DNA of 55,360 nucleotides from Patescibacteria group bacterium (GTDB lineage: Bacteria > Patescibacteriota > Patescibacteriia > Buchananbacterales > SURF-54): positions 1 to 55,360 of the forward strand of contig JAHIRB010000041.1 in the NCBI GenBank assembly GCA_018818885.1, written 5' to 3'. This document shows positions 1-55,360 of this stretch, piece by piece (the stretch's first letter is position 1; every line of letters begins with the position of its first letter). Under the pieces are notes generated by a model. That model ran no database searches. It saw only the letters and a program-made list of their open reading frames with translations, and had not been told where the DNA came from. Position numbers and translations under genes: made by a program.

Positions 1-34
1 CTCATTTCTTTGATTTGAGGTAATATGTTGGTAG

Positions 35-102
35 GACATCTCTATATTTGGCTTAATAATTAAGGGGTACTTTATTATTTTACCTAAAAGAGATGTCTTT
101 TT
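35..102 (+). terminator. Inverted repeat, possible terminator of an upstream gene
   Basis: A perfect 9-bp inverted repeat, GACATCTCT at 35-43 and AGAGATGTC at 89-97, is followed at once by TTTTT (98-102). The 45-nt loop is long for an intrinsic terminator, so this is only a candidate end for a gene left of the window. No coding sequence is supported in 1-193. Confidence 0.4.
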
Positions 103-151
103 GTATTGTTTAAAACGTTGCACTTCGGAGTAGAATGTACCCACCCCATTC

Positions 152-180
152 TTGACACATTTATTAATATCTGATAGTAT
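152..180 (+). promoter_or_regulatory. secG promoter
   Basis: TTGACA at 152-157, a 17-nt spacer and TAGTAT at 175-180 form a good sigma-70-type promoter. The expected start of transcription near 187 leaves only about 7 nt before the ATG at 194, so the mRNA should be almost leaderless. The -35 box contains the TTG that would otherwise be a possible upstream start codon. Confidence 0.65.
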
Positions 181-193
181 ATATCTATTAAAT

Positions 194-412
194 ATGTTAA
201 TACTCACCATAGTACAAATAGCTTCTGCTATTCTTTTAATTATAGTGGTTTTAGTCCAAAACCAAGGTGCTGGCCTTGGCGCTGCTTTTGGTGGCGAAGG
301 AAACTCATTTAGAACAAAACGAGGTGCCGAAAAGTCACTATTTTACTTCACCATTATTCTCTCTATTATATTTTTAGGCACAGCTTTAGCAGGAGTTATC
401 TTGCAAAGCTAA
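194..412 (+). CDS. secG: Preprotein translocase subunit SecG
   Basis: Small inner-membrane subunit of the SecYEG channel that assists SecA-driven export. The protein is 72 residues with two hydrophobic segments (about residues 2-21 and 50-70) joined by a glycine-rich cytoplasmic loop containing the family hallmark VQNQGAGLGAAFGGEG. Family members begin just before the first membrane helix, which fits the ATG at 194. A TTG at 152 in the same frame lies inside the promoter -35 box and is rejected as the start. No SD is visible, in line with a near-leaderless message. The next gene begins 24 nt downstream and may be co-transcribed. Confidence 0.9.
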   Translation: MLILTIVQIASAILLIIVVLVQNQGAGLGAAFGGEGNSFRTKRGAEKSLFYFTIILSIIFLGTALAGVILQS

Positions 413-436
413 ACATCCAAAAATTAAAAACTAATT

Positions 437-2437
437 GTGAAAATTCCTTTTAAAAAAACAGATAATCTTTCTGTTTCCTCTTCTACTACAACAAAGAATG
501 GGCAAAAGCCGCAATATCAAAATGAACTTGATAAAAAGTTGGTTTATTCTTTATCAGAAAATAAATTACCAAAACCTAAGCAACTTAAACACTTAAAAAA
601 AACTCTAAGCAAAAAAGAGTTGTGGCTGGTGCGAGTGGCAGCTTTGATAATTCTAATCAGTTTGATTTTTTTAGGTGTTAAATTTTACCTAGCAAATTTT
701 CTTCCAACTCCTATTGTTGGTGGCGAGCATACAGAAGGTTTAATTGGTGCCCCACAATATGTTAATCCATTACTTTCTCAAACTAACGATGTAGATTCGG
801 ATCTAGCAAATTTAATTTTTTCGGGATTATTAAAATATGATAAAGATTTAAACCTAGTTCCAGACCTAGCATCAGAATATCAAATATCAGAAGATCAAAA
901 AGCATATACCTTTACTTTGAGGCAAAATGTCTTGTGGCATGATTCAAACCTTGATGATCCTAAACAGTTCACAGCTAATGATGTAATATTTACTGTTGAA
1001 AGTATTTTAGATCCAGATTTCAAAAGTCCAATTTTACCAAGTTTGCGTGGAGTAGAAATCCAAAAAATTGACGACTACACAATTGCTTTTACTTTACCTG
1101 AGGCCTTTCCGCCATTTTTAGAAGCTTTGACTTTTGGTATATTACCAGAACACATATGGTTAGAGGTTCCGCCAGCTAATGCAAATTTGAATGAATACAA
1201 TATCAAGCCAGTTGGAACAGGCATGTGGCAATTTGTTAAATTGAATAAAGATTCCTTGGGTAATATTAAATCTTATATTTTAGAACCAAACCCTAATTAC
1301 TACGGCCAAAAACCATACTTAGAAAAATTAACCTTTAAATTCTACCCTGATTTTGAAACCGCAGTTGACAGTTTAAAAAGTAAAAGCGTTGGGGGAATTA
1401 GTTTTCTACCAAAACGTCTTAAAGATGATTTAAAAAACAGCACTAATCTTAATTTCCATTCTTTCAACTTACCTCAATACACAGCAATATTTTTTAATCA
1501 AAAGCAAAACGAAATTCTAAAAAATAAAGGTGTCAGAAGTGCTTTAAGATTAGCTATTGATAAGCCAACAATACTTTCTGAAGCTTTGAGGCTAGAAGGA
1601 CAAATTATCGATGGCCCAATACTACCTGGTTACCCTGGGTATGGTCCAAGCCAAGAAGATATAAGCTATAACCCTCAACAAGCAAATCAAACATTAGAAG
1701 ATACGGGTTGGAAACAACTTGAAATTGATGACTATAAAAAGATTTTAGAAGAAGAATTCAATAAAATCCAAGGGGAGAAGGAAAAGGAAAAAGCAGATGC
1801 AGAAGGTGAAGAGACATCTCCAGAAGAAGGTCTTACAGAGGAAGAGCTAACTTTAGAGGAATATCTAGAATCAAAACTAGTGCCTGATCAGCCTTTTTAT
1901 CGTCAAAATGATGACAAAATTTTACAAATTACCTTAACAACTGTTGATCAACCAGAAAACTTAAAAGCAGCAGAATTGATCGCAAATTTCTGGCAACAAG
2001 TTGGTGTCACCACAAATCTAAACATTGTAGAAGGAGCCAGAGTTTCTAGAGAAGTAATAAAGCCAAGAAACTATGAGGCACTATTGTTTGGAATTATCGC
2101 TGGCGCAGATCCAGACCCATTTCCGTTTTGGCATTCATCTCAAAACCAAGACCCAGGCCTAAATCTTGCTAATTATGCCAACCGAAAAGTTGATACATTG
2201 CTAGAAGAAGCAAGAAAATCTACCGATGCTCAAAAAAGACAAGAATCTTATAGTGAATTCCAAAATATAATTATATCGGAAATTCCAGCAATATTTCTAT
2301 TTAATCCTACTTATACTTACGTCCTTGATAAAGATATCAAGGGTATAGATATATCTCGCATTGTCATTCCTTCTGATCGCTTCAATAACATTGAGGAATG
2401 GTATATTAAAACAAAAAGAAAATATAAAAAAGAATAG
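437..2437 (+). CDS. Membrane-anchored peptide-type ABC transporter substrate-binding protein (family 5)
   Basis: Likely binds peptides or a similar ligand outside the membrane for an ABC importer; no permease or ATPase gene is in the window. The 666 residues comprise a basic cytoplasmic tail, one membrane helix at about 62-86 and an SBP_bac_5 fold from about 95 to 650. Family-like stretches include the early region with NPLLSQTNDVDSDLANLIFSGL and the DLASEYQISEDQKAYTFTLR segment. The anchor replaces the usual lipoprotein signal. A highly charged Glu/Lys-rich insert lies at about 430-484 and is probably a disordered loop. The start is GTG at 437, 24 nt after secG, with no SD. The stop codon is part of a terminator stem. 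Confidence 0.85.
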   Translation: MKIPFKKTDNLSVSSSTTTKNGQKPQYQNELDKKLVYSLSENKLPKPKQLKHLKKTLSKKELWLVRVAALIILISLIFLGVKFYLANFLPTPIVGGEHTEGLIGAPQYVNPLLSQTNDVDSDLANLIFSGLLKYDKDLNLVPDLASEYQISEDQKAYTFTLRQNVLWHDSNLDDPKQFTANDVIFTVESILDPDFKSPILPSLRGVEIQKIDDYTIAFTLPEAFPPFLEALTFGILPEHIWLEVPPANANLNEYNIKPVGTGMWQFVKLNKDSLGNIKSYILEPNPNYYGQKPYLEKLTFKFYPDFETAVDSLKSKSVGGISFLPKRLKDDLKNSTNLNFHSFNLPQYTAIFFNQKQNEILKNKGVRSALRLAIDKPTILSEALRLEGQIIDGPILPGYPGYGPSQEDISYNPQQANQTLEDTGWKQLEIDDYKKILEEEFNKIQGEKEKEKADAEGEETSPEEGLTEEELTLEEYLESKLVPDQPFYRQNDDKILQITLTTVDQPENLKAAELIANFWQQVGVTTNLNIVEGARVSREVIKPRNYEALLFGIIAGADPDPFPFWHSSQNQDPGLNLANYANRKVDTLLEEARKSTDAQKRQESYSEFQNIIISEIPAIFLFNPTYTYVLDKDIKGIDISRIVIPSDRFNNIEEWYIKTKRKYKKE

Positions 2438-2461
2438 CCTTACAAATTCCGCAAGGCTATC
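2435..2461. terminator. Short hairpin between convergent genes
   Basis: TAGCCTT (2435-2441) pairs with AAGGCTA (2453-2459) over an 11-nt loop. The stem includes the stop codon of the binding-protein gene. The T-tract is poor on both strands, so termination is plausible but not strong. The minus-strand gene at 2498-2824 ends nearby. Confidence 0.45.
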
Positions 2462-2497
2462 TTATGTAAACGATATTGTAGTTGGGTGCAGGATTCA

Positions 2498-2824
2498 CTA
2501 CTCTAGATCATAATATCCAACAAAATTTTCAAAATCCAATTCAGTACTAAATCGGTCTAAAGCTTTCAAGATGAGTTCTCTTACCCCTTCGTGAGTTTTA
2601 CCATCTTGCATTTTATTGGTAACAGTAATGTCTAGACAAAACTTACCTCTAAGCGTTCCTAAAAATAATCCTTCACCTGCAGGCCATTCTTGACATATCT
2701 CAGATCCAAAAGACTCTTTGATTGCCACGATAATATCTTGTATCGTAGCATAACTAAGTTTAAAAGGCCGCACTAATATCTTTGACTTAAGCCCCATTTT
2801 GATATCAACATCATTCACTTGCAT
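2498..2824 (-). CDS. Hypothetical protein with strong SD
   Basis: An orphan protein of 108 residues with no family I recognise. It is soluble, has no signal peptide or membrane helix, and contains four segments that look like alternating strands and helices. The ATG at 2824 is preferred because GGGAGG stands 8 nt upstream; an in-frame start 27 nt further upstream would leave this SD unused. The strong SD sets it apart from the core genes nearby. It is one of several single-gene units in this window with this kind of ribosome site. It is divergent from the tRNA-Leu gene. Confidence 0.6.
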   Translation of the reverse strand: MQVNDVDIKMGLKSKILVRPFKLSYATIQDIIVAIKESFGSEICQEWPAGEGLFLGTLRGKFCLDITVTNKMQDGKTHEGVRELILKALDRFSTELDFENFVGYYDLE

Positions 2825-2907
2825 TTGATTAACCCTCCCATTTTCAGACAAATTACTCTGTTGTCAAATTTACTGTTATTATACAACATTATTATGAACA
2901 TAAAAGC

Positions 2908-2993
2908 GCCGATGTGGTGGAACTGGTATACACGCACGGTTCAGAGCCGTGTGCCCTTCGGGCTTGAGGGTTCAACTCCCTCCATCGGCACCA
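2908..2993 (+). tRNA. tRNA-Leu (anticodon CAG), CCA encoded
   Basis: Class II tRNA cloverleaf. The acceptor arm GCCGATG (2908-2914) pairs with CATCGGC (2983-2989). The anticodon stem CACGG/CCGTG encloses the loop TTCAGAG, giving anticodon CAG. A long variable arm with GCCCTTCGGGC follows, and the T-loop is TTCAACT. Discriminator A (2990) is followed by an encoded CCA (2991-2993). The tRNA-Arg gene near the window end lacks an encoded CCA. Confidence 0.96.
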
Positions 2994-3129
2994 CAATATA
3001 TAGCAGTTCACCTAACCACCGGAGCGCTAGCGAAGACAAAAGTCTCCCCTCGCCCACCATATTAACTATATTAATTTTATTAACTATATTAACTACCTCG
3101 TATTACCACTCCATTAACTAAACTAAACT
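2994..3129 (+). other. Intergenic spacer with TTAACTATA runs
   Basis: Between tRNA-Leu and the RNase J gene. It holds a short GC-rich stretch (about 3020-3055) and a tandem run of ATTAACTATATTAA-like words at 3059-3120. No SD or clear promoter for the RNase J gene is visible, so co-transcription with the tRNA is possible. Confidence 0.35.
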
Positions 3130-4935
3130 ATGATTGAAAAAAGAAAAAATACAAAAAAATTCAAACAAACTAGACAGCTATTCAAACCTAAACAAAAGGT
3201 CAAACAAAACATCCAGAAATCTAACATTCGAGCTGGTAAAAAAATTCAAAGACCAACTCAAACACCAATTTCAAAAAACAGATTAAAAATTATTCCGCTT
3301 GGTGGTTTAGAAGAAGTCGGACGAAATATGACTGTTTTTGAATATGGCAACGATATTGTTATTGTTGATATGGGTTTGCAATTTCCAGAAGAAGACATGC
3401 CTGGAATTGATTATGTTATACCAAACATAGATTACCTTAAAGATAAATCAAAAAATATCCGTGGTGTAATTATTACTCACGGACACTACGATCATATCGG
3501 CGGCATACCTCATTTAATGCCACGGCTTGGAAACCCTACAATTTATACTGCCAAACTAACCGCTGGAATTATTCAAAAACGACAAGAAGAACACAAAAAT
3601 ATACCTAAATTAATTTTTCAAGAAATTAATGAAAGGTCAAAGCTTAAACTTGGTACGTTCAACATCGAATTTTTTCATGTTAACCATAACATTCCAGATT
3701 CTTACGCCGTAGTAATAAAAAGTCCTGTGGGTACCATCGTGCATACAGGTGATTTTAAACTTGATTACGATCCTGTTTACGAAAAACCAGCTGACTTAAA
3801 CCTTATTGCTCAATATGGCAATCAGGGAGTATTAGCCTTGATGGCAGATTCAACAGATGCCGAACATCCCGGTAGCCAGATTTCTGAAAGAGAAGTAGGT
3901 CAAGAACTAGAAAAATTATTTGAACAAGCTCCAGGTAGAATTATTATCGGTACTTTTGCCTCACTACTTTCTCGTGTTCAACAGATATTTTGGATAGCAG
4001 AAAAACTAAATAAGAAAATATTGGTTGAAGGTAGGTCTATGAAAACTAATGTAGAAATTGCCCACAAGCTTGGTTATTTAAAATTCAACCCTAACACTCT
4101 AGTCGACGAAACTAATTTTAGAAGAATTGATGATAAAAAATTAGTAATAATTTGCACCGGTGCTCAAGGAGAAAAAAGAGCAGCCTTAATGCGAATTGCC
4201 AACAACGAACATCGCTTTATTAAATTCAAGCAAAAAGATTCCGTTATCTTTTCTTCTTCTGTTGTGCCAGGGAACGAAAGAACCGTTCAAACTTTAAAAG
4301 ATACAATCTACAAACACGACGCGCGTGTTATTCATTATCAGATGATGGATATCCACGCTGGTGGCCATGCCAAACAAGAAGATTTAAAAATAATGATGAG
4401 GTTGATAAAACCAAGATTTTTTATTCCTATTGAAGGCAATCACTTTATGCTTAGAATCCATGGTGATTTAGCTATAGAAGCAGGCATCAAAAAAGAAAAT
4501 ATAATAATTGGTGAAAACGGTAGAATTATCGAATGCAGTAAAAATCAATGTAAATTGACAAACCATATGGTTCCAGCAGATTATGTTTTTGTTGATGGGC
4601 TTGGCGTGGGTGATATTTCACAGATAGTACTACGTGACAGGCAAATGATGTCAGAAGACGGGATGCTTGTTGTCATTGCTACAATATACAAAAAGACTGG
4701 CCAATTGGCACAAAACCCCGACATTATTTCTAGAGGTTTTGTATATTTGAAAGAAAACAAAAAGTTGATAGAGGAAATTAGAAGCAAAGCTAAAAAGATA
4801 ATGCATGATTCAGATCATAAATCCCCTGCCTTTGAAGGTTACATTAAGGATAAAATAAGAAACGATCTTGGACAGTTTGTTTATAGTAAGACACAACGCA
4901 GACCAATGATTTTGCCGGTGTTGATTGAAGTGTAA
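3130..4935 (+). CDS. rnj: Ribonuclease J
   Basis: Metallo-beta-lactamase/beta-CASP RNase with 5'-to-3' exo- and endonuclease activity in mRNA decay and RNA maturation. At 601 residues it has a Lys-rich N-terminal extension of about 50 residues, then the core beginning LKIIPLGGLEEVGRNM. The zinc motif HGHYDHIGG starts at residue 117, and HTGDFKLD carries the next metal-binding Asp. The beta-CASP region includes GTFASLLSRVQQI, and the C-terminal HAGGHAKQEDL motif is characteristic of RNase J. The start is ATG 3130 with no SD. A repeat of the AGCGATA family follows the stop codon. Confidence 0.95.
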   Translation: MIEKRKNTKKFKQTRQLFKPKQKVKQNIQKSNIRAGKKIQRPTQTPISKNRLKIIPLGGLEEVGRNMTVFEYGNDIVIVDMGLQFPEEDMPGIDYVIPNIDYLKDKSKNIRGVIITHGHYDHIGGIPHLMPRLGNPTIYTAKLTAGIIQKRQEEHKNIPKLIFQEINERSKLKLGTFNIEFFHVNHNIPDSYAVVIKSPVGTIVHTGDFKLDYDPVYEKPADLNLIAQYGNQGVLALMADSTDAEHPGSQISEREVGQELEKLFEQAPGRIIIGTFASLLSRVQQIFWIAEKLNKKILVEGRSMKTNVEIAHKLGYLKFNPNTLVDETNFRRIDDKKLVIICTGAQGEKRAALMRIANNEHRFIKFKQKDSVIFSSSVVPGNERTVQTLKDTIYKHDARVIHYQMMDIHAGGHAKQEDLKIMMRLIKPRFFIPIEGNHFMLRIHGDLAIEAGIKKENIIIGENGRIIECSKNQCKLTNHMVPADYVFVDGLGVGDISQIVLRDRQMMSEDGMLVVIATIYKKTGQLAQNPDIISRGFVYLKENKKLIEEIRSKAKKIMHDSDHKSPAFEGYIKDKIRNDLGQFVYSKTQRRPMILPVLIEV

Positions 4936-4937
4936 GT

Positions 4938-5010
4938 TGAGCGATAGAGTTATAAAGCGATAAAGATAACAACTATATCGCTCCTATCGCTACATCGCTT
5001 TATCGCCATA
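4938..5010. repeat. AGCGATA/TATCGCT palindromic spacer repeat, copy 1
   Basis: Several GCGATA and TATCGC words are arranged so that GAGCGATAG and AAGCGATAAAG on the left can pair with TATCGCT and CGCTTTATCGC on the right, giving a long imperfect hairpin. Related copies lie near 13851, 17598, 28143, 37780 and 53384, each at a gene border. Confidence 0.65.
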
Positions 5011-5038
5011 TTGACTAAATACGCATACATACTATAAT
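5011..5038 (+). promoter_or_regulatory. Promoter of the 5078-5272 gene
   Basis: TTGACT (5011-5016), a 16-nt spacer and a consensus TATAAT (5033-5038). It gives a leader of about 33 nt that ends in a very strong SD. Confidence 0.65.
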
Positions 5039-5077
5039 ACCAATACAGCTTTTAGAGGGCTGAAAAAGGAGGGGGTC

Positions 5078-5272
5078 ATGAGTGAAAATATAAACTGGCT
5101 GGCGGTAGAAGCAGAAATGGCTGTTCGAAATTTCGGAGATAGATGGTCAGAATTTGGCATAGGTTATGGTGAACCAGAATTCGTCGACATTGTAAATCCA
5201 AGCAATCCGAACCGCATAAGAGATCGAAAAATCATCGAAGCTCGACGAAAAAAAGGAAGAAAAAAATGCTAA
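5078..5272 (+). CDS. Small hypothetical protein with strong SD
   Basis: A 64-residue orphan protein I do not recognise. It has a tryptophan- and glutamate-containing N-terminal half and a very basic C-terminus (RRKKGRKK) that could contact nucleic acid, though this is speculative. Support for a real gene is mainly contextual: AAGGAGGGGGTC directly precedes the ATG, and a consensus-like promoter lies about 40 nt upstream. It sits directly before the T-box promoter. A weak TTTAGA/TCTAAA hairpin follows the stop. Confidence 0.6.
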   Translation: MSENINWLAVEAEMAVRNFGDRWSEFGIGYGEPEFVDIVNPSNPNRIRDRKIIEARRKKGRKKC

Positions 5273-5308
5273 ATTTAGACCTCTAAAAGTTCTTCCTTAG
5301 TAAAAGAC

Positions 5309-5337
5309 TTGACAAAAACTGCAATATTTGCTAACCT
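5309..5337 (+). promoter_or_regulatory. Promoter of the T-box leader
   Basis: TTGACA (5309-5314), a 17-nt spacer and TAACCT (5332-5337) preceded by TG at the extended -10 position. The transcript should start near 5344, just before the proposed Stem I. Confidence 0.55.
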
Positions 5338-5343
5338 ATACAT

Positions 5344-5788
5344 AACATTGAAAACTATTTAAAACCTATGAAGTGTGTCCTTTGATTGCGCGGGCTTGCC
5401 CTTAAGCGAGCGAAGCGAGTTGAAGGGTTGGGCACGCTGAGGTGAACTATGCGATAGTGTAGTTTCGGCAGGCACCGTAACCATAGCCTAACTGATGTCG
5501 CCCCGAGTTTATCGAGGGGGTCATTGAGTCAGTAAAGTGATTTTGATTTGTTTGCTGACGAATCATTTTTTTGTTCCAGCACGATTAATCATTATCTGGT
5601 CCGCCGAAGCTCGAATATAATGAGAGCGTAGGCGGGAATAAAGGTGGCACCGCGGCTTTGTCTCGCCGGAGTCCGAAAGGACGAAGGCGGAACTTGTCTC
5701 GCCGAAGCTCGAAAGAGCGGAGGCGGAATAATAACCCGTCCTTTGTCCAATAACTTTTTAAGTTGTTGTATGAAGGGTGGGTTTTATT
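5344..5788 (+). promoter_or_regulatory. T-box leader (tRNA-sensing transcription attenuator)
   Basis: The T-box core AAAGGTGGCACCGCGG is at 5640-5655. Its left arm AAAGG can pair with CCTTT at about 5740-5744 to form the antiterminator. The competing terminator pairs AACCCGTCCTT (5733-5743) with AAGGGTGGGTT (5773-5783), 11 bp including two G-T pairs, followed by TTTATT. Stem I appears to be closed by CTATG (5366-5370) and CATAG (5482-5486), with an upper helix GTGTC/GGCAC and a distal arm AGGTGA-ACTA-TGCGATAGTG-TAGT resembling the AG-bulge and apical loop. The bulge TGGC predicts a tRNA with discriminator G. Possible specifiers are AAC (Asn, 5479-5481) or ACC (Thr, 5480-5482); Asn fits discriminator G better. 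Loops carry GC-rich palindromic inserts. The first gene downstream is the 94-residue orphan. Confidence 0.8.
5659..5729. repeat. Two tandem GC-rich palindromic units inside the T-box antiterminator loop
   Basis: Two roughly 36-nt units both start TTGTCTCGCCG. Each contains its own small hairpin (TCCGAAAGGA and CTCGAAAGAG) and ends GGCGGAA. They lie between the T-box sequence and its pairing partner. A related unit sits just upstream at 5599-5636, and another at 5849-5873. Confidence 0.65.
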
Positions 5789-5848
5789 AGTAACTGGCTT
5801 AAAATTTTTGAGCAAGTATCGATAAAAATTTTACTAGCAGTTACTAAT
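5786..5848. repeat. Nested inverted repeat after the T-box terminator
   Basis: ATTAGTAACTG (5786-5796) is an exact inverse of CAGTTACTAAT (5838-5848). Inside, AAAATTTTT (5801-5809) is an exact inverse of AAAAATTTT (5824-5832). It lies between the T-box terminator and the 94-residue gene. It may be an RNA hairpin or an inserted miniature element. Confidence 0.6.
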
Positions 5849-5926
5849 CCGCCGAAGCTTTAGCGTAGGCGTATAACATAGATACAACTGGTCAAAAAGA
5901 CCGATAACCATGGAGGGATCTTGAAA

Positions 5927-6211
5927 ATGTCATTAACCAAAGAAGAACAGGCTGCACTGGAACAAACACATAATATCAAGATTACTTGTGTAATCAGTTT
6001 TACCGCATGCACAGAATGTGGTAAACGACGTTATCGCGCAACTGCAAATACGTCCGGTAAAATAATTCACGTATGTGAGGATGGCCATATTCAAAATGGT
6101 CAAGCTCCAAAAATCACTGTGGCCGTCATCGATCTACAAAAAATTCCTGGGTATGAAAAATCTAAACCACTTGACGTACTGCGTTACAAGGGTGGAAACA
6201 GAGGTTTCTAA
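5927..6211 (+). CDS. Hypothetical Cys-containing protein downstream of the T-box
   Basis: A 94-residue orphan. The middle carries CTEC followed about 20 residues later by CEDGH, a spacing that could bind a zinc ion, but no named zinc-ribbon family is recognised. The ATG at 5927 is chosen because GGAGGG (5912-5917) lies 9 nt upstream; a TTG two codons earlier would be too close to the SD. It is the only gene between the T-box terminator and the next transcription terminators, so it is the best candidate for T-box control. A GGTC/GACC hairpin lies just before the SD. Confidence 0.6.
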   Translation: MSLTKEEQAALEQTHNIKITCVISFTACTECGKRRYRATANTSGKIIHVCEDGHIQNGQAPKITVAVIDLQKIPGYEKSKPLDVLRYKGGNRGF

Positions 6212-6226
6212 CTATGCGACGTCACG

Positions 6227-6261
6227 AGGGGAAGCAAAACTACAGTAGCTTTGCTTCCCCT
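6227..6261 (+). terminator. Hairpin after the 94-residue gene
   Basis: AGGGGAAGCAAA (6227-6238) pairs with TTTGCTTCCCCT (6250-6261), a perfect 12-bp stem with an 11-nt loop. No T-run follows, so it may block exonucleases as much as terminate. Confidence 0.5.
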
Positions 6262-6298
6262 CCCAACTCAATTATTACAAATTTATATAAAAAGAAAA

Positions 6299-6329
6299 GG
6301 CCGGGTGCACGCACCTGGCCCTTGTGTTT
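6299..6329. terminator. GC-rich hairpin shared by convergent small genes
   Basis: GGCCGGGTGC (6299-6308) pairs with GCACCTGGCC (6311-6320) apart from one mismatch. It lies between the 94-residue gene and the oppositely directed 53-residue gene. On the minus strand it is followed by TTTTCTTTTTATAT, a good U-tract. Confidence 0.65.
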
Positions 6330-6349
6330 GAATGTCTGAATGTTGTTTA

Positions 6350-6511
6350 TTATTTCGTGGGTTGTAGAGATAAAATCTCCGAATTCATTTTGCCAACTTT
6401 AATACCATCGGGATCATTCCTCTTTAAAGCCTCTGCAATTAGATGTGCAATATTGTTGCACCCTCGAGAAGAAAACTCCCCTTCCTGTGGTAATACTGAT
6501 TTGATTAACAT
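6350..6511 (-). CDS. Small 53-residue hypothetical protein
   Basis: A short gene recognised from its signals. ATG at 6511 is preceded 9 nt upstream by GGAGG (6521-6525). Further upstream is a promoter with TTGAAA, 17 nt and TAAGAT. The stop is TAA at 6350-6352, and a terminator with a T-rich tail follows. The protein is soluble, has one Cys near residue 18 and contains a helix-like stretch NNIAHLIAEALKR. I do not recognise a family. The promoter, SD and terminator together make it likely that this is expressed. Confidence 0.55.
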   Translation of the reverse strand: MLIKSVLPQEGEFSSRGCNNIAHLIAEALKRNDPDGIKVGKMNSEILSLQPTK

Positions 6512-6548
6512 TTTTTACTGCCTCCAGGCTTCGTTCCAGCGGGCATCA

Positions 6549-6577
6549 ATCTTACACTATATAATATTTTTTTTCAA
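6549..6577 (-). promoter_or_regulatory. Promoter of the 53-residue gene
   Basis: Read on the minus strand: TTGAAA (6577-6572), 17 nt, TAAGAT (6554-6549). The same -10 hexamer is used by the two purine promoters and the groES promoter. Confidence 0.5.
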
Positions 6578-6599
6578 ATGTTTTATCTATACCATCCCG

Positions 6600-6625
6600 T
6601 TGGCGACATTCGCGAATGTCGCCAA
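6600..6625. promoter_or_regulatory. Perfect 26-bp palindrome upstream of trpS
   Basis: TTGGCGACATTCG is followed directly by its exact inverse complement CGAATGTCGCCAA. It ends 11 nt before the trpS -35 box and about 23 nt upstream of the promoter of the divergent 53-residue gene. The position suggests an operator for a dimeric regulator; a cruciform or a GC-rich repeat unit is the alternative. Confidence 0.5.
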
Positions 6626-6636
6626 CTATACAAACT

Positions 6637-6665
6637 TTGACATAACACACGTAAACTATTAAAAT
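6637..6665 (+). promoter_or_regulatory. trpS promoter, leaderless
   Basis: TTGACA (6637-6642), a 17-nt spacer and TAAAAT (6660-6665). Transcription should start about 6672, at or within 2 nt of the ATG at 6674, giving a leaderless mRNA. This separates trpS from the T-box about 0.9 kb upstream. Confidence 0.7.
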
Positions 6666-6673
6666 ATATAGGT

Positions 6674-7639
6674 ATGAAGGAAATAATATTATCCGGTATT
6701 CAGCCAAGTGGAAAACTACATATTGGAAATTACTTGGGCTCATTGCGCAATTTTGTTGAGTTACAAAAACAGCATGAGTGCTACTTTTTTATTGCTGATT
6801 ATCATTCTATATCAGAAGATTACGACCCAAAACAAAAACAAGCCCAAGTTATTGAATTGACAAGAGACTATTTAGCCGCTGGACTTGACCCAAAAAAATG
6901 CACAATATTTGCTCAATCTCACCTATCCCAGCACACAGAACTTGCATGGATTTTTAACTGTGTGACTCCTATATCATATCTGGAGAGGATGACGCAGTAC
7001 AAAGACAAAGCTTCCAGACAAAAGCATAATATTAATATGGGGCTATTTGACTACCCGGTTCTTCAAGCGGCAGATATTTTAATGTACAAAGCCACTGCTG
7101 TGCCTGTTGGCATTGATCAAGATCAACATGTAGAATTGACAAGACAAATAGCACGATTTTTTAATAAACGTTTTGGCAATACTTTTACTGAACCTAAAAC
7201 CCTACATACCGACACGCCTAAGGTAATGAGTTTACTAGAACCGGAAAAAAAAATGTCTAAAAGTTTAGGCGATAACCATTGCATATATATTGATGACGAA
7301 CCAGAAGCGATAAAATCAAAGCTAGCAAAAGCTGTTACAGACACTGGTGACGGCAAGGGCGTGGGTGCACAAAATTTACTTGATTTAATTAAAATATTTA
7401 GTGATAAAAAGATTCATGATAAATTTGTAAATGATAGCAATGCTGGTAACTTAAAATATTCGGAACTTAAAGCACAACTAGCTACAGACATTGCTGAATA
7501 TTTTGCTGATTTTAGAAAAAAGAAAAAAGAAATTTCTAATAATGACGTAAAAAAAATACTGAGTGATGGTGCAACAAAAGCTAGTAAAGTAGCAACCCAG
7601 ACATTAGACGAGGTTAGAAAAAAAATTGGCATACGATAG
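6674..7639 (+). CDS. trpS: Tryptophanyl-tRNA synthetase
   Basis: Class I aminoacyl-tRNA synthetase that attaches tryptophan to tRNA-Trp. The 321-residue length is normal for the compact bacterial form. The ATP-binding HIGN signature is at residues 16-19 in SGKLHIGNYLGSL, and the KMSKS loop is exact at residues 193-197. Conserved stretches such as PVGIDQDQHVELTR and the DYPVLQAADILMY helix match TrpRS. The start is ATG 6674 with no useful SD, as expected for a leaderless message. The next gene starts 1 nt after the stop and is probably co-transcribed. Confidence 0.96.
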   Translation: MKEIILSGIQPSGKLHIGNYLGSLRNFVELQKQHECYFFIADYHSISEDYDPKQKQAQVIELTRDYLAAGLDPKKCTIFAQSHLSQHTELAWIFNCVTPISYLERMTQYKDKASRQKHNINMGLFDYPVLQAADILMYKATAVPVGIDQDQHVELTRQIARFFNKRFGNTFTEPKTLHTDTPKVMSLLEPEKKMSKSLGDNHCIYIDDEPEAIKSKLAKAVTDTGDGKGVGAQNLLDLIKIFSDKKIHDKFVNDSNAGNLKYSELKAQLATDIAEYFADFRKKKKEISNNDVKKILSDGATKASKVATQTLDEVRKKIGIR

Positions 7640-7640
7640 T

Positions 7641-8180
7641 ATGTTTATTTATTACCTAGCTGTAGTGTTATCACTTATCGCAATTGTTGTAAGTTTAGTT
7701 TTTACTTTTTTTGTTTTATGGTCGATAATTACATTATTTTATACACGTGTCCCTTGGGCACCTACGCCAAAAGATACTATAGATAGAGTAATTAATGAAC
7801 TAGGTATTAAGCCCGGGCAAAAAGTATACGACCTCGGTTGCGGCGATGCAAGGGTGTTAATCAAAGCTGATAAAACAAGTGCAGAAACTATAGGTTATGA
7901 ACTATCATTAAGCACTTATCTAAGAGCAAAATTGAGAATCTGGCTAAGCGGAGCAAAAACTAAAATTTATAGAAAAAATTTTTTAAAAGTTGACCTTTCT
8001 GATGCTGATATAATCTTTTGTTTCTTAGTTACGAAAGTAATGCCTAAAGTTGCTGTCAAATTAAAGGAAAATTTAAAACATGGTACAATTGTCGTGTCTT
8101 ACGCATTCGATTTTCCTGATTGGAAACCATACAAAATTTTAGATACCAAACCTTCAAAAACCTATTTTTATCAAATTTAA
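7641..8180 (+). CDS. Membrane-anchored SAM-dependent methyltransferase
   Basis: Likely a class I methyltransferase tethered to the membrane; the substrate is unknown. The 179 residues begin with one hydrophobic helix (about 4-30). The Rossmann core follows, with motif I VYDLGCGDAR at residues 62-71, an acidic end of strand 2 (IGYELS) and a motif IV-like DADIIFCFL. The ATG at 7641 is used; an in-frame TTG at 7626 would overlap trpS. CPR genomes carry many such short anchored methyltransferases. The close spacing to trpS reflects co-transcription and does not by itself imply a link to tRNA-Trp. Confidence 0.75.
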   Translation: MFIYYLAVVLSLIAIVVSLVFTFFVLWSIITLFYTRVPWAPTPKDTIDRVINELGIKPGQKVYDLGCGDARVLIKADKTSAETIGYELSLSTYLRAKLRIWLSGAKTKIYRKNFLKVDLSDADIIFCFLVTKVMPKVAVKLKENLKHGTIVVSYAFDFPDWKPYKILDTKPSKTYFYQI

Positions 8181-8228
8181 AAAATATTTTAATATAATTA
8201 AATATAATCTAATAAATAATACCAATTG

Positions 8229-8252
8229 ACTTGTACCTTGTTACTTGACATT
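8229..8252. repeat. ACTTG/TACCTTG spacer repeat, short copy
   Basis: The words GACTTGTACCTTG and TTACTTGACA sit just before the glutamate dehydrogenase start. They belong to the family seen at 26577, 28600, 30466, 33445 and 55069. Confidence 0.5.
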
Positions 8253-8260
8253 TGAAACCT

Positions 8261-9526
8261 ATGAACCCATTCCAAAATGCACAAAAACAATTAAAAACAG
8301 CAGCTACAATTTTAAATTTAGATTCTGATGTTTTAGAAATTCTAAAGAAACCAAAGAGAATTCTGCAAGCATCTATCCCTGTTAAAATGGATGACGGATC
8401 ATTAAAGGTTTTTGAAGGTTATCGTGTTCAATACAACGATGCTCGTGGTCCGTTCAAAGGTGGTATTAGATTCCATCCACAAGTAAATCTTGCGGAAGTT
8501 AAAGCATTAGCTTTTTGGATGGCAGTAAAATGCGCTACCGTGGGCATTCCTATGGGAGGTGGCAAAGGCGGAGTGATTGTAAAACCTCAAGTACTTTCTA
8601 CTGGTGAACTTGAACGACTTTCTAGAGGTTACATTAATGCTTTTGTAAATTTTATCGGTCCAAAAGTTGATATTCCCGCACCTGATGTTTATACTACACC
8701 CCAAATCATGGCTTGGATGATGGACGAATATTCAAAAATTAAAGGCAAAAATACTCCAGGAGTAATTACTGGCAAACCTCTGAATGTTGGTGGTTCACTG
8801 GGCAGAGATACTGCTACAGCTCAAGGTGGATTTTATGTCTTAGATGAACTAGTTAAAAAATTAAAATTAAATCCAAAAAACACCAAAGTAATAATTCAAG
8901 GTTTTGGTAACGCGGGATCTAACATGGCTGATATCATGTTTCACGCTGGTTACAAAATCATTGGTTATTCCGATTCTAAAACTGCAATACTTGATATAAA
9001 GGGCAAAGGTTTTGATTCACATACCATTGAAAAGATTAAAAAGAAAAAAGGCTATGTTGATATTTGCGATTGTCACAAAATTAAGTGTTCTTGCAAAGAC
9101 CACAAACACATGACAAACGAACAACTACTTCAGCAAAAATGCGACATTTTGGTATTGGCAGCTTTAGAAAACGTAGTAACACAAAACAATGCTGGCAAGC
9201 TAAAAACTAAAATCATAGTAGAACTAGCTAATGGCCCAACTACACCAGAAGCTGATGTAAAATTATATAAAAAAGGTATCCATGTTTTACCAGATGTTTT
9301 AGCTAATGCTGGCGGTGTAACTGTTTCATATTTTGAATGGGTACAAAACTTGCAAAACAATTACTGGACAAAAAAAGAAGTCTTTACTAAACTTCAAAAA
9401 ATAATGATTGAATCATTCAACAGTGTTTGGGAACTCTCCCAAAAGCATAAAGTTGATCTAAGAACAGCAAGCTTTTTGTTAGCAGTTGACCGAATCGCTG
9501 ATGCTATCAAACAACGCGGGATATAA
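8261..9526 (+). CDS. gdhA: Glutamate dehydrogenase (Glu/Leu/Phe/Val family)
   Basis: Catalyses the reversible NAD(P)-linked conversion of glutamate to 2-oxoglutarate and ammonia. The 421 residues include GPFKGGIRFHP, PMGGGKGG (catalytic Lys region), APDVYT and the cofactor loop GFGNAGS. The start is ATG 8261, fitting the family N-terminus MNPF; a TTG three codons earlier is less likely. The cofactor domain carries an insert at residues 269-283 with four Cys and three His (CDCH, CSC, DHKH) where family members usually have a short loop; it could bind a metal. A bidirectional terminator separates it from murI. Confidence 0.92.
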   Translation: MNPFQNAQKQLKTAATILNLDSDVLEILKKPKRILQASIPVKMDDGSLKVFEGYRVQYNDARGPFKGGIRFHPQVNLAEVKALAFWMAVKCATVGIPMGGGKGGVIVKPQVLSTGELERLSRGYINAFVNFIGPKVDIPAPDVYTTPQIMAWMMDEYSKIKGKNTPGVITGKPLNVGGSLGRDTATAQGGFYVLDELVKKLKLNPKNTKVIIQGFGNAGSNMADIMFHAGYKIIGYSDSKTAILDIKGKGFDSHTIEKIKKKKGYVDICDCHKIKCSCKDHKHMTNEQLLQQKCDILVLAALENVVTQNNAGKLKTKIIVELANGPTTPEADVKLYKKGIHVLPDVLANAGGVTVSYFEWVQNLQNNYWTKKEVFTKLQKIMIESFNSVWELSQKHKVDLRTASFLLAVDRIADAIKQRGI

Positions 9527-9546
9527 ATCAATTAAAATTACATTTA

Positions 9547-9573
9547 GTAGGTCGGGGCCAGGCCCCGACCTAC
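9547..9573. terminator. Bidirectional terminator between gdhA and murI
   Basis: GTAGGTCGGGGCC (9547-9559) is the exact inverse of GGCCCCGACCTAC (9561-9573). ATTTTAT follows on the plus strand and AAATG on the left side, so it works best for gdhA. Confidence 0.8.
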
Positions 9574-9592
9574 ATTTTATATTATATTTAAT

Positions 9593-10399
9593 TTATTCTA
9601 AATCAATCTTTTCTAGTTTGATCTTTTGTCCAAGCCAATTCTGCGCATTTTCCTTAAACCTATCGGTTGAATCAGTAACTATATATCTATGTTCTTTTCC
9701 TTTGACAAGTTTTGATTCAATCTCTGTATGTCTATTTAGATAATCTTTTAAAGATTCTGCAACAATCGCTGATGTATCTAAAACATTGCACGATTTTCCC
9801 ATTATAGACTTTATCTTTTTCTGTAGTATAGGATAATGAGTACACCCCATAATTAAAGTATCGACTTTCTTCAATTTAAGTGGTCTTAAATAATTTCTAA
9901 GTATCATTTTTGTCTCACGTCGATTTTGCATGCCTTCTTCTACTATAGGAACAAGTAATGGACATGCTGCTTGGCTAACAATAACATCTTGCTTTTGATT
10001 TTTTAGTTCTTTGATATAACTTTCTGAACTGATTGTTCCGCGGGTACCAATTACTCCAACTCGACCAAAACGGCTTACCTTTGCTGCCTCTTCTACCACC
10101 GGCCGAATTACACCAAGCACTCGCCTGTCCGGATAATTCTTAGGCAGCCATTCCTGCTGTATTTTCCTTAAAGCTTCTGACGATGCTGTATTACATGCGA
10201 TAATGACTAGCTGACAACCTTGCTTAAATAAATAATCAACAGCTTGTACTGTAAATTTGTATATCAAAGCCTGTGAACGGTTACCGTAAGGTAACCGCGC
10301 AGTATCGCCTAAATATAATATTTGATAGTCTGGAAGTGTCTTTAATACTTCCTTAACTACAGTTAACCCACCAATTCCTGAATCAAAAATTCCTATCAT
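9593..10399 (-). CDS. murI: Glutamate racemase
   Basis: Makes D-glutamate for peptidoglycan precursors in the cytoplasm. The 268 residues begin with the family signature MIGIFDSGIGGLTV. The two catalytic cysteines are visible at residue 69 (IACNTASS) and residue 186 (MGCTHYP), and the substrate motif GDTARLPYG is present. The start is ATG 10399: upstream in-frame codons would overlap the phosphomutase gene, and the family starts exactly here. It lies 10 nt downstream of the phosphomutase gene on the same strand, so the two are probably co-transcribed in cell-envelope sugar and wall synthesis. Confidence 0.95.
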   Translation of the reverse strand: MIGIFDSGIGGLTVVKEVLKTLPDYQILYLGDTARLPYGNRSQALIYKFTVQAVDYLFKQGCQLVIIACNTASSEALRKIQQEWLPKNYPDRRVLGVIRPVVEEAAKVSRFGRVGVIGTRGTISSESYIKELKNQKQDVIVSQAACPLLVPIVEEGMQNRRETKMILRNYLRPLKLKKVDTLIMGCTHYPILQKKIKSIMGKSCNVLDTSAIVAESLKDYLNRHTEIESKLVKGKEHRYIVTDSTDRFKENAQNWLGQKIKLEKIDLE

Positions 10400-10409
10400 A
10401 AATTTAATT

Positions 10410-11804
10410 TTATCCGCTCTTCCATTCCTTTCCAATTTCTGGGTGTTTATCTAAATAACCTTTTAAAATTTCTTTTAATTCTTCCATCCTTTCTTGTGTT
10501 TTAGCTTCAACACATAATGTCATTACAGGCATGTTTGAAGATGCCCTAACTAAAAACCATCCATCATCAAATTGTACGCGTGCGCCATTAATATCAATAA
10601 CCTTATCTCCGTAGACTTTTTTCAATTCCTCAACAAGTTTTTCGATAATTTCATACTTAATTTCATCTGCACAATCAACATGGATAGTTGGAGTTTTTAT
10701 GTATTGTGGAGTATTTAACATAATTTCTGAAAAAGGCTTCTCTTGAGTGGTTAGATATTCTAGAATTTTTAATGAGGCAAAAACAGCATCATCATAATCA
10801 TAATAGCCATAACGATAAAAAATGTGGCCACTACCCTCACCTCCCAAAACTGCATCCACCTCTTTACTTTTTTGTTTAATATACGAATGGCCAGTCTTCC
10901 ACATAACAGGTTTTCCGCCATGTGCTTTGATGTCTTCTATTAGTGCCTGAGATGCTTTCACATCAAAAACGACTGATGAACCAGGCTTTGCTTTTAACGC
11001 TAAGCGAGCTAATAGAATCATAGCATTGTCTGGAAATACTACCTGGCCTTTTTCATCACATAAACCAATTCTATCTCCATCGCCATCATAGCCTAAACCA
11101 ATATCAGCTTTTTCTTTAAGCACTGTTTTTGCTAAAATCTCTTGTGACTCCACTAAAGTAGGGTTTGGTTCGTGATTGGGAAAATTAAAATCAATATCAC
11201 AAAACTTCTCAACTACTTCACAACCAGCTTCTCTTAAAACTTGAGGTACAATTTCACCAGCAGTACCATTACCGCAGTCAACTACTACTTTTATTTTTTT
11301 CTTCAAATTTATTTTAGGTAAAATATAATTTTTGTAATCATCATTGATGCCTTCATATTTTTTTAATTCACCCTCTCCAGAAACAAAATCATCCTCTAAT
11401 ACAATTTTATACATTTCCTGTATATCATCAGGTAGCAAAGTAGTAGAAAAATCATAACCTAACTTAAAACCACTCCACCCATTAGGATTATGGGATGCCG
11501 TGATCATTGCTCCACCCTTAAATTTAAAGTGGTATTGAGCAAAATATAAAACTGGTGAAATAACCATTCCAACATCTGTAATGTTGGCCCCAGAAGCTAA
11601 CATTCCCTTAACAATTGCATCTTTTAAACGTTCAGAATATTCACGCGCATCGTATCCAACGACTACGTCTTTTACACTTCGCCTATTTAAAAAACTAGCA
11701 AATGCCTTGCCAATAATCTCTGCAGATGCTTCATTTATTTCTTTATCATTAACACGTCCACGAATATCATATTCACGAAACATGGTCTTTTCTAATTGTG
11801 CCAT
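10410..11804 (-). CDS. manB: Phosphomannomutase/phosphoglucomutase
   Basis: Alpha-D-phosphohexomutase that interconverts mannose or glucose 6- and 1-phosphates for nucleotide-sugar synthesis. At 464 residues it has all four domains of the family. The active-site phosphoserine loop ITASHNPNG has Ser104, the Mg2+ loop is GYDGDGDRIG, the sugar-binding loop is GGEGSGH, and the C-terminal phosphate loop RASSNMP is present. The family start MFREYDIRGR occurs at residue 8; the upstream ATG at 11804 gives seven extra residues and is kept. Which sugar is preferred cannot be told from sequence. It is followed closely by murI. Confidence 0.9.
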   Translation of the reverse strand: MAQLEKTMFREYDIRGRVNDKEINEASAEIIGKAFASFLNRRSVKDVVVGYDAREYSERLKDAIVKGMLASGANITDVGMVISPVLYFAQYHFKFKGGAMITASHNPNGWSGFKLGYDFSTTLLPDDIQEMYKIVLEDDFVSGEGELKKYEGINDDYKNYILPKINLKKKIKVVVDCGNGTAGEIVPQVLREAGCEVVEKFCDIDFNFPNHEPNPTLVESQEILAKTVLKEKADIGLGYDGDGDRIGLCDEKGQVVFPDNAMILLARLALKAKPGSSVVFDVKASQALIEDIKAHGGKPVMWKTGHSYIKQKSKEVDAVLGGEGSGHIFYRYGYYDYDDAVFASLKILEYLTTQEKPFSEIMLNTPQYIKTPTIHVDCADEIKYEIIEKLVEELKKVYGDKVIDINGARVQFDDGWFLVRASSNMPVMTLCVEAKTQERMEELKEILKGYLDKHPEIGKEWKSG

Positions 11805-11831
11805 AATAATTCTTTAATATTTAATTTAGAT

Positions 11832-11866
11832 AAAGTAGATCAGGAACATTCTCCCTGACCTACTTT
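11832..11866. terminator. Terminator between the bactofilin-like gene and the phosphomutase gene
   Basis: AAAGTAG-a-TCAGG (11832-11844) pairs with CCTGA-c-CTACTTT (11854-11866). It is downstream of the minus-strand membrane gene and 28 nt before the phosphomutase start. Confidence 0.65.
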
Positions 11867-11883
11867 TAATTTTATATTATTCT

Positions 11884-13032
11884 TTACCGTAACTCAGATA
11901 ATATTGATTTTTTTACTTCAAGCAGTGCTCCCATAGCCCACATAACAGCTAATATAGCTAGTATCCAACCAATTATTGGAATACTAAATACAATATCACA
12001 AATAACTAAACCTAAGATCATTGGCCAAATCATTGTTTTTTTGTATTTGCCCTTGGTTAACCAATTTACTAACAATAGACCAACTGTAACTCCAACAAAA
12101 ATTCCAGAAAGGTAGATCGCTATAAAATACATTGGAATTAAGATCATTCCCAGCGGAATACCGATTATAGTAATTATTAGCAATAATATGACAATTGGCG
12201 TCAAAATAAGATAGATCAAACCCCAACCCAAACTTCGTCCTGGTGCTTTTGTCATTTGAACACTTACTTGAGTAACTACCTTTGGCGCTAAACTAATCAA
12301 AACTAAACCTACAATAAACATTCCAAACAATGATACTAATTTACCAAAAAAGTATATTGCACCAAATGCAGGGGCAGCTTTTACTCTAGCTGATGTTACT
12401 GTTTTGTGTTTTGTTTCGCCAGCAACTTCTACATTCTCATTTATATCTACTTGGTCTAAAGTTGCCGCTAAATAATTAAAATCACCACCTACTTTAGTTC
12501 CAGATCTCAAAGTAGCATAACCATCAGCACCTAAATTTATATCAAGGTCTTTTCCAACTTCATTTGTAAATATGATATTGCCACCAGCAATATTTATATT
12601 ACCATTTACTTTTCCATTTACTACCACGTTTCCACCAGCTGCAATCAAATCCCAACCTACCTCTGCGCTGTCTGAAAGTTCTAGTGTTCCGCCAGCTGCA
12701 TTTACGTTTCTTTCTACATAGCCAGAAATTACTACATCACCACCAGCTACACGCACACTCCCCATAACATCTCCTTTAACTTTTATATTTCCGCCTATGA
12801 CAAAAACATCACCAGCAACAGGGCCAGAAATAGTAATTGTTCCACCAAGCACAATAACGTCGCCATTAACTGCACCGTCAATAGTGGCTGTACCAACTGT
12901 TTTAATTAAATTTCCATCGAGCACTTCGTCTTCTGCTAAATAAAAATTGTCGTCTGCTGCAGAATAGGCAAAAGTAAATAACGGTAAGCCCAATAGTAGC
13001 ATCACGATTGCAAGAATCTTTAATTTTTTCAT
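11884..13032 (-). CDS. Bactofilin-like beta-helical exported protein with C-terminal membrane segments
   Basis: Probably a membrane-bound envelope protein. The 382 residues start with a signal peptide (about 1-22). About ten short repeats with a hydrophobic/Gly pattern such as GDVIVLGG, GDVFVIGG and GSVRVAGG (about 50-190) follow, typical of polymer-forming bactofilin-type beta-helices. The C-terminal half (about 225-370) has four or five membrane helices. It therefore differs from soluble cytoskeletal bactofilins and would place the helix on the outside. No SD is seen. It ends at a terminator. Confidence 0.75.
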   Translation of the reverse strand: MKKLKILAIVMLLLGLPLFTFAYSAADDNFYLAEDEVLDGNLIKTVGTATIDGAVNGDVIVLGGTITISGPVAGDVFVIGGNIKVKGDVMGSVRVAGGDVVISGYVERNVNAAGGTLELSDSAEVGWDLIAAGGNVVVNGKVNGNINIAGGNIIFTNEVGKDLDINLGADGYATLRSGTKVGGDFNYLAATLDQVDINENVEVAGETKHKTVTSARVKAAPAFGAIYFFGKLVSLFGMFIVGLVLISLAPKVVTQVSVQMTKAPGRSLGWGLIYLILTPIVILLLIITIIGIPLGMILIPMYFIAIYLSGIFVGVTVGLLLVNWLTKGKYKKTMIWPMILGLVICDIVFSIPIIGWILAILAVMWAMGALLEVKKSILSELR

Positions 13033-13103
13033 ATTATTTTTAATTAACTTATTACAGACTTCTCCTATACCCTTATTATAATCAATAAAAGCTTGGAGAA
13101 GGT

Positions 13104-13155
13104 GACCCGTAGATTCCGTGTTTTCACCTCTTAAAATTAAGGAATTATACGGGTC
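13104..13155. repeat. Inverted repeat upstream of the bactofilin-like gene
   Basis: GACCCGTA (13104-13111) is an exact inverse of TACGGGTC (13148-13155), with TTCC/GGAA pairing inside. It lies between two minus-strand genes and may terminate transcripts from the methyltransferase gene at 13189-13824. Confidence 0.5.
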
Positions 13156-13188
13156 GGATGAGGGTTAATATTTATCGAATATATTATA

Positions 13189-13824
13189 TCAATATTTTGC
13201 GATTATTACAAGATTTCTTTTGTTTTTTTGGCTTTTGACTATGGTAAGTCCTGCCTCTTTAATTAAATCATCTAGCTCTTTCTTACCAAAATTATGGTAA
13301 TACCGCATAACTTTTTCCTTTTTAATTCTCCAAGGAATATAATAATCACCTTTTTCAAGTTCTGTTGCTTTTTGTTTGTGCTGATAATCATCCAAATTCC
13401 AATTAGTCATTAGTAGCATGCCACCTTCTTTGAGTAATTTTTTAATGTTTTTAAGTATTTTTAATCTTAATGATTTTGATGGTATGTGATGTAAGATTGC
13501 GATCACTAAAATTTTATCAAAACTTTTTTTTGGAAGATCCAGTTTTGTGATATCTTGATTTATGAATTTATAATTTGGATACAATCCTTGAGCATTTTTG
13601 ATTAATGATGTACAATTATCTAGTCCTACATAGTTTATTTTCTTATTTTTTAGTAATGGAACTATACGCCCCTGACCGCATCCCAAATCTAAAACAGTAT
13701 CATTGTTCTTGATATATTTGATAAGTGATTTTTCTTCAGACCAGATCTTTTGTCTGACACGCGCGATGGCTGTGTAGTCTGCCTTGACTTTGTTGAGTAT
13801 TTGTGTGATTTTATTTTGATCCAT
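13189..13824 (-). CDS. Trm9/ALKBH8-like SAM-dependent methyltransferase
   Basis: A 211-residue class I methyltransferase. Motif I is VLDLGCGQGR (residues 44-53), followed by YVGLDNC and the motif IV region ILVIAILHHIPS. The LHHIPS element, the GGMLLMTNWN strand and the C-terminal RYYHNFGKKELDDLI resemble the Trm9/ALKBH8 methyltransferases, which methylate the cm5U34 made by Elongator in eukaryotic tRNA. The gene is divergent from an Elp3 homologue, so a joint role in wobble-uridine modification is a reasonable inference. Function as a tRNA methyltransferase is not proven; generic methyltransferases share part of this pattern. Confidence 0.7.
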   Translation of the reverse strand: MDQNKITQILNKVKADYTAIARVRQKIWSEEKSLIKYIKNNDTVLDLGCGQGRIVPLLKNKKINYVGLDNCTSLIKNAQGLYPNYKFINQDITKLDLPKKSFDKILVIAILHHIPSKSLRLKILKNIKKLLKEGGMLLMTNWNLDDYQHKQKATELEKGDYYIPWRIKKEKVMRYYHNFGKKELDDLIKEAGLTIVKSQKNKRNLVIIAKY

Positions 13825-13850
13825 AATTTATCTTGTGATTAAGCGATGAA

Positions 13851-13920
13851 AGTAAAGTTTCTTATTGCGATAAAGCAATACAGTTAACTTTATCGCTCCA
13901 TCGCTCTATTGCTTAAACGT
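13851..13920. repeat. AGCGATA/TATCGCT spacer repeat, copy 2
   Basis: AAGCGATGAAAGT, GCGATAAAGC, ACTTTATCGC and CCATCGCTC words form an imperfect palindrome between the divergent Trm9-like and elp3 genes. ATTAACC/ATATTAAC words follow at 13920-13945. No convincing promoter box is seen in the 142-nt divergent region. Confidence 0.6.
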
Positions 13921-13966
13921 ATTAACCATATTAACAGTATTTACCTTATAACATTACGTAATAACC

Positions 13967-15595
13967 ATGCCTTCCAAGCTCGAAAAAATTATTTTACAAC
14001 TAACACGCGCCGATATAAAAACCCGCGCAGACTTAGTCGTGACTAAACGAAAAATAACAAATAGCCTCAAAATACCACCTCCTCAAAATTCAGATCTTAT
14101 CAAAACCTATCGTAAGTTACTTAAAGCAAAAAAAATCAAAGAAAATAAAACTTTATTTAGTCTTTTAAAAAAACGCGAAATAAGAACTCTTTCTGGGGTT
14201 GCTCCAATAGCTGTTTTGACCAAATCTTATCCTTGTCCAGGAAAATGCATTTACTGTCCAACTGAAAATAAAATGCCCAAGAGTTATCTTTCTAATGAGC
14301 CAGCGGTAATGCGCGCAATTTTAAATAAATTTGACCCATACAAACAAGTTGAAATGAGGCTTCTTGCTTTGCAAGCAAACGGACATCCTACCGATAAATG
14401 CGAGTTGATCATACTTGGTGGTACTTGGTCTGCACTGACAAAGCCATATCAAACAAAATTTATCAAGCGCTGTCTTGATGCCATGAATAAAAAAGCTGCA
14501 GATGACTTACCTACTGCACAAAAAAGAAATGAACGAGCGAAACATCGCTGCATCGGAATTACTATCGAAACTAGACCCGATTACATTACAGTTGACGAGA
14601 TTAAGCGTTTACGAGAATTAGGCGTAACTAAAGTTGAACTAGGTGTACAAAACTTAAATGACTCTATATTAAAGATAAACAGACGCGGACATAATGTCAA
14701 ACAAACAATTCAAGCAACCAAACTACTAAAAGATACTGGATTCAAAGTAGGTTATCACTTAATGTCAAATCTGCTCGGCGCGACATTGCGATCTGATCTA
14801 GCTATGTTTAAAAAATTATTTTCTGACGATAAGTTTAAACCTGACTATTTAAAACTATACCCTTGCGTTGTAACAAAAAACACCAAACTTTTCACACTTT
14901 GGAAACAAGGTAAATATAAACCACACACAGATAAACAACTACGAAATTTGATTATCAATATTAAAAAAATAGTTCCTTATTATGTTCGCATTAGTCGCGT
15001 AATACGTGACATTCCGACAGAAAGCATAATTGCCGGTAACAAAATATCAAATTTGCGACAATTACTAGCTGATGATTTAAAAGAAAAAATGATAGTATGC
15101 AAGTGTATTCGTTGCCGTGAAGTCGGGCACCAACAAAATATTACAAACACTTTCTCCCGTCGAAGGCTCGCCTCGCTTCGCGGTCGAAGCGGACGTCTCG
15201 CCGAGACCAAACAACTGCGAATAAAAAAATATTCTGCTTCAGACGGTATTGAATATTTTTTAAGTTTTGAAAGCAATGCAGGTAAAGTTTTGTATGCATT
15301 TTTAAGATTGCGTATCCCTAGATTAATCAACTCTGACTTAACCACTTTACTACCTGAACTTGAAAATGCAGCCTTGATTCGTGAACTTCATACATATGGA
15401 CACCTAACTCCTATTGATAAAAAGGGCAAAGTTCAACATACTGGCATGGGCAAAAAATTAATGCTGGAAGCTGAAAAAATATGCAAAAAACACAATGTAA
15501 ACAAAATAACTATTATTTCAGGAGTTGGAGTTAGACCATACTATAAAAAACTTGGGTATAAGTTAGAAAATACCTATATGACTAAATCTCTCTAA
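13967..15595 (+). CDS. elp3: Elp3-like radical SAM tRNA U34 carboxymethyltransferase
   Basis: Radical SAM plus GNAT acetyltransferase enzyme; Elp3 uses acetyl-CoA to build cm5U at tRNA wobble uridines. The 542 residues contain the iron-sulfur motif Cys90-Cys94-Cys97 (CPGKCIYC), then SYLSNEPAVMRA and IGITIETRPDY. The zinc-type CKCIRCREVG is at about 378-386, and a C-terminal GNAT domain spans about 440-542 with the acetyl-CoA loop GMGKKLM. Residues 397-414 are encoded by a GC-rich palindromic element inserted in frame; a homologue without it would run from CREVG straight to the YSASDGIEYFLSFE strand. The start is ATG 13967 with no SD. Confidence 0.9.
   Translation: MPSKLEKIILQLTRADIKTRADLVVTKRKITNSLKIPPPQNSDLIKTYRKLLKAKKIKENKTLFSLLKKREIRTLSGVAPIAVLTKSYPCPGKCIYCPTENKMPKSYLSNEPAVMRAILNKFDPYKQVEMRLLALQANGHPTDKCELIILGGTWSALTKPYQTKFIKRCLDAMNKKAADDLPTAQKRNERAKHRCIGITIETRPDYITVDEIKRLRELGVTKVELGVQNLNDSILKINRRGHNVKQTIQATKLLKDTGFKVGYHLMSNLLGATLRSDLAMFKKLFSDDKFKPDYLKLYPCVVTKNTKLFTLWKQGKYKPHTDKQLRNLIINIKKIVPYYVRISRVIRDIPTESIIAGNKISNLRQLLADDLKEKMIVCKCIRCREVGHQQNITNTFSRRRLASLRGRSGRLAETKQLRIKKYSASDGIEYFLSFESNAGKVLYAFLRLRIPRLINSDLTTLLPELENAALIRELHTYGHLTPIDKKGKVQHTGMGKKLMLEAEKICKKHNVNKITIISGVGVRPYYKKLGYKLENTYMTKSL
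15157..15208. repeat. GC-rich palindromic element inserted in elp3
   Basis: A GC-rich island in an AT-rich gene. CGCTTCG (15174-15180) pairs with CGAAGCG (15185-15191), flanked by CGTCGAAGGC and CTCGCCGAGA words like those of the intergenic repeats. It keeps the reading frame and encodes an Arg/Leu/Ser-rich stretch. Confidence 0.7.
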
Positions 15596-15597
15596 AT

Positions 15598-15626
15598 TTG
15601 CATGAGTTACGATAATATCATATAAT
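15598..15626 (+). promoter_or_regulatory. Promoter of the HD-domain gene, near-leaderless
   Basis: TTGCAT (15598-15603), 17 nt and consensus TATAAT (15621-15626). The ATG is at 15637, so the 5' leader would be only about 4 nt. Confidence 0.6.
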
Positions 15627-15636
15627 ATCTTTACAT

Positions 15637-16275
15637 ATGAATCAAAAAGAATTAAAAACCATAACAAATTTACTTTTTGAAAGCGGAATGCTAAAACGCC
15701 AGAAAGAAGTTGGTTCGTATTTCGCTGGCGTTGATGCAGACTCTACTAGTATCGCTGACCATATAATGCGAACCTGTTTGATCGCTTATTTTTTAGCTCA
15801 CGCTGAAGGAGCCGATCCGCAAAAATGTGTCATGATATGCCTCTTTCACGACTTACACGAAACAAGAGTTACCGATCTACCAAAAGTAGCTTCAAGATAT
15901 ATCAACAAAGATGAAGCAGAAAAGAAAGCTTTTTATGACCAAACAAAAGAATTACCAAATAAAATAAAAAAAGAAGTGAGGGAGTTGTGGTCAGAAGTTG
16001 AAAAACTAAAGACCTTAGAAGGAATAGTTGCCGAAGATGCAGATAGACTGGAGCATGCTATTTCTGCCAGAGAATATGTAAACATTGGCTATCAAGGCAT
16101 GCAAAATTGGATAAACAATGTTAAAAAAGCTGTTAATACTAATTCTGCCAAAGAATTTATAAAAATAATTGAAAAATCAGATCTTAACGACTGGTATAAA
16201 GGATTAAAAAAGTTAAACTATAAAAAAGTAAATCCAAAATCATTCGCATCAAAAAAGAATAAAAAAAATAATTAA
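15637..16275 (+). CDS. HD-domain phosphohydrolase (YfbR/HDDC2-like 5'-nucleotidase)
   Basis: Likely a metal-dependent 5'-(deoxy)nucleotidase acting in nucleotide balance. The 212 residues show the HD-superfamily ligands: His42 in ADHIMR, His71-Asp72 in CLFHDLHE, and the downstream Asp in EDADRLEHA at about 133. The order ADH...HDLHE...DLPK matches the YfbR/HDDC2 group more than signalling HD domains. The C-terminus is a lysine-rich tail. The start ATG 15637 is fixed by the promoter. The gene is followed by glyA 11 nt later, so they share a transcript. The exact substrate cannot be read from sequence. Confidence 0.75.
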   Translation: MNQKELKTITNLLFESGMLKRQKEVGSYFAGVDADSTSIADHIMRTCLIAYFLAHAEGADPQKCVMICLFHDLHETRVTDLPKVASRYINKDEAEKKAFYDQTKELPNKIKKEVRELWSEVEKLKTLEGIVAEDADRLEHAISAREYVNIGYQGMQNWINNVKKAVNTNSAKEFIKIIEKSDLNDWYKGLKKLNYKKVNPKSFASKKNKKNN

Positions 16276-16286
16276 AATATTATATT

Positions 16287-17582
16287 ATGAAAAATTTGCA
16301 AAAAAATGATCCTGCAGCATATGATGCTGTTAAGCAAGAATTAAAAAGAATTAGAGAGGGAATCGAACTTATACCATCGGAAAACTTTGTTTCTGTGAAT
16401 GTTCTAGAAGCCATGGGAACAATTTTTACTAATAAATATTCAGAAGGCTATCCTCAAAAAAGATATTATGGCGGAAACCAAGTAGTTGATATTGTTGAAC
16501 AAATGGCAATTGATCGTGCCAAAGAACTATTTGGCGCAGAACACGTTAATGTCCAGCCTTATTCTGGATCTCCTGCCAACATGGCAGTTTTTTTCGCACT
16601 TATGGAACCAGGCGAAAAGTTTATGGGACTTGATCTTAACGCAGGCGGGCATTTGACTCACGGCTCGCCAGTAAATTTTTCTGGTAAACTATTTCATTGC
16701 ATTCCATACAATGTTAAAAAAGATACTCAAATTTTAGATATGGATGAAGTTCGCGAAATAGCTTTAAGAGAGAAACCTAAAATGATTCTTTCAGGATTGA
16801 CTGCCTACCCGCGTAAATTAGATTTTGAAGCTTTCCAAAAAATTGCTGATGAAGTCGGTGCCTATCATTTTTCTGATATCTCTCATATTGCTGGGCTTTG
16901 CTCAGCTGGAGTACATCAAAACCCAGTTCCTTATTGTGATGTAGTGACTACAACAACTCATAAAACATTACGTGGTCCACGTGGTGCAATGATTATGTCA
17001 AAAATCGAAGATAAATATCACGATAAATATCATCCAGAAAGTAAAAAGAATTTAGCGGAATTGATAGATTTTAATGTTTTCCCAGGAATCCAAGGTGGTC
17101 CTCACGATCACATTACCTTAGCTAAGGGTGTAGCTTTTGGTGAAGCCTTAAAGCCAGATTTTAAAAACTATGCTGAACAAATTGTCAAAAACGCTAAAGC
17201 TCTAGCAGACGAACTAATTAGTCAGGGTTTGACTTTAGTGACAGGCGGAACTGACAATCATTTGATGGTTATTGACTTGTGTGGAAATGATCTTACTGGC
17301 AAGGGCAAAGAAGTACAAAACGCACTTGAAAAAGCAGAAATATATGTTAACAAAAACACAGTTCCTTACGAACCAGCATCCCCATTCAACCCAAGCGGAA
17401 TTAGGCTTGGTACACCTGCTGTTACTTCTCGCGGAATGACTGAAAATGATATGAAAATAATAGCTAAAGGAATTGCAGATGTAGTCAAAAATCATGAAGA
17501 CGAAACTATACTCAATGACGTAAGAAAAAGAATGCAAGAATTGACTTCGAAGTATCCGTTGTATTCGGAGTTAGATATTTAA
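16287..17582 (+). CDS. glyA: Serine hydroxymethyltransferase
   Basis: PLP enzyme that converts serine and THF into glycine and 5,10-methylene-THF, the main entry of one-carbon units. The 431 residues carry the PLP lysine at 226 in TTTTHKTLRGPRG. Other family blocks are ELIPSENF, TNKYSEGYPQKRYYGG, the QPYSGSPAN loop and the FPGIQGGPH segment. All catalytic regions seem intact. It starts 11 nt after the HD gene with no SD. FolD, which uses its product, is the next gene, and AICAR transformylase about 6 kb away consumes 10-formyl-THF. Confidence 0.96.
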   Translation: MKNLQKNDPAAYDAVKQELKRIREGIELIPSENFVSVNVLEAMGTIFTNKYSEGYPQKRYYGGNQVVDIVEQMAIDRAKELFGAEHVNVQPYSGSPANMAVFFALMEPGEKFMGLDLNAGGHLTHGSPVNFSGKLFHCIPYNVKKDTQILDMDEVREIALREKPKMILSGLTAYPRKLDFEAFQKIADEVGAYHFSDISHIAGLCSAGVHQNPVPYCDVVTTTTHKTLRGPRGAMIMSKIEDKYHDKYHPESKKNLAELIDFNVFPGIQGGPHDHITLAKGVAFGEALKPDFKNYAEQIVKNAKALADELISQGLTLVTGGTDNHLMVIDLCGNDLTGKGKEVQNALEKAEIYVNKNTVPYEPASPFNPSGIRLGTPAVTSRGMTENDMKIIAKGIADVVKNHEDETILNDVRKRMQELTSKYPLYSELDI

Positions 17583-17597
17583 GTTAATTATAGTATA

Positions 17598-17676
17598 TTG
17601 GAGAGATTATAAAAATTAGAGTTGTCGTAATATTGTGCTCTAATCGCTATAATAACTCCAATCTCTCCAATCGCTA
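17598..17676. repeat. Palindromic spacer between glyA and folD
   Basis: TTGGAGAGATT (17598-17608) is an exact inverse of AATCTCTCCAA (17660-17670), with ATTAGAG/CTCTAAT pairing inside. It contains the AATCGCT word of the AGCGATA family. It could end the glyA transcript or stabilise it. Confidence 0.65.
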
Positions 17677-17684
17677 TTGACATA

Positions 17685-18527
17685 ATGACTCAACAACAAA
17701 CAATAATCTTTGATGGTCAAAAAGCAGCCCAAAAAATCTTAGAAGAAATAAAAAGCAAAGTTTCTTCAAAAGACAAAAAACCAGGATTGGCTGCTATTTT
17801 GATTGGTGACGACAGGCCATCTCATATCTATGTTAAAAACAAAGAAAAAGCTTGTCAATTTTGTGATATCACATTTCACAAATATTTTTTAGAAGAAAAT
17901 ACACCTCAAAAAGAACTTCTTTGCTGTATCGAATTTCTAAATAAAGATCCAGATATTGATGCTATAATTGTTCAGTTACCATTACCAAAACAATTTGATG
18001 TTGAGAAAGTAATTTCTAGCATTGATCCAAAAAAAGATGTTGACGGATTTCATCCTCAAACAATAAAAGACATTATGGCTGGAAAGCCTGGTATTAATTC
18101 TGCTTTAGTGCAAGCCATCAGAGAGATCCTCAAACAAACCGAACAAGACTTAAATGGTAAAAAAATGATACTAGTTTCAAATTGCGATATTTTCTATAAT
18201 ACCTTTGTCAAAGAGCTAGAAGATTTAATGTTAGATATTGAAGTTATTTTTTCTGACAACAAAAAATTAGAACAAAAAACAAAATCAGCTGAAATTTTAG
18301 TAAGTGCTGTTGGCAAGGCAAAATTTATTACAAGAAGTATGGTAAAAAAAGACGCCATAGTAATTGATGTGGGAACAAGTTTAGTTGGTAAAAAATTTGT
18401 AGGAGACGTAAATTTTGAAGAAGTGAAAAAAATAGCATCCTTTATCACGCCGGTACCAGGCGGTGTCGGCCCTATGACAGTAGCCATGCTTTTAAAAAAC
18501 GTCTACGAACTATCACAAAATAACTAA
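17685..18527 (+). CDS. folD: FolD-like methylene-THF dehydrogenase/cyclohydrolase with altered cofactor site
   Basis: FolD converts 5,10-methylene-THF to 10-formyl-THF with NADP. The 280 residues keep the catalytic half: YVKNKEKAC with Lys53, DAIIVQLPLP, PKKDVDGFHP and the terminal ITPVPGGVGPMTVAMLL. However, the PCTP block is replaced by INSALVQAI, and the NADP motif normally written GRSxxVGxP reads LVSNCDIFYNTF. The cofactor loop is therefore lost or heavily changed. It may use another cofactor, act only as a cyclohydrolase, or be a degenerate form. It lies after glyA, separated by a palindrome, and ends near a strong terminator. Confidence 0.85.
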   Translation: MTQQQTIIFDGQKAAQKILEEIKSKVSSKDKKPGLAAILIGDDRPSHIYVKNKEKACQFCDITFHKYFLEENTPQKELLCCIEFLNKDPDIDAIIVQLPLPKQFDVEKVISSIDPKKDVDGFHPQTIKDIMAGKPGINSALVQAIREILKQTEQDLNGKKMILVSNCDIFYNTFVKELEDLMLDIEVIFSDNKKLEQKTKSAEILVSAVGKAKFITRSMVKKDAIVIDVGTSLVGKKFVGDVNFEEVKKIASFITPVPGGVGPMTVAMLLKNVYELSQNN

Positions 18528-18555
18528 ACATACTCACACACCCATACTTACCCAA

Positions 18556-18654
18556 CCCGTCTCTCTCTCCCTTTGCGGGAGAGGGAACAAGGGTGAGGGG
18601 TGTACTACTCCGTTTCCTCCCCCTTAAGATAAGGGGGAGATAGAGGGGGTTATG
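18556..18654. repeat. CCCCCTTAAGATAAGGGGG repeat, copy 1
   Basis: Contains CTCCCCCTTAAGATAAGGGG followed by GAGATAGAGGGGGTTATGATGC. A related half, CTCCCTTTGCGGGAGAGGG, stands before it. Other copies are near 18738, 20088 and 36478. Confidence 0.65.
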
Positions 18655-18661
18655 ATGCAAT

Positions 18662-18693
18662 AAAAAAAGCCCCGCATTCACGGGACTTTTTTG
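18662..18693. terminator. Bidirectional terminator after folD
   Basis: AAAAAAAGCCCCG and CGGGACTTTTTT pair around a short loop (CATTCA), giving A- and T-runs on both sides. It should stop both folD transcription and readthrough from the other strand. Beyond it, 18694-18825 holds a second copy of the CCCCTTAAG-type repeat (18738-18781) and no gene. Confidence 0.8.
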
Positions 18694-18737
18694 TATTTAG
18701 TTACTCTTTTAATTATGAGTGTAGGCGCCTTATTCTG

Positions 18738-18781
18738 TTTCCCCTCTCCTAAGATAGGAGAGGATTAGGGAGAGGTATGAT
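18738..18781. repeat. CCCCTCTCCTAAGATAGGAGAGG repeat, copy 2
   Basis: CCCCTCTCCTAAGATAGGAG followed by AGGATTAGGGAGAGGTATGATGC. It has the same layout as the copy at 18556 with a changed arm sequence. Confidence 0.6.
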
Positions 18782-18825
18782 GCTAAGATAAAGAGTGTTC
18801 ACGTAATAATTTTGCATCACTTAAT

Positions 18826-19269
18826 TTATGATTGATCTGGAATTGTTGGTACTGGTGGAGACGTAGGAGCTTGGGGAGTTTGGCTAGGGACGTCTGGTTG
18901 TGATTCATTTTGCTTACCAGCAAATGCTGCAGCTGCTAAAGATATTGCAATTCCAACCCACATAACCCAATTTGATAAAAATGCAACGTATCCTCCTGCA
19001 AACCACGGTGCAGTAATAGCAAGATCAAAAATTAATGTAATACCTAATAATATTGCTCCATACTTTAAACCTTCAATCATACCACCACCATATTTTTTCA
19101 AAATCATTTTTGTCACAAAATACCCTATGGCTGCAGCCAAAATCCATTCTAAAATCCAATAAAGCCAAGGTATACTCTCTAGCGTAAACATCAAAATCGA
19201 AATAACTACAAAAAATACTGCCCAAACTGCTGCTCCTATTAAGACTAAAATTTTCCATTTTTCGATCAT
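18826..19269 (-). CDS. Four-helix membrane protein of unknown function
   Basis: A 147-residue integral membrane protein with about four hydrophobic segments (near 7-29, 36-55, 66-88 and 94-115). It has a proline-rich hydrophilic tail (PSQTPQAPTSPPVPTIP). I recognise no family. Its ATG overlaps the TGA of the upstream gene in an ATGA arrangement, so the two are translationally coupled. The gene order cutA, membrane protein, membrane protein suggests one transcript. Confidence 0.6.
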   Translation of the reverse strand: MIEKWKILVLIGAAVWAVFFVVISILMFTLESIPWLYWILEWILAAAIGYFVTKMILKKYGGGMIEGLKYGAILLGITLIFDLAITAPWFAGGYVAFLSNWVMWVGIAISLAAAAFAGKQNESQPDVPSQTPQAPTSPPVPTIPDQS

Positions 19270-19652
19270 ATTTTTTTTTTAATTATCTTAGAAAAAATTA
19301 TATAAAAAGTTGAGTATAAGAATACGACAATAACAAATGATATTATTATAAATATGGTAGTATTAATGCTCAAATATTTTCTACCAATAAATAAAATGAG
19401 TAATAGATTAAGTAAAAGTCCGACAGAATATCTTAAATAACTATTTATATTTCTACTGTTAGTCTTTACTTTCTTAGTGTTAACTCCCAAATAGCCTATA
19501 CCAATAATTATTGGCAATATTATGGTACCTATTACCATCTCTTTTATATAGAATCGCATACCGCTTAACACCAAAAATGACCAGACTGTTACTATTATTA
19601 ATATTAACAAGCCACCATATAAAATAATATTCGAAAATTTTTTATTGTACAT
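19266..19652 (-). CDS. Four-helix membrane protein of unknown function
   Basis: A 128-residue protein with four predicted membrane helices (about 8-30, 37-57, 71-90 and 96-120) and short basic loops and ends. No catalytic motif is visible. The first base of its complement-strand stop overlaps the start of the next gene (ATGA), and its own ATG shares one base with the cutA stop (TAATG). Its codons are very AT-rich. It may work with the following membrane protein, but the sequence gives no function. Confidence 0.6.
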   Translation of the reverse strand: MYNKKFSNIILYGGLLILIIVTVWSFLVLSGMRFYIKEMVIGTIILPIIIGIGYLGVNTKKVKTNSRNINSYLRYSVGLLLNLLLILFIGRKYLSINTTIFIIISFVIVVFLYSTFYIIFSKIIKKKI

Positions 19653-19957
19653 TATTTAATTTCTTTATTTAACCACTCCTGTGCCTTCTTATTTAGCTTT
19701 ATCTCTTCAACAGAAATTACCGGCACACTATAACTATGCAAGGTTGAAATTATTTTTTCGATTTTCGATAAATTGTTTTTTAATGTTTTAAAAACTATCG
19801 CTACTTCCCCACTCTGTTCTAATTTCTTTTTCCATAAATATAAAGATTGAACTGGAAAAATGTTAGCACATGCCACTAATTTATTCTTTAATAATGCATT
19901 CGAAATCTTTTTCGCTTCTGCATTATTTTTGCATGTTAAGTATATTGATATTGCCTT
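19652..19957 (-). CDS. cutA: CutA-like divalent-cation tolerance protein
   Basis: A trimeric ferredoxin-fold protein of the CutA1/PII-like group, linked to copper and other divalent-cation tolerance. The 101 residues start MKAISIYLTCKNN and show family elements KKISNALLKNKLVACANIFP, YLWKKKLEQSGEVAIVFKT and HSYSVPVISVEEI. An in-frame ATG 66 nt upstream would add residues encoded by a dispersed repeat (19972-20022), so the start at 19957 is preferred. The biochemical role of CutA is still debated. Confidence 0.85.
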   Translation of the reverse strand, partial: KAISIYLTCKNNAEAKKISNALLKNKLVACANIFPVQSLYLWKKKLEQSGEVAIVFKTLKNNLSKIEKIISTLHSYSVPVISVEEIKLNKKAQEWLNKEIK

Positions 19958-19971
19958 CATATCTTTTACTG

Positions 19972-20022
19972 TCATTGCGAGCCCAAGTGCGTACGAGGGC
20001 GTAGCAATCTCCCCGCCCGTCA
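19972..20022. repeat. GCAATGAC-type dispersed repeat
   Basis: On the minus strand it reads GGCGGGGAGATTGCTACGCC followed by TCGTACGCACTTGGGCTCGC and AATGAC. It is a GC-rich island directly upstream of cutA. I know the general style from many genomes as repeat debris; no second full copy is seen here. Confidence 0.45.
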
Positions 20023-20087
20023 CAAAACAATAAACCCATACTTAAATATGACAACGCGATCTATGCTCACCTGACTCACTTAGCACG

Positions 20088-20137
20088 TCTCCCCCTCTTA
20101 AGATAAGAGGGGGAACAAGGGGGCGTTATGATGCTGA
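20088..20137. repeat. CCCCCTCTTAAGATAAGAGGGGG repeat, copy 3
   Basis: CCCCCTCTTAAGATAAGAGG plus GGGAACAAGGGGGCGTTATG and ATGC. It has the same ending (TTATGATGC) as copy 1. It sits in the 211-nt gap between cutA and the Cys-rich gene. Confidence 0.6.
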
Positions 20138-20168
20138 TTATACAAAATGTTTGGGCACGCCAAAAGGA

Positions 20169-20549
20169 TTAATAAGAATTTATAAAATTACAATTTATAT
20201 CGACTTCAACAAAATGATGAGCCTGGCCAGCAATAAATTCCGGGCACTGATTCACCGGATCGTTATCTACCGCTTGTCGTGGATTGTGTGCGACATCGCA
20301 AGCCCAATCTGGAATTATTTGTCCTGAAAGGCATGGGCCAAGATTAAAGTACGCTTCACTACTCTCTATTGTTTTGACCTTACATAATTCTATACATTTA
20401 GCTCTAGCTATAGTTTCTTCGGCATCACCTTTTGCACCCACTATATTTTCTATACTACTTTGTGGTTGATCATCTCCTTGCGGAGCATGTACAAAATATG
20501 TGATAACTCCGATAACAGCGAGAACAAGTAAAATTCCAATGTATTTCAT
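20169..20549 (-). CDS. Small exported Cys-rich protein of unknown function
   Basis: A 126-residue protein with one N-terminal hydrophobic helix (about 3-20), acting as an anchor or signal, and an external domain containing six cysteines after residue 50 (ARAKCIELCK, GPCLSG, DWACDV, NQCPEF, DINCNF). The even number suggests three disulfides. Short exported Cys-rich proteins of this look occur in CPR genomes, but I cannot assign a family. There is no SD. Disulfide formation could depend on the thioredoxin/CcdA genes at 38.7-39.9 kb, which is inference only. Confidence 0.6.
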   Translation of the reverse strand: MKYIGILLVLAVIGVITYFVHAPQGDDQPQSSIENIVGAKGDAEETIARAKCIELCKVKTIESSEAYFNLGPCLSGQIIPDWACDVAHNPRQAVDNDPVNQCPEFIAGQAHHFVEVDINCNFINSY

Positions 20550-20621
20550 ATATTTAACAACTCTACTAACTCTATCTCCTTTAGCTAATATTTAGTTCAT
20601 CTCTATATCGCTCTTTCCACT

Positions 20622-21083
20622 TTACTTCTTGCTCTTAAATATCAACCAATTTTTTCCTTCTAAATTAAACAAAACGTAATTACCCTTTAGCTTTTTTCCT
20701 GCCAGTCTAAATTTTAAAGATTTTTCTCCAATATCTAGTAGCTGATATTTACCCTTGTCAAAAATTTTAACTGTCCCTGCTCCGTACTCCCCTTTAGGAA
20801 TAACTCCTTTAAAATTGATGTACTCAACAGGATGATCTTCTACTGCTACAGCCAGATGTTTTATGCCAAAATCCTGTGGCACGCCTTTGGGTACTGCCCA
20901 AGACTTCAAAACAATATCTCCAGTTACAACATCTTCTGGCAGCTCCAACCTAAAATCATAGTGTAAATGTGAGGCTTGATGTTTTTGAACCACAAAACGC
21001 CAAAGATTTTTTTTTGCAGATTTACCAGAAGGCTCGGGAGTTTTGGTAAACTTCCGTTTTGACTTATACTTTTGCAAAGCCAT
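20622..21083 (-). CDS. Stand-alone LigD-type 3'-phosphoesterase domain protein
   Basis: A 153-residue single-domain protein matching the N-terminal phosphoesterase module of DNA ligase D, which trims 3' ends in non-homologous end joining. The conserved FVVQKHQASHLHYDFRLEL carries the His/Asp/Arg residues. SWAVPKG, VEDHPVEY and IPKGEYGAGTV follow, all typical. No ligase or Ku gene is in the window, so it is either a free end-processing enzyme or works with proteins encoded elsewhere. It starts 3 nt after the upstream EF-Tu-like gene and should be co-transcribed with it. Confidence 0.88.
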   Translation of the reverse strand: MALQKYKSKRKFTKTPEPSGKSAKKNLWRFVVQKHQASHLHYDFRLELPEDVVTGDIVLKSWAVPKGVPQDFGIKHLAVAVEDHPVEYINFKGVIPKGEYGAGTVKIFDKGKYQLLDIGEKSLKFRLAGKKLKGNYVLFNLEGKNWLIFKSKK

Positions 21084-21086
21084 AAT

Positions 21087-21374
21087 CTAAACTTTTAGAT
21101 AAACTACATCTCCTTCTTTGACTGGTTCGGAAACCTTGAGACCGACAGCATCACCTTTTTTGGCTGCTTGAACTTGTTCATGTTCTACCTGCATAGAATC
21201 TACTGGTTGTTCAAATTCTTGCCCACGGCCATTTACAACGATGGTATCACCAACCTTTAGGCCAGCTGTAAGTTCTACAACAGCAACACCGATCTTGCCA
21301 AAGTAATGCGTTATCTTTCCAATTTCCTTACCAGGAGGAGCTTGTTGTTCTTCTGTAGTTTTTTCTTCTGCCAT
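21087..21374 (-). CDS. EF-Tu domain-2-like beta-barrel protein
   Basis: A 95-residue protein with an acidic, disordered start (about 1-15) and one beta-barrel like domain 2 of translation GTPases (GKITHYFGKIGVAVVEL, LKVGDTIVV, QVEHEQVQAAKKGDAVGLKV). No GTPase domain exists. Proteins of this form are often annotated as translation elongation factor-like, and the same barrel occurs at the C-terminus of U32 peptidases. The biochemical role is unknown. The gene precedes the LigD-type gene by 3 nt. No SD is visible. Confidence 0.75.
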   Translation of the reverse strand: MAEEKTTEEQQAPPGKEIGKITHYFGKIGVAVVELTAGLKVGDTIVVNGRGQEFEQPVDSMQVEHEQVQAAKKGDAVGLKVSEPVKEGDVVYLKV

Positions 21375-21470
21375 ATGATTTTAGTTAATAAAGATAAATT
21401 TTTTTGGGGCTTACTGCTTATACAACACTAACTTTTCCGCTTAACTATTGTAGCAAATATTAAACAAAAG

Positions 21471-21504
21471 AAAAAGCCCCGCAAACCACAGTGTGGTTTG
21501 CGGG
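21471..21504 (-). terminator. Strong terminator of the purE-purC transcript
   Basis: On the minus strand CCCGCAAACCACA and TGTGGTTTGCGGG form a near-perfect hairpin followed by GCTTTTTCTTTTG. It lies 16 nt after the purC stop. This is one of the clearest intrinsic terminators in the window. Confidence 0.88.
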
Positions 21505-21519
21505 ACCAGTTAGCCTCGA

Positions 21520-22449
21520 TTAGGCTACCATCGCGAGATCGATCGAACCCCACGCTTCGGCGAATGCCGTGTATCGTCGTGCTCCCTCCATAAGCACACT
21601 TTCGGAGAAATCGGGATAGAACGGAACTTCCTGCTTGAGCCTGCGGGCTTCATCCACTATATCTTTGTAACCCATAGCGATGAGCGCCTGGCGGAAGTAT
21701 TCTTTGCCCTGATGTTCTATTCTTCCTTCGTTTTCCAGTGCAGCCAGCTCAAAAAAACGATCTTCGTCTTGGGTGTGCCACACATCTCCCAACATAGGTA
21801 TGCGTTGAGGACCAACAAGAGCCACTTCTTTCTTGCCGTCACAGTAGGCGTAGCCGAGCTGACGAGCGAGGGCGGCTGCAATGCCGTCGTAACGATTGAT
21901 CATCGCCCATATTCTTCCTTGAAGGATGGGGTCAATGCTGCACATGAGCATTGCTTCTTCGTTGCTCAGCTCGCGGTCGGTTTCTTCAAACTTGGTCGTA
22001 GCATGGTTTACTGGCCACGGTAGTATTGTGCCTTCCGGCGGCACGCCTTGAGTAGGATCAAAACCATAATCCTCGAGCTTCTTTTTGCCAGACAGCAAGT
22101 CACGGAGAAGGCTTCCCGAAAGCAGATAGCGGGTAATCCACTCGACAGGCAGGATGCAATTGGTGTCTTCCTCGGTCAATGGTCGGCCGAGGATGACATC
22201 GAATTCCCTGACCAATATTTTGGTATCGGTCAACTGTTTGATGAAGGCGGTGGGAATACCGAACCATTTCGCGATCATGGCAGACTTAACCGCCACCGTG
22301 CATATTGCCGCTCCCTTACCGGGAATTTCCTGTTTGGTTCGACCGACGTCGAAGCCCGAAATGTAATTGACAAAATCAAAACCAATTCCTCCGTCTTCAC
22401 GCGTAATATCCTTCGCGCTTCCTTCTCTTGGTATTACTAACCCTGACAT
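21520..22449 (-). CDS. purC: SAICAR synthetase-like enzyme
   Basis: ATP-dependent joining of CAIR and aspartate to form SAICAR in purine synthesis. The 309 residues show family features: the glycine loop region PREGSAKDI, the substrate segment with EIPGKGAA, GIPTAFI and the LPVEWITRYLLSGS block. The protein is longer than the approximately 240-residue bacterial norm and closer to the longer form. The start ATG 22449 is set by AGGAAGGTGAT just upstream; longer in-frame reading would overlap purE. It follows purE by 19 nt. Base composition is visibly richer in G and C than most of the window. Confidence 0.85.
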   Translation of the reverse strand: MSGLVIPREGSAKDITREDGGIGFDFVNYISGFDVGRTKQEIPGKGAAICTVAVKSAMIAKWFGIPTAFIKQLTDTKILVREFDVILGRPLTEEDTNCILPVEWITRYLLSGSLLRDLLSGKKKLEDYGFDPTQGVPPEGTILPWPVNHATTKFEETDRELSNEEAMLMCSIDPILQGRIWAMINRYDGIAAALARQLGYAYCDGKKEVALVGPQRIPMLGDVWHTQDEDRFFELAALENEGRIEHQGKEYFRQALIAMGYKDIVDEARRLKQEVPFYPDFSESVLMEGARRYTAFAEAWGSIDLAMVA

Positions 22450-22468
22450 CTTTACATCACCTTCCTCT

Positions 22469-23005
22469 CTATTGCTGTTCCTTGAGTTTCTTTTCCGCGT
22501 CTTCGATTGCTTCCTCCAGACTGCGATCAACGGTTGAACGTGACTCCGGCTTCTTTATTTCTGGAAATTCTCCATTGACCGCAAACGCACAAGCTTCGAG
22601 AAAGCCCATCTCACCGATAAAATCATTAAAGACGACTTGTGTTCCAGGAACACACGTGATGCTCAGAATCGCTGCTCGGTTCAATTCCGACTGATCGGCT
22701 TCGAATGCTACTCCGATAAAAGTGGTTTTAATGTCATTGAGGACATATCGAGCATAGGCTTCCAGTGAACCTGTCAAATGATTCGCGTGACCTGCGCCGA
22801 GAATCCAAGCGTCGATCTTTCCGAGCCAATTCTTGATTGTCTCACGTGACTCATCTTGATTCCGATGAAAACTCGAGGTTTTAAAAATCTTTACCTCGAC
22901 CAAGCCTTCTTTTTCTACTTCTCTGAGATACTTAAGACCTCGTAAGCATTGCGGCAGATCGCTATCTGAGCCGATCATAATTCCGACTTTTCTGACCTTT
23001 GCCAT
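22469..23005 (-). CDS. purE: PurE-like AIR/N5-CAIR carboxylase or mutase
   Basis: PurE makes CAIR for purine synthesis. The 178 residues contain the CO2/phosphate loop VGIMIGSDSDLP, then TSSFHRNQDE, where the family SAHRTP keeps its His-Arg pair. ILGAGHANHLTG follows, where the catalytic histidine of GGAAHLPG aligns with the second His. It is divergent and has a charged C-terminal tail of about 25 residues. No purK is nearby, so a class II enzyme that carboxylates AIR directly is possible. The ATG 23005 has AGGAGG 6 nt upstream. It heads the purE-purC transcript. Confidence 0.8.
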   Translation of the reverse strand: MAKVRKVGIMIGSDSDLPQCLRGLKYLREVEKEGLVEVKIFKTSSFHRNQDESRETIKNWLGKIDAWILGAGHANHLTGSLEAYARYVLNDIKTTFIGVAFEADQSELNRAAILSITCVPGTQVVFNDFIGEMGFLEACAFAVNGEFPEIKKPESRSTVDRSLEEAIEDAEKKLKEQQ

Positions 23006-23006
23006 A

Positions 23007-23078
23007 CTATTCCTCCTCGGATACTTCTTCCTTGCTTAGGTTTGGATCAAGTGGCACAAACAACCATTTTCGCTTCAA
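23007..23078 (-). CDS. Possible 23-codon leader ORF upstream of purE
   Basis: A TTG start at 23078 has AAAGGAG placed 8 nt upstream. The reading frame runs 23 codons and stops with TAG one base before the purE ATG. The peptide has a basic start (MKRKW) and a very acidic end. The SD and the near-contiguous stop favour translation and coupling to purE. There is no run of one codon that would suggest classic amino-acid attenuation. It could be a regulatory leader or a remnant. Confidence 0.4.
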   Translation of the reverse strand: MKRKWLFVPLDPNLSKEEVSEEE

Positions 23079-23122
23079 GCTATCAACTCCTTTCTGTAGT
23101 GGTGTGATTAATTTTCATAGAG

Positions 23123-23152
23123 CAAAAAAACTCTTTCCTCCCTGGAAAAGAG
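23123..23152 (-). terminator. Attenuator-like hairpin in the purE leader
   Basis: On the minus strand CTCTTTTCC pairs with GGAAAGAG (one bulge) over loop AGGGA and is followed by seven T. It lies inside the transcribed leader, 10-40 nt after the expected transcription start and upstream of the leader ORF and purE, so it could cut off transcription conditionally. Confidence 0.65.
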
Positions 23153-23169
23153 CCCTCCTTGTGATTAGT

Positions 23170-23198
23170 ATCTTATATAAAATCGTTAATTTAGTCAA
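23170..23198 (-). promoter_or_regulatory. purE promoter
   Basis: On the minus strand TTGACT (23198-23193), 17 nt, TAAGAT (23175-23170). Both hexamers and the spacing are identical to the purB promoter at 26539-26511, and the bases around them are also alike (TTGACTAAATT, ATATAAGATA). Confidence 0.75.
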
Positions 23199-23204
23199 TT
23201 ATAA

Positions 23205-23238
23205 GAGGGCAGGTCTGCTTTTTGCAGTACCTGCCCTC
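23205..23238. terminator. Hairpin after the AICAR transformylase gene
   Basis: GAGGGCAGGT (23205-23214) pairs with ACCTGCCCTC (23229-23238), with inner CTGC/GCAG pairing. On the minus strand it follows the transformylase stop and precedes the purE promoter, separating the two purine transcripts. The minus-strand T-tract is weak (TTATAATT). Confidence 0.65.
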
Positions 23239-23258
23239 GATATTTTTTCCTCCGTGGT

Positions 23259-24329
23259 TTAGTGTCCGAAAAAACCTCTCATTTCGGCGTCCGGTTTCAT
23301 ATACAGAGTTACACCGTGCTTCTCGCACAGCGCGATGATTTTTTCGTCGTTGATGGAACCACTGGTAGCGAATATCGCCCGTATGCCCGCATCGATCAAA
23401 ATTTGAGGGCCATCCCTAAATGGGAAAAAGCTGTCGCTATCTGCAACCACCGGTGCACCCGGATCATGGAGTACGTGATTTGCATCCCTGGCCAACCAAA
23501 CAGCCAAGTGGCAAGCAATGTAACTCGCCTGCTGTCCAGCACCATTGCCGACAAGTTGTCGACCCTTTACCAAGGTAATGGTATTGCTGTTGGATGTGGC
23601 GTTGATTGACCGGCCGAAAAGCAGTGCCTCTTCGTACTTTGAATACGGTGTACCGTAGATTGCCAAACCAGGGTCGTTGAAATTCAAAACCGAACTATAG
23701 GCATCCTGGTCAAGAAATCCTTTTCGCACTGGTCGAATTACTGACTCTGTGTCCATACATTGGCCATGAAGATTTTCCAATGCTGGATTAACAATCAAAC
23801 GGCATTTTCCCGACTTACGCGACAAAATATTGACCGCATCTATCTCGAAGCTTGGTGCTATTACGGTATCAAGCTGTGCTTTACCCTCTATTAGCAGAGC
23901 TTGTGCGATCTCTTTGGTACACTTCTGGTTCATGATCACCGAACCACCAAATATCGCTAGAGGGTGACCCGCCATCATCAATCGCGCGGCTTCAGCGAAA
24001 TCTTCGTCCATTTCACACCACGCTGCACCACATGGATTTCCATGTTTCACTCCGATAATTATTTGAGCTACTTTGAGCTCATTTACCCAACGGGCAGTAG
24101 CATAGTGTGCCATGGTGGCGACAAGGCGATCGGTGTCACACCAATTGTTGAAACTGCGATCGCTACCTTCCTGTATCAAGAAGTTTGCCATTGCCAAAGG
24201 ATCTTTGGTGTGGTCGGGGCCGTCTTGTGTTGAAAAAAGACTCGCGCCCTTTTGATCCTTGTTTTCACCATATTTACATCGATCGACTTGTTTTCCCGAA
24301 ATTGTTACTTCTATTCCATCATCAATCAT
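23259..24329 (-). CDS. purH: AICAR transformylase as a separate protein (C-terminal half of PurH)
   Basis: Transfers a formyl group from 10-formyl-THF to AICAR. The 356 residues correspond to the C-terminal domain of bifunctional PurH: KYGENKDQ (family RYGENPHQ), VKHGNPCGAA, FGGSVIMNQ, DTVIAPSFE, VADSDSFFPFRDG and the end MRGFFGH. The ATG at 24329 lies 19 nt after the stop of the cyclohydrolase gene and has AGGACAGG upstream. A longer open frame to 24602 only shadows the cyclohydrolase gene in another frame. All catalytic blocks are present, so this is a domain split and not a decayed gene. PurV is a name I recall for the free domain. Confidence 0.88.
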   Translation of the reverse strand: MIDDGIEVTISGKQVDRCKYGENKDQKGASLFSTQDGPDHTKDPLAMANFLIQEGSDRSFNNWCDTDRLVATMAHYATARWVNELKVAQIIIGVKHGNPCGAAWCEMDEDFAEAARLMMAGHPLAIFGGSVIMNQKCTKEIAQALLIEGKAQLDTVIAPSFEIDAVNILSRKSGKCRLIVNPALENLHGQCMDTESVIRPVRKGFLDQDAYSSVLNFNDPGLAIYGTPYSKYEEALLFGRSINATSNSNTITLVKGRQLVGNGAGQQASYIACHLAVWLARDANHVLHDPGAPVVADSDSFFPFRDGPQILIDAGIRAIFATSGSINDEKIIALCEKHGVTLYMKPDAEMRGFFGH

Positions 24330-24348
24330 TTTCTTACCTGTCCTTTCC

Positions 24349-24957
24349 TTAGTTTCTTTGCGCTGCCAGATAGCCAGCGATTGCGCGGTCGTATTGCTCG
24401 GTGTGCTCGAAAACTTCGCAGGCCAGCTTGTACCGGAGTTCTTCCGGAATCGTTCCCTTGCCTTTTTCCAGCGCCACGGCGATCTGCTGATACCTGTCGG
24501 GATTGCAGATGACGACGACGTCGCGATAGTTTTTGGCCGCTGCCCGAAGCATAGTCGGACCACCGATGTCGATCTGCTCGATTGCATCTTCAAGCTTGAC
24601 ACCTTCTTTCGCGACTGTTTCCTGAAACGGATACAGATTGACGACGACGATGCTTATTAGACTGAGGCGACGTCTTCTCATGGCTTTCATGTGTTCTATG
24701 TTTTCACGTTTAGCCAGAATGCCGGCGTGAATTTTCGGATGGAGAGTTTTTACCCGTCCGTCCATCATCTCCTTGAAACCTGTGAAATCCGCCACCTCGC
24801 GAACCGGTATTTCCGAATCATCGAGCCTTGTTGCTGTGCCGCCTGTCGATAAGATGCCATCGACATTTCCGTATTTGAGAATGGCTTCAGCTATAAACTC
24901 AACATCTTTTTTGTCTGAAACGCTGATTAATTTCCAGTTTGGTAGTACGATATCCAT
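24349..24957 (-). CDS. purH: IMP cyclohydrolase as a separate protein (N-terminal half of PurH)
   Basis: Closes FAICAR to IMP, the last step of purine synthesis. The 202 residues match the MGS-like N-terminal domain of PurH: LISVSDKKDV, ILSTGGTA, VADFTGFKEMMDGRVKTLHP, KIHAGIL, VVVNLYPF, EQIDIGGPTMLRAAAKN and the closing YDRAIAGYL. The protein ends where the two PurH domains normally join. ATG 24957 has AAGGAG 10 nt upstream and follows purB by 18 nt. It is co-transcribed with the transformylase gene, so the two enzymes may still assemble. PurJ is a name I recall for the free domain. Confidence 0.88.
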   Translation of the reverse strand: MDIVLPNWKLISVSDKKDVEFIAEAILKYGNVDGILSTGGTATRLDDSEIPVREVADFTGFKEMMDGRVKTLHPKIHAGILAKRENIEHMKAMRRRRLSLISIVVVNLYPFQETVAKEGVKLEDAIEQIDIGGPTMLRAAAKNYRDVVVICNPDRYQQIAVALEKGKGTIPEELRYKLACEVFEHTEQYDRAIAGYLAAQRN

Positions 24958-24975
24958 GTTCTTTCTTCTCCTTTC

Positions 24976-26409
24976 CTAGACAGTAAGCCTAAGTTTTCGT
25001 TCTGCCTCTTTCTTAGCCAGCTTGACACAATCGCCAATATACTTCTCTGGATTTTTCATCAGCTTCTTTATGTTTTCGTCCACTCCTTCCCATGCCAACT
25101 GAAGATCTGGTGACTCCGATCCATTCTTAATGATCAGCTCTACATTTGTTGCCAAATCATCACCAAACATCTTTGCCTGAGGAATTAATAATTTGTTTAC
25201 AAACTGATGAGAATCCTTGAGTCCAGAATGCTGCAATGCCAAATGCATCAGCTCGGCCATAACCACATACATGTCTTCTTCGAAATTTACTCTTGCGCGC
25301 TCGTGGTCGAACTTGAAGGATTTGAAAATCCTCTTGGCAGTTTTTAGCTGCTGGAAAACATATACCAGTATGGCAGAGTAATCCCGCATAACGCAGGAAT
25401 TACGCAGATCCCTTTGCAGATCACTAACAAGATTCAGCAAAGGTTTACACAGTTCAGCAAAAGTGAGAATCTGCATCCCGGCGATGTTTTCTCCGGCTAT
25501 TGGATTTGCTTTCTTGTGAGCCATTGTAGAAGAAGACGATGACGCTGAAAGGACTTCACCAAACTCAGGAGCCTGCAAAATCCTAATATCTTCTCCCAGC
25601 TGAGCTAACGACCCAGAAAGCATGTAGCTTTCAAACAAAAATCGTGTAATTGCCTCAGGCGGGGGTATTTGGGTTGAAATTCTAGGCTGTGCAACACCCA
25701 TCATTTTCAACGCCTCTTCTTCGTAATCTCCTGCCTGACTGATCAACACCCTTCCGGCAGCTTTTGAACCCACTGCTCCAGAAAACTTGCCCAAAAGCTG
25801 GCCATTTCGTCTTGCCATCTCGGACACGTTATCGAAAAACCTTGCATGCGCAGAGGCTAACCAAAACCCTGCGGTTATGGGTAAAGCATGTTGAATATGC
25901 GTTCTACCCATTTGTATATACTCTGCGGTTTCTGCAATCCTTTGTCGCCACAGTTCATCAACTTCCAATATCATCGGCACAAAAGCCTTATTAAAAGTGT
26001 ATTTATACTGCAGGCTATAAGCCGTACTGATGACATCATACGAGGTTAATGAATAGTGCAGCCACTTGTGCAATGGCTCCGGCATAGCGGCTCTCATCAG
26101 CTGAAGCAAGGCTAAAATGTCGTGTTTTAGCTTGTCTTCAACTTTATCCATCTGGCTTGTTGTTATTGCCAACACCTTAGCAAAGTTTTCTTTTGTCAGA
26201 TGCTTAGCGTCTTCTTCGGGCATAATCCCCTTTTTGGCCAGAAACAACAACCACATCCATTCAACGATTACTAACCAAGTTGCCCATGTTCCATATGCGA
26301 GATACATCAGCAACTGCTCTGGCTGATAACGAGGGTTACCAGGCATGTCCTTACGACGTCCCAGAGTTTCAGAAGCTACCCTTAATGCAAACTCTATCAA
26401 ATCTCTCAT
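24976..26409 (-). CDS. purB: Adenylosuccinate lyase-like enzyme
   Basis: Splits SAICAR into AICAR and fumarate, and adenylosuccinate into AMP and fumarate. The 477 residues belong to the fumarase/aspartase superfamily. MGRTHIQHALPITAG contains the catalytic-base histidine region, and the flexible signature loop reads SSSSTMAHKKANPIAGE (family GSSxMPxKxNP). It is diverged from standard PurB, but the operon partners support the purine role. The start ATG 26409 has AGGAG 5 nt upstream. It is first in the purB / IMP cyclohydrolase / transformylase transcript, with spacers of 18 and 19 nt. Confidence 0.82.
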   Translation of the reverse strand: MRDLIEFALRVASETLGRRKDMPGNPRYQPEQLLMYLAYGTWATWLVIVEWMWLLFLAKKGIMPEEDAKHLTKENFAKVLAITTSQMDKVEDKLKHDILALLQLMRAAMPEPLHKWLHYSLTSYDVISTAYSLQYKYTFNKAFVPMILEVDELWRQRIAETAEYIQMGRTHIQHALPITAGFWLASAHARFFDNVSEMARRNGQLLGKFSGAVGSKAAGRVLISQAGDYEEEALKMMGVAQPRISTQIPPPEAITRFLFESYMLSGSLAQLGEDIRILQAPEFGEVLSASSSSSTMAHKKANPIAGENIAGMQILTFAELCKPLLNLVSDLQRDLRNSCVMRDYSAILVYVFQQLKTAKRIFKSFKFDHERARVNFEEDMYVVMAELMHLALQHSGLKDSHQFVNKLLIPQAKMFGDDLATNVELIIKNGSESPDLQLAWEGVDENIKKLMKNPEKYIGDCVKLAKKEAERKLRLTV

Positions 26410-26460
26410 CTTCTTTTCTCCTATTCATTTATTCCAAAGTTAACTTGTCAATGAACTATT

Positions 26461-26491
26461 ATAAAAAGTTCCTCCCTCCAAAGAAAGGAAC
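26461..26491 (-). terminator. Attenuator-like hairpin in the purB leader
   Basis: On the minus strand GTTCCT and AGGAAC pair over a 12-nt loop containing GGAGG and are followed by TTTTTAT. It sits between the promoter and purB, in the same place as the hairpin of the purE leader. The stem is only 6 bp, so strength is uncertain. Confidence 0.5.
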
Positions 26492-26510
26492 CTCCAATTT
26501 TCGTAGGTAT

Positions 26511-26539
26511 ATCTTATATTTTTTTGCAAATTTAGTCAA
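26511..26539 (-). promoter_or_regulatory. purB promoter
   Basis: On the minus strand TTGACT (26539-26534), 17 nt, TAAGAT (26516-26511). It has the same boxes and spacing as the purE promoter. Confidence 0.75.
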
Positions 26540-26576
26540 TCACGTCGCTTTCGAACGACTTGATCAACTAAATTAA

Positions 26577-26638
26577 AAAACAAGTGTTTAAATATACTAC
26601 TTGAACACTTGTTTACTAATTTACTAAAATACTCAACT
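26577..26638. repeat. ACTTG-type spacer repeat
   Basis: AACAAGTGTTTAAATA, ACTACTTGAACACTTG and TTTACTAATTTACTA words form a loose palindrome (CAAGTGTT against AACACTTG) between pyk and the purB promoter. Confidence 0.55.
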
Positions 26639-26639
26639 A

Positions 26640-28130
26640 CTAAATCGTCTCCACCTCAATCAAATTTGTCTCCCCAATATAACCAAACGGATAACTAGAA
26701 CAAATAACAACTTTATCTCCCTTTTCGACTAGTTTTTGCGTAATTAAGATTGCTCGAATATTTCTAATTAACTCTGCAACTGATTTGCATTGTGGAATTA
26801 AATGTGGATGTACGCCCCAGCTTAAATTAAGCTGACGGGCTGTTTTTTCAAACGAAGTTACTGCCACAAGCGGCTTTTCTGGTTTAAATCTTGAAATTGC
26901 TCTAGCAGTAAAGCCAGAAGTTGTAGAACATATTATTACTTTTGCTCCAACATCATGCGCAATATTGTTAACTGCAAATCCTACAGATTCTGTAACTGAA
27001 TGTTTACCTTTAATCCAAGGTTTATGATCTCTATATCGTTCAATCTCTGCACCCTCTACTTCAAGTGCGACTTTTCGCATTACTTGAACTGCTCGTAATG
27101 GATATTTCCCAGTGGCAGTTTCGCCAGAAAGCATAATACCATCAGTGCCATCTAAGATTGCATTGGCGATATCTGATACCTCTGCTCGTGTTGGTATGGG
27201 TTTATTAGTCATTGAATCAAGCATTTGTGTAGCAACTATTACTGGCTTTCCAACTTCATTACACTTTCTTACAATATCTTTTTGTATTAATGGTACATCC
27301 TCAAGTGGTAGCTCAATTCCCAAATCGCCACGTGCAACCATAATGCCATCTGCTGCCTCTAAAATCTTTTTAAAATTGTGTACTGCTTCCTTTCGTTCTA
27401 TCTTTGCGATAATGCGAGTATGTATTCCAGACCATTTACCTTTGGCAGTTGGTTTTTTAAAATCTTTTTGATTTGATTTGCCGTGTTTATTCTCTAAAGC
27501 AATTATTCTTTTTCTTAAATTCAAAACATCTTGTTCATCCCGCACAAAAGAAAGGGCCACAAAATCAACATCGTTTTTTATCCCAAAAGAAACATCAGCA
27601 ATATCTTTTTTTGTCACTGCCGGACAATGCACTTCGGACTTAGGAAAGTTCATTCCTTTGTGAGATTTAATAATTCCTCCAACTTTAACGCGGCATCGAA
27701 TTAATTTACCCTTAATTTCTGTTACCTCTAGTTGAATATTGGCATCATCAATCAATATTGGATTCCCTTTTTCCAAATCTTTATAGATATCTGGATATTG
27801 AATTGGAATAAAGTACCCTAATTTTTTTAAACTGACTTTATAATTTTCTGGAACTAAATTTACTATCATGCCTTTGGTAACTTCTACTCCTCCTTTTGAA
27901 ACATCACCAATTCTAATTCGTGGTCCTTGCAAATCTTGTAAAATTGCAATTGGCCTTTTTACTTTCTTAGATACTGCTCTGATATTTCCAATCAGCATTT
28001 TGTGATGATCGTAAGTGTTGTGGGACATGTTTAAACGAGCCACGTTTAAACCAGAAACAACCATTTTTTCAATAGTTGATCGTTTTTCAGAGGCTGGTCC
28101 GATTGTGCAGACGATTTTTGTCCTTTTCAT
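26640..28130 (-). CDS. pyk: Pyruvate kinase
   Basis: Last glycolytic step, making ATP and pyruvate from phosphoenolpyruvate. The 496 residues contain TKIVCTIGPASEKRSTI, the substrate helix RLNMSHNTYDHH, and the active-site block IMVARGDLGIELP with the catalytic Lys just before in IIAKIERKEAV. PVIVATQMLDSM, TRAEVSDIANAILDGTDGIMLS and a complete C-terminal allosteric-type domain also match. The start ATG 28130 has no SD and is followed upstream by an AGCGATA repeat. In a fermenting CPR cell this would be a main ATP source, which is inference. Confidence 0.96.
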   Translation of the reverse strand: MKRTKIVCTIGPASEKRSTIEKMVVSGLNVARLNMSHNTYDHHKMLIGNIRAVSKKVKRPIAILQDLQGPRIRIGDVSKGGVEVTKGMIVNLVPENYKVSLKKLGYFIPIQYPDIYKDLEKGNPILIDDANIQLEVTEIKGKLIRCRVKVGGIIKSHKGMNFPKSEVHCPAVTKKDIADVSFGIKNDVDFVALSFVRDEQDVLNLRKRIIALENKHGKSNQKDFKKPTAKGKWSGIHTRIIAKIERKEAVHNFKKILEAADGIMVARGDLGIELPLEDVPLIQKDIVRKCNEVGKPVIVATQMLDSMTNKPIPTRAEVSDIANAILDGTDGIMLSGETATGKYPLRAVQVMRKVALEVEGAEIERYRDHKPWIKGKHSVTESVGFAVNNIAHDVGAKVIICSTTSGFTARAISRFKPEKPLVAVTSFEKTARQLNLSWGVHPHLIPQCKSVAELIRNIRAILITQKLVEKGDKVVICSSYPFGYIGETNLIEVETI

Positions 28131-28142
28131 ATCTAAAGTTAA

Positions 28143-28212
28143 GATAGCGATATAACGACAAAGCGATATAGAGAACCCTCTATCGCTTTATTAACTTTAT
28201 CGCTCTATCGCC
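28143..28212. repeat. AGCGATA/TATCGCT spacer repeat, copy 4
   Basis: ATAGCGATATAACGAC, AAAGCGATATAGAG, CTCTATCGCTTTA and TTATCGCTCTATCGCC. CGATATAGAG and CTCTATCG can pair. It lies between pyk and the DUF4870-like gene. Confidence 0.65.
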
Positions 28213-28511
28213 TATAAGTTTATCTTCTTCGCCAAACTCCCTACTACCGGTATTTCCCACCATTCGCCGTTTAGAGCCTTAATTATTCCTACAATTGCCA
28301 AAACAAAAGCAACTGTTCCCAAAATCCATCCAAAGATTGGTACCCACCAAAAAACTTCAGCAACAAATAGAATCAAGCCTTGTTTTGCATGAAATTGAGC
28401 GAACTTTGAATCCTTTTTCATGGCTATTACCAAAACAGACAAAACCCAAACATAAGAGATTGCTCCCCAAGTTTTATCTTGTTGGCTAACTTTTCCTTTT
28501 TCTTCTGCCAT
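28212..28511 (-). CDS. DUF4870-like small membrane protein
   Basis: A 99-residue protein with a charged start and three hydrophobic segments (about 16-32, 46-62 and 63-82). The QFHAKQGLILF motif between the first and second helices is typical of the DUF4870 family, whose function is unknown. The promoter on the minus strand seems to be TGG plus TATACT at about 28545, leaving a leader of some 30 nt without an SD. The last codons run into the adjacent repeat. Confidence 0.75.
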   Translation of the reverse strand: MAEEKGKVSQQDKTWGAISYVWVLSVLVIAMKKDSKFAQFHAKQGLILFVAEVFWWVPIFGWILGTVAFVLAIVGIIKALNGEWWEIPVVGSLAKKINL

Positions 28512-28558
28512 AATTTTTATTTTAGTTAATAGTTATTTTAATAGGTATAGTATACCAT

Positions 28559-28590
28559 AAAAAAGACGAGGCATCCATGCCCCGCCTTCT
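28559..28590 (-). terminator. Terminator downstream of groEL
   Basis: On the minus strand AAGAAGGCGGGGCAT pairs with ATGCCTCGTCTTTTTT across a 2-nt centre, followed by TTTTTT. It lies past the repeats at 28600-28704 that follow groEL and just before the promoter of the DUF4870-like gene. Confidence 0.7.
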
Positions 28591-28599
28591 TATGTAACT

Positions 28600-28704
28600 T
28601 GATTACTTGTTTACTTAAATACTAATCTACTTGAACACTTGAACACTTGACTACTTGATACTTGTACCTTGCCTGCCCGCCATAGCGATAGCAAAGGCGG
28701 GTTA
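28600..28704. repeat. Compound repeat: ACTTG array plus GC-rich palindrome
   Basis: A tandem run of ACTTG words (TTGATTACTTG, CTACTTGAACACTTG, GACTACTTGATACTTGTACC) is joined to GCCTGCCCGCCATAGCGATA and GCAAAGGCGGG, a GC-rich palindromic unit. It shows two repeat families side by side. Confidence 0.65.
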
Positions 28705-28712
28705 CTTGACTA

Positions 28713-30383
<1,671 letters not shown>

Positions 30384-30398
30384 TTATGTTAATTATTG

Positions 30399-30434
30399 TA
30401 GCTCGCCCTCCGAAGCTTTAGCGGAGGAGGGTTT
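30399..30434. repeat. GC-rich palindromic repeat between groES and groEL
   Basis: CTCGCCCTCCGAAGC followed by TTTAGCGGAGGAGGG: CCCTCCG and CGGAGG(A)GGG pair. It has the same general form as units at 5849, 28673 and 30985. Confidence 0.6.
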
Positions 30435-30485
30435 TGTCATAATGTGAAATTATTTATTAATAATTGTACCTTGGTACTTGGATAA

Positions 30486-30761
30486 CTATTCTATAATAGC
30501 TAACACATCCTCATCTGAAAGTATTTTATACTCTATCTCATCTACTTTTACTTCTTCGCCAGCGTATTTGCCGAACAAAACTTTATCGCGTTCCTTTAAA
30601 TTTAATTTTTGTATCTTTTCCCCGTCTCCGATTGCAACAATTGTGCCTTCGGCCTTTTTTTCTTTATCAACTGTGTCAGGCAAAATTATACCTGATTTAG
30701 TAGTTTCTGCCTCAGTAAGAGGTTGAACAACTACGCGATCACCTAATGGTTTGAGTTTCAT
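30486..30761 (-). CDS. groES: Co-chaperonin GroES
   Basis: Seven-membered lid for the GroEL chamber. The 91 residues match the family throughout: KLKPLGDRVVVQPL at the start, the mobile loop ETTKSGIILPDT, EGTIVAIGDGE, DKVLFGKYAGEEV and the C-terminal EYKILSDEDVLAII. The start ATG 30761 has no SD. Its leader of about 150 nt contains a 19-bp inverted repeat and the CIRCE operator. It is the first gene of the groES-groEL unit. Confidence 0.97.
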   Translation of the reverse strand: MKLKPLGDRVVVQPLTEAETTKSGIILPDTVDKEKKAEGTIVAIGDGEKIQKLNLKERDKVLFGKYAGEEVKVDEIEYKILSDEDVLAIIE

Positions 30762-30794
30762 AACTATAATAAATTACTTATTAATTACTTTAAT

Positions 30795-30868
30795 TACGAA
30801 TTACAAATTTATACAAATATTTGATCTATCCTGTTGATTCGTATATTTATATAAATTTGTAATTCGTA
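30795..30868. repeat. 19-bp perfect inverted repeat in the groES leader
   Basis: TACGAATTACAAATTTATA (30795-30813) is the exact inverse of TATAAATTTGTAATTCGTA (30850-30868). It lies between CIRCE and the groES start, so it would form a long hairpin in the mRNA. A related AATTACGAATT/AATTCGTA spacer is near 38622-38715. Confidence 0.75.
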
Positions 30869-30877
30869 TTTCCCAAA

Positions 30878-30904
30878 TTAGCACTCTACATTGTTGAGTG
30901 CTAA
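30878..30904. promoter_or_regulatory. CIRCE operator (HrcA site)
   Basis: TTAGCACTC (30878-30886), 9 nt, GAGTGCTAA (30896-30904): a perfect match to the CIRCE consensus. It lies just downstream of the groES promoter, the usual site for HrcA repression of heat-shock genes. hrcA is not in the window. Confidence 0.95.
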
Positions 30905-30921
30905 GTGAAGCGACATAGTAT

Positions 30922-30951
30922 ATCTTAATACAAAACCCCTGATATTGTCAA
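30922..30951 (-). promoter_or_regulatory. groES-groEL promoter
   Basis: On the minus strand TTGACA (30951-30946), 18 nt, TAAGAT (30927-30922). The transcription start falls next to CIRCE. Confidence 0.65.
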
Positions 30952-30955
30952 GAGT

Positions 30956-30979
30956 AAAAAATAGCCTTAAAAATGGCTA
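30956..30979 (-). terminator. Terminator of the O-antigen-ligase-like gene
   Basis: On the minus strand TAGCC and GGCTA pair over an 8-nt loop, followed by TTTTTT. A GC-rich palindromic unit (30985-31017, GCCTCGCCGTAGCG and GCGAAGGCGGG) stands between it and the gene. Confidence 0.55.
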
Positions 30980-31042
30980 AGTTGCTTGCCTCGCCGTAGC
31001 GTATGCGAAGGCGGGTCAAAAGATTTGAATTATTTTAGAATT

Positions 31043-32362
31043 TTAGCTAAATTTTATCGATTTTACTGCCATTGCTAGTGTTAACCACATCAACATTTGA
31101 CCAGCATATAATGTCCACAAATAGTGATCAAAATAACTAATTATCAATAATGATAAAAACGCTAAAAAGTATATAACTGAGATATTATCTAAATGACCCT
31201 TCATGATTGTGTTACTGATTACTAATATGACTAATAATAAAAAGAATAAAAATCCAAATCCTCCAAGTTCAGCAAAAACCAATGGAAATATATTATGTAC
31301 TGGTTGATAGTAATAGGCTGGCTGTTCTGAATCAATTTGATTAAATACTCCTAACGTATAATTCCCCGCCCCAACACCAATTAGTGGTTGACTGAATATC
31401 AAATCTCTTGCTTGTTCTTTGTATAGTTGACGTTCATTGGTTGAAATACTTTCCAATCTTTGTGCACCTAGAAATCGTGTAATGACGAGGTCGCCCAAAT
31501 TTAAAAACAATATCGCTAGAATAATTACAATAATCAAAACTGACTTAACTACAATTTTATTCAGACTATGATCTTTTTTGAAAAAGAGATAAAAAACTAA
31601 AATCAACACACAAATCATCATTGCCAGCCACGCGCTTCTGGAAAAAGTAAAAAACAGCGCTGGAGTAATTAATAAAAATGACGTGATTACAAATAGTCTC
31701 TTGGACTTTTCTGTTCGCATTGCCAGCATTATCAAAAAAAGCATTCCCACCACTAAAAATCCAGCTAGCACATTAGGGTGCGGTAAACTACCATAAGCGC
31801 GTAGCCATCTGCTTGATATATTTTCCACTACAGATGCACCTAAATCAGTTGGGATGTGCTCTGCAATACCAAACCACTTAGAAGCAAAGCTTTTCTGCAA
31901 TAAGAATTGCCAAATTGCTAAAACTGACTGTATGCCTGCTGACATTACAAACACAATTGATATTTTTTTTAAACTGACATTAAACGCCAATACAAAAACA
32001 AACAAAGTCGCAGCTAAAACTAGCCTATACCAAGCATAAATTGCTAGCGACGTGTCTTGTGCCCAAATAATGCTTAACATAGAAACAACTAGTAACCCTA
32101 AAACTGCTGTCATTAACAATAATTTACTCTTGTTGACTTGCTTGATTGATGGCAACTTTAAACCATGTGTTTTATACGTCCAAATAATAAAACCAACTAA
32201 CACCGACCATAGTAATATTTCTGTTCCATACAAACTTTGCGTCCCATATTCCCAGTCGCTTCCGTTAATTTGACCTATTGAATACATCCACCGAGTTTGC
32301 CAAGGCAACAAAAAAACAAAGAGGTAAAATCCGTATTCTATAATTTTGCTTAGCTTAAACAT
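31043..32362 (-). CDS. O-antigen ligase/polymerase-like membrane protein
   Basis: A polytopic protein of the Wzy/O-antigen ligase superfamily, probably joining or polymerising lipid-linked surface glycans. The 439 residues hold about 11-12 membrane helices. The large external loop region includes SLPHPNVLAGF and the RDLIFSQPLIGVGAGNYTLG block, followed by HNIFPLVFAELG; this is the Wzy_C pattern. The ATG at 32362 is preferred, since the in-frame stretch upstream is made of TTGGATATT-type repeat sequence. No SD is seen. No other glycan genes are adjacent. Confidence 0.8.
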   Translation of the reverse strand: MFKLSKIIEYGFYLFVFLLPWQTRWMYSIGQINGSDWEYGTQSLYGTEILLWSVLVGFIIWTYKTHGLKLPSIKQVNKSKLLLMTAVLGLLVVSMLSIIWAQDTSLAIYAWYRLVLAATLFVFVLAFNVSLKKISIVFVMSAGIQSVLAIWQFLLQKSFASKWFGIAEHIPTDLGASVVENISSRWLRAYGSLPHPNVLAGFLVVGMLFLIMLAMRTEKSKRLFVITSFLLITPALFFTFSRSAWLAMMICVLILVFYLFFKKDHSLNKIVVKSVLIIVIILAILFLNLGDLVITRFLGAQRLESISTNERQLYKEQARDLIFSQPLIGVGAGNYTLGVFNQIDSEQPAYYYQPVHNIFPLVFAELGGFGFLFFLLLVILVISNTIMKGHLDNISVIYFLAFLSLLIISYFDHYLWTLYAGQMLMWLTLAMAVKSIKFS

Positions 32363-32380
32363 ACAAATTAAAATTACAAA

Positions 32381-32640
32381 TTCCAAGCACCAATAATCAA
32401 ACAATATCCAATAATTAATATCCAATTTCCGTAAGCTTTGCAGTTTGATATTTAGAATTTGGATATCCCGTACAGGGACCAGTCCCGTAGAATTTCTTTA
32501 CAGGGCCAATGGTTCCATACGGGACATTCTGTGCAAAACTTTACTGGTTGAAATTTGTCCGCCAAAGGCGCCTGCCTGCCACAGGCAGGGATCTGCCTCC
32601 GGCACGATTTGGAATTTGGGATTTGGTTATTGGTAATTAC
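32381..32640. repeat. Mosaic repeat block between the O-antigen-ligase-like gene and the nucleotidyltransferase
   Basis: A 270-nt gap with no gene. It contains AATATCCAATAATTAATATC and AATTTGGATATTTAG-like words (32381-32466), then TCCCGTACAGGGACCAGTCC and CCATACGGGACATTC (32465-32528). A GC-rich unit GCCTGCCTGCCACAGGCAGG (32573-32592) and TTGGAATTTGGGATTTGG words (32606-32640) follow. Several repeat families seem to have landed in one place. Confidence 0.6.
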
Positions 32641-33569
32641 AACGATGCTACTTTCCTCTGCCACAAGTCACGATAAATTTCGCGCCTATCATTTTCGTGG
32701 AACTTAAGTATTTGATCGTTAATTACTACACGCGTGTCCTTATTAGCTAATGATTTTAATTTGTTTGGCATTATCATCAGTTGAATTTTTTTAGCAACTT
32801 TTTCGTCTATATTAAAAGTGGTTTTTGCCCATATCTTTCTGATTATTCTAATTCGTTCTTTTACTTTACGACGTTGCGCTGGCTCAAACCCAAAGTTATT
32901 TGGTAAGTATGATTTTACCCAACTATTGGCATCTAAAAACTTTTCATATAAATTTTGCGTATTATAAATCGGTACCAGCTGAGTTACCCAAAACTGGAAA
33001 TAAATATCTTGCTCCCCCATTCCAAGATTTTCGATATTAAGATTATCTTCTGAGATAAAAAAACTTAAACAAAACTTATCTTTGATTTTCTTTCCCTTAG
33101 GACGAAGCCCTAAAATTTTTAAAAAAAACACACTCAATAACCTTGTAAGCCAAATACGATTTTTGGCTGTGATGATAAACAAATCAATATCTGAACCTTC
33201 GCGTGAATTACTGTAACCTAAAGTATTACAAACAGCAATCATTTTATTATGCGGAATCATACTAAAAAATTTTGCCATCCTAATTGCTTTTTTATATTTA
33301 ATTTCTGCAATGTTATATCTATCCATTCTTATTTTGACTGTATCCGACCTACCTGGCAAAAAATAAAACCCGTTTTGGGTTTCAAGTTGATTGTCTGTTA
33401 CTAGTTGTTCTAGTTCATTTATAACATCTAACAACCTACAGCTACCACCTTGTACCTTGACACTTGTACCTTGACACTTGTACAGCCATTTCCAAACCTC
33501 AAACTGCGTCAATGGATAATCAAAGATATCAAAATAGGCTATTGTTTTCAATATTGAATTATACATCAA
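32637..33569 (-). CDS. Nucleotidyltransferase-domain protein
   Basis: A 310-residue protein whose middle has the Pol-beta-type nucleotidyltransferase motif NSREGSDIDLFIIT (Gly-Ser, then Asp-x-Asp). The upstream helix AVCNTLGYS and downstream KDKFCLSFFIS also fit. The first 75 residues look like a winged-helix domain (FDIFDYPLTQFEVWKWLY). The substrate is unknown. The residues CQGTSVKVQGG near position 33 are encoded by tandem ACAAGTGTCAAGGT words, which elsewhere are intergenic, so a spacer repeat has entered the gene in frame. No SD is visible. Confidence 0.7.
   Translation of the reverse strand: MMYNSILKTIAYFDIFDYPLTQFEVWKWLYKCQGTSVKVQGGSCRLLDVINELEQLVTDNQLETQNGFYFLPGRSDTVKIRMDRYNIAEIKYKKAIRMAKFFSMIPHNKMIAVCNTLGYSNSREGSDIDLFIITAKNRIWLTRLLSVFFLKILGLRPKGKKIKDKFCLSFFISEDNLNIENLGMGEQDIYFQFWVTQLVPIYNTQNLYEKFLDANSWVKSYLPNNFGFEPAQRRKVKERIRIIRKIWAKTTFNIDEKVAKKIQLMIMPNKLKSLANKDTRVVINDQILKFHENDRREIYRDLWQRKVASL
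33445..33484. repeat. ACTTG/TACCTTG repeat inside the nucleotidyltransferase gene
   Basis: On the plus strand CTTGTACCTTGACA, CTTGTACCTTGACA and CTTGTACA stand in direct repeat. Identical words occur in intergenic copies at 28660 and 55140. The 14-nt repeat length, twice, adds 28 nt, so the frame must be restored by the flanking part of the insert. Confidence 0.7.
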
Positions 33570-33656
33570 CTTTTATATTAACAAGATAAATGATAAGATA
33601 TTATAGTAGTTCTTTAGCTTTTCCCAGAGTTTGCCATACTCAGAAAGGAGAGAAAC

Positions 33657-33905
33657 ATGAAATTAAAAAACTTGCGTCCAAGTCAAAAATGGTGGGGGGT
33701 TTCACTCATGCTTGGGTTAATATGTTTCCGCATGTCCAAGGCTGAATTCTGGACAGAGTTGACGAGCCTTCCTACCATAGGCCAAAATATTTATTGGGTG
33801 GTCGGTATGGCTATAATTTGTTTTCTGTGTATCTCATCTTTCTTTATAGGATGGGTAAACAGGGTCAAGTATCGAGATGACCCTGACGGAAAAATGGCAT
33901 ACTAA
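33657..33905 (+). CDS. Small two-helix membrane protein with strong SD
   Basis: An 82-residue orphan with two hydrophobic segments (about 12-26 and 44-66). A charged C-terminus (RVKYRDDPDGK) follows. I recognise no family. AAAGGAG lies 6 nt before ATG 33657, and a clear terminator follows the stop, so it is a single-gene unit like those at 5078, 40515, 41124 and 53538. The minus-strand rmuC gene converges on it. Confidence 0.6.
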   Translation: MKLKNLRPSQKWWGVSLMLGLICFRMSKAEFWTELTSLPTIGQNIYWVVGMAIICFLCISSFFIGWVNRVKYRDDPDGKMAY

Positions 33906-33928
33906 TGTGGTATAGGCCGACAAAAAAT

Positions 33929-33956
33929 TGACAGTGGTTCTCCGGGGCCACTGTCA
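33929..33956. terminator. Terminator between the 82-residue gene and rmuC
   Basis: TGACAGTGG (33929-33937) pairs exactly with CCACTGTCA (33948-33956) over a 10-nt loop. The T-tract (TTACGTTTTA) is broken. It directly abuts the rmuC stop codon. Confidence 0.6.
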
Positions 33957-35009
33957 TTACGTTTTAGGTTTATCAATTTCCAAAGCTTCTACTTTCTTCT
34001 CACCTTCAGTTAGTTTGGCAACATCTTTATCAATCTTGGCAAATTCTTTGTAAGCAAAATTATACATATTGACCGTTGTTCCTAAATTATTGCCTAATTT
34101 TTTTAGATAATCTTCGTAAGAACGCAAATGGTTCCCAAGCATTCCTACGTTTTTGAGTATCTCCTTTGTTGATTCCTGAATTTGATAAGCTTTCATCCCT
34201 TGAGCTAAAGATTGTAGGGTGACATAAAAAGTTGTTGGTGAAACAATATGAACTTGCTTTTCATGAATAGCATAATCAATTAAATCACGTGTGTTTACTT
34301 TTACTGCTCCTACTTTATTTACTAATAAATCATAATAAATTGCTTCCGCAGGAATAAACATAAAAGCAAAATCCATGGTTCCTTTTTCTGGTCTTATATA
34401 TTTAGAAGTTTCATCAATTCTTAATTTGAGATCATTTTTAAAAGCTTTTTCCAAACTTTCTTTTTGACCTTCGTCAGCTTCTAGTATACGATTGTAATTT
34501 TCTAAAGAAAACTTAGAATCTATTGGAATTAATTTATCTCCAAGCTTTAGCACTGCATCAACAATAAGATCTTTGCCAGTTTTTTCGTCTTTACCCAAAT
34601 TATATTGCATCTTATATTGATTTGGCTGAAAAGCATTCTTCAAAAGCGTTTCTAAATAATATTCACCGAGCACACCGCGTTGCTTGGGATTTTTCAAAAC
34701 ATTCTCTAAGCTTTGAAGTTGCTTAGCAAAACCAACTACTTGTTTATTTGTTTCGTCAAGCTTGGTTAATTTTTCGGTGACTGATGTTATAATCTTGGCA
34801 CTTTGGCCAAACTGGTTTTGCAACATTTTAGGTACCTCACCCAGCTTATTGTCTAATGTCCGAGTGACTTCATTAAGCTGATTCTGAAGCATCATAATAC
34901 CTTTATCTTGCTCCGAATCTTTTCCTTTTTTTAATTTTTGAAATTGCCAAAAAAGACTGGTAAAACCAATCAACAAAATTAAAATTGTCGCTCCTAATAA
35001 ATATTCCAT
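33957..35009 (-). CDS. rmuC: RmuC-family DNA recombination protein
   Basis: A putative nuclease-fold protein thought to limit DNA inversions at short repeats. The 350 residues have an N-terminal membrane helix (about 3-24) and a long coiled-coil (about 30-110). The conserved RmuC core then follows with KQRGVLGEYYLETLL, LIPIDSKFSLENY, the DFAFMFIPAEAIYYDLL block and the IHIVSPTTFYVTL-like strand. A restriction-endonuclease-like fold is reported for the family. Its promoter makes the mRNA leaderless. In a genome full of inverted repeats, a protein acting on inversions is interesting, but that link is inference. Confidence 0.9.
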   Translation of the reverse strand: MEYLLGATILILLIGFTSLFWQFQKLKKGKDSEQDKGIMMLQNQLNEVTRTLDNKLGEVPKMLQNQFGQSAKIITSVTEKLTKLDETNKQVVGFAKQLQSLENVLKNPKQRGVLGEYYLETLLKNAFQPNQYKMQYNLGKDEKTGKDLIVDAVLKLGDKLIPIDSKFSLENYNRILEADEGQKESLEKAFKNDLKLRIDETSKYIRPEKGTMDFAFMFIPAEAIYYDLLVNKVGAVKVNTRDLIDYAIHEKQVHIVSPTTFYVTLQSLAQGMKAYQIQESTKEILKNVGMLGNHLRSYEDYLKKLGNNLGTTVNMYNFAYKEFAKIDKDVAKLTEGEKKVEALEIDKPKT

Positions 35010-35015
35010 AACATT

Positions 35016-35044
35016 ACTTTATCACAATTACGTAACTTTTTCAA
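35016..35044 (-). promoter_or_regulatory. rmuC promoter, leaderless
   Basis: On the minus strand TTGAAA (35044-35039), 17 nt, TAAAGT (35021-35016). The ATG begins 6 nt further on, where transcription is expected to start. Confidence 0.6.
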
Positions 35045-35054
35045 AAGACACTCA

Positions 35055-35083
35055 TTGACCCACGCTATAAAGCATGCTATCAT
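35055..35083 (+). promoter_or_regulatory. Promoter of the LysM/M23 gene
   Basis: TTGACC (35055-35060), 17 nt, TATCAT (35078-35083). The leader to the coding region is about 100-120 nt and contains no SD. Confidence 0.55.
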
Positions 35084-35189
35084 TTCTTATGTTAAAAAGC
35101 TCATATTTAAGCCCTTAAATTAAGCTAAATATATACCTTTTCAACTCAAAAAAATATTAATTAAAACCACGGCGAAAGCATTTCGCTTT

Positions 35190-36449
35190 TTGTTTTGGTT
35201 AAAAATTCCAATGGTAGGTATTATCGAATTTGGCAAAATGATAGTACCTTCAAAAACTATAGGCAAGCTAACATTTAGTTTTATAATAATTCCATTATAC
35301 AAACTGTACTTAATATTGAAAAAAGTTTTTGAAAGACTTTATTCACCACAGCAAAGAAAAAACAAAATTCTGTTTATCTTTACTAAAAGATATTTAATTC
35401 ACGTAGCAATAATTGTAATCGCATTTTCAACGGTGGCTGCTAATTTAAACGCATACGAAATAAGACAAGATGGTATTGGAAAAACTTCTATTCTTTCTGA
35501 AATTATATTAAAAGAAGATCTAGGATTGATTGAGGAAGAAGGACCAATTCCAGAAGGCAAAAGAATCACAAGTTACTTAGACCCTACTGCTGTAGAAAGC
35601 CCGCCCCAACAACTTTCAGATGAAATCCCAGACGACACTATGCCTTCAACTGTGGCTGGAGATTCAGCGGTTGTTAAACCCTTGATATCACTTGCTGAAG
35701 TAGAAATTCGAAAACGAGATAAAATAGTTTATCATACTGTAGAAGAAGGTGATAATGTTAGATATATAGCACTGCTTTATGGAGTTACGTCTAATACAAT
35801 TTTATGGGCAAATAATTTAACAAACTATTCAATTATTAGACCTGGGGATCAACTAAAAATTTTACCAACCTCTGGTTTGCTTCATAAAGTAGAAAAAAAT
35901 GATACCCTAACAAAAATTGCTAAAAAGTACGATACTGAAGCTGACAAAATTTTAGAATTCAATAAATTAGCATCAGAAACTGACGTAATGATTGGTGAGT
36001 ATCTAATAATCCCGGGTGGAACTAAACCGCAGCCAGTCTATAGCATTCGATCTTCATGGAGCGGTGCTACAAACGTTGTTGGTACAGGCAGAATGCAATG
36101 GCCTGCTGGATGTAGGCGCATAACCCAATACTATGGCTGGCTGCATTCAGGTTTGGATATTGCCTGCGCATATGGATCTTCTATTTATGCAGCTGATTCT
36201 GGTACTGTTATAACTGCGCAAGGTGGCTGGAATGGCGGTTATGGTATATATGTCATACTTGACCACGGTAACGGAAAACAGACTCTCTACGGTCATTTAA
36301 GCAAGTTATATGTTAGTGTAGGAAGCAGAGTTTCTAAAGGACAAGCAATTGGAGCAATGGGTTCAACTGGTCGATCTACTGGTTCTCATGTTCATTTTGA
36401 AGTTAGGTCTGGTGGATATAGACAAAATCCTCTTAATTATATAAGATAG
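35190..36449 (+). CDS. LysM and M23 peptidase envelope protein
   Basis: Probably a cell-wall hydrolase or division-linked wall protein. The protein has a membrane helix at about 68-86, a disordered linker, and two LysM peptidoglycan-binding repeats (about 181-226 and 230-277). An M23 (LytM) domain with HSGLDIA (His320), YGHLSKL and HVHFEV completes it. All zinc ligands of M23 are present, so it should be active. The start is uncertain: TTG 35190 gives 419 residues, ATG 35211 gives 412, and the frame stays open further upstream to 35124 without an ATG. No SD is seen. Confidence 0.88.
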   Translation: MFWLKIPMVGIIEFGKMIVPSKTIGKLTFSFIIIPLYKLYLILKKVFERLYSPQQRKNKILFIFTKRYLIHVAIIVIAFSTVAANLNAYEIRQDGIGKTSILSEIILKEDLGLIEEEGPIPEGKRITSYLDPTAVESPPQQLSDEIPDDTMPSTVAGDSAVVKPLISLAEVEIRKRDKIVYHTVEEGDNVRYIALLYGVTSNTILWANNLTNYSIIRPGDQLKILPTSGLLHKVEKNDTLTKIAKKYDTEADKILEFNKLASETDVMIGEYLIIPGGTKPQPVYSIRSSWSGATNVVGTGRMQWPAGCRRITQYYGWLHSGLDIACAYGSSIYAADSGTVITAQGGWNGGYGIYVILDHGNGKQTLYGHLSKLYVSVGSRVSKGQAIGAMGSTGRSTGSHVHFEVRSGGYRQNPLNYIR

Positions 36450-36460
36450 TTTTGATATAA

Positions 36461-36535
36461 AAAAAAATCCCTACCTTCTTTTCTCCCCCTTAAGATAATG
36501 GGGAGTTAGAGGGGGTTATTAAAAGGGATTTTTTT
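36461..36535. terminator. Terminator enclosing a CCCCCTTAAG repeat
   Basis: AAAAAAATCCC (36461-36471) pairs with GGGATTTTTTT (36525-36535). The loop holds copy 4 of the CTCCCCCTTAAGATAATGGGG repeat (36478-36522), so the repeat sits inside a terminator. After it, 36537-36600 contains TGTCATCCTGAGCGAG-type debris and no gene. Confidence 0.75.
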
Positions 36536-36600
36536 ATGACACAAAATGTCATCCTGAGCGAGTGTTGACGAAAATTACACCATAGCCAAAGGATCTCCAC

Positions 36601-37758
36601 TTAACAACAGTATAATTCCTTTGGAGTATCTCCATCTTTAATTTCACCAAAAGGATTTCCATACTTTCTAACATTTTCTATCATTTTTTTATTGGCTTGT
36701 GGAATTTTTTCTAACTTGTTAAAATCTTTTCTATTATTTCTAAAATTACTCTGTCTATCAATTTTTACCGGACAATTCAAAGCGCAATTAGAACATAGGG
36801 TACATTTATAATTTCTTTCAAAATCACTAGGTTTTGGAATTTGGCCTATAGCATTATAAACAGGGCATAAATCATAACAAGCACCGCAATTTATACAAAA
36901 AAGCTTATCTTTATATTTTCCCTTGGCAACTTCATATTTATCATTTTCTATTAAAATAACATGTACTTCTTGTGCACCATGCGCACCTTCTATATGAATA
37001 TTTTGAATATCCCCTGTTTTGGATGGTCCAGATATTACATTGACGTAATTTGGCCAGTCTTGCCCGGTTCCCCATACCGCTGCTGCTTTTACCACCTTAT
37101 TTGCTTCATCCATATCTTTTACAATCTTGTCTATACCTGCAACCACAATGTGTTTTTCAGGAACATGTGAAATTATAGAAATGTTTCCTTCGTTTTCTAA
37201 TATGACAATCTGGCCTTGAGTAGTTATAACATTTGCTCCAGTCAAGCCAACTTTTGCAGAAAGCATCTTTTCTCTAAGATAATTTCGTACAAATTCAACA
37301 ATTTTTTCAGCCTTTGGCTCTACATCTTTACTGAGTTTTTCTTTAATTGCTTTTGATATTTCTTTTTCTGTTAAACTTAAAGCGGGAATTACAGGATGTG
37401 GATCTTTTTTACCTGCCAATGCCGCAATGAAATCGCCAGTGTCTGTCTCTACTATTTCAGCCTTTAATTTTTCATCAATTTTTAATTTGTTGATGGTGTT
37501 AGATTTTGATTTAACTATGTACTTTTCATCTCCGATTATTTTTTTGAGTTCTTCGATAGCTTCTTGGTTTGATTTTGCTAAATAAACATGGCAACCATTT
37601 TTTTCTAAGGATGATTTTGCTTTTTTTACGTATTCATCTAAATTATCAATGGCTGTTTTTTTAAGATTATAAAGCTTGTCTCTTAGTTCTTCTGCTTCTT
37701 TAGAGCTAAGAGCTTTACTTCTTTTTTCTATATATTCAGTTACAAATTTTTTGTTCAT
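36601..37758 (-). CDS. LutB-like iron-sulfur protein (LUD domain plus two 4Fe-4S sites)
   Basis: LutB is one of three proteins of L-lactate oxidation in other bacteria. The 385 residues contain an LUD domain (about 30-270; KVGLTGANVITTQG, IISHVPEKHIVVAG) and two ferredoxin-type clusters, CINCGACYDLCPVY and CTLCSNCALNCPVKID. A short C-terminal tail ends in CC. It is shorter than the typical LutB of about 470 residues. It lies downstream of a LutA-like gene on the same strand; no lutC is present. Function as a lactate enzyme is possible but not certain; it may be a general two-protein redox module. Confidence 0.8.
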   Translation of the reverse strand: MNKKFVTEYIEKRSKALSSKEAEELRDKLYNLKKTAIDNLDEYVKKAKSSLEKNGCHVYLAKSNQEAIEELKKIIGDEKYIVKSKSNTINKLKIDEKLKAEIVETDTGDFIAALAGKKDPHPVIPALSLTEKEISKAIKEKLSKDVEPKAEKIVEFVRNYLREKMLSAKVGLTGANVITTQGQIVILENEGNISIISHVPEKHIVVAGIDKIVKDMDEANKVVKAAAVWGTGQDWPNYVNVISGPSKTGDIQNIHIEGAHGAQEVHVILIENDKYEVAKGKYKDKLFCINCGACYDLCPVYNAIGQIPKPSDFERNYKCTLCSNCALNCPVKIDRQSNFRNNRKDFNKLEKIPQANKKMIENVRKYGNPFGEIKDGDTPKELYCC

Positions 37759-37779
37759 GTAATTTAGTTAATTATAGTT

Positions 37780-37869
37780 GATTGTAGTTATTATACGATT
37801 ATAGTAAACTGCAATAATAAACTCCAATCGCTACAATCGCTTTATCGCTCTCATCGCTTTATCGCTTTT
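37780..37869. repeat. AGCGATA/TATCGCT spacer repeat, copy 5
   Basis: AATCGCTACAATCGC, TTTATCGCTCTCATCGC and TTTATCGCTTTT words. It overlaps the end of the LutA-like gene: the stop TGA and the last codons (AAAGCGATAAAGCGATGA) come from the repeat. Confidence 0.65.
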
Positions 37870-38612
37870 CTTACTTTTTCAGCATTCACTAGCAATTCGG
37901 AAAATTCAAACACACTCACACCACCATCCTTCCCATTCCTCTTCATATGCATGTCACACAATGTGCATGGCGTGATAATAATCTGAGCGTCAACATCACT
38001 GGCTTGTTCGATTCTTTGTTTTGCAACTTTATCTGCCAGTTCTGGATTATTTGATTGCAAACCTCCCCCGCCGCCACAACAAAATGAATTCTTCTTATTC
38101 AATTGCATTTCCACTAAATTAATATTCATCATCTTTAGTATTTCGCGTGGTTGATCGTAAATATCTGATTGTTTACCTAAATGGCATGGATCGTGATAAG
38201 TGACTTTTAAATTGTCATATTTTGGTAATTTCATTTTACCTTTATTTACTGCTTCTAAAATAAATTCTGTAAAATGTCTTATTTCTATATCCCATTCTTG
38301 ACCTAATACTTTTGGATAATCTTGGGATAACATTTTATAACAAGCAGGGCAATTCGTAATAATCCTTTTTATTGAATGGTCTTTGAATATCTTTAAATTA
38401 TCAGCTGCCAATTTCTTAAAATCATCTTCAAAACCAGCATTTTTTACTGGAGAACCGCAACACTTTTCCAAGTCTGGCAAAACTACAAAATCTACTCCTG
38501 CTTTTTTTAGGAGTTCTTTATAATTTTTTTCGATGTCTTTACCAACAAATTTGGTTAGACATCCAGGATAATACAATGTATTACCCTTAAAAATTTTATC
38601 TAGAATAAACAT
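37851..38612 (-). CDS. LutA/GlpC-like CCG-domain iron-sulfur protein
   Basis: A 253-residue protein with two cysteine-rich CCG domains: YYPGCLTKFVG with KCCGSPV, and YHDPCHLGK with FCCGGGGG. This is the pattern of LutA, GlpC and heterodisulfide reductase subunit HdrB/D, which bind an iron-sulfur cluster and pass electrons. It is followed 92 nt later by the LutB-like gene. The start ATG 38612 has no SD. The last residues come from a spacer repeat. A lactate-linked function is the simplest reading. Confidence 0.8.
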   Translation of the reverse strand: MFILDKIFKGNTLYYPGCLTKFVGKDIEKNYKELLKKAGVDFVVLPDLEKCCGSPVKNAGFEDDFKKLAADNLKIFKDHSIKRIITNCPACYKMLSQDYPKVLGQEWDIEIRHFTEFILEAVNKGKMKLPKYDNLKVTYHDPCHLGKQSDIYDQPREILKMMNINLVEMQLNKKNSFCCGGGGGLQSNNPELADKVAKQRIEQASDVDAQIIITPCTLCDMHMKRNGKDGGVSVFEFSELLVNAEKVRKAIKR

Positions 38613-38621
38613 AGTTTTTTA

Positions 38622-38715
38622 CAAATTACGAATTGGATACTAATATACAAATAATGGTTTTATCTTGACGTTTCGTATATTTGCCCGCTTAGCAGACGAG
38701 GCTGGTAAGGATTAG
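38622..38715. repeat. AATTACGAATT/AATTCGTA spacer with GC-rich unit
   Basis: CAAATTACGAATTGG at the left and AGTAATTCGTACC at the right are inverse. Between them stand TATACAAATA/TATATTTG words and a GC-rich unit CCCGCTTAGCAGACGAGG. It is related to the 19-bp inverted repeat before groES. Confidence 0.55.
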
Positions 38716-38728
38716 TAATTCGTACCAA

Positions 38729-39403
38729 TTATATGATTCCCATCACCATTAATATTCCTAACACAAGCATACCAATTCCCATAAATAGCTTCAACCATTT
38801 TCTGTTTTCTACTCTCCATTTATTTAACTTTTCTGATGAATATCCTTTGTAAACTACCACCAATATTATAATCAGTGGCAGAACAAAGATCAAATTATAT
38901 ATGAGTAGATATACAAAACCTAGCACCATGGTTTCGTTCTTTGCTAAAAGTGACAAAACTGCTAAATAGAATGCCCCTGTACAAGGTAATTCAAATGCTG
39001 AAACCAAAAATCCTAAAACAATTGCTGCGGGAATTGATGCTTTGTGAATATACTTTTCTATAATCGGACGTTTTGATGCTGGAATTTCTAAAGAAAAACC
39101 CTTGCCATACCAAAAGAAATCTTTGATATTTACAAGCGCTGCTAAAATTAACAAAACGCCTGCGCCAAAAATAATATAACGAGATATATTTACTGCGGCT
39201 ATAACACTAAACAACCCAAGGCCTGCTAGAAAGTAAGATATGTATACTGTGACAACATAGACAATACCGACTTTGACAATCAATTTCTTTGAACCAATAG
39301 CCAATAGATAAGTAAGCAAAAATACCATCACAGAAATCGCACATGGATTTATGGAATCCAGTAATGCTGCTCCGATAATTATAGGTAGGGTTACGTCTGT
39401 CAT
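38729..39403 (-). CDS. ccdA: CcdA/DsbD-type transmembrane thiol transporter
   Basis: Carries reducing power from cytoplasmic thioredoxin across the membrane. The 224 residues form about six membrane helices, with the two redox cysteines in INPCAIS (Cys21) and FELPCTGAF (about 139), as in CcdA. Its ATG overlaps the stop of the thioredoxin-like gene by 4 nt (ATGA), so the two products are coupled. The partner has an exported CPYC domain that would receive the electrons. The final target may be other Cys-rich exported proteins of the cell. Confidence 0.88.
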   Translation of the reverse strand: MTDVTLPIIIGAALLDSINPCAISVMVFLLTYLLAIGSKKLIVKVGIVYVVTVYISYFLAGLGLFSVIAAVNISRYIIFGAGVLLILAALVNIKDFFWYGKGFSLEIPASKRPIIEKYIHKASIPAAIVLGFLVSAFELPCTGAFYLAVLSLLAKNETMVLGFVYLLIYNLIFVLPLIIILVVVYKGYSSEKLNKWRVENRKWLKLFMGIGMLVLGILMVMGII

Positions 39404-39933
39404 AATGATTTTCTTTCTTTAATAATCTTAACACCAAATATCGCAACTACCAAAATAAATATTGTTAGTATTACCCAACCTACTGCTTGTTCTGTTTGGC
39501 CAACTGGCTCTGTATTATTATTAGGATTATCGGTTTCAACATAATTTGCTAACTTTTCTGCTGGTGATTCACAACCATTTTCTTCACAATCTTTAATTGC
39601 AGCATCTACTTCTTCTAACCTAGCTCCTCTTATCACAGAATCTCCAATAAATGTTATTGGTATTCCAGAATAGTTGGTAGCGTTATAAATCTCTTTTAGC
39701 TTATCAAGATTATCCCGATTGTCTTGATTTGTTATTCCGGTAAGTTCAAAATAACTAAACTTAATATGCGGGTCATCTTTTAATTTATTATTGATATGTT
39801 CCTTTAGCTCCTTACAATACGGACAAGTTGCTGTACCAAAAACCCAAACATCAACATCATTTTGAGCCAATGCTATCTGTGGTAGGATCACTAAACCTAT
39901 TATGGATGTAGTAATGATTAATATTTTGTACAT
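39400..39933 (-). CDS. Exported thioredoxin-like protein with C-terminal anchor
   Basis: A 177-residue protein with a signal peptide (about 1-23), a thioredoxin/glutaredoxin fold with active site TATCPYC (Cys37, Cys40) and the cis-proline region YSGIPITF. A C-terminal membrane helix at about 150-170 ends in KIIKERKSL. The active site should face outside. ATG 39933 is preferred over an in-frame ATG 81 nt upstream, because the extra N-terminus is encoded by a palindromic spacer repeat and the signal peptide would be buried. It is coupled to ccdA by a 4-nt overlap. Confidence 0.85.
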   Translation of the reverse strand: MYKILIITTSIIGLVILPQIALAQNDVDVWVFGTATCPYCKELKEHINNKLKDDPHIKFSYFELTGITNQDNRDNLDKLKEIYNATNYSGIPITFIGDSVIRGARLEEVDAAIKDCEENGCESPAEKLANYVETDNPNNNTEPVGQTEQAVGWVILTIFILVVAIFGVKIIKERKSL

Positions 39934-39966
39934 TTTAATTCTTAAATAATTAAAAAACACCTCTGT

Positions 39967-40021
39967 TAGCTTATTGCATATAGCAAATGGCATATGGCAC
40001 ATGGCCATAAGCAATAAGCTA
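39967..40021. repeat. GCAATAAGCTA inverted repeat
   Basis: TAGCTTATTGC (39967-39977) is the exact inverse of GCAATAAGCTA (40011-40021). Inside, ATATGCCATTTGC-like words (GCAAATGGCATATGGCACAT) form further small palindromes. It separates the Cys-containing membrane gene and the thioredoxin gene. Confidence 0.65.
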
Positions 40022-40032
40022 TTAGCTAAATG

Positions 40033-40425
40033 CTACTCGAGGAGTTTTTGAAATATAGTGCCGCTATGAAATTGTAGGGCTAAAGTATCAAAAGATTTGG
40101 TTAATCTATAATAATGATTTTTAAACTTTTCTATACGGTGCTCATTCAACATAGAATCAAGTTGAACATATACTACCGTAGCTGCAGCTGCAATTAGAAG
40201 TGATATTAATAAAAATATAATCCATTCTAGTTTTGCTAAAAAGATTGTTTGCAAAAATGCTAAGTGTTGGTCGTACATATTACCACCACAACTTTTTGCG
40301 CCCGTACTATCCATTGCAGCTCCCATACTAAACCCACCGTGTCCGCATTGAGGTAAAGAAAAAACCAACAGCACAGCTGATAGGATAAAAATTATTGAAA
40401 AAATTGTGAATAAATACTTTTTCAT
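40033..40425 (-). CDS. Small membrane protein with external Cys/Met/His segment
   Basis: A 130-residue protein with two membrane helices (about 5-24 and 68-90). The segment between them, QCGHGGFSMGAAM followed by SCGGNM and DQH, has two Cys plus Met and His, a composition that could bind copper or form a disulfide. I recognise no family. It lies upstream of the thioredoxin-like and ccdA genes on the same strand, separated by a palindrome, so it may be a substrate or partner of that redox pair. This is inference from position. No SD is visible. Confidence 0.55.
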   Translation of the reverse strand: MKKYLFTIFSIIFILSAVLLVFSLPQCGHGGFSMGAAMDSTGAKSCGGNMYDQHLAFLQTIFLAKLEWIIFLLISLLIAAAATVVYVQLDSMLNEHRIEKFKNHYYRLTKSFDTLALQFHSGTIFQKLLE

Positions 40426-40470
40426 AGTTATTGTAGTATAGTAGATAGTTACATTTTAGTCAAGAAGAAA

Positions 40471-40494
40471 GGGCGAACACTTTTGCGTTCGCCC
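40471..40494 (-). terminator. Terminator of the 40515-40874 gene
   Basis: GGGCGAAC (40471-40478) and GTTCGCCC (40487-40494) pair exactly over an 8-nt loop. On the minus strand TTTCTTCTTG follows. Confidence 0.75.
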
Positions 40495-40514
40495 CTAATG
40501 TTTGGGTTTTTGAC

Positions 40515-40874
40515 CTATTGGACACACCACCCGTTTAGCGATGTTGCGGGAGCGAAACCAAGCCTCTTTTTGGCTTGATCCTTAAAAACTTCAAAATTGT
40601 CCCGAAGTTTTTCTGTGGGAAAATTCAAACTCCGCATAAAACCAGATTCCAGACAATCGACTACAATATGCTGGCACGCAATACATCTTTCGACATGCCC
40701 CTTGATGACCGAAATCATCTCTTGGACATCACCCAGTTGGCCCAAAAAGCAGGCGCAAACCAGATCTTCGGATGGATGAACTGTGAGTTCATCATTTGGT
40801 GATCCAAAGTGCTCAGACTGAGCGAGCCACTCTTCGAACGCCTTGAGGGTAATTTCACGATTCAGTTTTAACAT
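40515..40874 (-). CDS. Zinc-finger anti-sigma-like (zf-HC2-type) orphan
   Basis: A 119-residue soluble protein. The middle reads VCACFLGQL and then HVERCIACQHI, close to the HxxxCxxC zinc-binding pattern of zf-HC2 anti-sigma domains, though no membrane helix or sigma gene is present. The rest is helical. ATG 40874 has AAGGAGG 7 nt before it, and an in-frame ATG six codons upstream is disfavoured. It has its own promoter (40964-40936) and terminator. An RNA-polymerase-related or general zinc-binding role is possible; I do not claim one. Confidence 0.6.
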   Translation of the reverse strand: MLKLNREITLKAFEEWLAQSEHFGSPNDELTVHPSEDLVCACFLGQLGDVQEMISVIKGHVERCIACQHIVVDCLESGFMRSLNFPTEKLRDNFEVFKDQAKKRLGFAPATSLNGWCVQ

Positions 40875-40935
40875 TCCTTCCTCCTTATGCAATAGTTTGT
40901 ATTGCTCTAGCCCCTTGGTTAGTTCACAATGAGAT

Positions 40936-40964
40936 ATGTTATCAAATTTATATTATAATGTCAA
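40936..40964 (-). promoter_or_regulatory. Promoter of the 40515-40874 gene
   Basis: On the minus strand TTGACA (40964-40959), 17 nt, TAACAT (40941-40936). Confidence 0.65.
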
Positions 40965-41006
40965 CTCCCTCACCAATTCATACTTGTACTGTGTGGGATA
41001 CTGTCC
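40962..41006. repeat. CTCCCTCACCAATTCATACT repeat, copy 1
   Basis: Reads CTCCCTCACCAATTCATACT, then TGTACTGTGTGGGATACTGT and CC. It is similar to copies at 41821-41864 and 43055-43098. Each stands in the gap on the upstream side of a minus-strand accessory gene. Confidence 0.65.
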
Positions 41007-41050
41007 ATAACACCAGGACGTTAGGAGATATAAAAAATCCTTATAAATGC

Positions 41051-41077
41051 AAAAGGGACGACATCACAGGTCATCCC
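41051..41077 (-). terminator. Terminator of the 41124-41744 gene
   Basis: GGGACGAC (41055-41062) and GTCATCCC (41070-41077) pair with one G-T or mismatch position. On the minus strand TTTTG follows. Confidence 0.65.
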
Positions 41078-41123
41078 TATATACGCTTCCTATGAAACGT
41101 TCATTCGTTAGTGATTGTGGTAA

Positions 41124-41744
41124 TTATATCAGTTCGTATACGGCGTTGAGCGATTCTATTCCTTTTTCCTCTTCGGGCCTCCAGTCCCAATAGTTGAATT
41201 TCTGTTTGCCGTAAGTAGTACCGCTTGCACTCCCTGAAAGCAATAGCAATTGCAATGTCCATGCTGGCCATTGTGTATAGCGGGCAAGAACACTGGCCAC
41301 AAAGCATTTGGCGTTTTTTGGATTATGTTCATCCCCACTCGTATGCAATTTCATGCGAACGACATCCTTACCCCCAACTTCATGCTCATGGAGTATTGAC
41401 TCCACGATTTTTGCCAGAAATTCAGGGTCGGCACAGCAGAAGCGAGCCCCACGCAGAAAGACTCTTTTCTTTGGCGGTGTATCAAGTTTTCGCATAACGA
41501 GAGGAAATCTTTCTCCGAAGTCGTCGGAGAAACCCTCATCAGGGTTAGGCCACAGCTTGAGGCACTCTCTCGTGAAAGCGACAGTGCGTGTGTTGTCGGG
41601 ATACGATTCCGCAACAAATGCTTCAACTTCTACGAGTTCCTCAAGGGTATTGAGGGAGTCCAGAAAAAGTACGAGTGAGTGAGAATTGTTATCCTTTGCG
41701 AATGCTTCTTCCATGTCCCTTCGTTGCTCATCAGTAAGCCCCAT
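41124..41744 (-). CDS. Hypothetical protein with strong SD, higher GC
   Basis: A 206-residue soluble orphan. It is acidic at the N-terminus and contains WPNPDEGF, several Cys (FCCADPEF, KCFVAS) and a C-terminal NYWDWRPEEEKG. No family is recognised. ATG 41744 has GGAGGG 7 nt upstream; a TTG two codons earlier is rejected. It has its own promoter and terminator. Codon usage is richer in G and C than in its neighbours, which points to a different origin, although this was judged by eye. Confidence 0.6.
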   Translation of the reverse strand: MGLTDEQRRDMEEAFAKDNNSHSLVLFLDSLNTLEELVEVEAFVAESYPDNTRTVAFTRECLKLWPNPDEGFSDDFGERFPLVMRKLDTPPKKRVFLRGARFCCADPEFLAKIVESILHEHEVGGKDVVRMKLHTSGDEHNPKNAKCFVASVLARYTQWPAWTLQLLLLSGSASGTTYGKQKFNYWDWRPEEEKGIESLNAVYELI

Positions 41745-41793
41745 CGTCAATCCCTCCTTATCTCAATTTTTGTCCATCCACAATCACAATAGA

Positions 41794-41822
41794 ATGTAAT
41801 CATAAATAACTTAATATGTCAA
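41794..41822 (-). promoter_or_regulatory. Promoter of the 41124-41744 gene
   Basis: On the minus strand TTGACA (41822-41817), 17 nt, TTACAT (41799-41794). It starts directly at the edge of repeat copy 2. Confidence 0.6.
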
Positions 41823-41895
41823 TTCTCTAATTAACTCATACTCATATACTGTGGGATACTGTCCACCCGCTTCGACTCGCGAAGCGAGGCGAGTA
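41821..41895. repeat. CTCATACT...GGGATACTGTCC repeat, copy 2, with GC-rich unit
   Basis: AATTCTCTAATTAACTCATA, then CTCATATACTGTGGGATACT and GTCC (41821-41864). It is joined to a GC-rich palindromic unit, CGACTCGCGAAGCGAGGCGA (41872-41891). Confidence 0.6.
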
Positions 41896-41958
41896 ACACC
41901 AAGTGATTAGGTAAAGAAAAAACCCTTGTAAATAAAAGGGATTTTAACTGAATAATAA

Positions 41959-43014
41959 CTATTCAATAGTGATTTTAATTGGTTCGCCAAGTTTAAAATA
42001 TTTTGGCTCCTCTTGTCCATAAATCGCTCTTACAACATAGTCAGATTCAAGATTCTTATCATCACGCTCATAAAGTTGTACCTCAATCGTATTATTGTCT
42101 ATCCAATTTATTGCATTATCAACAGTTAAATAGAGGCCATGGCCATAAGATAAAATTGCTGCGTCATTAGGTATTGTATATACTCTTTTCAAACGTTGAT
42201 TGGTCTTAAAATCGTAAAGATGCAGTTGTATATTTTTTTCATTATTTCCGCCGAGTACAACTTCAATTGCTTGCTTTCCATCAGGCGAGGTAAATACTAA
42301 ATAGCCCCAGCCTAGCCAATTTGGCAAGTCTGCAAAATGGAGTTTATATTCTTCCGTTTTAGTATTAACTACAAGATACGGCCCAATGAAAAAACACCCC
42401 GCACATCCTGCACCACCACTTAAATAAATATGCAAATTATCTCCATCTTTGAATCTAAACCATTCATTTGCTCCTTCGCCAAGCCCTTTTTGTCCTTCTG
42501 GTTTTTCCAAGCTTACCTCGGCTAACAGATTGAACGTGGACATTCTTTCACCATTACCGTAAAAACACCCATTTATAATATTGTATTTATTTGATTCTAA
42601 TTCTGCATCAAGAGTATCAAGACATTTGCCAATGTAATACTCCGTTATTTCTTCCTTCTCAGCAGTATAATTACAGCCATTTACTTTTAACCAATAGTAA
42701 TACTTTTCATTTTTCCCTCTCGCAATTTCTTCTTCTAGTGTGGGACTGCAAATCAAGTTTGGTAAATTACTAAGTAAAGGGTAATCCTCTATTTCTAATG
42801 AGTCTTCTTGGATATTTTTTTGTTCCTGGCTTGTCGGAGATGTTGGTGTTTCTTCTTTTAAACAAATGGTCTTTTCGGACAAAGTTTTAAATTCTGAAGA
42901 ACATTTTTGTTCCATACTATTTAATTCATGTTGTTGCCACCAATAAACACCTCCACCAGCTAAACCAGCCGTAATAATGGCAGTCAAAATAATACTTACT
43001 ATCAATTTGTTCAT
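41959..43014 (-). CDS. Membrane-anchored exported protein of unknown function
   Basis: A 351-residue protein with an N-terminal anchor helix (about 3-26) and an external domain. It holds about ten cysteines, including GGAGCAGCFFIGP. The later half contains strand-like repeats (YLVVNTKTEEYKL, HLYDFKTNQRLKRVY) that could form a beta-propeller-like fold. No family is recognised. Its promoter lies so close that the message should be leaderless. It stands between two copies of the CTCATACT repeat. Confidence 0.6.
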   Translation of the reverse strand: MNKLIVSIILTAIITAGLAGGGVYWWQQHELNSMEQKCSSEFKTLSEKTICLKEETPTSPTSQEQKNIQEDSLEIEDYPLLSNLPNLICSPTLEEEIARGKNEKYYYWLKVNGCNYTAEKEEITEYYIGKCLDTLDAELESNKYNIINGCFYGNGERMSTFNLLAEVSLEKPEGQKGLGEGANEWFRFKDGDNLHIYLSGGAGCAGCFFIGPYLVVNTKTEEYKLHFADLPNWLGWGYLVFTSPDGKQAIEVVLGGNNEKNIQLHLYDFKTNQRLKRVYTIPNDAAILSYGHGLYLTVDNAINWIDNNTIEVQLYERDDKNLESDYVVRAIYGQEEPKYFKLGEPIKITIE

Positions 43015-43022
43015 ACACTTTC

Positions 43023-43051
43023 ATTATACCAAAAAATTGTCTTTTTTTAAA
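43023..43051 (-). promoter_or_regulatory. Promoter of the 41959-43014 gene, leaderless
   Basis: On the minus strand TTTAAA (43051-43046), 17 nt, TGG-TATAAT (43028-43023, extended -10). Only 8 nt separate TATAAT from the ATG. Confidence 0.65.
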
Positions 43052-43054
43052 CCA

Positions 43055-43123
43055 GCTCCCTCACCAATTCATACTCATATCCTGTGAAATGCTGCCACCT
43101 TCGGCGAGGCAAGATGCCTCGCC
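43055..43123. repeat. CTCCCTCACCAATTCATACT repeat, copy 3, with REP-like palindrome
   Basis: CTCCCTCACCAATTCATACT, then CATATCCTGTGAAATGCTGC (43055-43098 in all). It is followed by the palindrome GGCGAGGC-AAGAT-GCCTCGCC (43103-43123), just downstream of the RAYT transposase gene. Confidence 0.7.
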
Positions 43124-43136
43124 TGTGTTGGATTAA

Positions 43137-43694
43137 TCAAATATGATATTTTGTATCGACAATCAAATATGGCCAATTATTTGGGTTATCAACATAACCA
43201 TGTTTTATTGGATTATTGTATATATATTCATAATGGTTTTCAAAATCGTTTTCGTTATCGTTCTCAATAACGTGATAATAGAAACTCCGTTGCCAAACAT
43301 GTTTTAAATTTTCATCCACCTCAGAGGTGAGGCTTCCAGCCTCACCCTTATGATTATTGTGACTCGGCGAGGCAAGGATGCCTCGCCTCTGATTTGTGGT
43401 TATACTTCGCCTATGATTGTTTATCTTCTGTGCTGAATAACTCTTCAAATCATGCATTATTTCGGAAATGTTTTTCTTTTTGGGTATTAACAACAAATGA
43501 AAATGGTTGTGCAACAAAACGCAAGCTGACAATTCGAAATCACCACGCTGTTTTAAAAATAACAATGTATTTAAAAAAATCTTGGCATAAATTTCGTTTT
43601 GAAAAATTCGTTTATTCTTAAATGTTTTAACTGTTACGAAGTAATAACAATGTTTAAGATATATCCTTTTCGTCTTGTTTTTATATTTGTACAT
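43137..43694 (-). CDS. REP-associated tyrosine transposase (RAYT, Y1_Tnp)
   Basis: A single-strand transposase-like protein of the IS200/HUH superfamily that may move or process REP palindromes. In the 185 residues, the HUH motif is HNHFH (His64 and His66) in CVLLHNHFHLLLIPKK. A tyrosine-containing helix HDLKSYSAQKIN and the terminal NNPIKHGYV block also match RAYTs. The coding region carries two GC-rich palindromes (43326-43346 and 43366-43387) that insert an extra loop before VWQRSFYYHVI; a third lies downstream. It is not flanked by IS ends. The start ATG 43694 overlaps no gene and begins 3 nt after comM. Confidence 0.88.
   Translation of the reverse strand: MYKYKNKTKRIYLKHCYYFVTVKTFKNKRIFQNEIYAKIFLNTLLFLKQRGDFELSACVLLHNHFHLLLIPKKKNISEIMHDLKSYSAQKINNHRRSITTNQRRGILASPSHNNHKGEAGSLTSEVDENLKHVWQRSFYYHVIENDNENDFENHYEYIYNNPIKHGYVDNPNNWPYLIVDTKYHI
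43326..43346. repeat. REP-like palindrome inside the RAYT gene (a)
   Basis: GGTGAGGC-TTCCA-GCCTCACC, an exact 8-bp inverted repeat with a 5-nt loop. Confidence 0.75.
43366..43387. repeat. REP-like palindrome inside the RAYT gene (b)
   Basis: GGCGAGGC-AAGGAT-GCCTCGCC, an exact 8-bp inverted repeat. It is nearly identical to the palindrome at 43103-43123 outside the gene. Confidence 0.78.
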
Positions 43695-43696
43695 GT

Positions 43697-45214
43697 TTAT
43701 TCCACTTTTGGCCGATACTGCAACGCCTCCGCTACGTGCTTTAATTCTATAGGTTCTGACTTTTCCAAATCAGCTATTGTTCTGGCTAATTTAAGTATAC
43801 GAAAATATGAACGTGCAGATATATTTAATTGACCTACTGCTTGGCGTAGCAATTGGGTTGTTTTTTCGTCTATTGAGCAAAACTTCTTGGTTTTTTGTGA
43901 AGACATTTCTGAATTGGTAATAATACCGAGTTTTTGAAATCTTTTTCGTTGAATTTGCCTTGCCCCTTCTACACGTTTTCTGATATCTTTTGATTTCTCA
44001 CCTTCTGTATCTGTAGTTAATTTTTCAAATTTTACCCTGGGCACTTCAATATGAAGATCGATTCTATCCAACAAAGGTCCTGATATCTTTTTTTGATATT
44101 TGATTATGTTTGATGGCGAACATACACATGCCTTTTCTACGTCTGTGAGATAACCACAAGGACACGGGTTCATCGCAGCTACTAAAATAAACTTGGCAGG
44201 AAACTGTAAAGTACCAGCAGCACGTGAAACTGAAATGATACCATCTTCTAACGGTTGGCGTAAATTTTCCAAGACTAGTCGAGGGAACTCTGGAAATTCA
44301 TCTAAAAACAATATTCCACGATGTGCCAACGAAATTTCACCTGGTTTTGGCCACGTGCCACCACCAACAAGCGCAACGCTCGATGCAGTATGATGTGGAG
44401 ATCTTAAGGGACGTTGAGTAATCAAAGGCTGTCTATGCGGTAAAAGACCAGCTACACTATATATTTTAGTAACAGCTAAGCTTTCGGTCATAATCATTTC
44501 GGGTAAAATTGAACTCATCGTTTTTGCCAGTAGCGTTTTTCCAGAACCTGGCGGGCCAGACATTAGGATGTTGTGCCCCCCCGCAGCAGCTATTTCTAAT
44601 GCGCGTTTTGCTTGCTCTTGCCCTTTTACGTGTGTCATATCAGAATCAAAATGTCTTTTTGATACTTTAAAATAATCTGCATTATTTTTTGCTGGTTCGA
44701 TATGTAGTTTATCTTCACAATATAAAACTAAATCAGATAAACGTTCTATAGGTATTGCCTCTACACCGCAGACTAAAGCAGCTTCATTCGCATTCTCTTT
44801 TGGTAAAAATATCTTTTTTATGCCCTGCTGTAGCGCAAATAATGCGATAGAAAGTGCACCATTGATTGGACGAAGCCTGCCATCCAGTGCAAGCTCACCC
44901 ACAAAAAGACATTGGTCATCAATATTATGGATTTGTCGTGATAAAGATAAAATACTAACTGCAATGGGAAAATCATAAGCAGGTCCCTGCTTTTTTAGAT
45001 CAGCAGGAGCTAAATTTATGGTTAGACGAATCCGAGGCATCTCATATCCTGAATTTTTTATTGCTGACCTAACTCGTTCTTTGGCTTCATCAACGGATTT
45101 GTCTGGCAGACCCACAATGAAAAACTTTGGTGTGCCACCAGAAACATCTGCTTCAACTTCTACTAGCTGACAATCAAGCCCAACCAAGGCAGCTGAATGT
45201 ACTTTTGAAGACAT
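43697..45214 (-). CDS. comM: ComM/YifB-family Mg-chelatase-like AAA ATPase
   Basis: A hexameric AAA+ helicase-like protein; ComM promotes branch migration during natural transformation. The 505 residues contain the N-terminal LonC-like domain (SAALVGLDCQLVEVEADVSGG, FIVGLPDKSVDEAKERVRSA) and Walker A GPPGSGKTLLAKT. The block GVPFLDE-like GILFLDEFPEF (Walker B) and the C-terminal domain RSYFRILKLARTIADL complete it. CNPCPCGY plus the later Cys cluster CVCSP are typical for the family. It supports DNA uptake and recombination in CPR cells, an inference. Confidence 0.93.
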   Translation of the reverse strand: MSSKVHSAALVGLDCQLVEVEADVSGGTPKFFIVGLPDKSVDEAKERVRSAIKNSGYEMPRIRLTINLAPADLKKQGPAYDFPIAVSILSLSRQIHNIDDQCLFVGELALDGRLRPINGALSIALFALQQGIKKIFLPKENANEAALVCGVEAIPIERLSDLVLYCEDKLHIEPAKNNADYFKVSKRHFDSDMTHVKGQEQAKRALEIAAAGGHNILMSGPPGSGKTLLAKTMSSILPEMIMTESLAVTKIYSVAGLLPHRQPLITQRPLRSPHHTASSVALVGGGTWPKPGEISLAHRGILFLDEFPEFPRLVLENLRQPLEDGIISVSRAAGTLQFPAKFILVAAMNPCPCGYLTDVEKACVCSPSNIIKYQKKISGPLLDRIDLHIEVPRVKFEKLTTDTEGEKSKDIRKRVEGARQIQRKRFQKLGIITNSEMSSQKTKKFCSIDEKTTQLLRQAVGQLNISARSYFRILKLARTIADLEKSEPIELKHVAEALQYRPKVE

Positions 45215-45251
45215 AAGTTAAATTTAATTCCTAATACTCAATATCCAATTC

Positions 45252-45635
45252 TCAATTATCTTTTTTTGTTTTTGTGCTACTAACAATTACAATAAAAATC
45301 AACATTAATTCTCTTGCTTCTGCCTTTAATCTCTGTGCCTTATCCCTACTTTCCGGTATAGCTGTAACTATCATTTTAAACCAATGTTGTACTTCCTTTG
45401 CTTCCTTTTTACATATGCTTATTTTATGTATAAAATCTTTTTTTGATTCAGCACAGTCAGCTTCACAATAATTAGATCCAACGCTAGTGGCCGCCCTAAC
45501 CAGCTGATTGATCAACGGGTAAGTAATTACATTTCTTGGAATCGTTTTTGCAAATTCTATAACATTTTCCCCAAACTTTGATGTTCGTTCTTCTAAATCG
45601 TATACTTGAAGTTTTTGACATTGGATATTAGATAT
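45252..45635 (-). CDS. Four-helix-bundle protein (23S rRNA IVP family) lacking a normal start codon
   Basis: A widespread CPR family also found as 23S rRNA intervening-sequence proteins; function unknown. The full domain begins YDLEERTSKF and continues FAKTIPRN, INQLVRAATSVGSNYCEAD, KKDFIHKISICKKEAKEVQHWF and ARELMLIFIVIV. The only ATG/GTG/TTG start in frame (TTG 45515) would remove the first helix. Upstream the frame stays open to an ATA at 45633-45635, just where homologues usually begin MSNI..., so either ATA is used or the start has been lost to the TTGGATATT repeat (45616-45668) that overlaps it. Confidence 0.65.
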   Translation of the reverse strand: MSNIQCQKLQVYDLEERTSKFGENVIEFAKTIPRNVITYPLINQLVRAATSVGSNYCEADCAESKKDFIHKISICKKEAKEVQHWFKMIVTAIPESRDKAQRLKAEARELMLIFIVIVSSTKTKKDN

Positions 45636-45668
45636 TTTATTGGTTATTGGTAATTAGATATTGGAAAT
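45616..45668. repeat. TTGGATATT/AATATCCAA spacer repeat
   Basis: TTGGATATTAGATATTTTAT, TGGTTATTGGTAATTAGATA and TTGG words. Related words occur at 32381-32466, 45230-45258 (AATATCCAATTCTCAATTA) and 53959-53980 (AATATCCAATTTTGGATATT). Confidence 0.55.
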
Positions 45669-45674
45669 AATAAT

Positions 45675-45696
45675 AAAAACAGCACAACATTTGCGC
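45675..45696 (-). terminator. Terminator of lspA
   Basis: On the minus strand GCGCAA and TTGTGC pair across a 3-nt loop (with one G-T), followed by TGTTTTTATTATT. It lies 22 nt after the lspA stop. Confidence 0.65.
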
Positions 45697-45717
45697 CGTT
45701 ATTTTTTATTATTTATT

Positions 45718-46170
45718 CTATTTTTTATTAAATATTCTTAGGCGATCCAATACCAACAGTCCTACACCTAATGTTATCATAACATCTGCAACATTGAAAA
45801 CCGTAAAATATTTTAAATCAATATAATCAATAACATAATTATATTTGAATCTATCTATAAAGTTAGAAAAACCACCAGCGATAATTAAATTTAGTACTAC
45901 AAAAACAAAATAGTTTTTTTCTTGATATGCCTTGGTGGCAAAGTAAACAAGTAAAGCTAATATTGCTACAACCAAGGGTACAATAATTAATGTTGGCAAA
46001 TGTATGCCGAAAGCCACACCTTCATTAAATTCTGTATGAAACGAAATAAATCTCGATAAAAAAACCGGCTCCGCGCCGACGTAGTAAAAATATATTTTAA
46101 GTACTCTGTCTAATATAAATAATAGCAAAACTAAATCAATTGTCAGCCATGCTTTGACTTTAAACTTCAT
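45718..46170 (-). CDS. lspA: Lipoprotein signal peptidase (signal peptidase II)
   Basis: Membrane aspartyl protease that cleaves the signal peptide of prolipoproteins. The 150 residues have four membrane helices. The two catalytic aspartates are in GGFSNFIDRF and FNVADVMITLG, and the N-terminal RVLKIYF and FNEGVAFGI blocks match LspA. The start ATG 46170 has no SD. No lipoprotein-processing partner (lgt) is in the window. Confidence 0.94.
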   Translation of the reverse strand: MKFKVKAWLTIDLVLLLFILDRVLKIYFYYVGAEPVFLSRFISFHTEFNEGVAFGIHLPTLIIVPLVVAILALLVYFATKAYQEKNYFVFVVLNLIIAGGFSNFIDRFKYNYVIDYIDLKYFTVFNVADVMITLGVGLLVLDRLRIFNKK

Positions 46171-46270
46171 TTGTTTTTGTTTACCCCGTAAATTATAAAT
46201 TGATGATGTCTTTCCAAAAAATATTATGCCATTGCTATCGGATGTTTCTATCTTAAAATTTGTATGGGGT

Positions 46271-46639
46271 TTATAGTTCGCCTTTCAATCTCTTTTTGCA
46301 CTGCACGCAAGAACTAGATGTTGGTCTTACCATCAATCTTCTGGCATCAATATCTTCACCGCAATATTTGCATTTTCCATAATCATCCTTTTCGATGTAT
46401 TGTAATGCTTTGTTTACATCACGTAAAGATAATTCTAAATTTTGTTCTAATGAAAGTCTATCAGAAAAAGTAGCAACTTCCGCTGCGTTTTCGTCTTCTT
46501 TATTCCCAAAGTCTGGAAATTCTGCCTTATAATCGTCCTCAACAGAAGTTTTCTTTGTAAAACCAGCAAGAGCATTCTCTAGCTTTTCTTTTTCTTCAAG
46601 GAGTTTTTGTTTGATTTTTTCTAAACTTTCTTTGTCCAT
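46271..46639 (-). CDS. TraR/DksA-type zinc-finger protein
   Basis: Likely modulates RNA polymerase, as DksA and TraR do through the secondary channel. The 122 residues begin with a coiled-coil helix pair (about 1-70). The zinc finger CKYCGEDI...SCVQCKKR (Cys at about 92, 95, 113 and 116) follows in the C-terminal part. ATG 46639 has no SD. A consensus promoter (46707-46680) starts the message at a small hairpin plus U-run, so the leader is unusual. Immediately upstream lies the candidate ncRNA unit. Confidence 0.85.
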   Translation of the reverse strand: MDKESLEKIKQKLLEEKEKLENALAGFTKKTSVEDDYKAEFPDFGNKEDENAAEVATFSDRLSLEQNLELSLRDVNKALQYIEKDDYGKCKYCGEDIDARRLMVRPTSSSCVQCKKRLKGEL

Positions 46640-46649
46640 ATGTTTTAAG

Positions 46650-46674
46650 AAAAAAAATACCTACTTTAAGGTAT
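46650..46674 (-). promoter_or_regulatory. 5'-terminal hairpin and U-run in the DksA-type mRNA
   Basis: On the minus strand ATACCT (46674-46669) pairs with AGGTAT (46662-46657) over TAAAGT, followed by a run of seven to eight T ending 10 nt before the ATG. The expected transcription start (about 46673) is at the base of the hairpin. It could stabilise the 5' end or cause early termination. Confidence 0.45.
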
Positions 46675-46679
46675 GTATT

Positions 46680-46707
46680 ATTATATCGTATATATAATTT
46701 GTGTCAA
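46680..46707 (-). promoter_or_regulatory. Promoter of the DksA-type gene
   Basis: On the minus strand TTGACA (46707-46702), 16 nt, TATAAT (46685-46680), both consensus. Confidence 0.75.
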
Positions 46708-46724
46708 GTGCATATTTTTGCTGT

Positions 46725-47049
46725 AAAAAAATGAGGGGCGCACGAAGCGCCCCCCACTATTTGATAGTGTAAATATTTTATGGCGTCGTGCGCCCCTTGA
46801 AGTATTCTTACTACTCAAGTTTCGCCGTCTAAGGCAAAAAACAAGATCTAAAGAAAACTTCATTTGGACGCAACTGTAGCTGCTGCTTTGGCCTCGTGCC
46901 AATTCCGACGGCTAGTGAGAGTGTAAATCATTTATTGGTATTCACCACATCACCATATTTGTTTTTTTGTTTTTGTTTATAGTTGGTACAAGCTACATTT
47001 CGTACCAAAAAATAAATTACGGAATAGCTCAAGGCATTTTTCATGTACT
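46725..47049 (-). ncRNA. Candidate structured ncRNA, about 320 nt
   Basis: A gene-free stretch with its own promoter (47084-47056) and a strong terminator. At the 3' end AGGGGCGCACGA (46734-46745) pairs with TCGTGCGCCCCT (46786-46797), continued by CGCC/GGCG. It encloses the CACTAT-TTG-ATAGTG hairpin, and seven T follow on the minus strand. Upstream helices: GCCGTC/GACGGC (46824-46829 with 46907-46912), GGCA/TGCC nested inside it, TGAAGT/ACTTCA (46798-46803 with 46857-46862), and TTGGTAC/GTACCAA (46983-46989 with 47002-47008). I do not recognise tmRNA, RNase P, SRP or 6S features. A 23-codon ATG frame (46931-46860) lies inside without an SD, so a leader peptide is an alternative. Confidence 0.55.
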
Positions 47050-47055
47050 GTACTA

Positions 47056-47084
47056 AGTATAACAAAATTTTATATGTTTGTCAA
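47056..47084 (-). promoter_or_regulatory. Promoter of the candidate ncRNA
   Basis: On the minus strand TTGACA (47084-47079), 17 nt, TATACT (47061-47056). One of the best promoter matches in the window, with no downstream coding gene before the terminator at 46725-46797. Confidence 0.7.
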
Positions 47085-47210
47085 TATTGCTTGTGGTTAA
47101 CTTATTCTTTTGTTTTAAATTAGCTAAAAAAAAGTATGAAATTATCATACCTATTGTCTACTTGATAAAATATCACTATTAACAGTTTATCCACATTCAG
47201 CTAAATATAG

Positions 47211-48695
47211 CTAATACATACAACCACTAAAATCTAGTCCTCGATCTTGCGAAATTATATATAGAGATGATGGCAAATAATTAAATAGCATTGATAATTC
47301 TTGTGGCAACATCTCAACTAGCTGTTCTTTATTAAAGGCTAAAAACCGATTTCTACCTGCAGCCCAACATTGTTTGTTTAATTGCTCAATATTTATTTGT
47401 TGTTCTGGGTTGCTAGATAATCTTTGTAATACATCTAGTGAACTTGCAAGTATTATTTCGTTATTTTGGATTGTATAAGCTAGTTTAAAATCGATCTCTT
47501 CTCTATTGATATGATATATAGTAGTACCTGATAATTCTGATTGTTCGAACTCAAAATCTTGTGGTCTTTTGATAATTTCTATAACTGTTGTTTTGTCAGG
47601 TAGTATTCTTTCTTGTTCTGTTGGATATCGATTAGCTAAAATGTCAGATATTATTTTTGAAATATCTGAAATTGCAAAATTTTCTGGTAAACTAAAATTT
47701 ATCGCCAGTTGATGTTGCATGTTACTGTCTTTAACTAGCAGTAAATCAATTCCCGAACTAAATATTGGCATTATTTGATTAACTACATCAAGATAATTTT
47801 GGTTAGCAATATTTTTTACGTTACTTTTATATTCACTAATTAATTCTGTATCAATTGCTTTGATATCATTAAAAGTTGAAACCATATCCAAACCTTTAAT
47901 AAACAAAATTGCATCTTTGGGAATAGTATTGATGCCAGAAAATTTTACAATTTCATTTGGATACAAATTTGATTCAGCTGTTTTTGCAAAATCAGACTCG
48001 AATTTATAATGTCCAAATTGTTTATCTAGTGAAAGAATTAATGATCCTGCATTAGATTGTTTGATAAAATTTGTAATCAATTTTTGAGTTTGGTTTTCTT
48101 CTGCTTGATATCTTGCTACTGCTTGGTCTAAGTTAATATAAAATTTTACAAAATCATCTTCGAATAATTCTGTATTGACAGTTCCACTTAGTGAGAGTTT
48201 TCTTTTTTGTATAGTGTCTGAAATCTGTTCAATTGTTTGTTGGGAATCGGCAAAGACTAGCACTGTATCAAAATCTAAATAATTTGAAACTTGATTTGAT
48301 AGTCTTTTGTACTGTCCTTTCTGATTATTTGTTTTTACTAAAACTGCAGTACCAATTTCATCATCTGGTAATTTTATCAATGCTATTGCAACTTGACGAT
48401 CCATCCTACTTAGCACGTCTTGTTCAGTATCTATTTTTAATTTATCGTTAATAGCTTGGTATAAATTTTCTAAATTCAAATCGCTTAATTTATTCTCATT
48501 CGGCCAAATCGATTGATTAATTCTTATATACAAAATTGCATCTTCTGGTACATACTTAGAAAGATCATCTTTATTAATTTGCCAATAATATCCTCCTAAG
48601 CTCACCACAACTATTACAACAACTAAAAAACCACCAAAGATTAGTAATAAGAATTTACTAAAAGCAAATGCTTTTCCTTGGTGATTTTTATCCAT
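47211..48695 (-). CDS. DUF3352-like anchored exported protein
   Basis: Probably an extracellular protein on one N-terminal membrane helix (about 12-36). The 494 residues include YVPEDAILYIRINQSIWP, VAIALIKLPD, NTELFEDDFVKFYINLDQ and IPKDAILFIKGLDM, the internal-repeat pattern of DUF3352 proteins common in CPR bacteria. The function of this family is unknown. ATG 48695 is chosen; the open frame further upstream overlaps the end of pnp and has no family similarity. It follows pnp by 10 nt on the same strand. Confidence 0.75.
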   Translation of the reverse strand: MDKNHQGKAFAFSKFLLLIFGGFLVVVIVVVSLGGYYWQINKDDLSKYVPEDAILYIRINQSIWPNENKLSDLNLENLYQAINDKLKIDTEQDVLSRMDRQVAIALIKLPDDEIGTAVLVKTNNQKGQYKRLSNQVSNYLDFDTVLVFADSQQTIEQISDTIQKRKLSLSGTVNTELFEDDFVKFYINLDQAVARYQAEENQTQKLITNFIKQSNAGSLILSLDKQFGHYKFESDFAKTAESNLYPNEIVKFSGINTIPKDAILFIKGLDMVSTFNDIKAIDTELISEYKSNVKNIANQNYLDVVNQIMPIFSSGIDLLLVKDSNMQHQLAINFSLPENFAISDISKIISDILANRYPTEQERILPDKTTVIEIIKRPQDFEFEQSELSGTTIYHINREEIDFKLAYTIQNNEIILASSLDVLQRLSSNPEQQINIEQLNKQCWAAGRNRFLAFNKEQLVEMLPQELSMLFNYLPSSLYIISQDRGLDFSGCMY

Positions 48696-48705
48696 TGTAT
48701 TGAAT

Positions 48706-50949
48706 TTAGTGTTTAGGTTTTCTTGGACCTTTGCCAAAACCTGGCTTGAATGGTTTTTTATCTCTCTGCTCTGAACCAGAAGGCCTACTATCGTCTGGTC
48801 GTTTATCACTTTGTGGTTGTAATGCCTTCATGGAAAGATTAATTCTTCCTAAATCATCAATCTTAATTACTTTAACCGGTACTTTATCTCCTACATTAAC
48901 AACATCAGTTACTGTTGTTACGTGGCGTTGAGCAAGCTCGGAAATATGTATTAATCCTTCTTGATTAGGTAATACCTCTGCAAATGCTCCAAAATCCATT
49001 ATCCGAGTAATTTTGCCTTCAAAAACCTCACCTACTTCTACAACTCTAACAATGTTTTTAATCCATTCAGCTGCTTTTTTTCCGCCTTCTTCTGATACCG
49101 CTGTAATCATTACCATGCCATCTTGTTCTATATCTATATCAACTCCAGTTTTATTAATAATTTCATTTATTATTTTACCACCAGGACCTATGACATCTCT
49201 GATTTTTTCTGGATCAATTGAAAATGATATGATTCTAGGTGCGTATTGAGATAGTTCTGGCCTTGGCACTGCAATAGCTTTAGCCATATTCTTTAATATT
49301 TCTAATCGTGCTGTTTTTGCTTGTTCCAGTGTTTCTTTACAAATTTGCATACTCAAACCATCAGTTTTAGTATCCATTTGAATTACCGTAATACCATCAA
49401 CTGTTCCTGCAACTTTAAAATCCATACCTCCATGCCCGTCTTCTAAATCCTGCAAATCAGTTAGAATTTTGTAATTTCCTTTATTATCAGAGGCCATACC
49501 CATAGCAATTCCTGCCACTGGCTTCTTAATAGGCACACCGGCATCCATTAATGCTAGTGTTGATCCACAGGTAGAACCCATAGAAGAAGAACCATTTGAT
49601 CCCAAAACTTCGGATACTACCCTAATTGTATATGGAAATTCATCTTTTAGAGGAATCATTGGTTGTAATGCACGTTCTGCCAAAGCTCCGTGTCCGATTT
49701 CTCGTCTACCAGGTGTGCGCATTGGTTTTACTTCGCCTACGCAAAAGCCTGGAAAATTATAGTGATGCATAAACCGCTTAGTTCCACTTTCATCGATACC
49801 TTCTAGCATTTGCTCGTCGCTTGGTGCACCCAGAGTTACCACAGAAAGAACTTGTGTTTCTCCCCTGTTAAATAATCCAGAACCATGTGTTCTTGGTAAA
49901 AGTGCTATCTCAGAACTTAGCGGTCTTATTTCTGTAAGCTTTCTTCCATCCACTCGTTTACTATCTTTTAGAATGGCATCTGTTACCACACCCTCAACTA
50001 GCTTCATATACATGTTGGCAGCTTTTGCTCTTCTATCTTTTCCTACACCCTGCTCTTCTAAATATAGTGCCAGTTCGTCTGCTAACTCATAAACAACTCC
50101 TTTTCGTGACGATTTTGTTCCTAATGATTTTGCAAATAGCTTTTTAGAAACATTTTCTTCTACCCAATTCTTTGTTAGTTCTTCAACCTCTTTAATCGAA
50201 GCCTTCTTTTCTCCATCTTCTGTTTCTTCTTCTGCAGCTTCTTTAATTTCCGGTGCAACTTTTTGATCTCCAGCCTTAGCTACTACTTCTTCAATAAATT
50301 TAATAATTTTTTTGATATGTTTTTGAGAAAATTCAATTGCATCATAAACTTCTTTTTCCAAAACTTCATTGGCATCTGCTTCTATCATTGTAACCTTATC
50401 TATACCACCAGCTACAATTAAATTCATGTTTGATTTTGTTTTAGCTTCTACGGTTGGGTTTACTACCCATTCGCCTTCTACTTGTCCTATTCTGACTCCA
50501 CCAATTGGGCCTTTCCATGGGATGGAAGACATAGAAAGAACTGCTGATGCAGCAATTAATGAGGCGATATCTGGATCGTTTTCTTCGTCGTAAGACAAAA
50601 CTGTCAAAATTACCTGAACTTCGTTTTTTAGTTCTTCTGGAAAGAGTGGCCTTATTGCTCTATCTACTAACCTGGCAGTTAAAACTGCTTCGTCGGATGG
50701 ACGACCTTCTCTTTTTATCCAACGACTACCTTTAATTTTTCCGGCAGCATAAAGACGCTCTTCGTATTCAACCATCAATGGAAAATAATCAATTCCATCT
50801 CGAGGTTGTTTAGACATAACAGCTGTTGCCAAAACAACAGTTTCGCCATACGAAACTTCGCACGAAGCTGTTGCCTGTAGAGCTAATTGCCCTGTTTTAA
50901 TTTTGAGAGGTGTGCCCGCGAGTTCTGTTTCAAAAGTTTGAACAGACAT
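48706..50949 (-). CDS. pnp: Polyribonucleotide nucleotidyltransferase (PNPase)
   Basis: Phosphorolytic 3'-to-5' exoribonuclease. The 747 residues contain two RNase PH domains (first with GKIKGSRWIKREGRPSDEAV; second with RTHGSGLFNRGETQ and EVLGSNGSSSMGSTCG), an intervening helical domain, KH (IRDVIGPGGKIINEI) and S1 (EGKITRIMDFGAFAEVLP). A basic tail follows. All catalytic blocks are intact. It has a linker insertion rich in Glu/Lys around residues 228-250. The SD is AGGAG, 12 nt before ATG 50949. A stable hairpin lies in the leader. rpsO is 2 kb upstream on the same strand. Confidence 0.97.
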   Translation of the reverse strand: MSVQTFETELAGTPLKIKTGQLALQATASCEVSYGETVVLATAVMSKQPRDGIDYFPLMVEYEERLYAAGKIKGSRWIKREGRPSDEAVLTARLVDRAIRPLFPEELKNEVQVILTVLSYDEENDPDIASLIAASAVLSMSSIPWKGPIGGVRIGQVEGEWVVNPTVEAKTKSNMNLIVAGGIDKVTMIEADANEVLEKEVYDAIEFSQKHIKKIIKFIEEVVAKAGDQKVAPEIKEAAEEETEDGEKKASIKEVEELTKNWVEENVSKKLFAKSLGTKSSRKGVVYELADELALYLEEQGVGKDRRAKAANMYMKLVEGVVTDAILKDSKRVDGRKLTEIRPLSSEIALLPRTHGSGLFNRGETQVLSVVTLGAPSDEQMLEGIDESGTKRFMHHYNFPGFCVGEVKPMRTPGRREIGHGALAERALQPMIPLKDEFPYTIRVVSEVLGSNGSSSMGSTCGSTLALMDAGVPIKKPVAGIAMGMASDNKGNYKILTDLQDLEDGHGGMDFKVAGTVDGITVIQMDTKTDGLSMQICKETLEQAKTARLEILKNMAKAIAVPRPELSQYAPRIISFSIDPEKIRDVIGPGGKIINEIINKTGVDIDIEQDGMVMITAVSEEGGKKAAEWIKNIVRVVEVGEVFEGKITRIMDFGAFAEVLPNQEGLIHISELAQRHVTTVTDVVNVGDKVPVKVIKIDDLGRINLSMKALQPQSDKRPDDSRPSGSEQRDKKPFKPGFGKGPRKPKH

Positions 50950-50975
50950 AAAATTTATTTCTCCTGTTACTCTGG

Positions 50976-51021
50976 GCGAAAAACTTTAGACTATGAATTA
51001 CATAATCTACCTGTTTTTCGC
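50976..51021 (-). promoter_or_regulatory. Hairpin in the pnp leader
   Basis: GCGAAAAAC (50976-50984) is the exact inverse of GTTTTTCGC (51013-51021), with TAGA/TCTA inside. It stands 27 nt before the pnp start. In E. coli a leader hairpin cut by RNase III is the basis of pnp autoregulation; a similar role here is an analogy only. No T-run follows. Confidence 0.55.
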
Positions 51022-51056
51022 TCAAAGATCAATTATTAATTATTATTTAAATATTC

Positions 51057-52262
51057 TTATAATGAATTCTGACATTCATTTCTTAAAACTTCTTCTCTGA
51101 CCATACTACAATATGTACTATCATTAAATTTCTGCGCTTTTAGATAATAGCATATATTTTGCCAATGAATAATCGTTTCATCATTACTTTGACCACCGCA
51201 TTCATCTTCTCCAAAAATTCTACCTACTACAACTGTATAACATTGATCTCGTAAGATAGTTTCTGTAATGTCGCTGCAAGCATTATGACTTCTAACATCT
51301 TTATTTACTACAAAATCATGATTGCATTTATCCCTTAAGGTAGTATCAACAATTTCTCTACAATTGAACATATGTCCAGTTTCCTTATAAATTGCATAAT
51401 CATAATAACACTTGTCTTTTAGACTAATGTCAATAATATTCGTACAAGTCGTCGAGCCTACACTCGAACGCATTGCATGTTTTTTGCATTCTAATTGACG
51501 ATTTAAATCTGGTATTTCTTCACAGATAGAAATATCTTCATAAGATATCGGAAAAATTTCTTCATAACATCTTTCTTGTGAATTTTTAATCTGTTCTCGA
51601 TCATCATTAGCATCCTTAGGAATTTTTTCGCATACAGTAATATCTTTAAATTCAATACCATAATCGATATAACAATTATATACAATATTGCTCAACATAT
51701 TTTCTTGATCACATAAACTAATATCCTCATTTTTAATGACCGGTTCTAAATATTGAGCATAACATCTAGTATATTTACTTCTTATTTCATGTGGTTCGCA
51801 TAACTCACCTGCCGTTCTCTTTTGTCTTGTATCATATTCTTGTTGCTCTTTGATTATACTAAAATAACTATATGAATCTCCACCACCACCTATATCACCA
51901 AAACTATACATTGGTTGTGAAGAAAGTATGATTAATAAACCTGAAATTGCTACAAGCAAAATCATTACTATCCATCTCTTGCTTGATGATATTCTACCAA
52001 TAAGCTTAATTATATAACTGAAAACAAATATATAGATGATTAAATGGATAATACCTAGAAATAATAAGATGGTACCTATGCTTCCCGCAGAAATTATTGA
52101 CATTATTGCCATAACAATTCCAAAAAAAGGAGGTGCCCACCCAATCATTACTAAAAAAATAATCGGTACTGGTAAAAATATTAATAAAATGATCAATAAA
52201 GCTATCTTTTCATAATTTTTTAAACATTCTGAATTTTGAGTTATTCCAAAAAGTAATTTCAT
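51057..52262 (-). CDS. Multi-helix membrane protein with tandem Cys-pair repeats
   Basis: A 401-residue protein. The first 120 residues form about four membrane helices. The rest is external and made of roughly 30-residue repeats of the form C..I.D..L+D+CY: TTCTNIIDISLKDKCYYDY, NCREIVDTTLRDKCNHDF, ACSDITETILRDQCYTVV and more diverged ones upstream (ISLCDQENMLSNIVYNCY). Each unit has two Cys, probably forming a disulfide-stabilised helical solenoid. Such repeats occur in CPR exported proteins but I know no function. It lies between the NYN gene and pnp, 9 nt after the former. Confidence 0.7.
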   Translation of the reverse strand: MKLLFGITQNSECLKNYEKIALLIILLIFLPVPIIFLVMIGWAPPFFGIVMAIMSIISAGSIGTILLFLGIIHLIIYIFVFSYIIKLIGRISSSKRWIVMILLVAISGLLIILSSQPMYSFGDIGGGGDSYSYFSIIKEQQEYDTRQKRTAGELCEPHEIRSKYTRCYAQYLEPVIKNEDISLCDQENMLSNIVYNCYIDYGIEFKDITVCEKIPKDANDDREQIKNSQERCYEEIFPISYEDISICEEIPDLNRQLECKKHAMRSSVGSTTCTNIIDISLKDKCYYDYAIYKETGHMFNCREIVDTTLRDKCNHDFVVNKDVRSHNACSDITETILRDQCYTVVVGRIFGEDECGGQSNDETIIHWQNICYYLKAQKFNDSTYCSMVREEVLRNECQNSL

Positions 52263-52271
52263 ATTAAAAGA

Positions 52272-52796
52272 CTATTTTCTTATTAAAAATTTTGTTGGTG
52301 ATTTACCAAGATCAATAAAATCATCTGCAACTTCTAATAGCTTCTGAGATGTTGTTTTAGAAAAGGCGATAACTTCTACTTGACAACCTTTATTTTCTTG
52401 TAGGTATGATACTAGTGGTGCAAAATCTCCATCACCTGTTACTAAAATTAGTGAATCAAGTCTGTCTGCTAGCTTGACTGCATCAACTGCAATACCTACG
52501 TCCCAGTCTGCTTTTTTTGCTCCCGAGAAAAAAACTTGTAAATCTTTGGCTTTGACTTCAAAGCCTTGTTTTTCTAAAGCCTCGAAAAAAGATTTTTCTG
52601 CTGTTTTGCCACGTGGTATTCCGGTTGTTTCCGAAGTGATCACATACGCAATGGCACGAATTAATTTTCTTTGCGCAACTGCAACACGTAATACTTCTTT
52701 AAAATTTACTCTAGCATTATATAAATTCTTTGCTGAATGATACATGTTAGCAACATCAACAAAGACACCTACTCGTTGTTCTTTGTGTTTCATCAT
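52272..52796 (-). CDS. NYN-domain (LabA/DUF88) putative RNase
   Basis: A 174-residue PIN-like nuclease-fold protein. The conserved acidic residues of the NYN family are visible: VGVFVDVANMYHSA (first Asp), KADWDVGIAVDAV (Asp pair) and LILVTGDGDFAPLV (catalytic Asp motif). It is likely an RNase acting in RNA processing or decay. The gene lies in a group with rpsO and pnp, which fits an RNA-metabolism context. The start ATG 52796 has no SD; an ATG one codon later is equally possible. Confidence 0.85.
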   Translation of the reverse strand: MMKHKEQRVGVFVDVANMYHSAKNLYNARVNFKEVLRVAVAQRKLIRAIAYVITSETTGIPRGKTAEKSFFEALEKQGFEVKAKDLQVFFSGAKKADWDVGIAVDAVKLADRLDSLILVTGDGDFAPLVSYLQENKGCQVEVIAFSKTTSQKLLEVADDFIDLGKSPTKFLIRK

Positions 52797-52859
52797 ATAT
52801 TTTTGTATTATTTTTTTTATCCTGAGCCTGTCGAAGAATCTGGTGAGGTATTACTTAAT

Positions 52860-53246
52860 TTATTTTTTTTCTTCGTCCTCTGAACTTTCCGAGGAATCTG
52901 CTTCAATTTTTGGATCATTTGCTCCGGCTTGGTGAGCTTCTTCTCTATCAATTACCTCTTGTTTCTTTTCTGCAGGTTTAGGAGTTTTGAGTTTTAAAGT
53001 CTTAACTAAGTCTTCCCAACCTTGCGCATCTTCGCGATGAAGGTAATTTAAAAGCCGCCTTCTTTCGGCAACTTTACGAATTAAACCACGACGTGAAGAA
53101 AAATCTTTTTTGTGCATCTTAAGATGCTCTGTAAGTTGTTTGATTTCTTCAGTTAATAATGCGACCTGAACTTGAGTTGAACCAGTGTCTGTTTCGTGAG
53201 TTTTAAATTTTTTGATTATTCTGTCTTTTACTTTTTTGTCTAACAT
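52860..53246 (-). CDS. rpsO: Ribosomal protein S15 with acidic C-terminal extension
   Basis: A 30S subunit protein that binds 16S rRNA helices 20-22 early in assembly. Residues 1-89 match S15 (THETDTGSTQVQVALLTEEI, LKMHKKDFSSRRGL, RRRLLNYL). Normal S15 ends near residue 89; here about 39 further residues, rich in Glu, Ser, Ala and Lys, extend the C-terminus (SSESSEDEEKK at the end). The promoter is TTGACA with 17 nt and TACACT (53372-53344), giving a leader of about 90 nt that may hold S15 autoregulation. Confidence 0.95.
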   Translation of the reverse strand: MLDKKVKDRIIKKFKTHETDTGSTQVQVALLTEEIKQLTEHLKMHKKDFSSRRGLIRKVAERRRLLNYLHREDAQGWEDLVKTLKLKTPKPAEKKQEVIDREEAHQAGANDPKIEADSSESSEDEEKK

Positions 53247-53343
53247 ATTATAGTCTTTTGATTTATTAACGCATTTCCTAGCAAAAGGTCGACTGCTCCT
53301 AATCCAAGAAAGCGTACGTTATTTAGATTATTTGACATTAAGA

Positions 53344-53372
53344 GTGTATCATGAGGTATGAATTTTGTCAAT
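53344..53372 (-). promoter_or_regulatory. rpsO promoter
   Basis: On the minus strand TTGACA (53372-53367), 17 nt, TACACT (53349-53344). Confidence 0.65.
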
Positions 53373-53383
53373 TGTTTAGTATA

Positions 53384-53462
53384 TTATAGCGATAAAGCGA
53401 TAGGAGCGATATAGGGATATAGTTAGCTACTCCATCGCTTTTTAACTTCATCGCTTTATCAC
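53384..53462. repeat. AGCGATA/TATCGCT spacer repeat, copy 6
   Basis: ATAGCGATAAAGCGATAGGA and GCGATATAGGG on the left, CCATCGCTTTT and TTCATCGCTTTATCAC on the right: a long imperfect palindrome between rpsO and the ankyrin-like gene. The 291-nt gap 53247-53537 otherwise holds only the rpsO leader, promoter and the next terminator. Confidence 0.65.
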
Positions 53463-53489
53463 AATTTGACATACATTGACAAAAGAAAA

Positions 53490-53517
53490 CCGCGCCTCGA
53501 AATATTCCGTGGCGCGG
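53490..53517 (-). terminator. Terminator of the ankyrin-like gene
   Basis: CCGCGCC (53490-53496) and GGCGCGG (53511-53517) pair exactly over a 14-nt loop. On the minus strand TTTTCTTTTG follows; on the plus strand a T-run (GGTATTTTTTTT) also follows. Confidence 0.78.
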
Positions 53518-53537
53518 CGGTATTTTTTTTCCCCTTC

Positions 53538-53918
53538 CTATGTGGCCATAACCGGCACGTTGAGTCGTTTCATAATCTCTTCCATAACCTCAGCGATCTC
53601 TATATGACCGCGTTCACGCGCGAACTCAATCGCAGTGTAACCCATTTTATCTCGTGCGGTTAATATCTCTGCCGGGTCTTTTCCCCCGAACATCTGGCTC
53701 AACATATTCGGGGCACACTCGTTACTAATCAATTGCAATAATGCCTTTGTACTTTCTGGGCACTTGCTAGTACCCATGTACTGCCAGATATTGCTACCTG
53801 AATCGGTTACTGCGTCCAACCTACCTCCTGCGGTCAATTCCGCAATCACATTAGAGGCATTATCATTCTGCAATGCCGATTCCATCGTTTGAGTGGTCAA
53901 AGGTGGTAATGAGCTCAT
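53538..53918 (-). CDS. Ankyrin-repeat-like orphan protein
   Basis: A 126-residue soluble protein. The C-terminal part MGYTAIEFARERGHIEIAEVMEEI (positions about 88-115) matches one ankyrin repeat. Two weaker repeat-like stretches precede it (NVIAELTAGGRLDAVTDSGSN, ALLQLISNECAPNML). Ankyrin repeats mediate protein contacts; the partner is unknown. ATG 53918 has GGAGG 5 nt before it, and it has its own promoter (about 54016-53987) and terminator. It belongs to the set of single-gene SD units and looks richer in GC than rpsO next to it. Confidence 0.65.
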   Translation of the reverse strand: MSSLPPLTTQTMESALQNDNASNVIAELTAGGRLDAVTDSGSNIWQYMGTSKCPESTKALLQLISNECAPNMLSQMFGGKDPAEILTARDKMGYTAIEFARERGHIEIAEVMEEIMKRLNVPVMAT

Positions 53919-53986
53919 AATTCCTCCATTAGTTATGGCTTAACAATCGTTGAGTACACAATATCCAATTTTGGATATTTCAATAG

Positions 53987-54016
53987 ATATTATCATTATA
54001 TTATAGATGATGTCAA
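53987..54016 (-). promoter_or_regulatory. Promoter of the ankyrin-like gene
   Basis: On the minus strand TTGACA (54016-54011), then TAATAT after 18 nt. The leader is about 65 nt and contains the AATATCCAATTTTGGATATT palindrome. Confidence 0.55.
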
Positions 54017-54033
54017 GATGTTGTTAAAAGACT

Positions 54034-54100
54034 AAAAGTGTCGTAAAATGAAATTAATGGAATTTATTCCATTAATTTCATCCCGAACGATCCACTTTTA
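54034..54100. repeat. Long palindrome upstream of the Xer recombinase gene
   Basis: ATGAAATTAATGGAA (54048-54062) is an exact inverse of TTCCATTAATTTCAT (54067-54081) over the loop TTTA. The outer arms AAAAGTG (54034-54040) and CACTTTT (54094-54100) extend it. It ends 29 nt before the recombinase start. It may be a terminator or cruciform; no T-run follows. Confidence 0.65.
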
Positions 54101-54129
54101 TATAGTTGAGTCGAGGGATCTCCCAACCT

Positions 54130-55074
54130 ATGCCTTCCAACGAAATTCAAAAACTCTTAACTGACTTTCTAAACTACCTCGAAATAGAACGTGGTAGAAG
54201 TTTGTATACCATAAAAAACTACGAATTTTACTTAACTCGTTTTATAAAATGGTCAAAGATTACCTCCCCCGCCAAAATTGATATGGACTTAGTGCGCGAA
54301 TTTAGACTTTGGCTAAATAGACTTTCAAGAAAAGATGGAACATTAAAAAAATCTACACAAAACTATCACTTGATAGCATTAAGAGCATTTTTGAAGTATC
54401 TGACAATACGTGACATCAAAACAATGGCACCAGAAAAAATTGAGCTAGCAAAAATGCCTCAAAGACAAGTTGAATTTTTAGAAGGTTCTGATTTAGAACG
54501 TCTTTTGACTGCTCCCCTACAAACAGACGACAAAAAAATAATTCAAACACGCGATAAGGCAATACTTGAATTATTCTTCTCCACCGGACTTAGAGTTTCC
54601 GAACTAGCGTCAATAAAAAGAGAAAATGTTAATTTTAAAAAAGACGAATTTACTATTCGAGGCAAAGGTAGCAAACTCCGCATTGTCTTTATGTCTAACC
54701 AAGCTAAGCACTGGGTAAAAGAGTATCTAAATAAACGATCAGATCCAACTGAATGGTTATTTATAAGACACGACAAAGCAAAAAGATCATCAGAAAATAA
54801 AGGAAAACATACAGAAGGATTAACACCACGTTCTATTCAAAGATTAGTGCAAAAATACACCAAACGCGCAGGCATCACTAAACATGTCAGCCCACACACC
54901 TTAAGACACTCATTTGCCACTGATTTACTAAAAGGTGGTGCTGATATCAGAGAAGTTCAAGCAATGCTTGGTCATGCATCAATTACCACAACACAAGTCT
55001 ACACTCATATTACAGATAAACATTTAAGTGAAATACATAAGAAATATCATGGGAAAAGTATTGAAGACAAGTAA
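54130..55074 (+). CDS. xerC: XerC/XerD-type tyrosine recombinase
   Basis: Resolves chromosome dimers at dif in most bacteria. The 314 residues contain an N-terminal SAM-like DNA-binding domain (SNEIQKLLTDFLNYLEIERG, TIKNYEFYLTRFIKW) and the catalytic domain. Arg155 (TGLRVSEL), Lys in RGKGSKLR, His256/Arg259 (HTLRHSFA), the LGHAS histidine and the nucleophile Tyr in TTQVYTHI are all present, so it should be active. ATG 54130 is chosen, because the start eight codons upstream has no SD either and the family starts here. CPR genomes often have a single Xer protein; the symbol xerC is by similarity only. Confidence 0.92.
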   Translation: MPSNEIQKLLTDFLNYLEIERGRSLYTIKNYEFYLTRFIKWSKITSPAKIDMDLVREFRLWLNRLSRKDGTLKKSTQNYHLIALRAFLKYLTIRDIKTMAPEKIELAKMPQRQVEFLEGSDLERLLTAPLQTDDKKIIQTRDKAILELFFSTGLRVSELASIKRENVNFKKDEFTIRGKGSKLRIVFMSNQAKHWVKEYLNKRSDPTEWLFIRHDKAKRSSENKGKHTEGLTPRSIQRLVQKYTKRAGITKHVSPHTLRHSFATDLLKGGADIREVQAMLGHASITTTQVYTHITDKHLSEIHKKYHGKSIEDK

Positions 55075-55172
55075 CAAGTGTCAAGGCACAAGGTACAGTT
55101 GACAAAATATAAAAATTAGTATAGAATTGGTAATTGTATCCCACTACTTGATACTTGTTACTTGGCACTTGA
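55069..55172. repeat. ACTTG/CAAGT spacer repeat
   Basis: ACAAGTAACAAGTGTCAAGG, CACAAGGTACAGTTGACA on the left and CTACTTGATACTTGTTACTT plus GGCACTTGACG on the right form a long imperfect palindrome between the recombinase gene and tRNA-Arg. It uses the same words as the insert in the nucleotidyltransferase gene. Confidence 0.65.
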
Positions 55173-55190
55173 CGACATGTCCCTGTAGCT

Positions 55191-55223
55191 CCCCGCACAA
55201 CTCACTACGTTCGTATGCGGGGC
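55191..55223. repeat. GC-rich hairpin before tRNA-Arg
   Basis: CCCCGCA and TGCGGGG pair around CAACTCACTACGTTCGTA. It may be the end of the recombinase transcript or a GC-rich repeat unit. No other gene is seen in 55075-55262. Confidence 0.5.
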
Positions 55224-55262
55224 AAGCAACTGGATAGTATAACAATCCCCGCCATCACCCAT

Positions 55263-55334
55263 GCCCCTGTAGTTCAACGGATAGAACAAGGGCCTTCTAA
55301 GCCTTAGATATAGGTTCGATTCCTATCGGGGGCA
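55263..55334 (+). tRNA. tRNA-Arg (anticodon TCT), CCA not encoded
   Basis: Acceptor GCCCCTG (55263-55269) pairs with CGGGGGC (55327-55333, one T-G pair). The D arm is GTTC-AACGGATA-GAAC. The anticodon loop CTTCTAA between AGGGC and GCCTT gives TCT. The T arm is ATAGG-TTCGATT-CCTAT and the discriminator is A (55334), followed by TAGG, so CCA must be added by an enzyme. The flanks extend the acceptor stem: GCCATCACC (55251-55259) pairs with GGTGATGGC (55337-55345). Confidence 0.95.
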
Positions 55335-55360
55335 TAGGTGATGGCAGCCGTAAGTTGTCC

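Follow-up and report, generated by a model that had tools for sequence, protein, structure and literature searches.

Downstream of a 94-amino-acid (94-aa) open reading frame (ORF) in the window (the whole stretch of 55,360 nucleotides analyzed here) lies trpS, and upstream of it lies an RNA leader that we read, with good though not full confidence, as a transcriptional tryptophan T-box with a minimal Stem I, turning on the 94-aa ORF rather than trpS. From 5' to 3', the leader is made up of the following elements.

5309-5337, plus strand: promoter-like site TTGACA-17 nt-TAACCT, from a reading of the sequence (TTGACA at 5309-5314, weak -10)
5372-5438, plus strand: minimal Stem I, starting at about 5372, with lower helix AGTGTGT (5372-5378)/GCACGCT (5432-5438) and a palindromic upper arm
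5429-5431, plus strand: specifier UGG (Trp), in a 3' bulge and followed by G; 48 of 51 leaders have TGG at this site
5444-5465, plus strand: Stem II hairpin, compensatory changes in 5 of 9 pairs
5466-5489, plus strand: Stem IIA/B pseudoknot, CGG with the CCG inside CCGTAACC (5475-5482), corresponding in the Rfam alignment of relative L068 to the model's CGG...CCGUUA
5491-5533, plus strand: conserved helix ACTGATGTCG...GAGTCAGT, 8 pairs, 5 with compensatory changes, 100% paired
5601-5636, plus strand: hairpin at the Stem III position, built from a palindromic repeat
5640-5655, plus strand: T-box core AAAGGTGGCACCGCGG, comprising the A1 5' strand, the bulge UGGCACC (5645-5651) and the A2 5' strand
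5657-5728, plus strand: antiterminator loop holding two copies of a palindromic repeat that most relatives lack
5733-5786, plus strand: intrinsic terminator competing with the antiterminator, arms 5733-5756 and 5760-5783, then a T run

The first-pass annotation had recognized a T-box core, a competing terminator and a TTGACA promoter here, and all three hold up. The antiterminator can form through pairing in both A1 (AAAGG, 5640-5644, with CCTTT, 5740-5744) and A2 (GCGG, 5652-5655, with CCGT, 5736-5739), and a covariance model of the leader class that was built without the window matched at 5420-5546 (97.4 bits, E 5e-19), its sole match on both strands of the 55-kb window. The 5' strand of the terminator includes the 3' strand of the antiterminator (CCGTCCTTT, 5736-5744), so that the two hairpins are mutually exclusive. 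As for the promoter, its -10 is weak, which is why a consensus scan missed it; TTGACA is found upstream of the T-box in G001 (L031) and G004 (L033) as well.

A scan with the Rfam T-box model RF00230 had been proposed as one check, silence counting against a T-box. RF00230 gave no match in the window, even at E ≤ 5, nor in the 1.35-Mb genome, for which the Rfam count is zero although at least two T-boxes (Trp and Thr) are present. However, the same model does match relatives of the same leader class, namely, L068 (96.8 bits, above the gathering score), L052 (55 bits) and L066 (31 bits), and the gathering score, which the leader in the window does not reach, is a curation cutoff rather than a mechanistic feature; the miss is probably due to the minimal Stem I and the palindromes within the leader hairpins. 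Since RF00230 was silent on the window, we turned to the relatives instead, where a search for the T-box core pattern returned many T-boxes, a subset of which share the architecture of our leader. In a covariance model of ten such leaders, 14 pairs showed compensatory changes and 95.6% of cells were paired, a level that no shuffle reached and that compares with only 30 to 44% in slid controls. By these comparisons, the leader is a genuine T-box, and it appears to belong to a class of transcriptional Trp T-boxes with a minimal Stem I that occurs mainly in one class of Patescibacteria: 9 of the order's 12 genomes carry it, as do 50 of 381 in the class, and it is rare elsewhere in the phylum. The open-access literature, to which the search was confined (subscription journals were outside its scope), yielded no paper joining T-boxes with Patescibacteria, Parcubacteria or the Candidate Phyla Radiation.

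Within the leader, the lower helix of Stem I, directly below the UGG bulge, covaries: in the 42 leaders that form at least 6 of its 7 pairs, most positions show compensatory changes. Selecting the pairing by best complement inflates the percentage paired, but the diversity of pair types speaks for a true helix. The hairpin part of Stem IIA/B covaries too, while its CGG/CCG pairs are invariant. Across the class, Stem I is a bulged hairpin of variable length (a long form is seemingly kept in L116, L122, L125 and L138), and none of the AGUA/GAA loop E, the distal T-loops and the AGAGA/UGxRA (IDTM) motifs that were looked for turned up in the window's Stem I. Its upper arm (5399-5427) is a repeat-like palindrome (CCCT...GAAGGG) differing in length and sequence between genomes (the window, L037, L035 and L102). 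Further downstream, GTCAGTAAA (5528-5536) is complementary to TTTGCTGAC (5551-5559), with one G-U pair, and a similar pairing in several relatives makes an extra pseudoknot possible. Another palindrome, CGCCGAAGC...GCGNAGGCG, has four matches in the 55-kb window, all at 5602-5871: one at the place of Stem III, two in the antiterminator loop and one after the terminator.

With four palindromic repeats in or beside it, a weak -10 and an orphan ORF behind it, the leader might be suspected of being a decaying relic invaded by palindromes, one of the two outcomes allowed for in the first-pass annotation. We consider this very unlikely, given the intact specifier, bulge, pseudoknot, covarying helices and pair of alternative hairpins, the position of the repeats in hairpins or loops and the arrangement, shared with relatives, of a T-box followed by a tiny ORF. 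The other outcome, the orphan ORF as the target, is the probable one.

Which amino acid is sensed had been read differently before, from AAC (Asn) or ACC (Thr) triplets inside CCGUAACC. The Rfam alignment of L068, however, identifies CCGUAACC as the Stem IIA/B motif, which removes the AAC/ACC specifier, and the triplet at the specifier position is UGG; TGG is absent from that site in only 3 of 51 leaders, 2 of which carry insertions. The discriminator G predicted from the bulge did prove correct: the genome's own tRNA-Trp, with anticodon CCA, has G73 and a 3' end, GCCA, that complements the bulge UGGC. Behind leaders of this class we found trpS, trpB/trpB2, trpE-like genes with trpG (L140 and, by eye, L229), trpD-like genes plus BtpA and EamA-like transporters, several of them identified by eye. 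Taken together, the UGG specifier, the GCCA end of tRNA-Trp and the Trp genes behind the class lead us to conclude, on comparative grounds, that the amino acid is tryptophan. Asparagine tRNAs often carry G73 as well, which would fit an Asn reading, but the CCGUAAYC motif maps to Stem IIA/B and also occurs in leaders preceding trpS, trpB and trpE, and threonine is further disfavored by the genome's Thr T-box (before thrS), whose bulge is UGGA, and by its tRNA-Thr, which has U73. Asn or Thr specificity is thus extremely improbable and was rejected on account of the IIA/B mapping of CCGUAACC and the UGG specifier in 48 of 51 leaders. A tryptophan specifier also makes the neighboring trpS, 0.9 kb away, the cognate gene, so the earlier description of the T-box as unlinked to any synthetase gene no longer applies.

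Other products encoded behind Trp T-boxes (L066, L068, L102, L117, L118, L122, L125, L129 and L134) resemble aspartoacylase, glutamate-cysteine ligase and low-molecular-weight phosphatase or are unassigned; they may take part in the salvage or uptake of Trp. T-boxes of other specificities were noticed along the way. The second T-box of the same genome (L047; bulge UGGA) precedes an acetyltransferase gene and thrS. It is one of several transcriptional thrS/glyS T-boxes (L032, L040, L045, L047 and L062) in which Stem I seems to be nothing more than a hairpin whose apical loop carries the specifier (CUACCAA for Thr), as the literature describes for short Stem I; Rfam missed this form in this genome.

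Downstream of the terminator, the window contains the following features.

5927-6211, plus strand: 94-aa ORF, first after the T-box, with CxxC and CxxxH; Shine-Dalgarno sequence at 5912-5917
6228-6260, plus strand: hairpin after the 94-aa ORF, lacking a U tract
6350-6511, minus strand: 53-aa antisense ORF with Shine-Dalgarno sequence, ending at a hairpin (6299-6320) with a U tract on the minus strand
6637-6665, plus strand: TTGACA-17-TAAAAT, promoter-like site of trpS, some 9 nt upstream of its ATG
6674-7639, plus strand: trpS, tryptophan--tRNA ligase (TIGR00233, 328 bits; PF00579)

As noted before, the first ORF past the terminator is the 94-aa orphan. Its codon score of +0.160 per codon (in-frame mean, 0.242; out-of-frame mean, -0.232; out-of-frame maximum, 0.138) is coding-like. 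It matched no Pfam or NCBIfam family, and neither 55 relatives nor GTDB contigs contained a homologue, the weak matches at E 0.016 to 0.06 being taken as chance. An AlphaFold model from the single sequence (mean pLDDT, 50.7) was uninformative. Just upstream of the T-box promoter, a 64-aa ORF (5078-5272), whose strong promoter-like site lies at 5011-5038, has coding codon usage and a C-terminal Cys and likewise matched no Pfam or NCBIfam family.

Behind the T-box in relatives come one or two tiny ORFs, most often with a terminator-like hairpin at their end. About 14 relatives have a tiny ORF of 40 to 116 aa with Cys pairs (zinc-ribbon-like), a dozen of them directly behind the T-box and two (L223 and L244) found through an independent DNA-pattern search; in L034, by exception, the sole tiny ORF is 58 aa and Cys poor. 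A Gly-Trp/Phe-Gly motif (G[WF]G) is present in 12 of 13 tested Cys-pair ORFs, which were selected by their Cys pairs and not by this motif, against a shuffle mean of 0.43. Clear homology links tiny proteins such as those of G004, G010 and G005 (scores, 134, 107 and 96), and Pfam gave only scattered weak zinc-ribbon matches for the relatives' tiny ORFs. Strong matches to a profile of these ORFs were its own members only, and because the weaker ones did not lie near this T-box class, the family could not be widened. The 94-aa ORF itself lacks G[WF]G and shows no convincing similarity to the relatives' tiny proteins (hhalign probability, 0.6%; best shuffle P value, 0.006 among 13 comparisons). 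The proposed check for the same T-box in front of the same gene in relatives therefore came out positive for the arrangement of T-box and tiny ORF but not for the 94-aa protein, which we regard as the positional equivalent of the relatives' tiny ORFs, with no claim of homology.

What, then, of trpS? It is the gene of the cognate amino acid, and it might be controlled by the T-box via long readthrough, with the tiny ORF as an operon bystander. In several relatives, synteny extends over RNase J, the T-box, the tiny ORF, trpS, a methyltransferase and Glu dehydrogenase; in L127, a trpS-like gene directly follows the T-box; and, in the window, the lack of a U tract at the hairpin 6228-6260 makes readthrough toward trpS conceivable. 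We nevertheless judge control of trpS to be unlikely. The order T-box, tiny ORF(s), trpS occurs in G001, G002, G004, G007, G010, G011 and G273, but in five of these (G002, G004, G007, G010 and G011) a terminator-like hairpin plus T tract, detected by a scan that also reported hits in 5 of 15 reversed controls, lies between the tiny ORF and trpS, and where read in these relatives, trpS begins at its own promoter-like site. The separate promoter previously assigned to trpS in the window is confirmed as a promoter-like site, and similar sites were found before trpS in L033 and L052. An antisense gene lies between the T-box and trpS in both the window and L037. Moreover, the tiny ORF stands alone in L105, L110 and L113, where the next gene is on the opposite strand, and is followed by genes other than trpS in L066, L107, L115 and L119. 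With trpS in relatives mostly placed behind a terminator-like hairpin and a promoter-like site of its own, and elsewhere not the next gene, it is probably not the target.

We therefore return to the 94-aa ORF as the regulated gene. In the mechanism that we propose, the CCA anticodon of uncharged tRNA-Trp would pair with UGG (5429-5431) and its 3' GCCA end with UGGC (5645-5648), which would stabilize the antiterminator and allow transcription to pass the terminator (5733-5786). The gene turned on would be the 94-aa ORF and not trpS, which has its own promoter-like site behind the antisense ORF. The T-box class, the specifier, the matching tRNA end and the recurrent placement of a tiny ORF behind the T-box are established by sequence comparison; tRNA binding, tRNA-dependent antitermination with readthrough and tiny-ORF expression under Trp starvation we infer. 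The tiny products, most of them zinc-ribbon-like, might then act as small effectors under Trp starvation.

A precedent for this outline is the Bacillus subtilis at operon, in which a Trp T-box controls rtpA, encoding the small zinc protein anti-TRAP (PMC11255114). Both systems have a Trp T-box before a small protein rather than a synthetase. Here, the Cys pairs make the tiny proteins candidate zinc binders, but the sequences differ from that of anti-TRAP and the relatives' tiny proteins carry G[WF]G. TRAP (mtrB, PF02081) was found in none of 239 genomes of the class, our own included, whereas the B. subtilis control was positive; because TRAP is absent, the tiny protein may work like anti-TRAP, with another partner, but is not classed as anti-TRAP.

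With the T-boxes described by RF00230, the leader shares the specifier, Stem II, the IIA/B pseudoknot, the T-box bulge, the antiterminator/terminator switch and the cognate tRNA end; it differs in its minimal Stem I, its specifier in a short 3' bulge and its lack of a distal T-loop module. A Stem I without the tRNA-elbow module is also seen in the short-Stem-I T-boxes of actinobacterial ileS, but those are translational, whereas our leader has a terminator. Among T-boxes as a whole the distal module is optional, those with a short Stem I lacking it; its loss has been called typical of the translational kind, whereas transcriptional T-boxes are said to need it (PMC7583486). We thus regard the leader as an apparent variant of the T-box, not a new mechanism, in which a transcriptional switch goes without the elbow module.

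Phe-type T-boxes (GAAGUUCCCUC, bulge UGGU) were observed in four other genera (L064, L069, L277 and L278), where tiny ORFs follow and not pheS; in L064, a 58-aa ORF ending in CHAC is followed by a terminator-like hairpin and then by more than 1.5 kb with no gene on that strand. We tentatively speculate that, in Patescibacteria, transcriptional T-boxes for aromatic amino acids (the minimal-Stem-I Trp type and the Phe type) may drive stand-alone tiny starvation effectors, those of the Trp type forming a new G[WF]G zinc-ribbon family, and that an anti-TRAP-like logic may have arisen without TRAP. The existence of transcriptional T-boxes without the elbow-binding module runs counter to the essential role ascribed to it, and the leader model provides a Trp regulon for an uncultured group with reduced genomes, tagging several proteins as Trp regulated.
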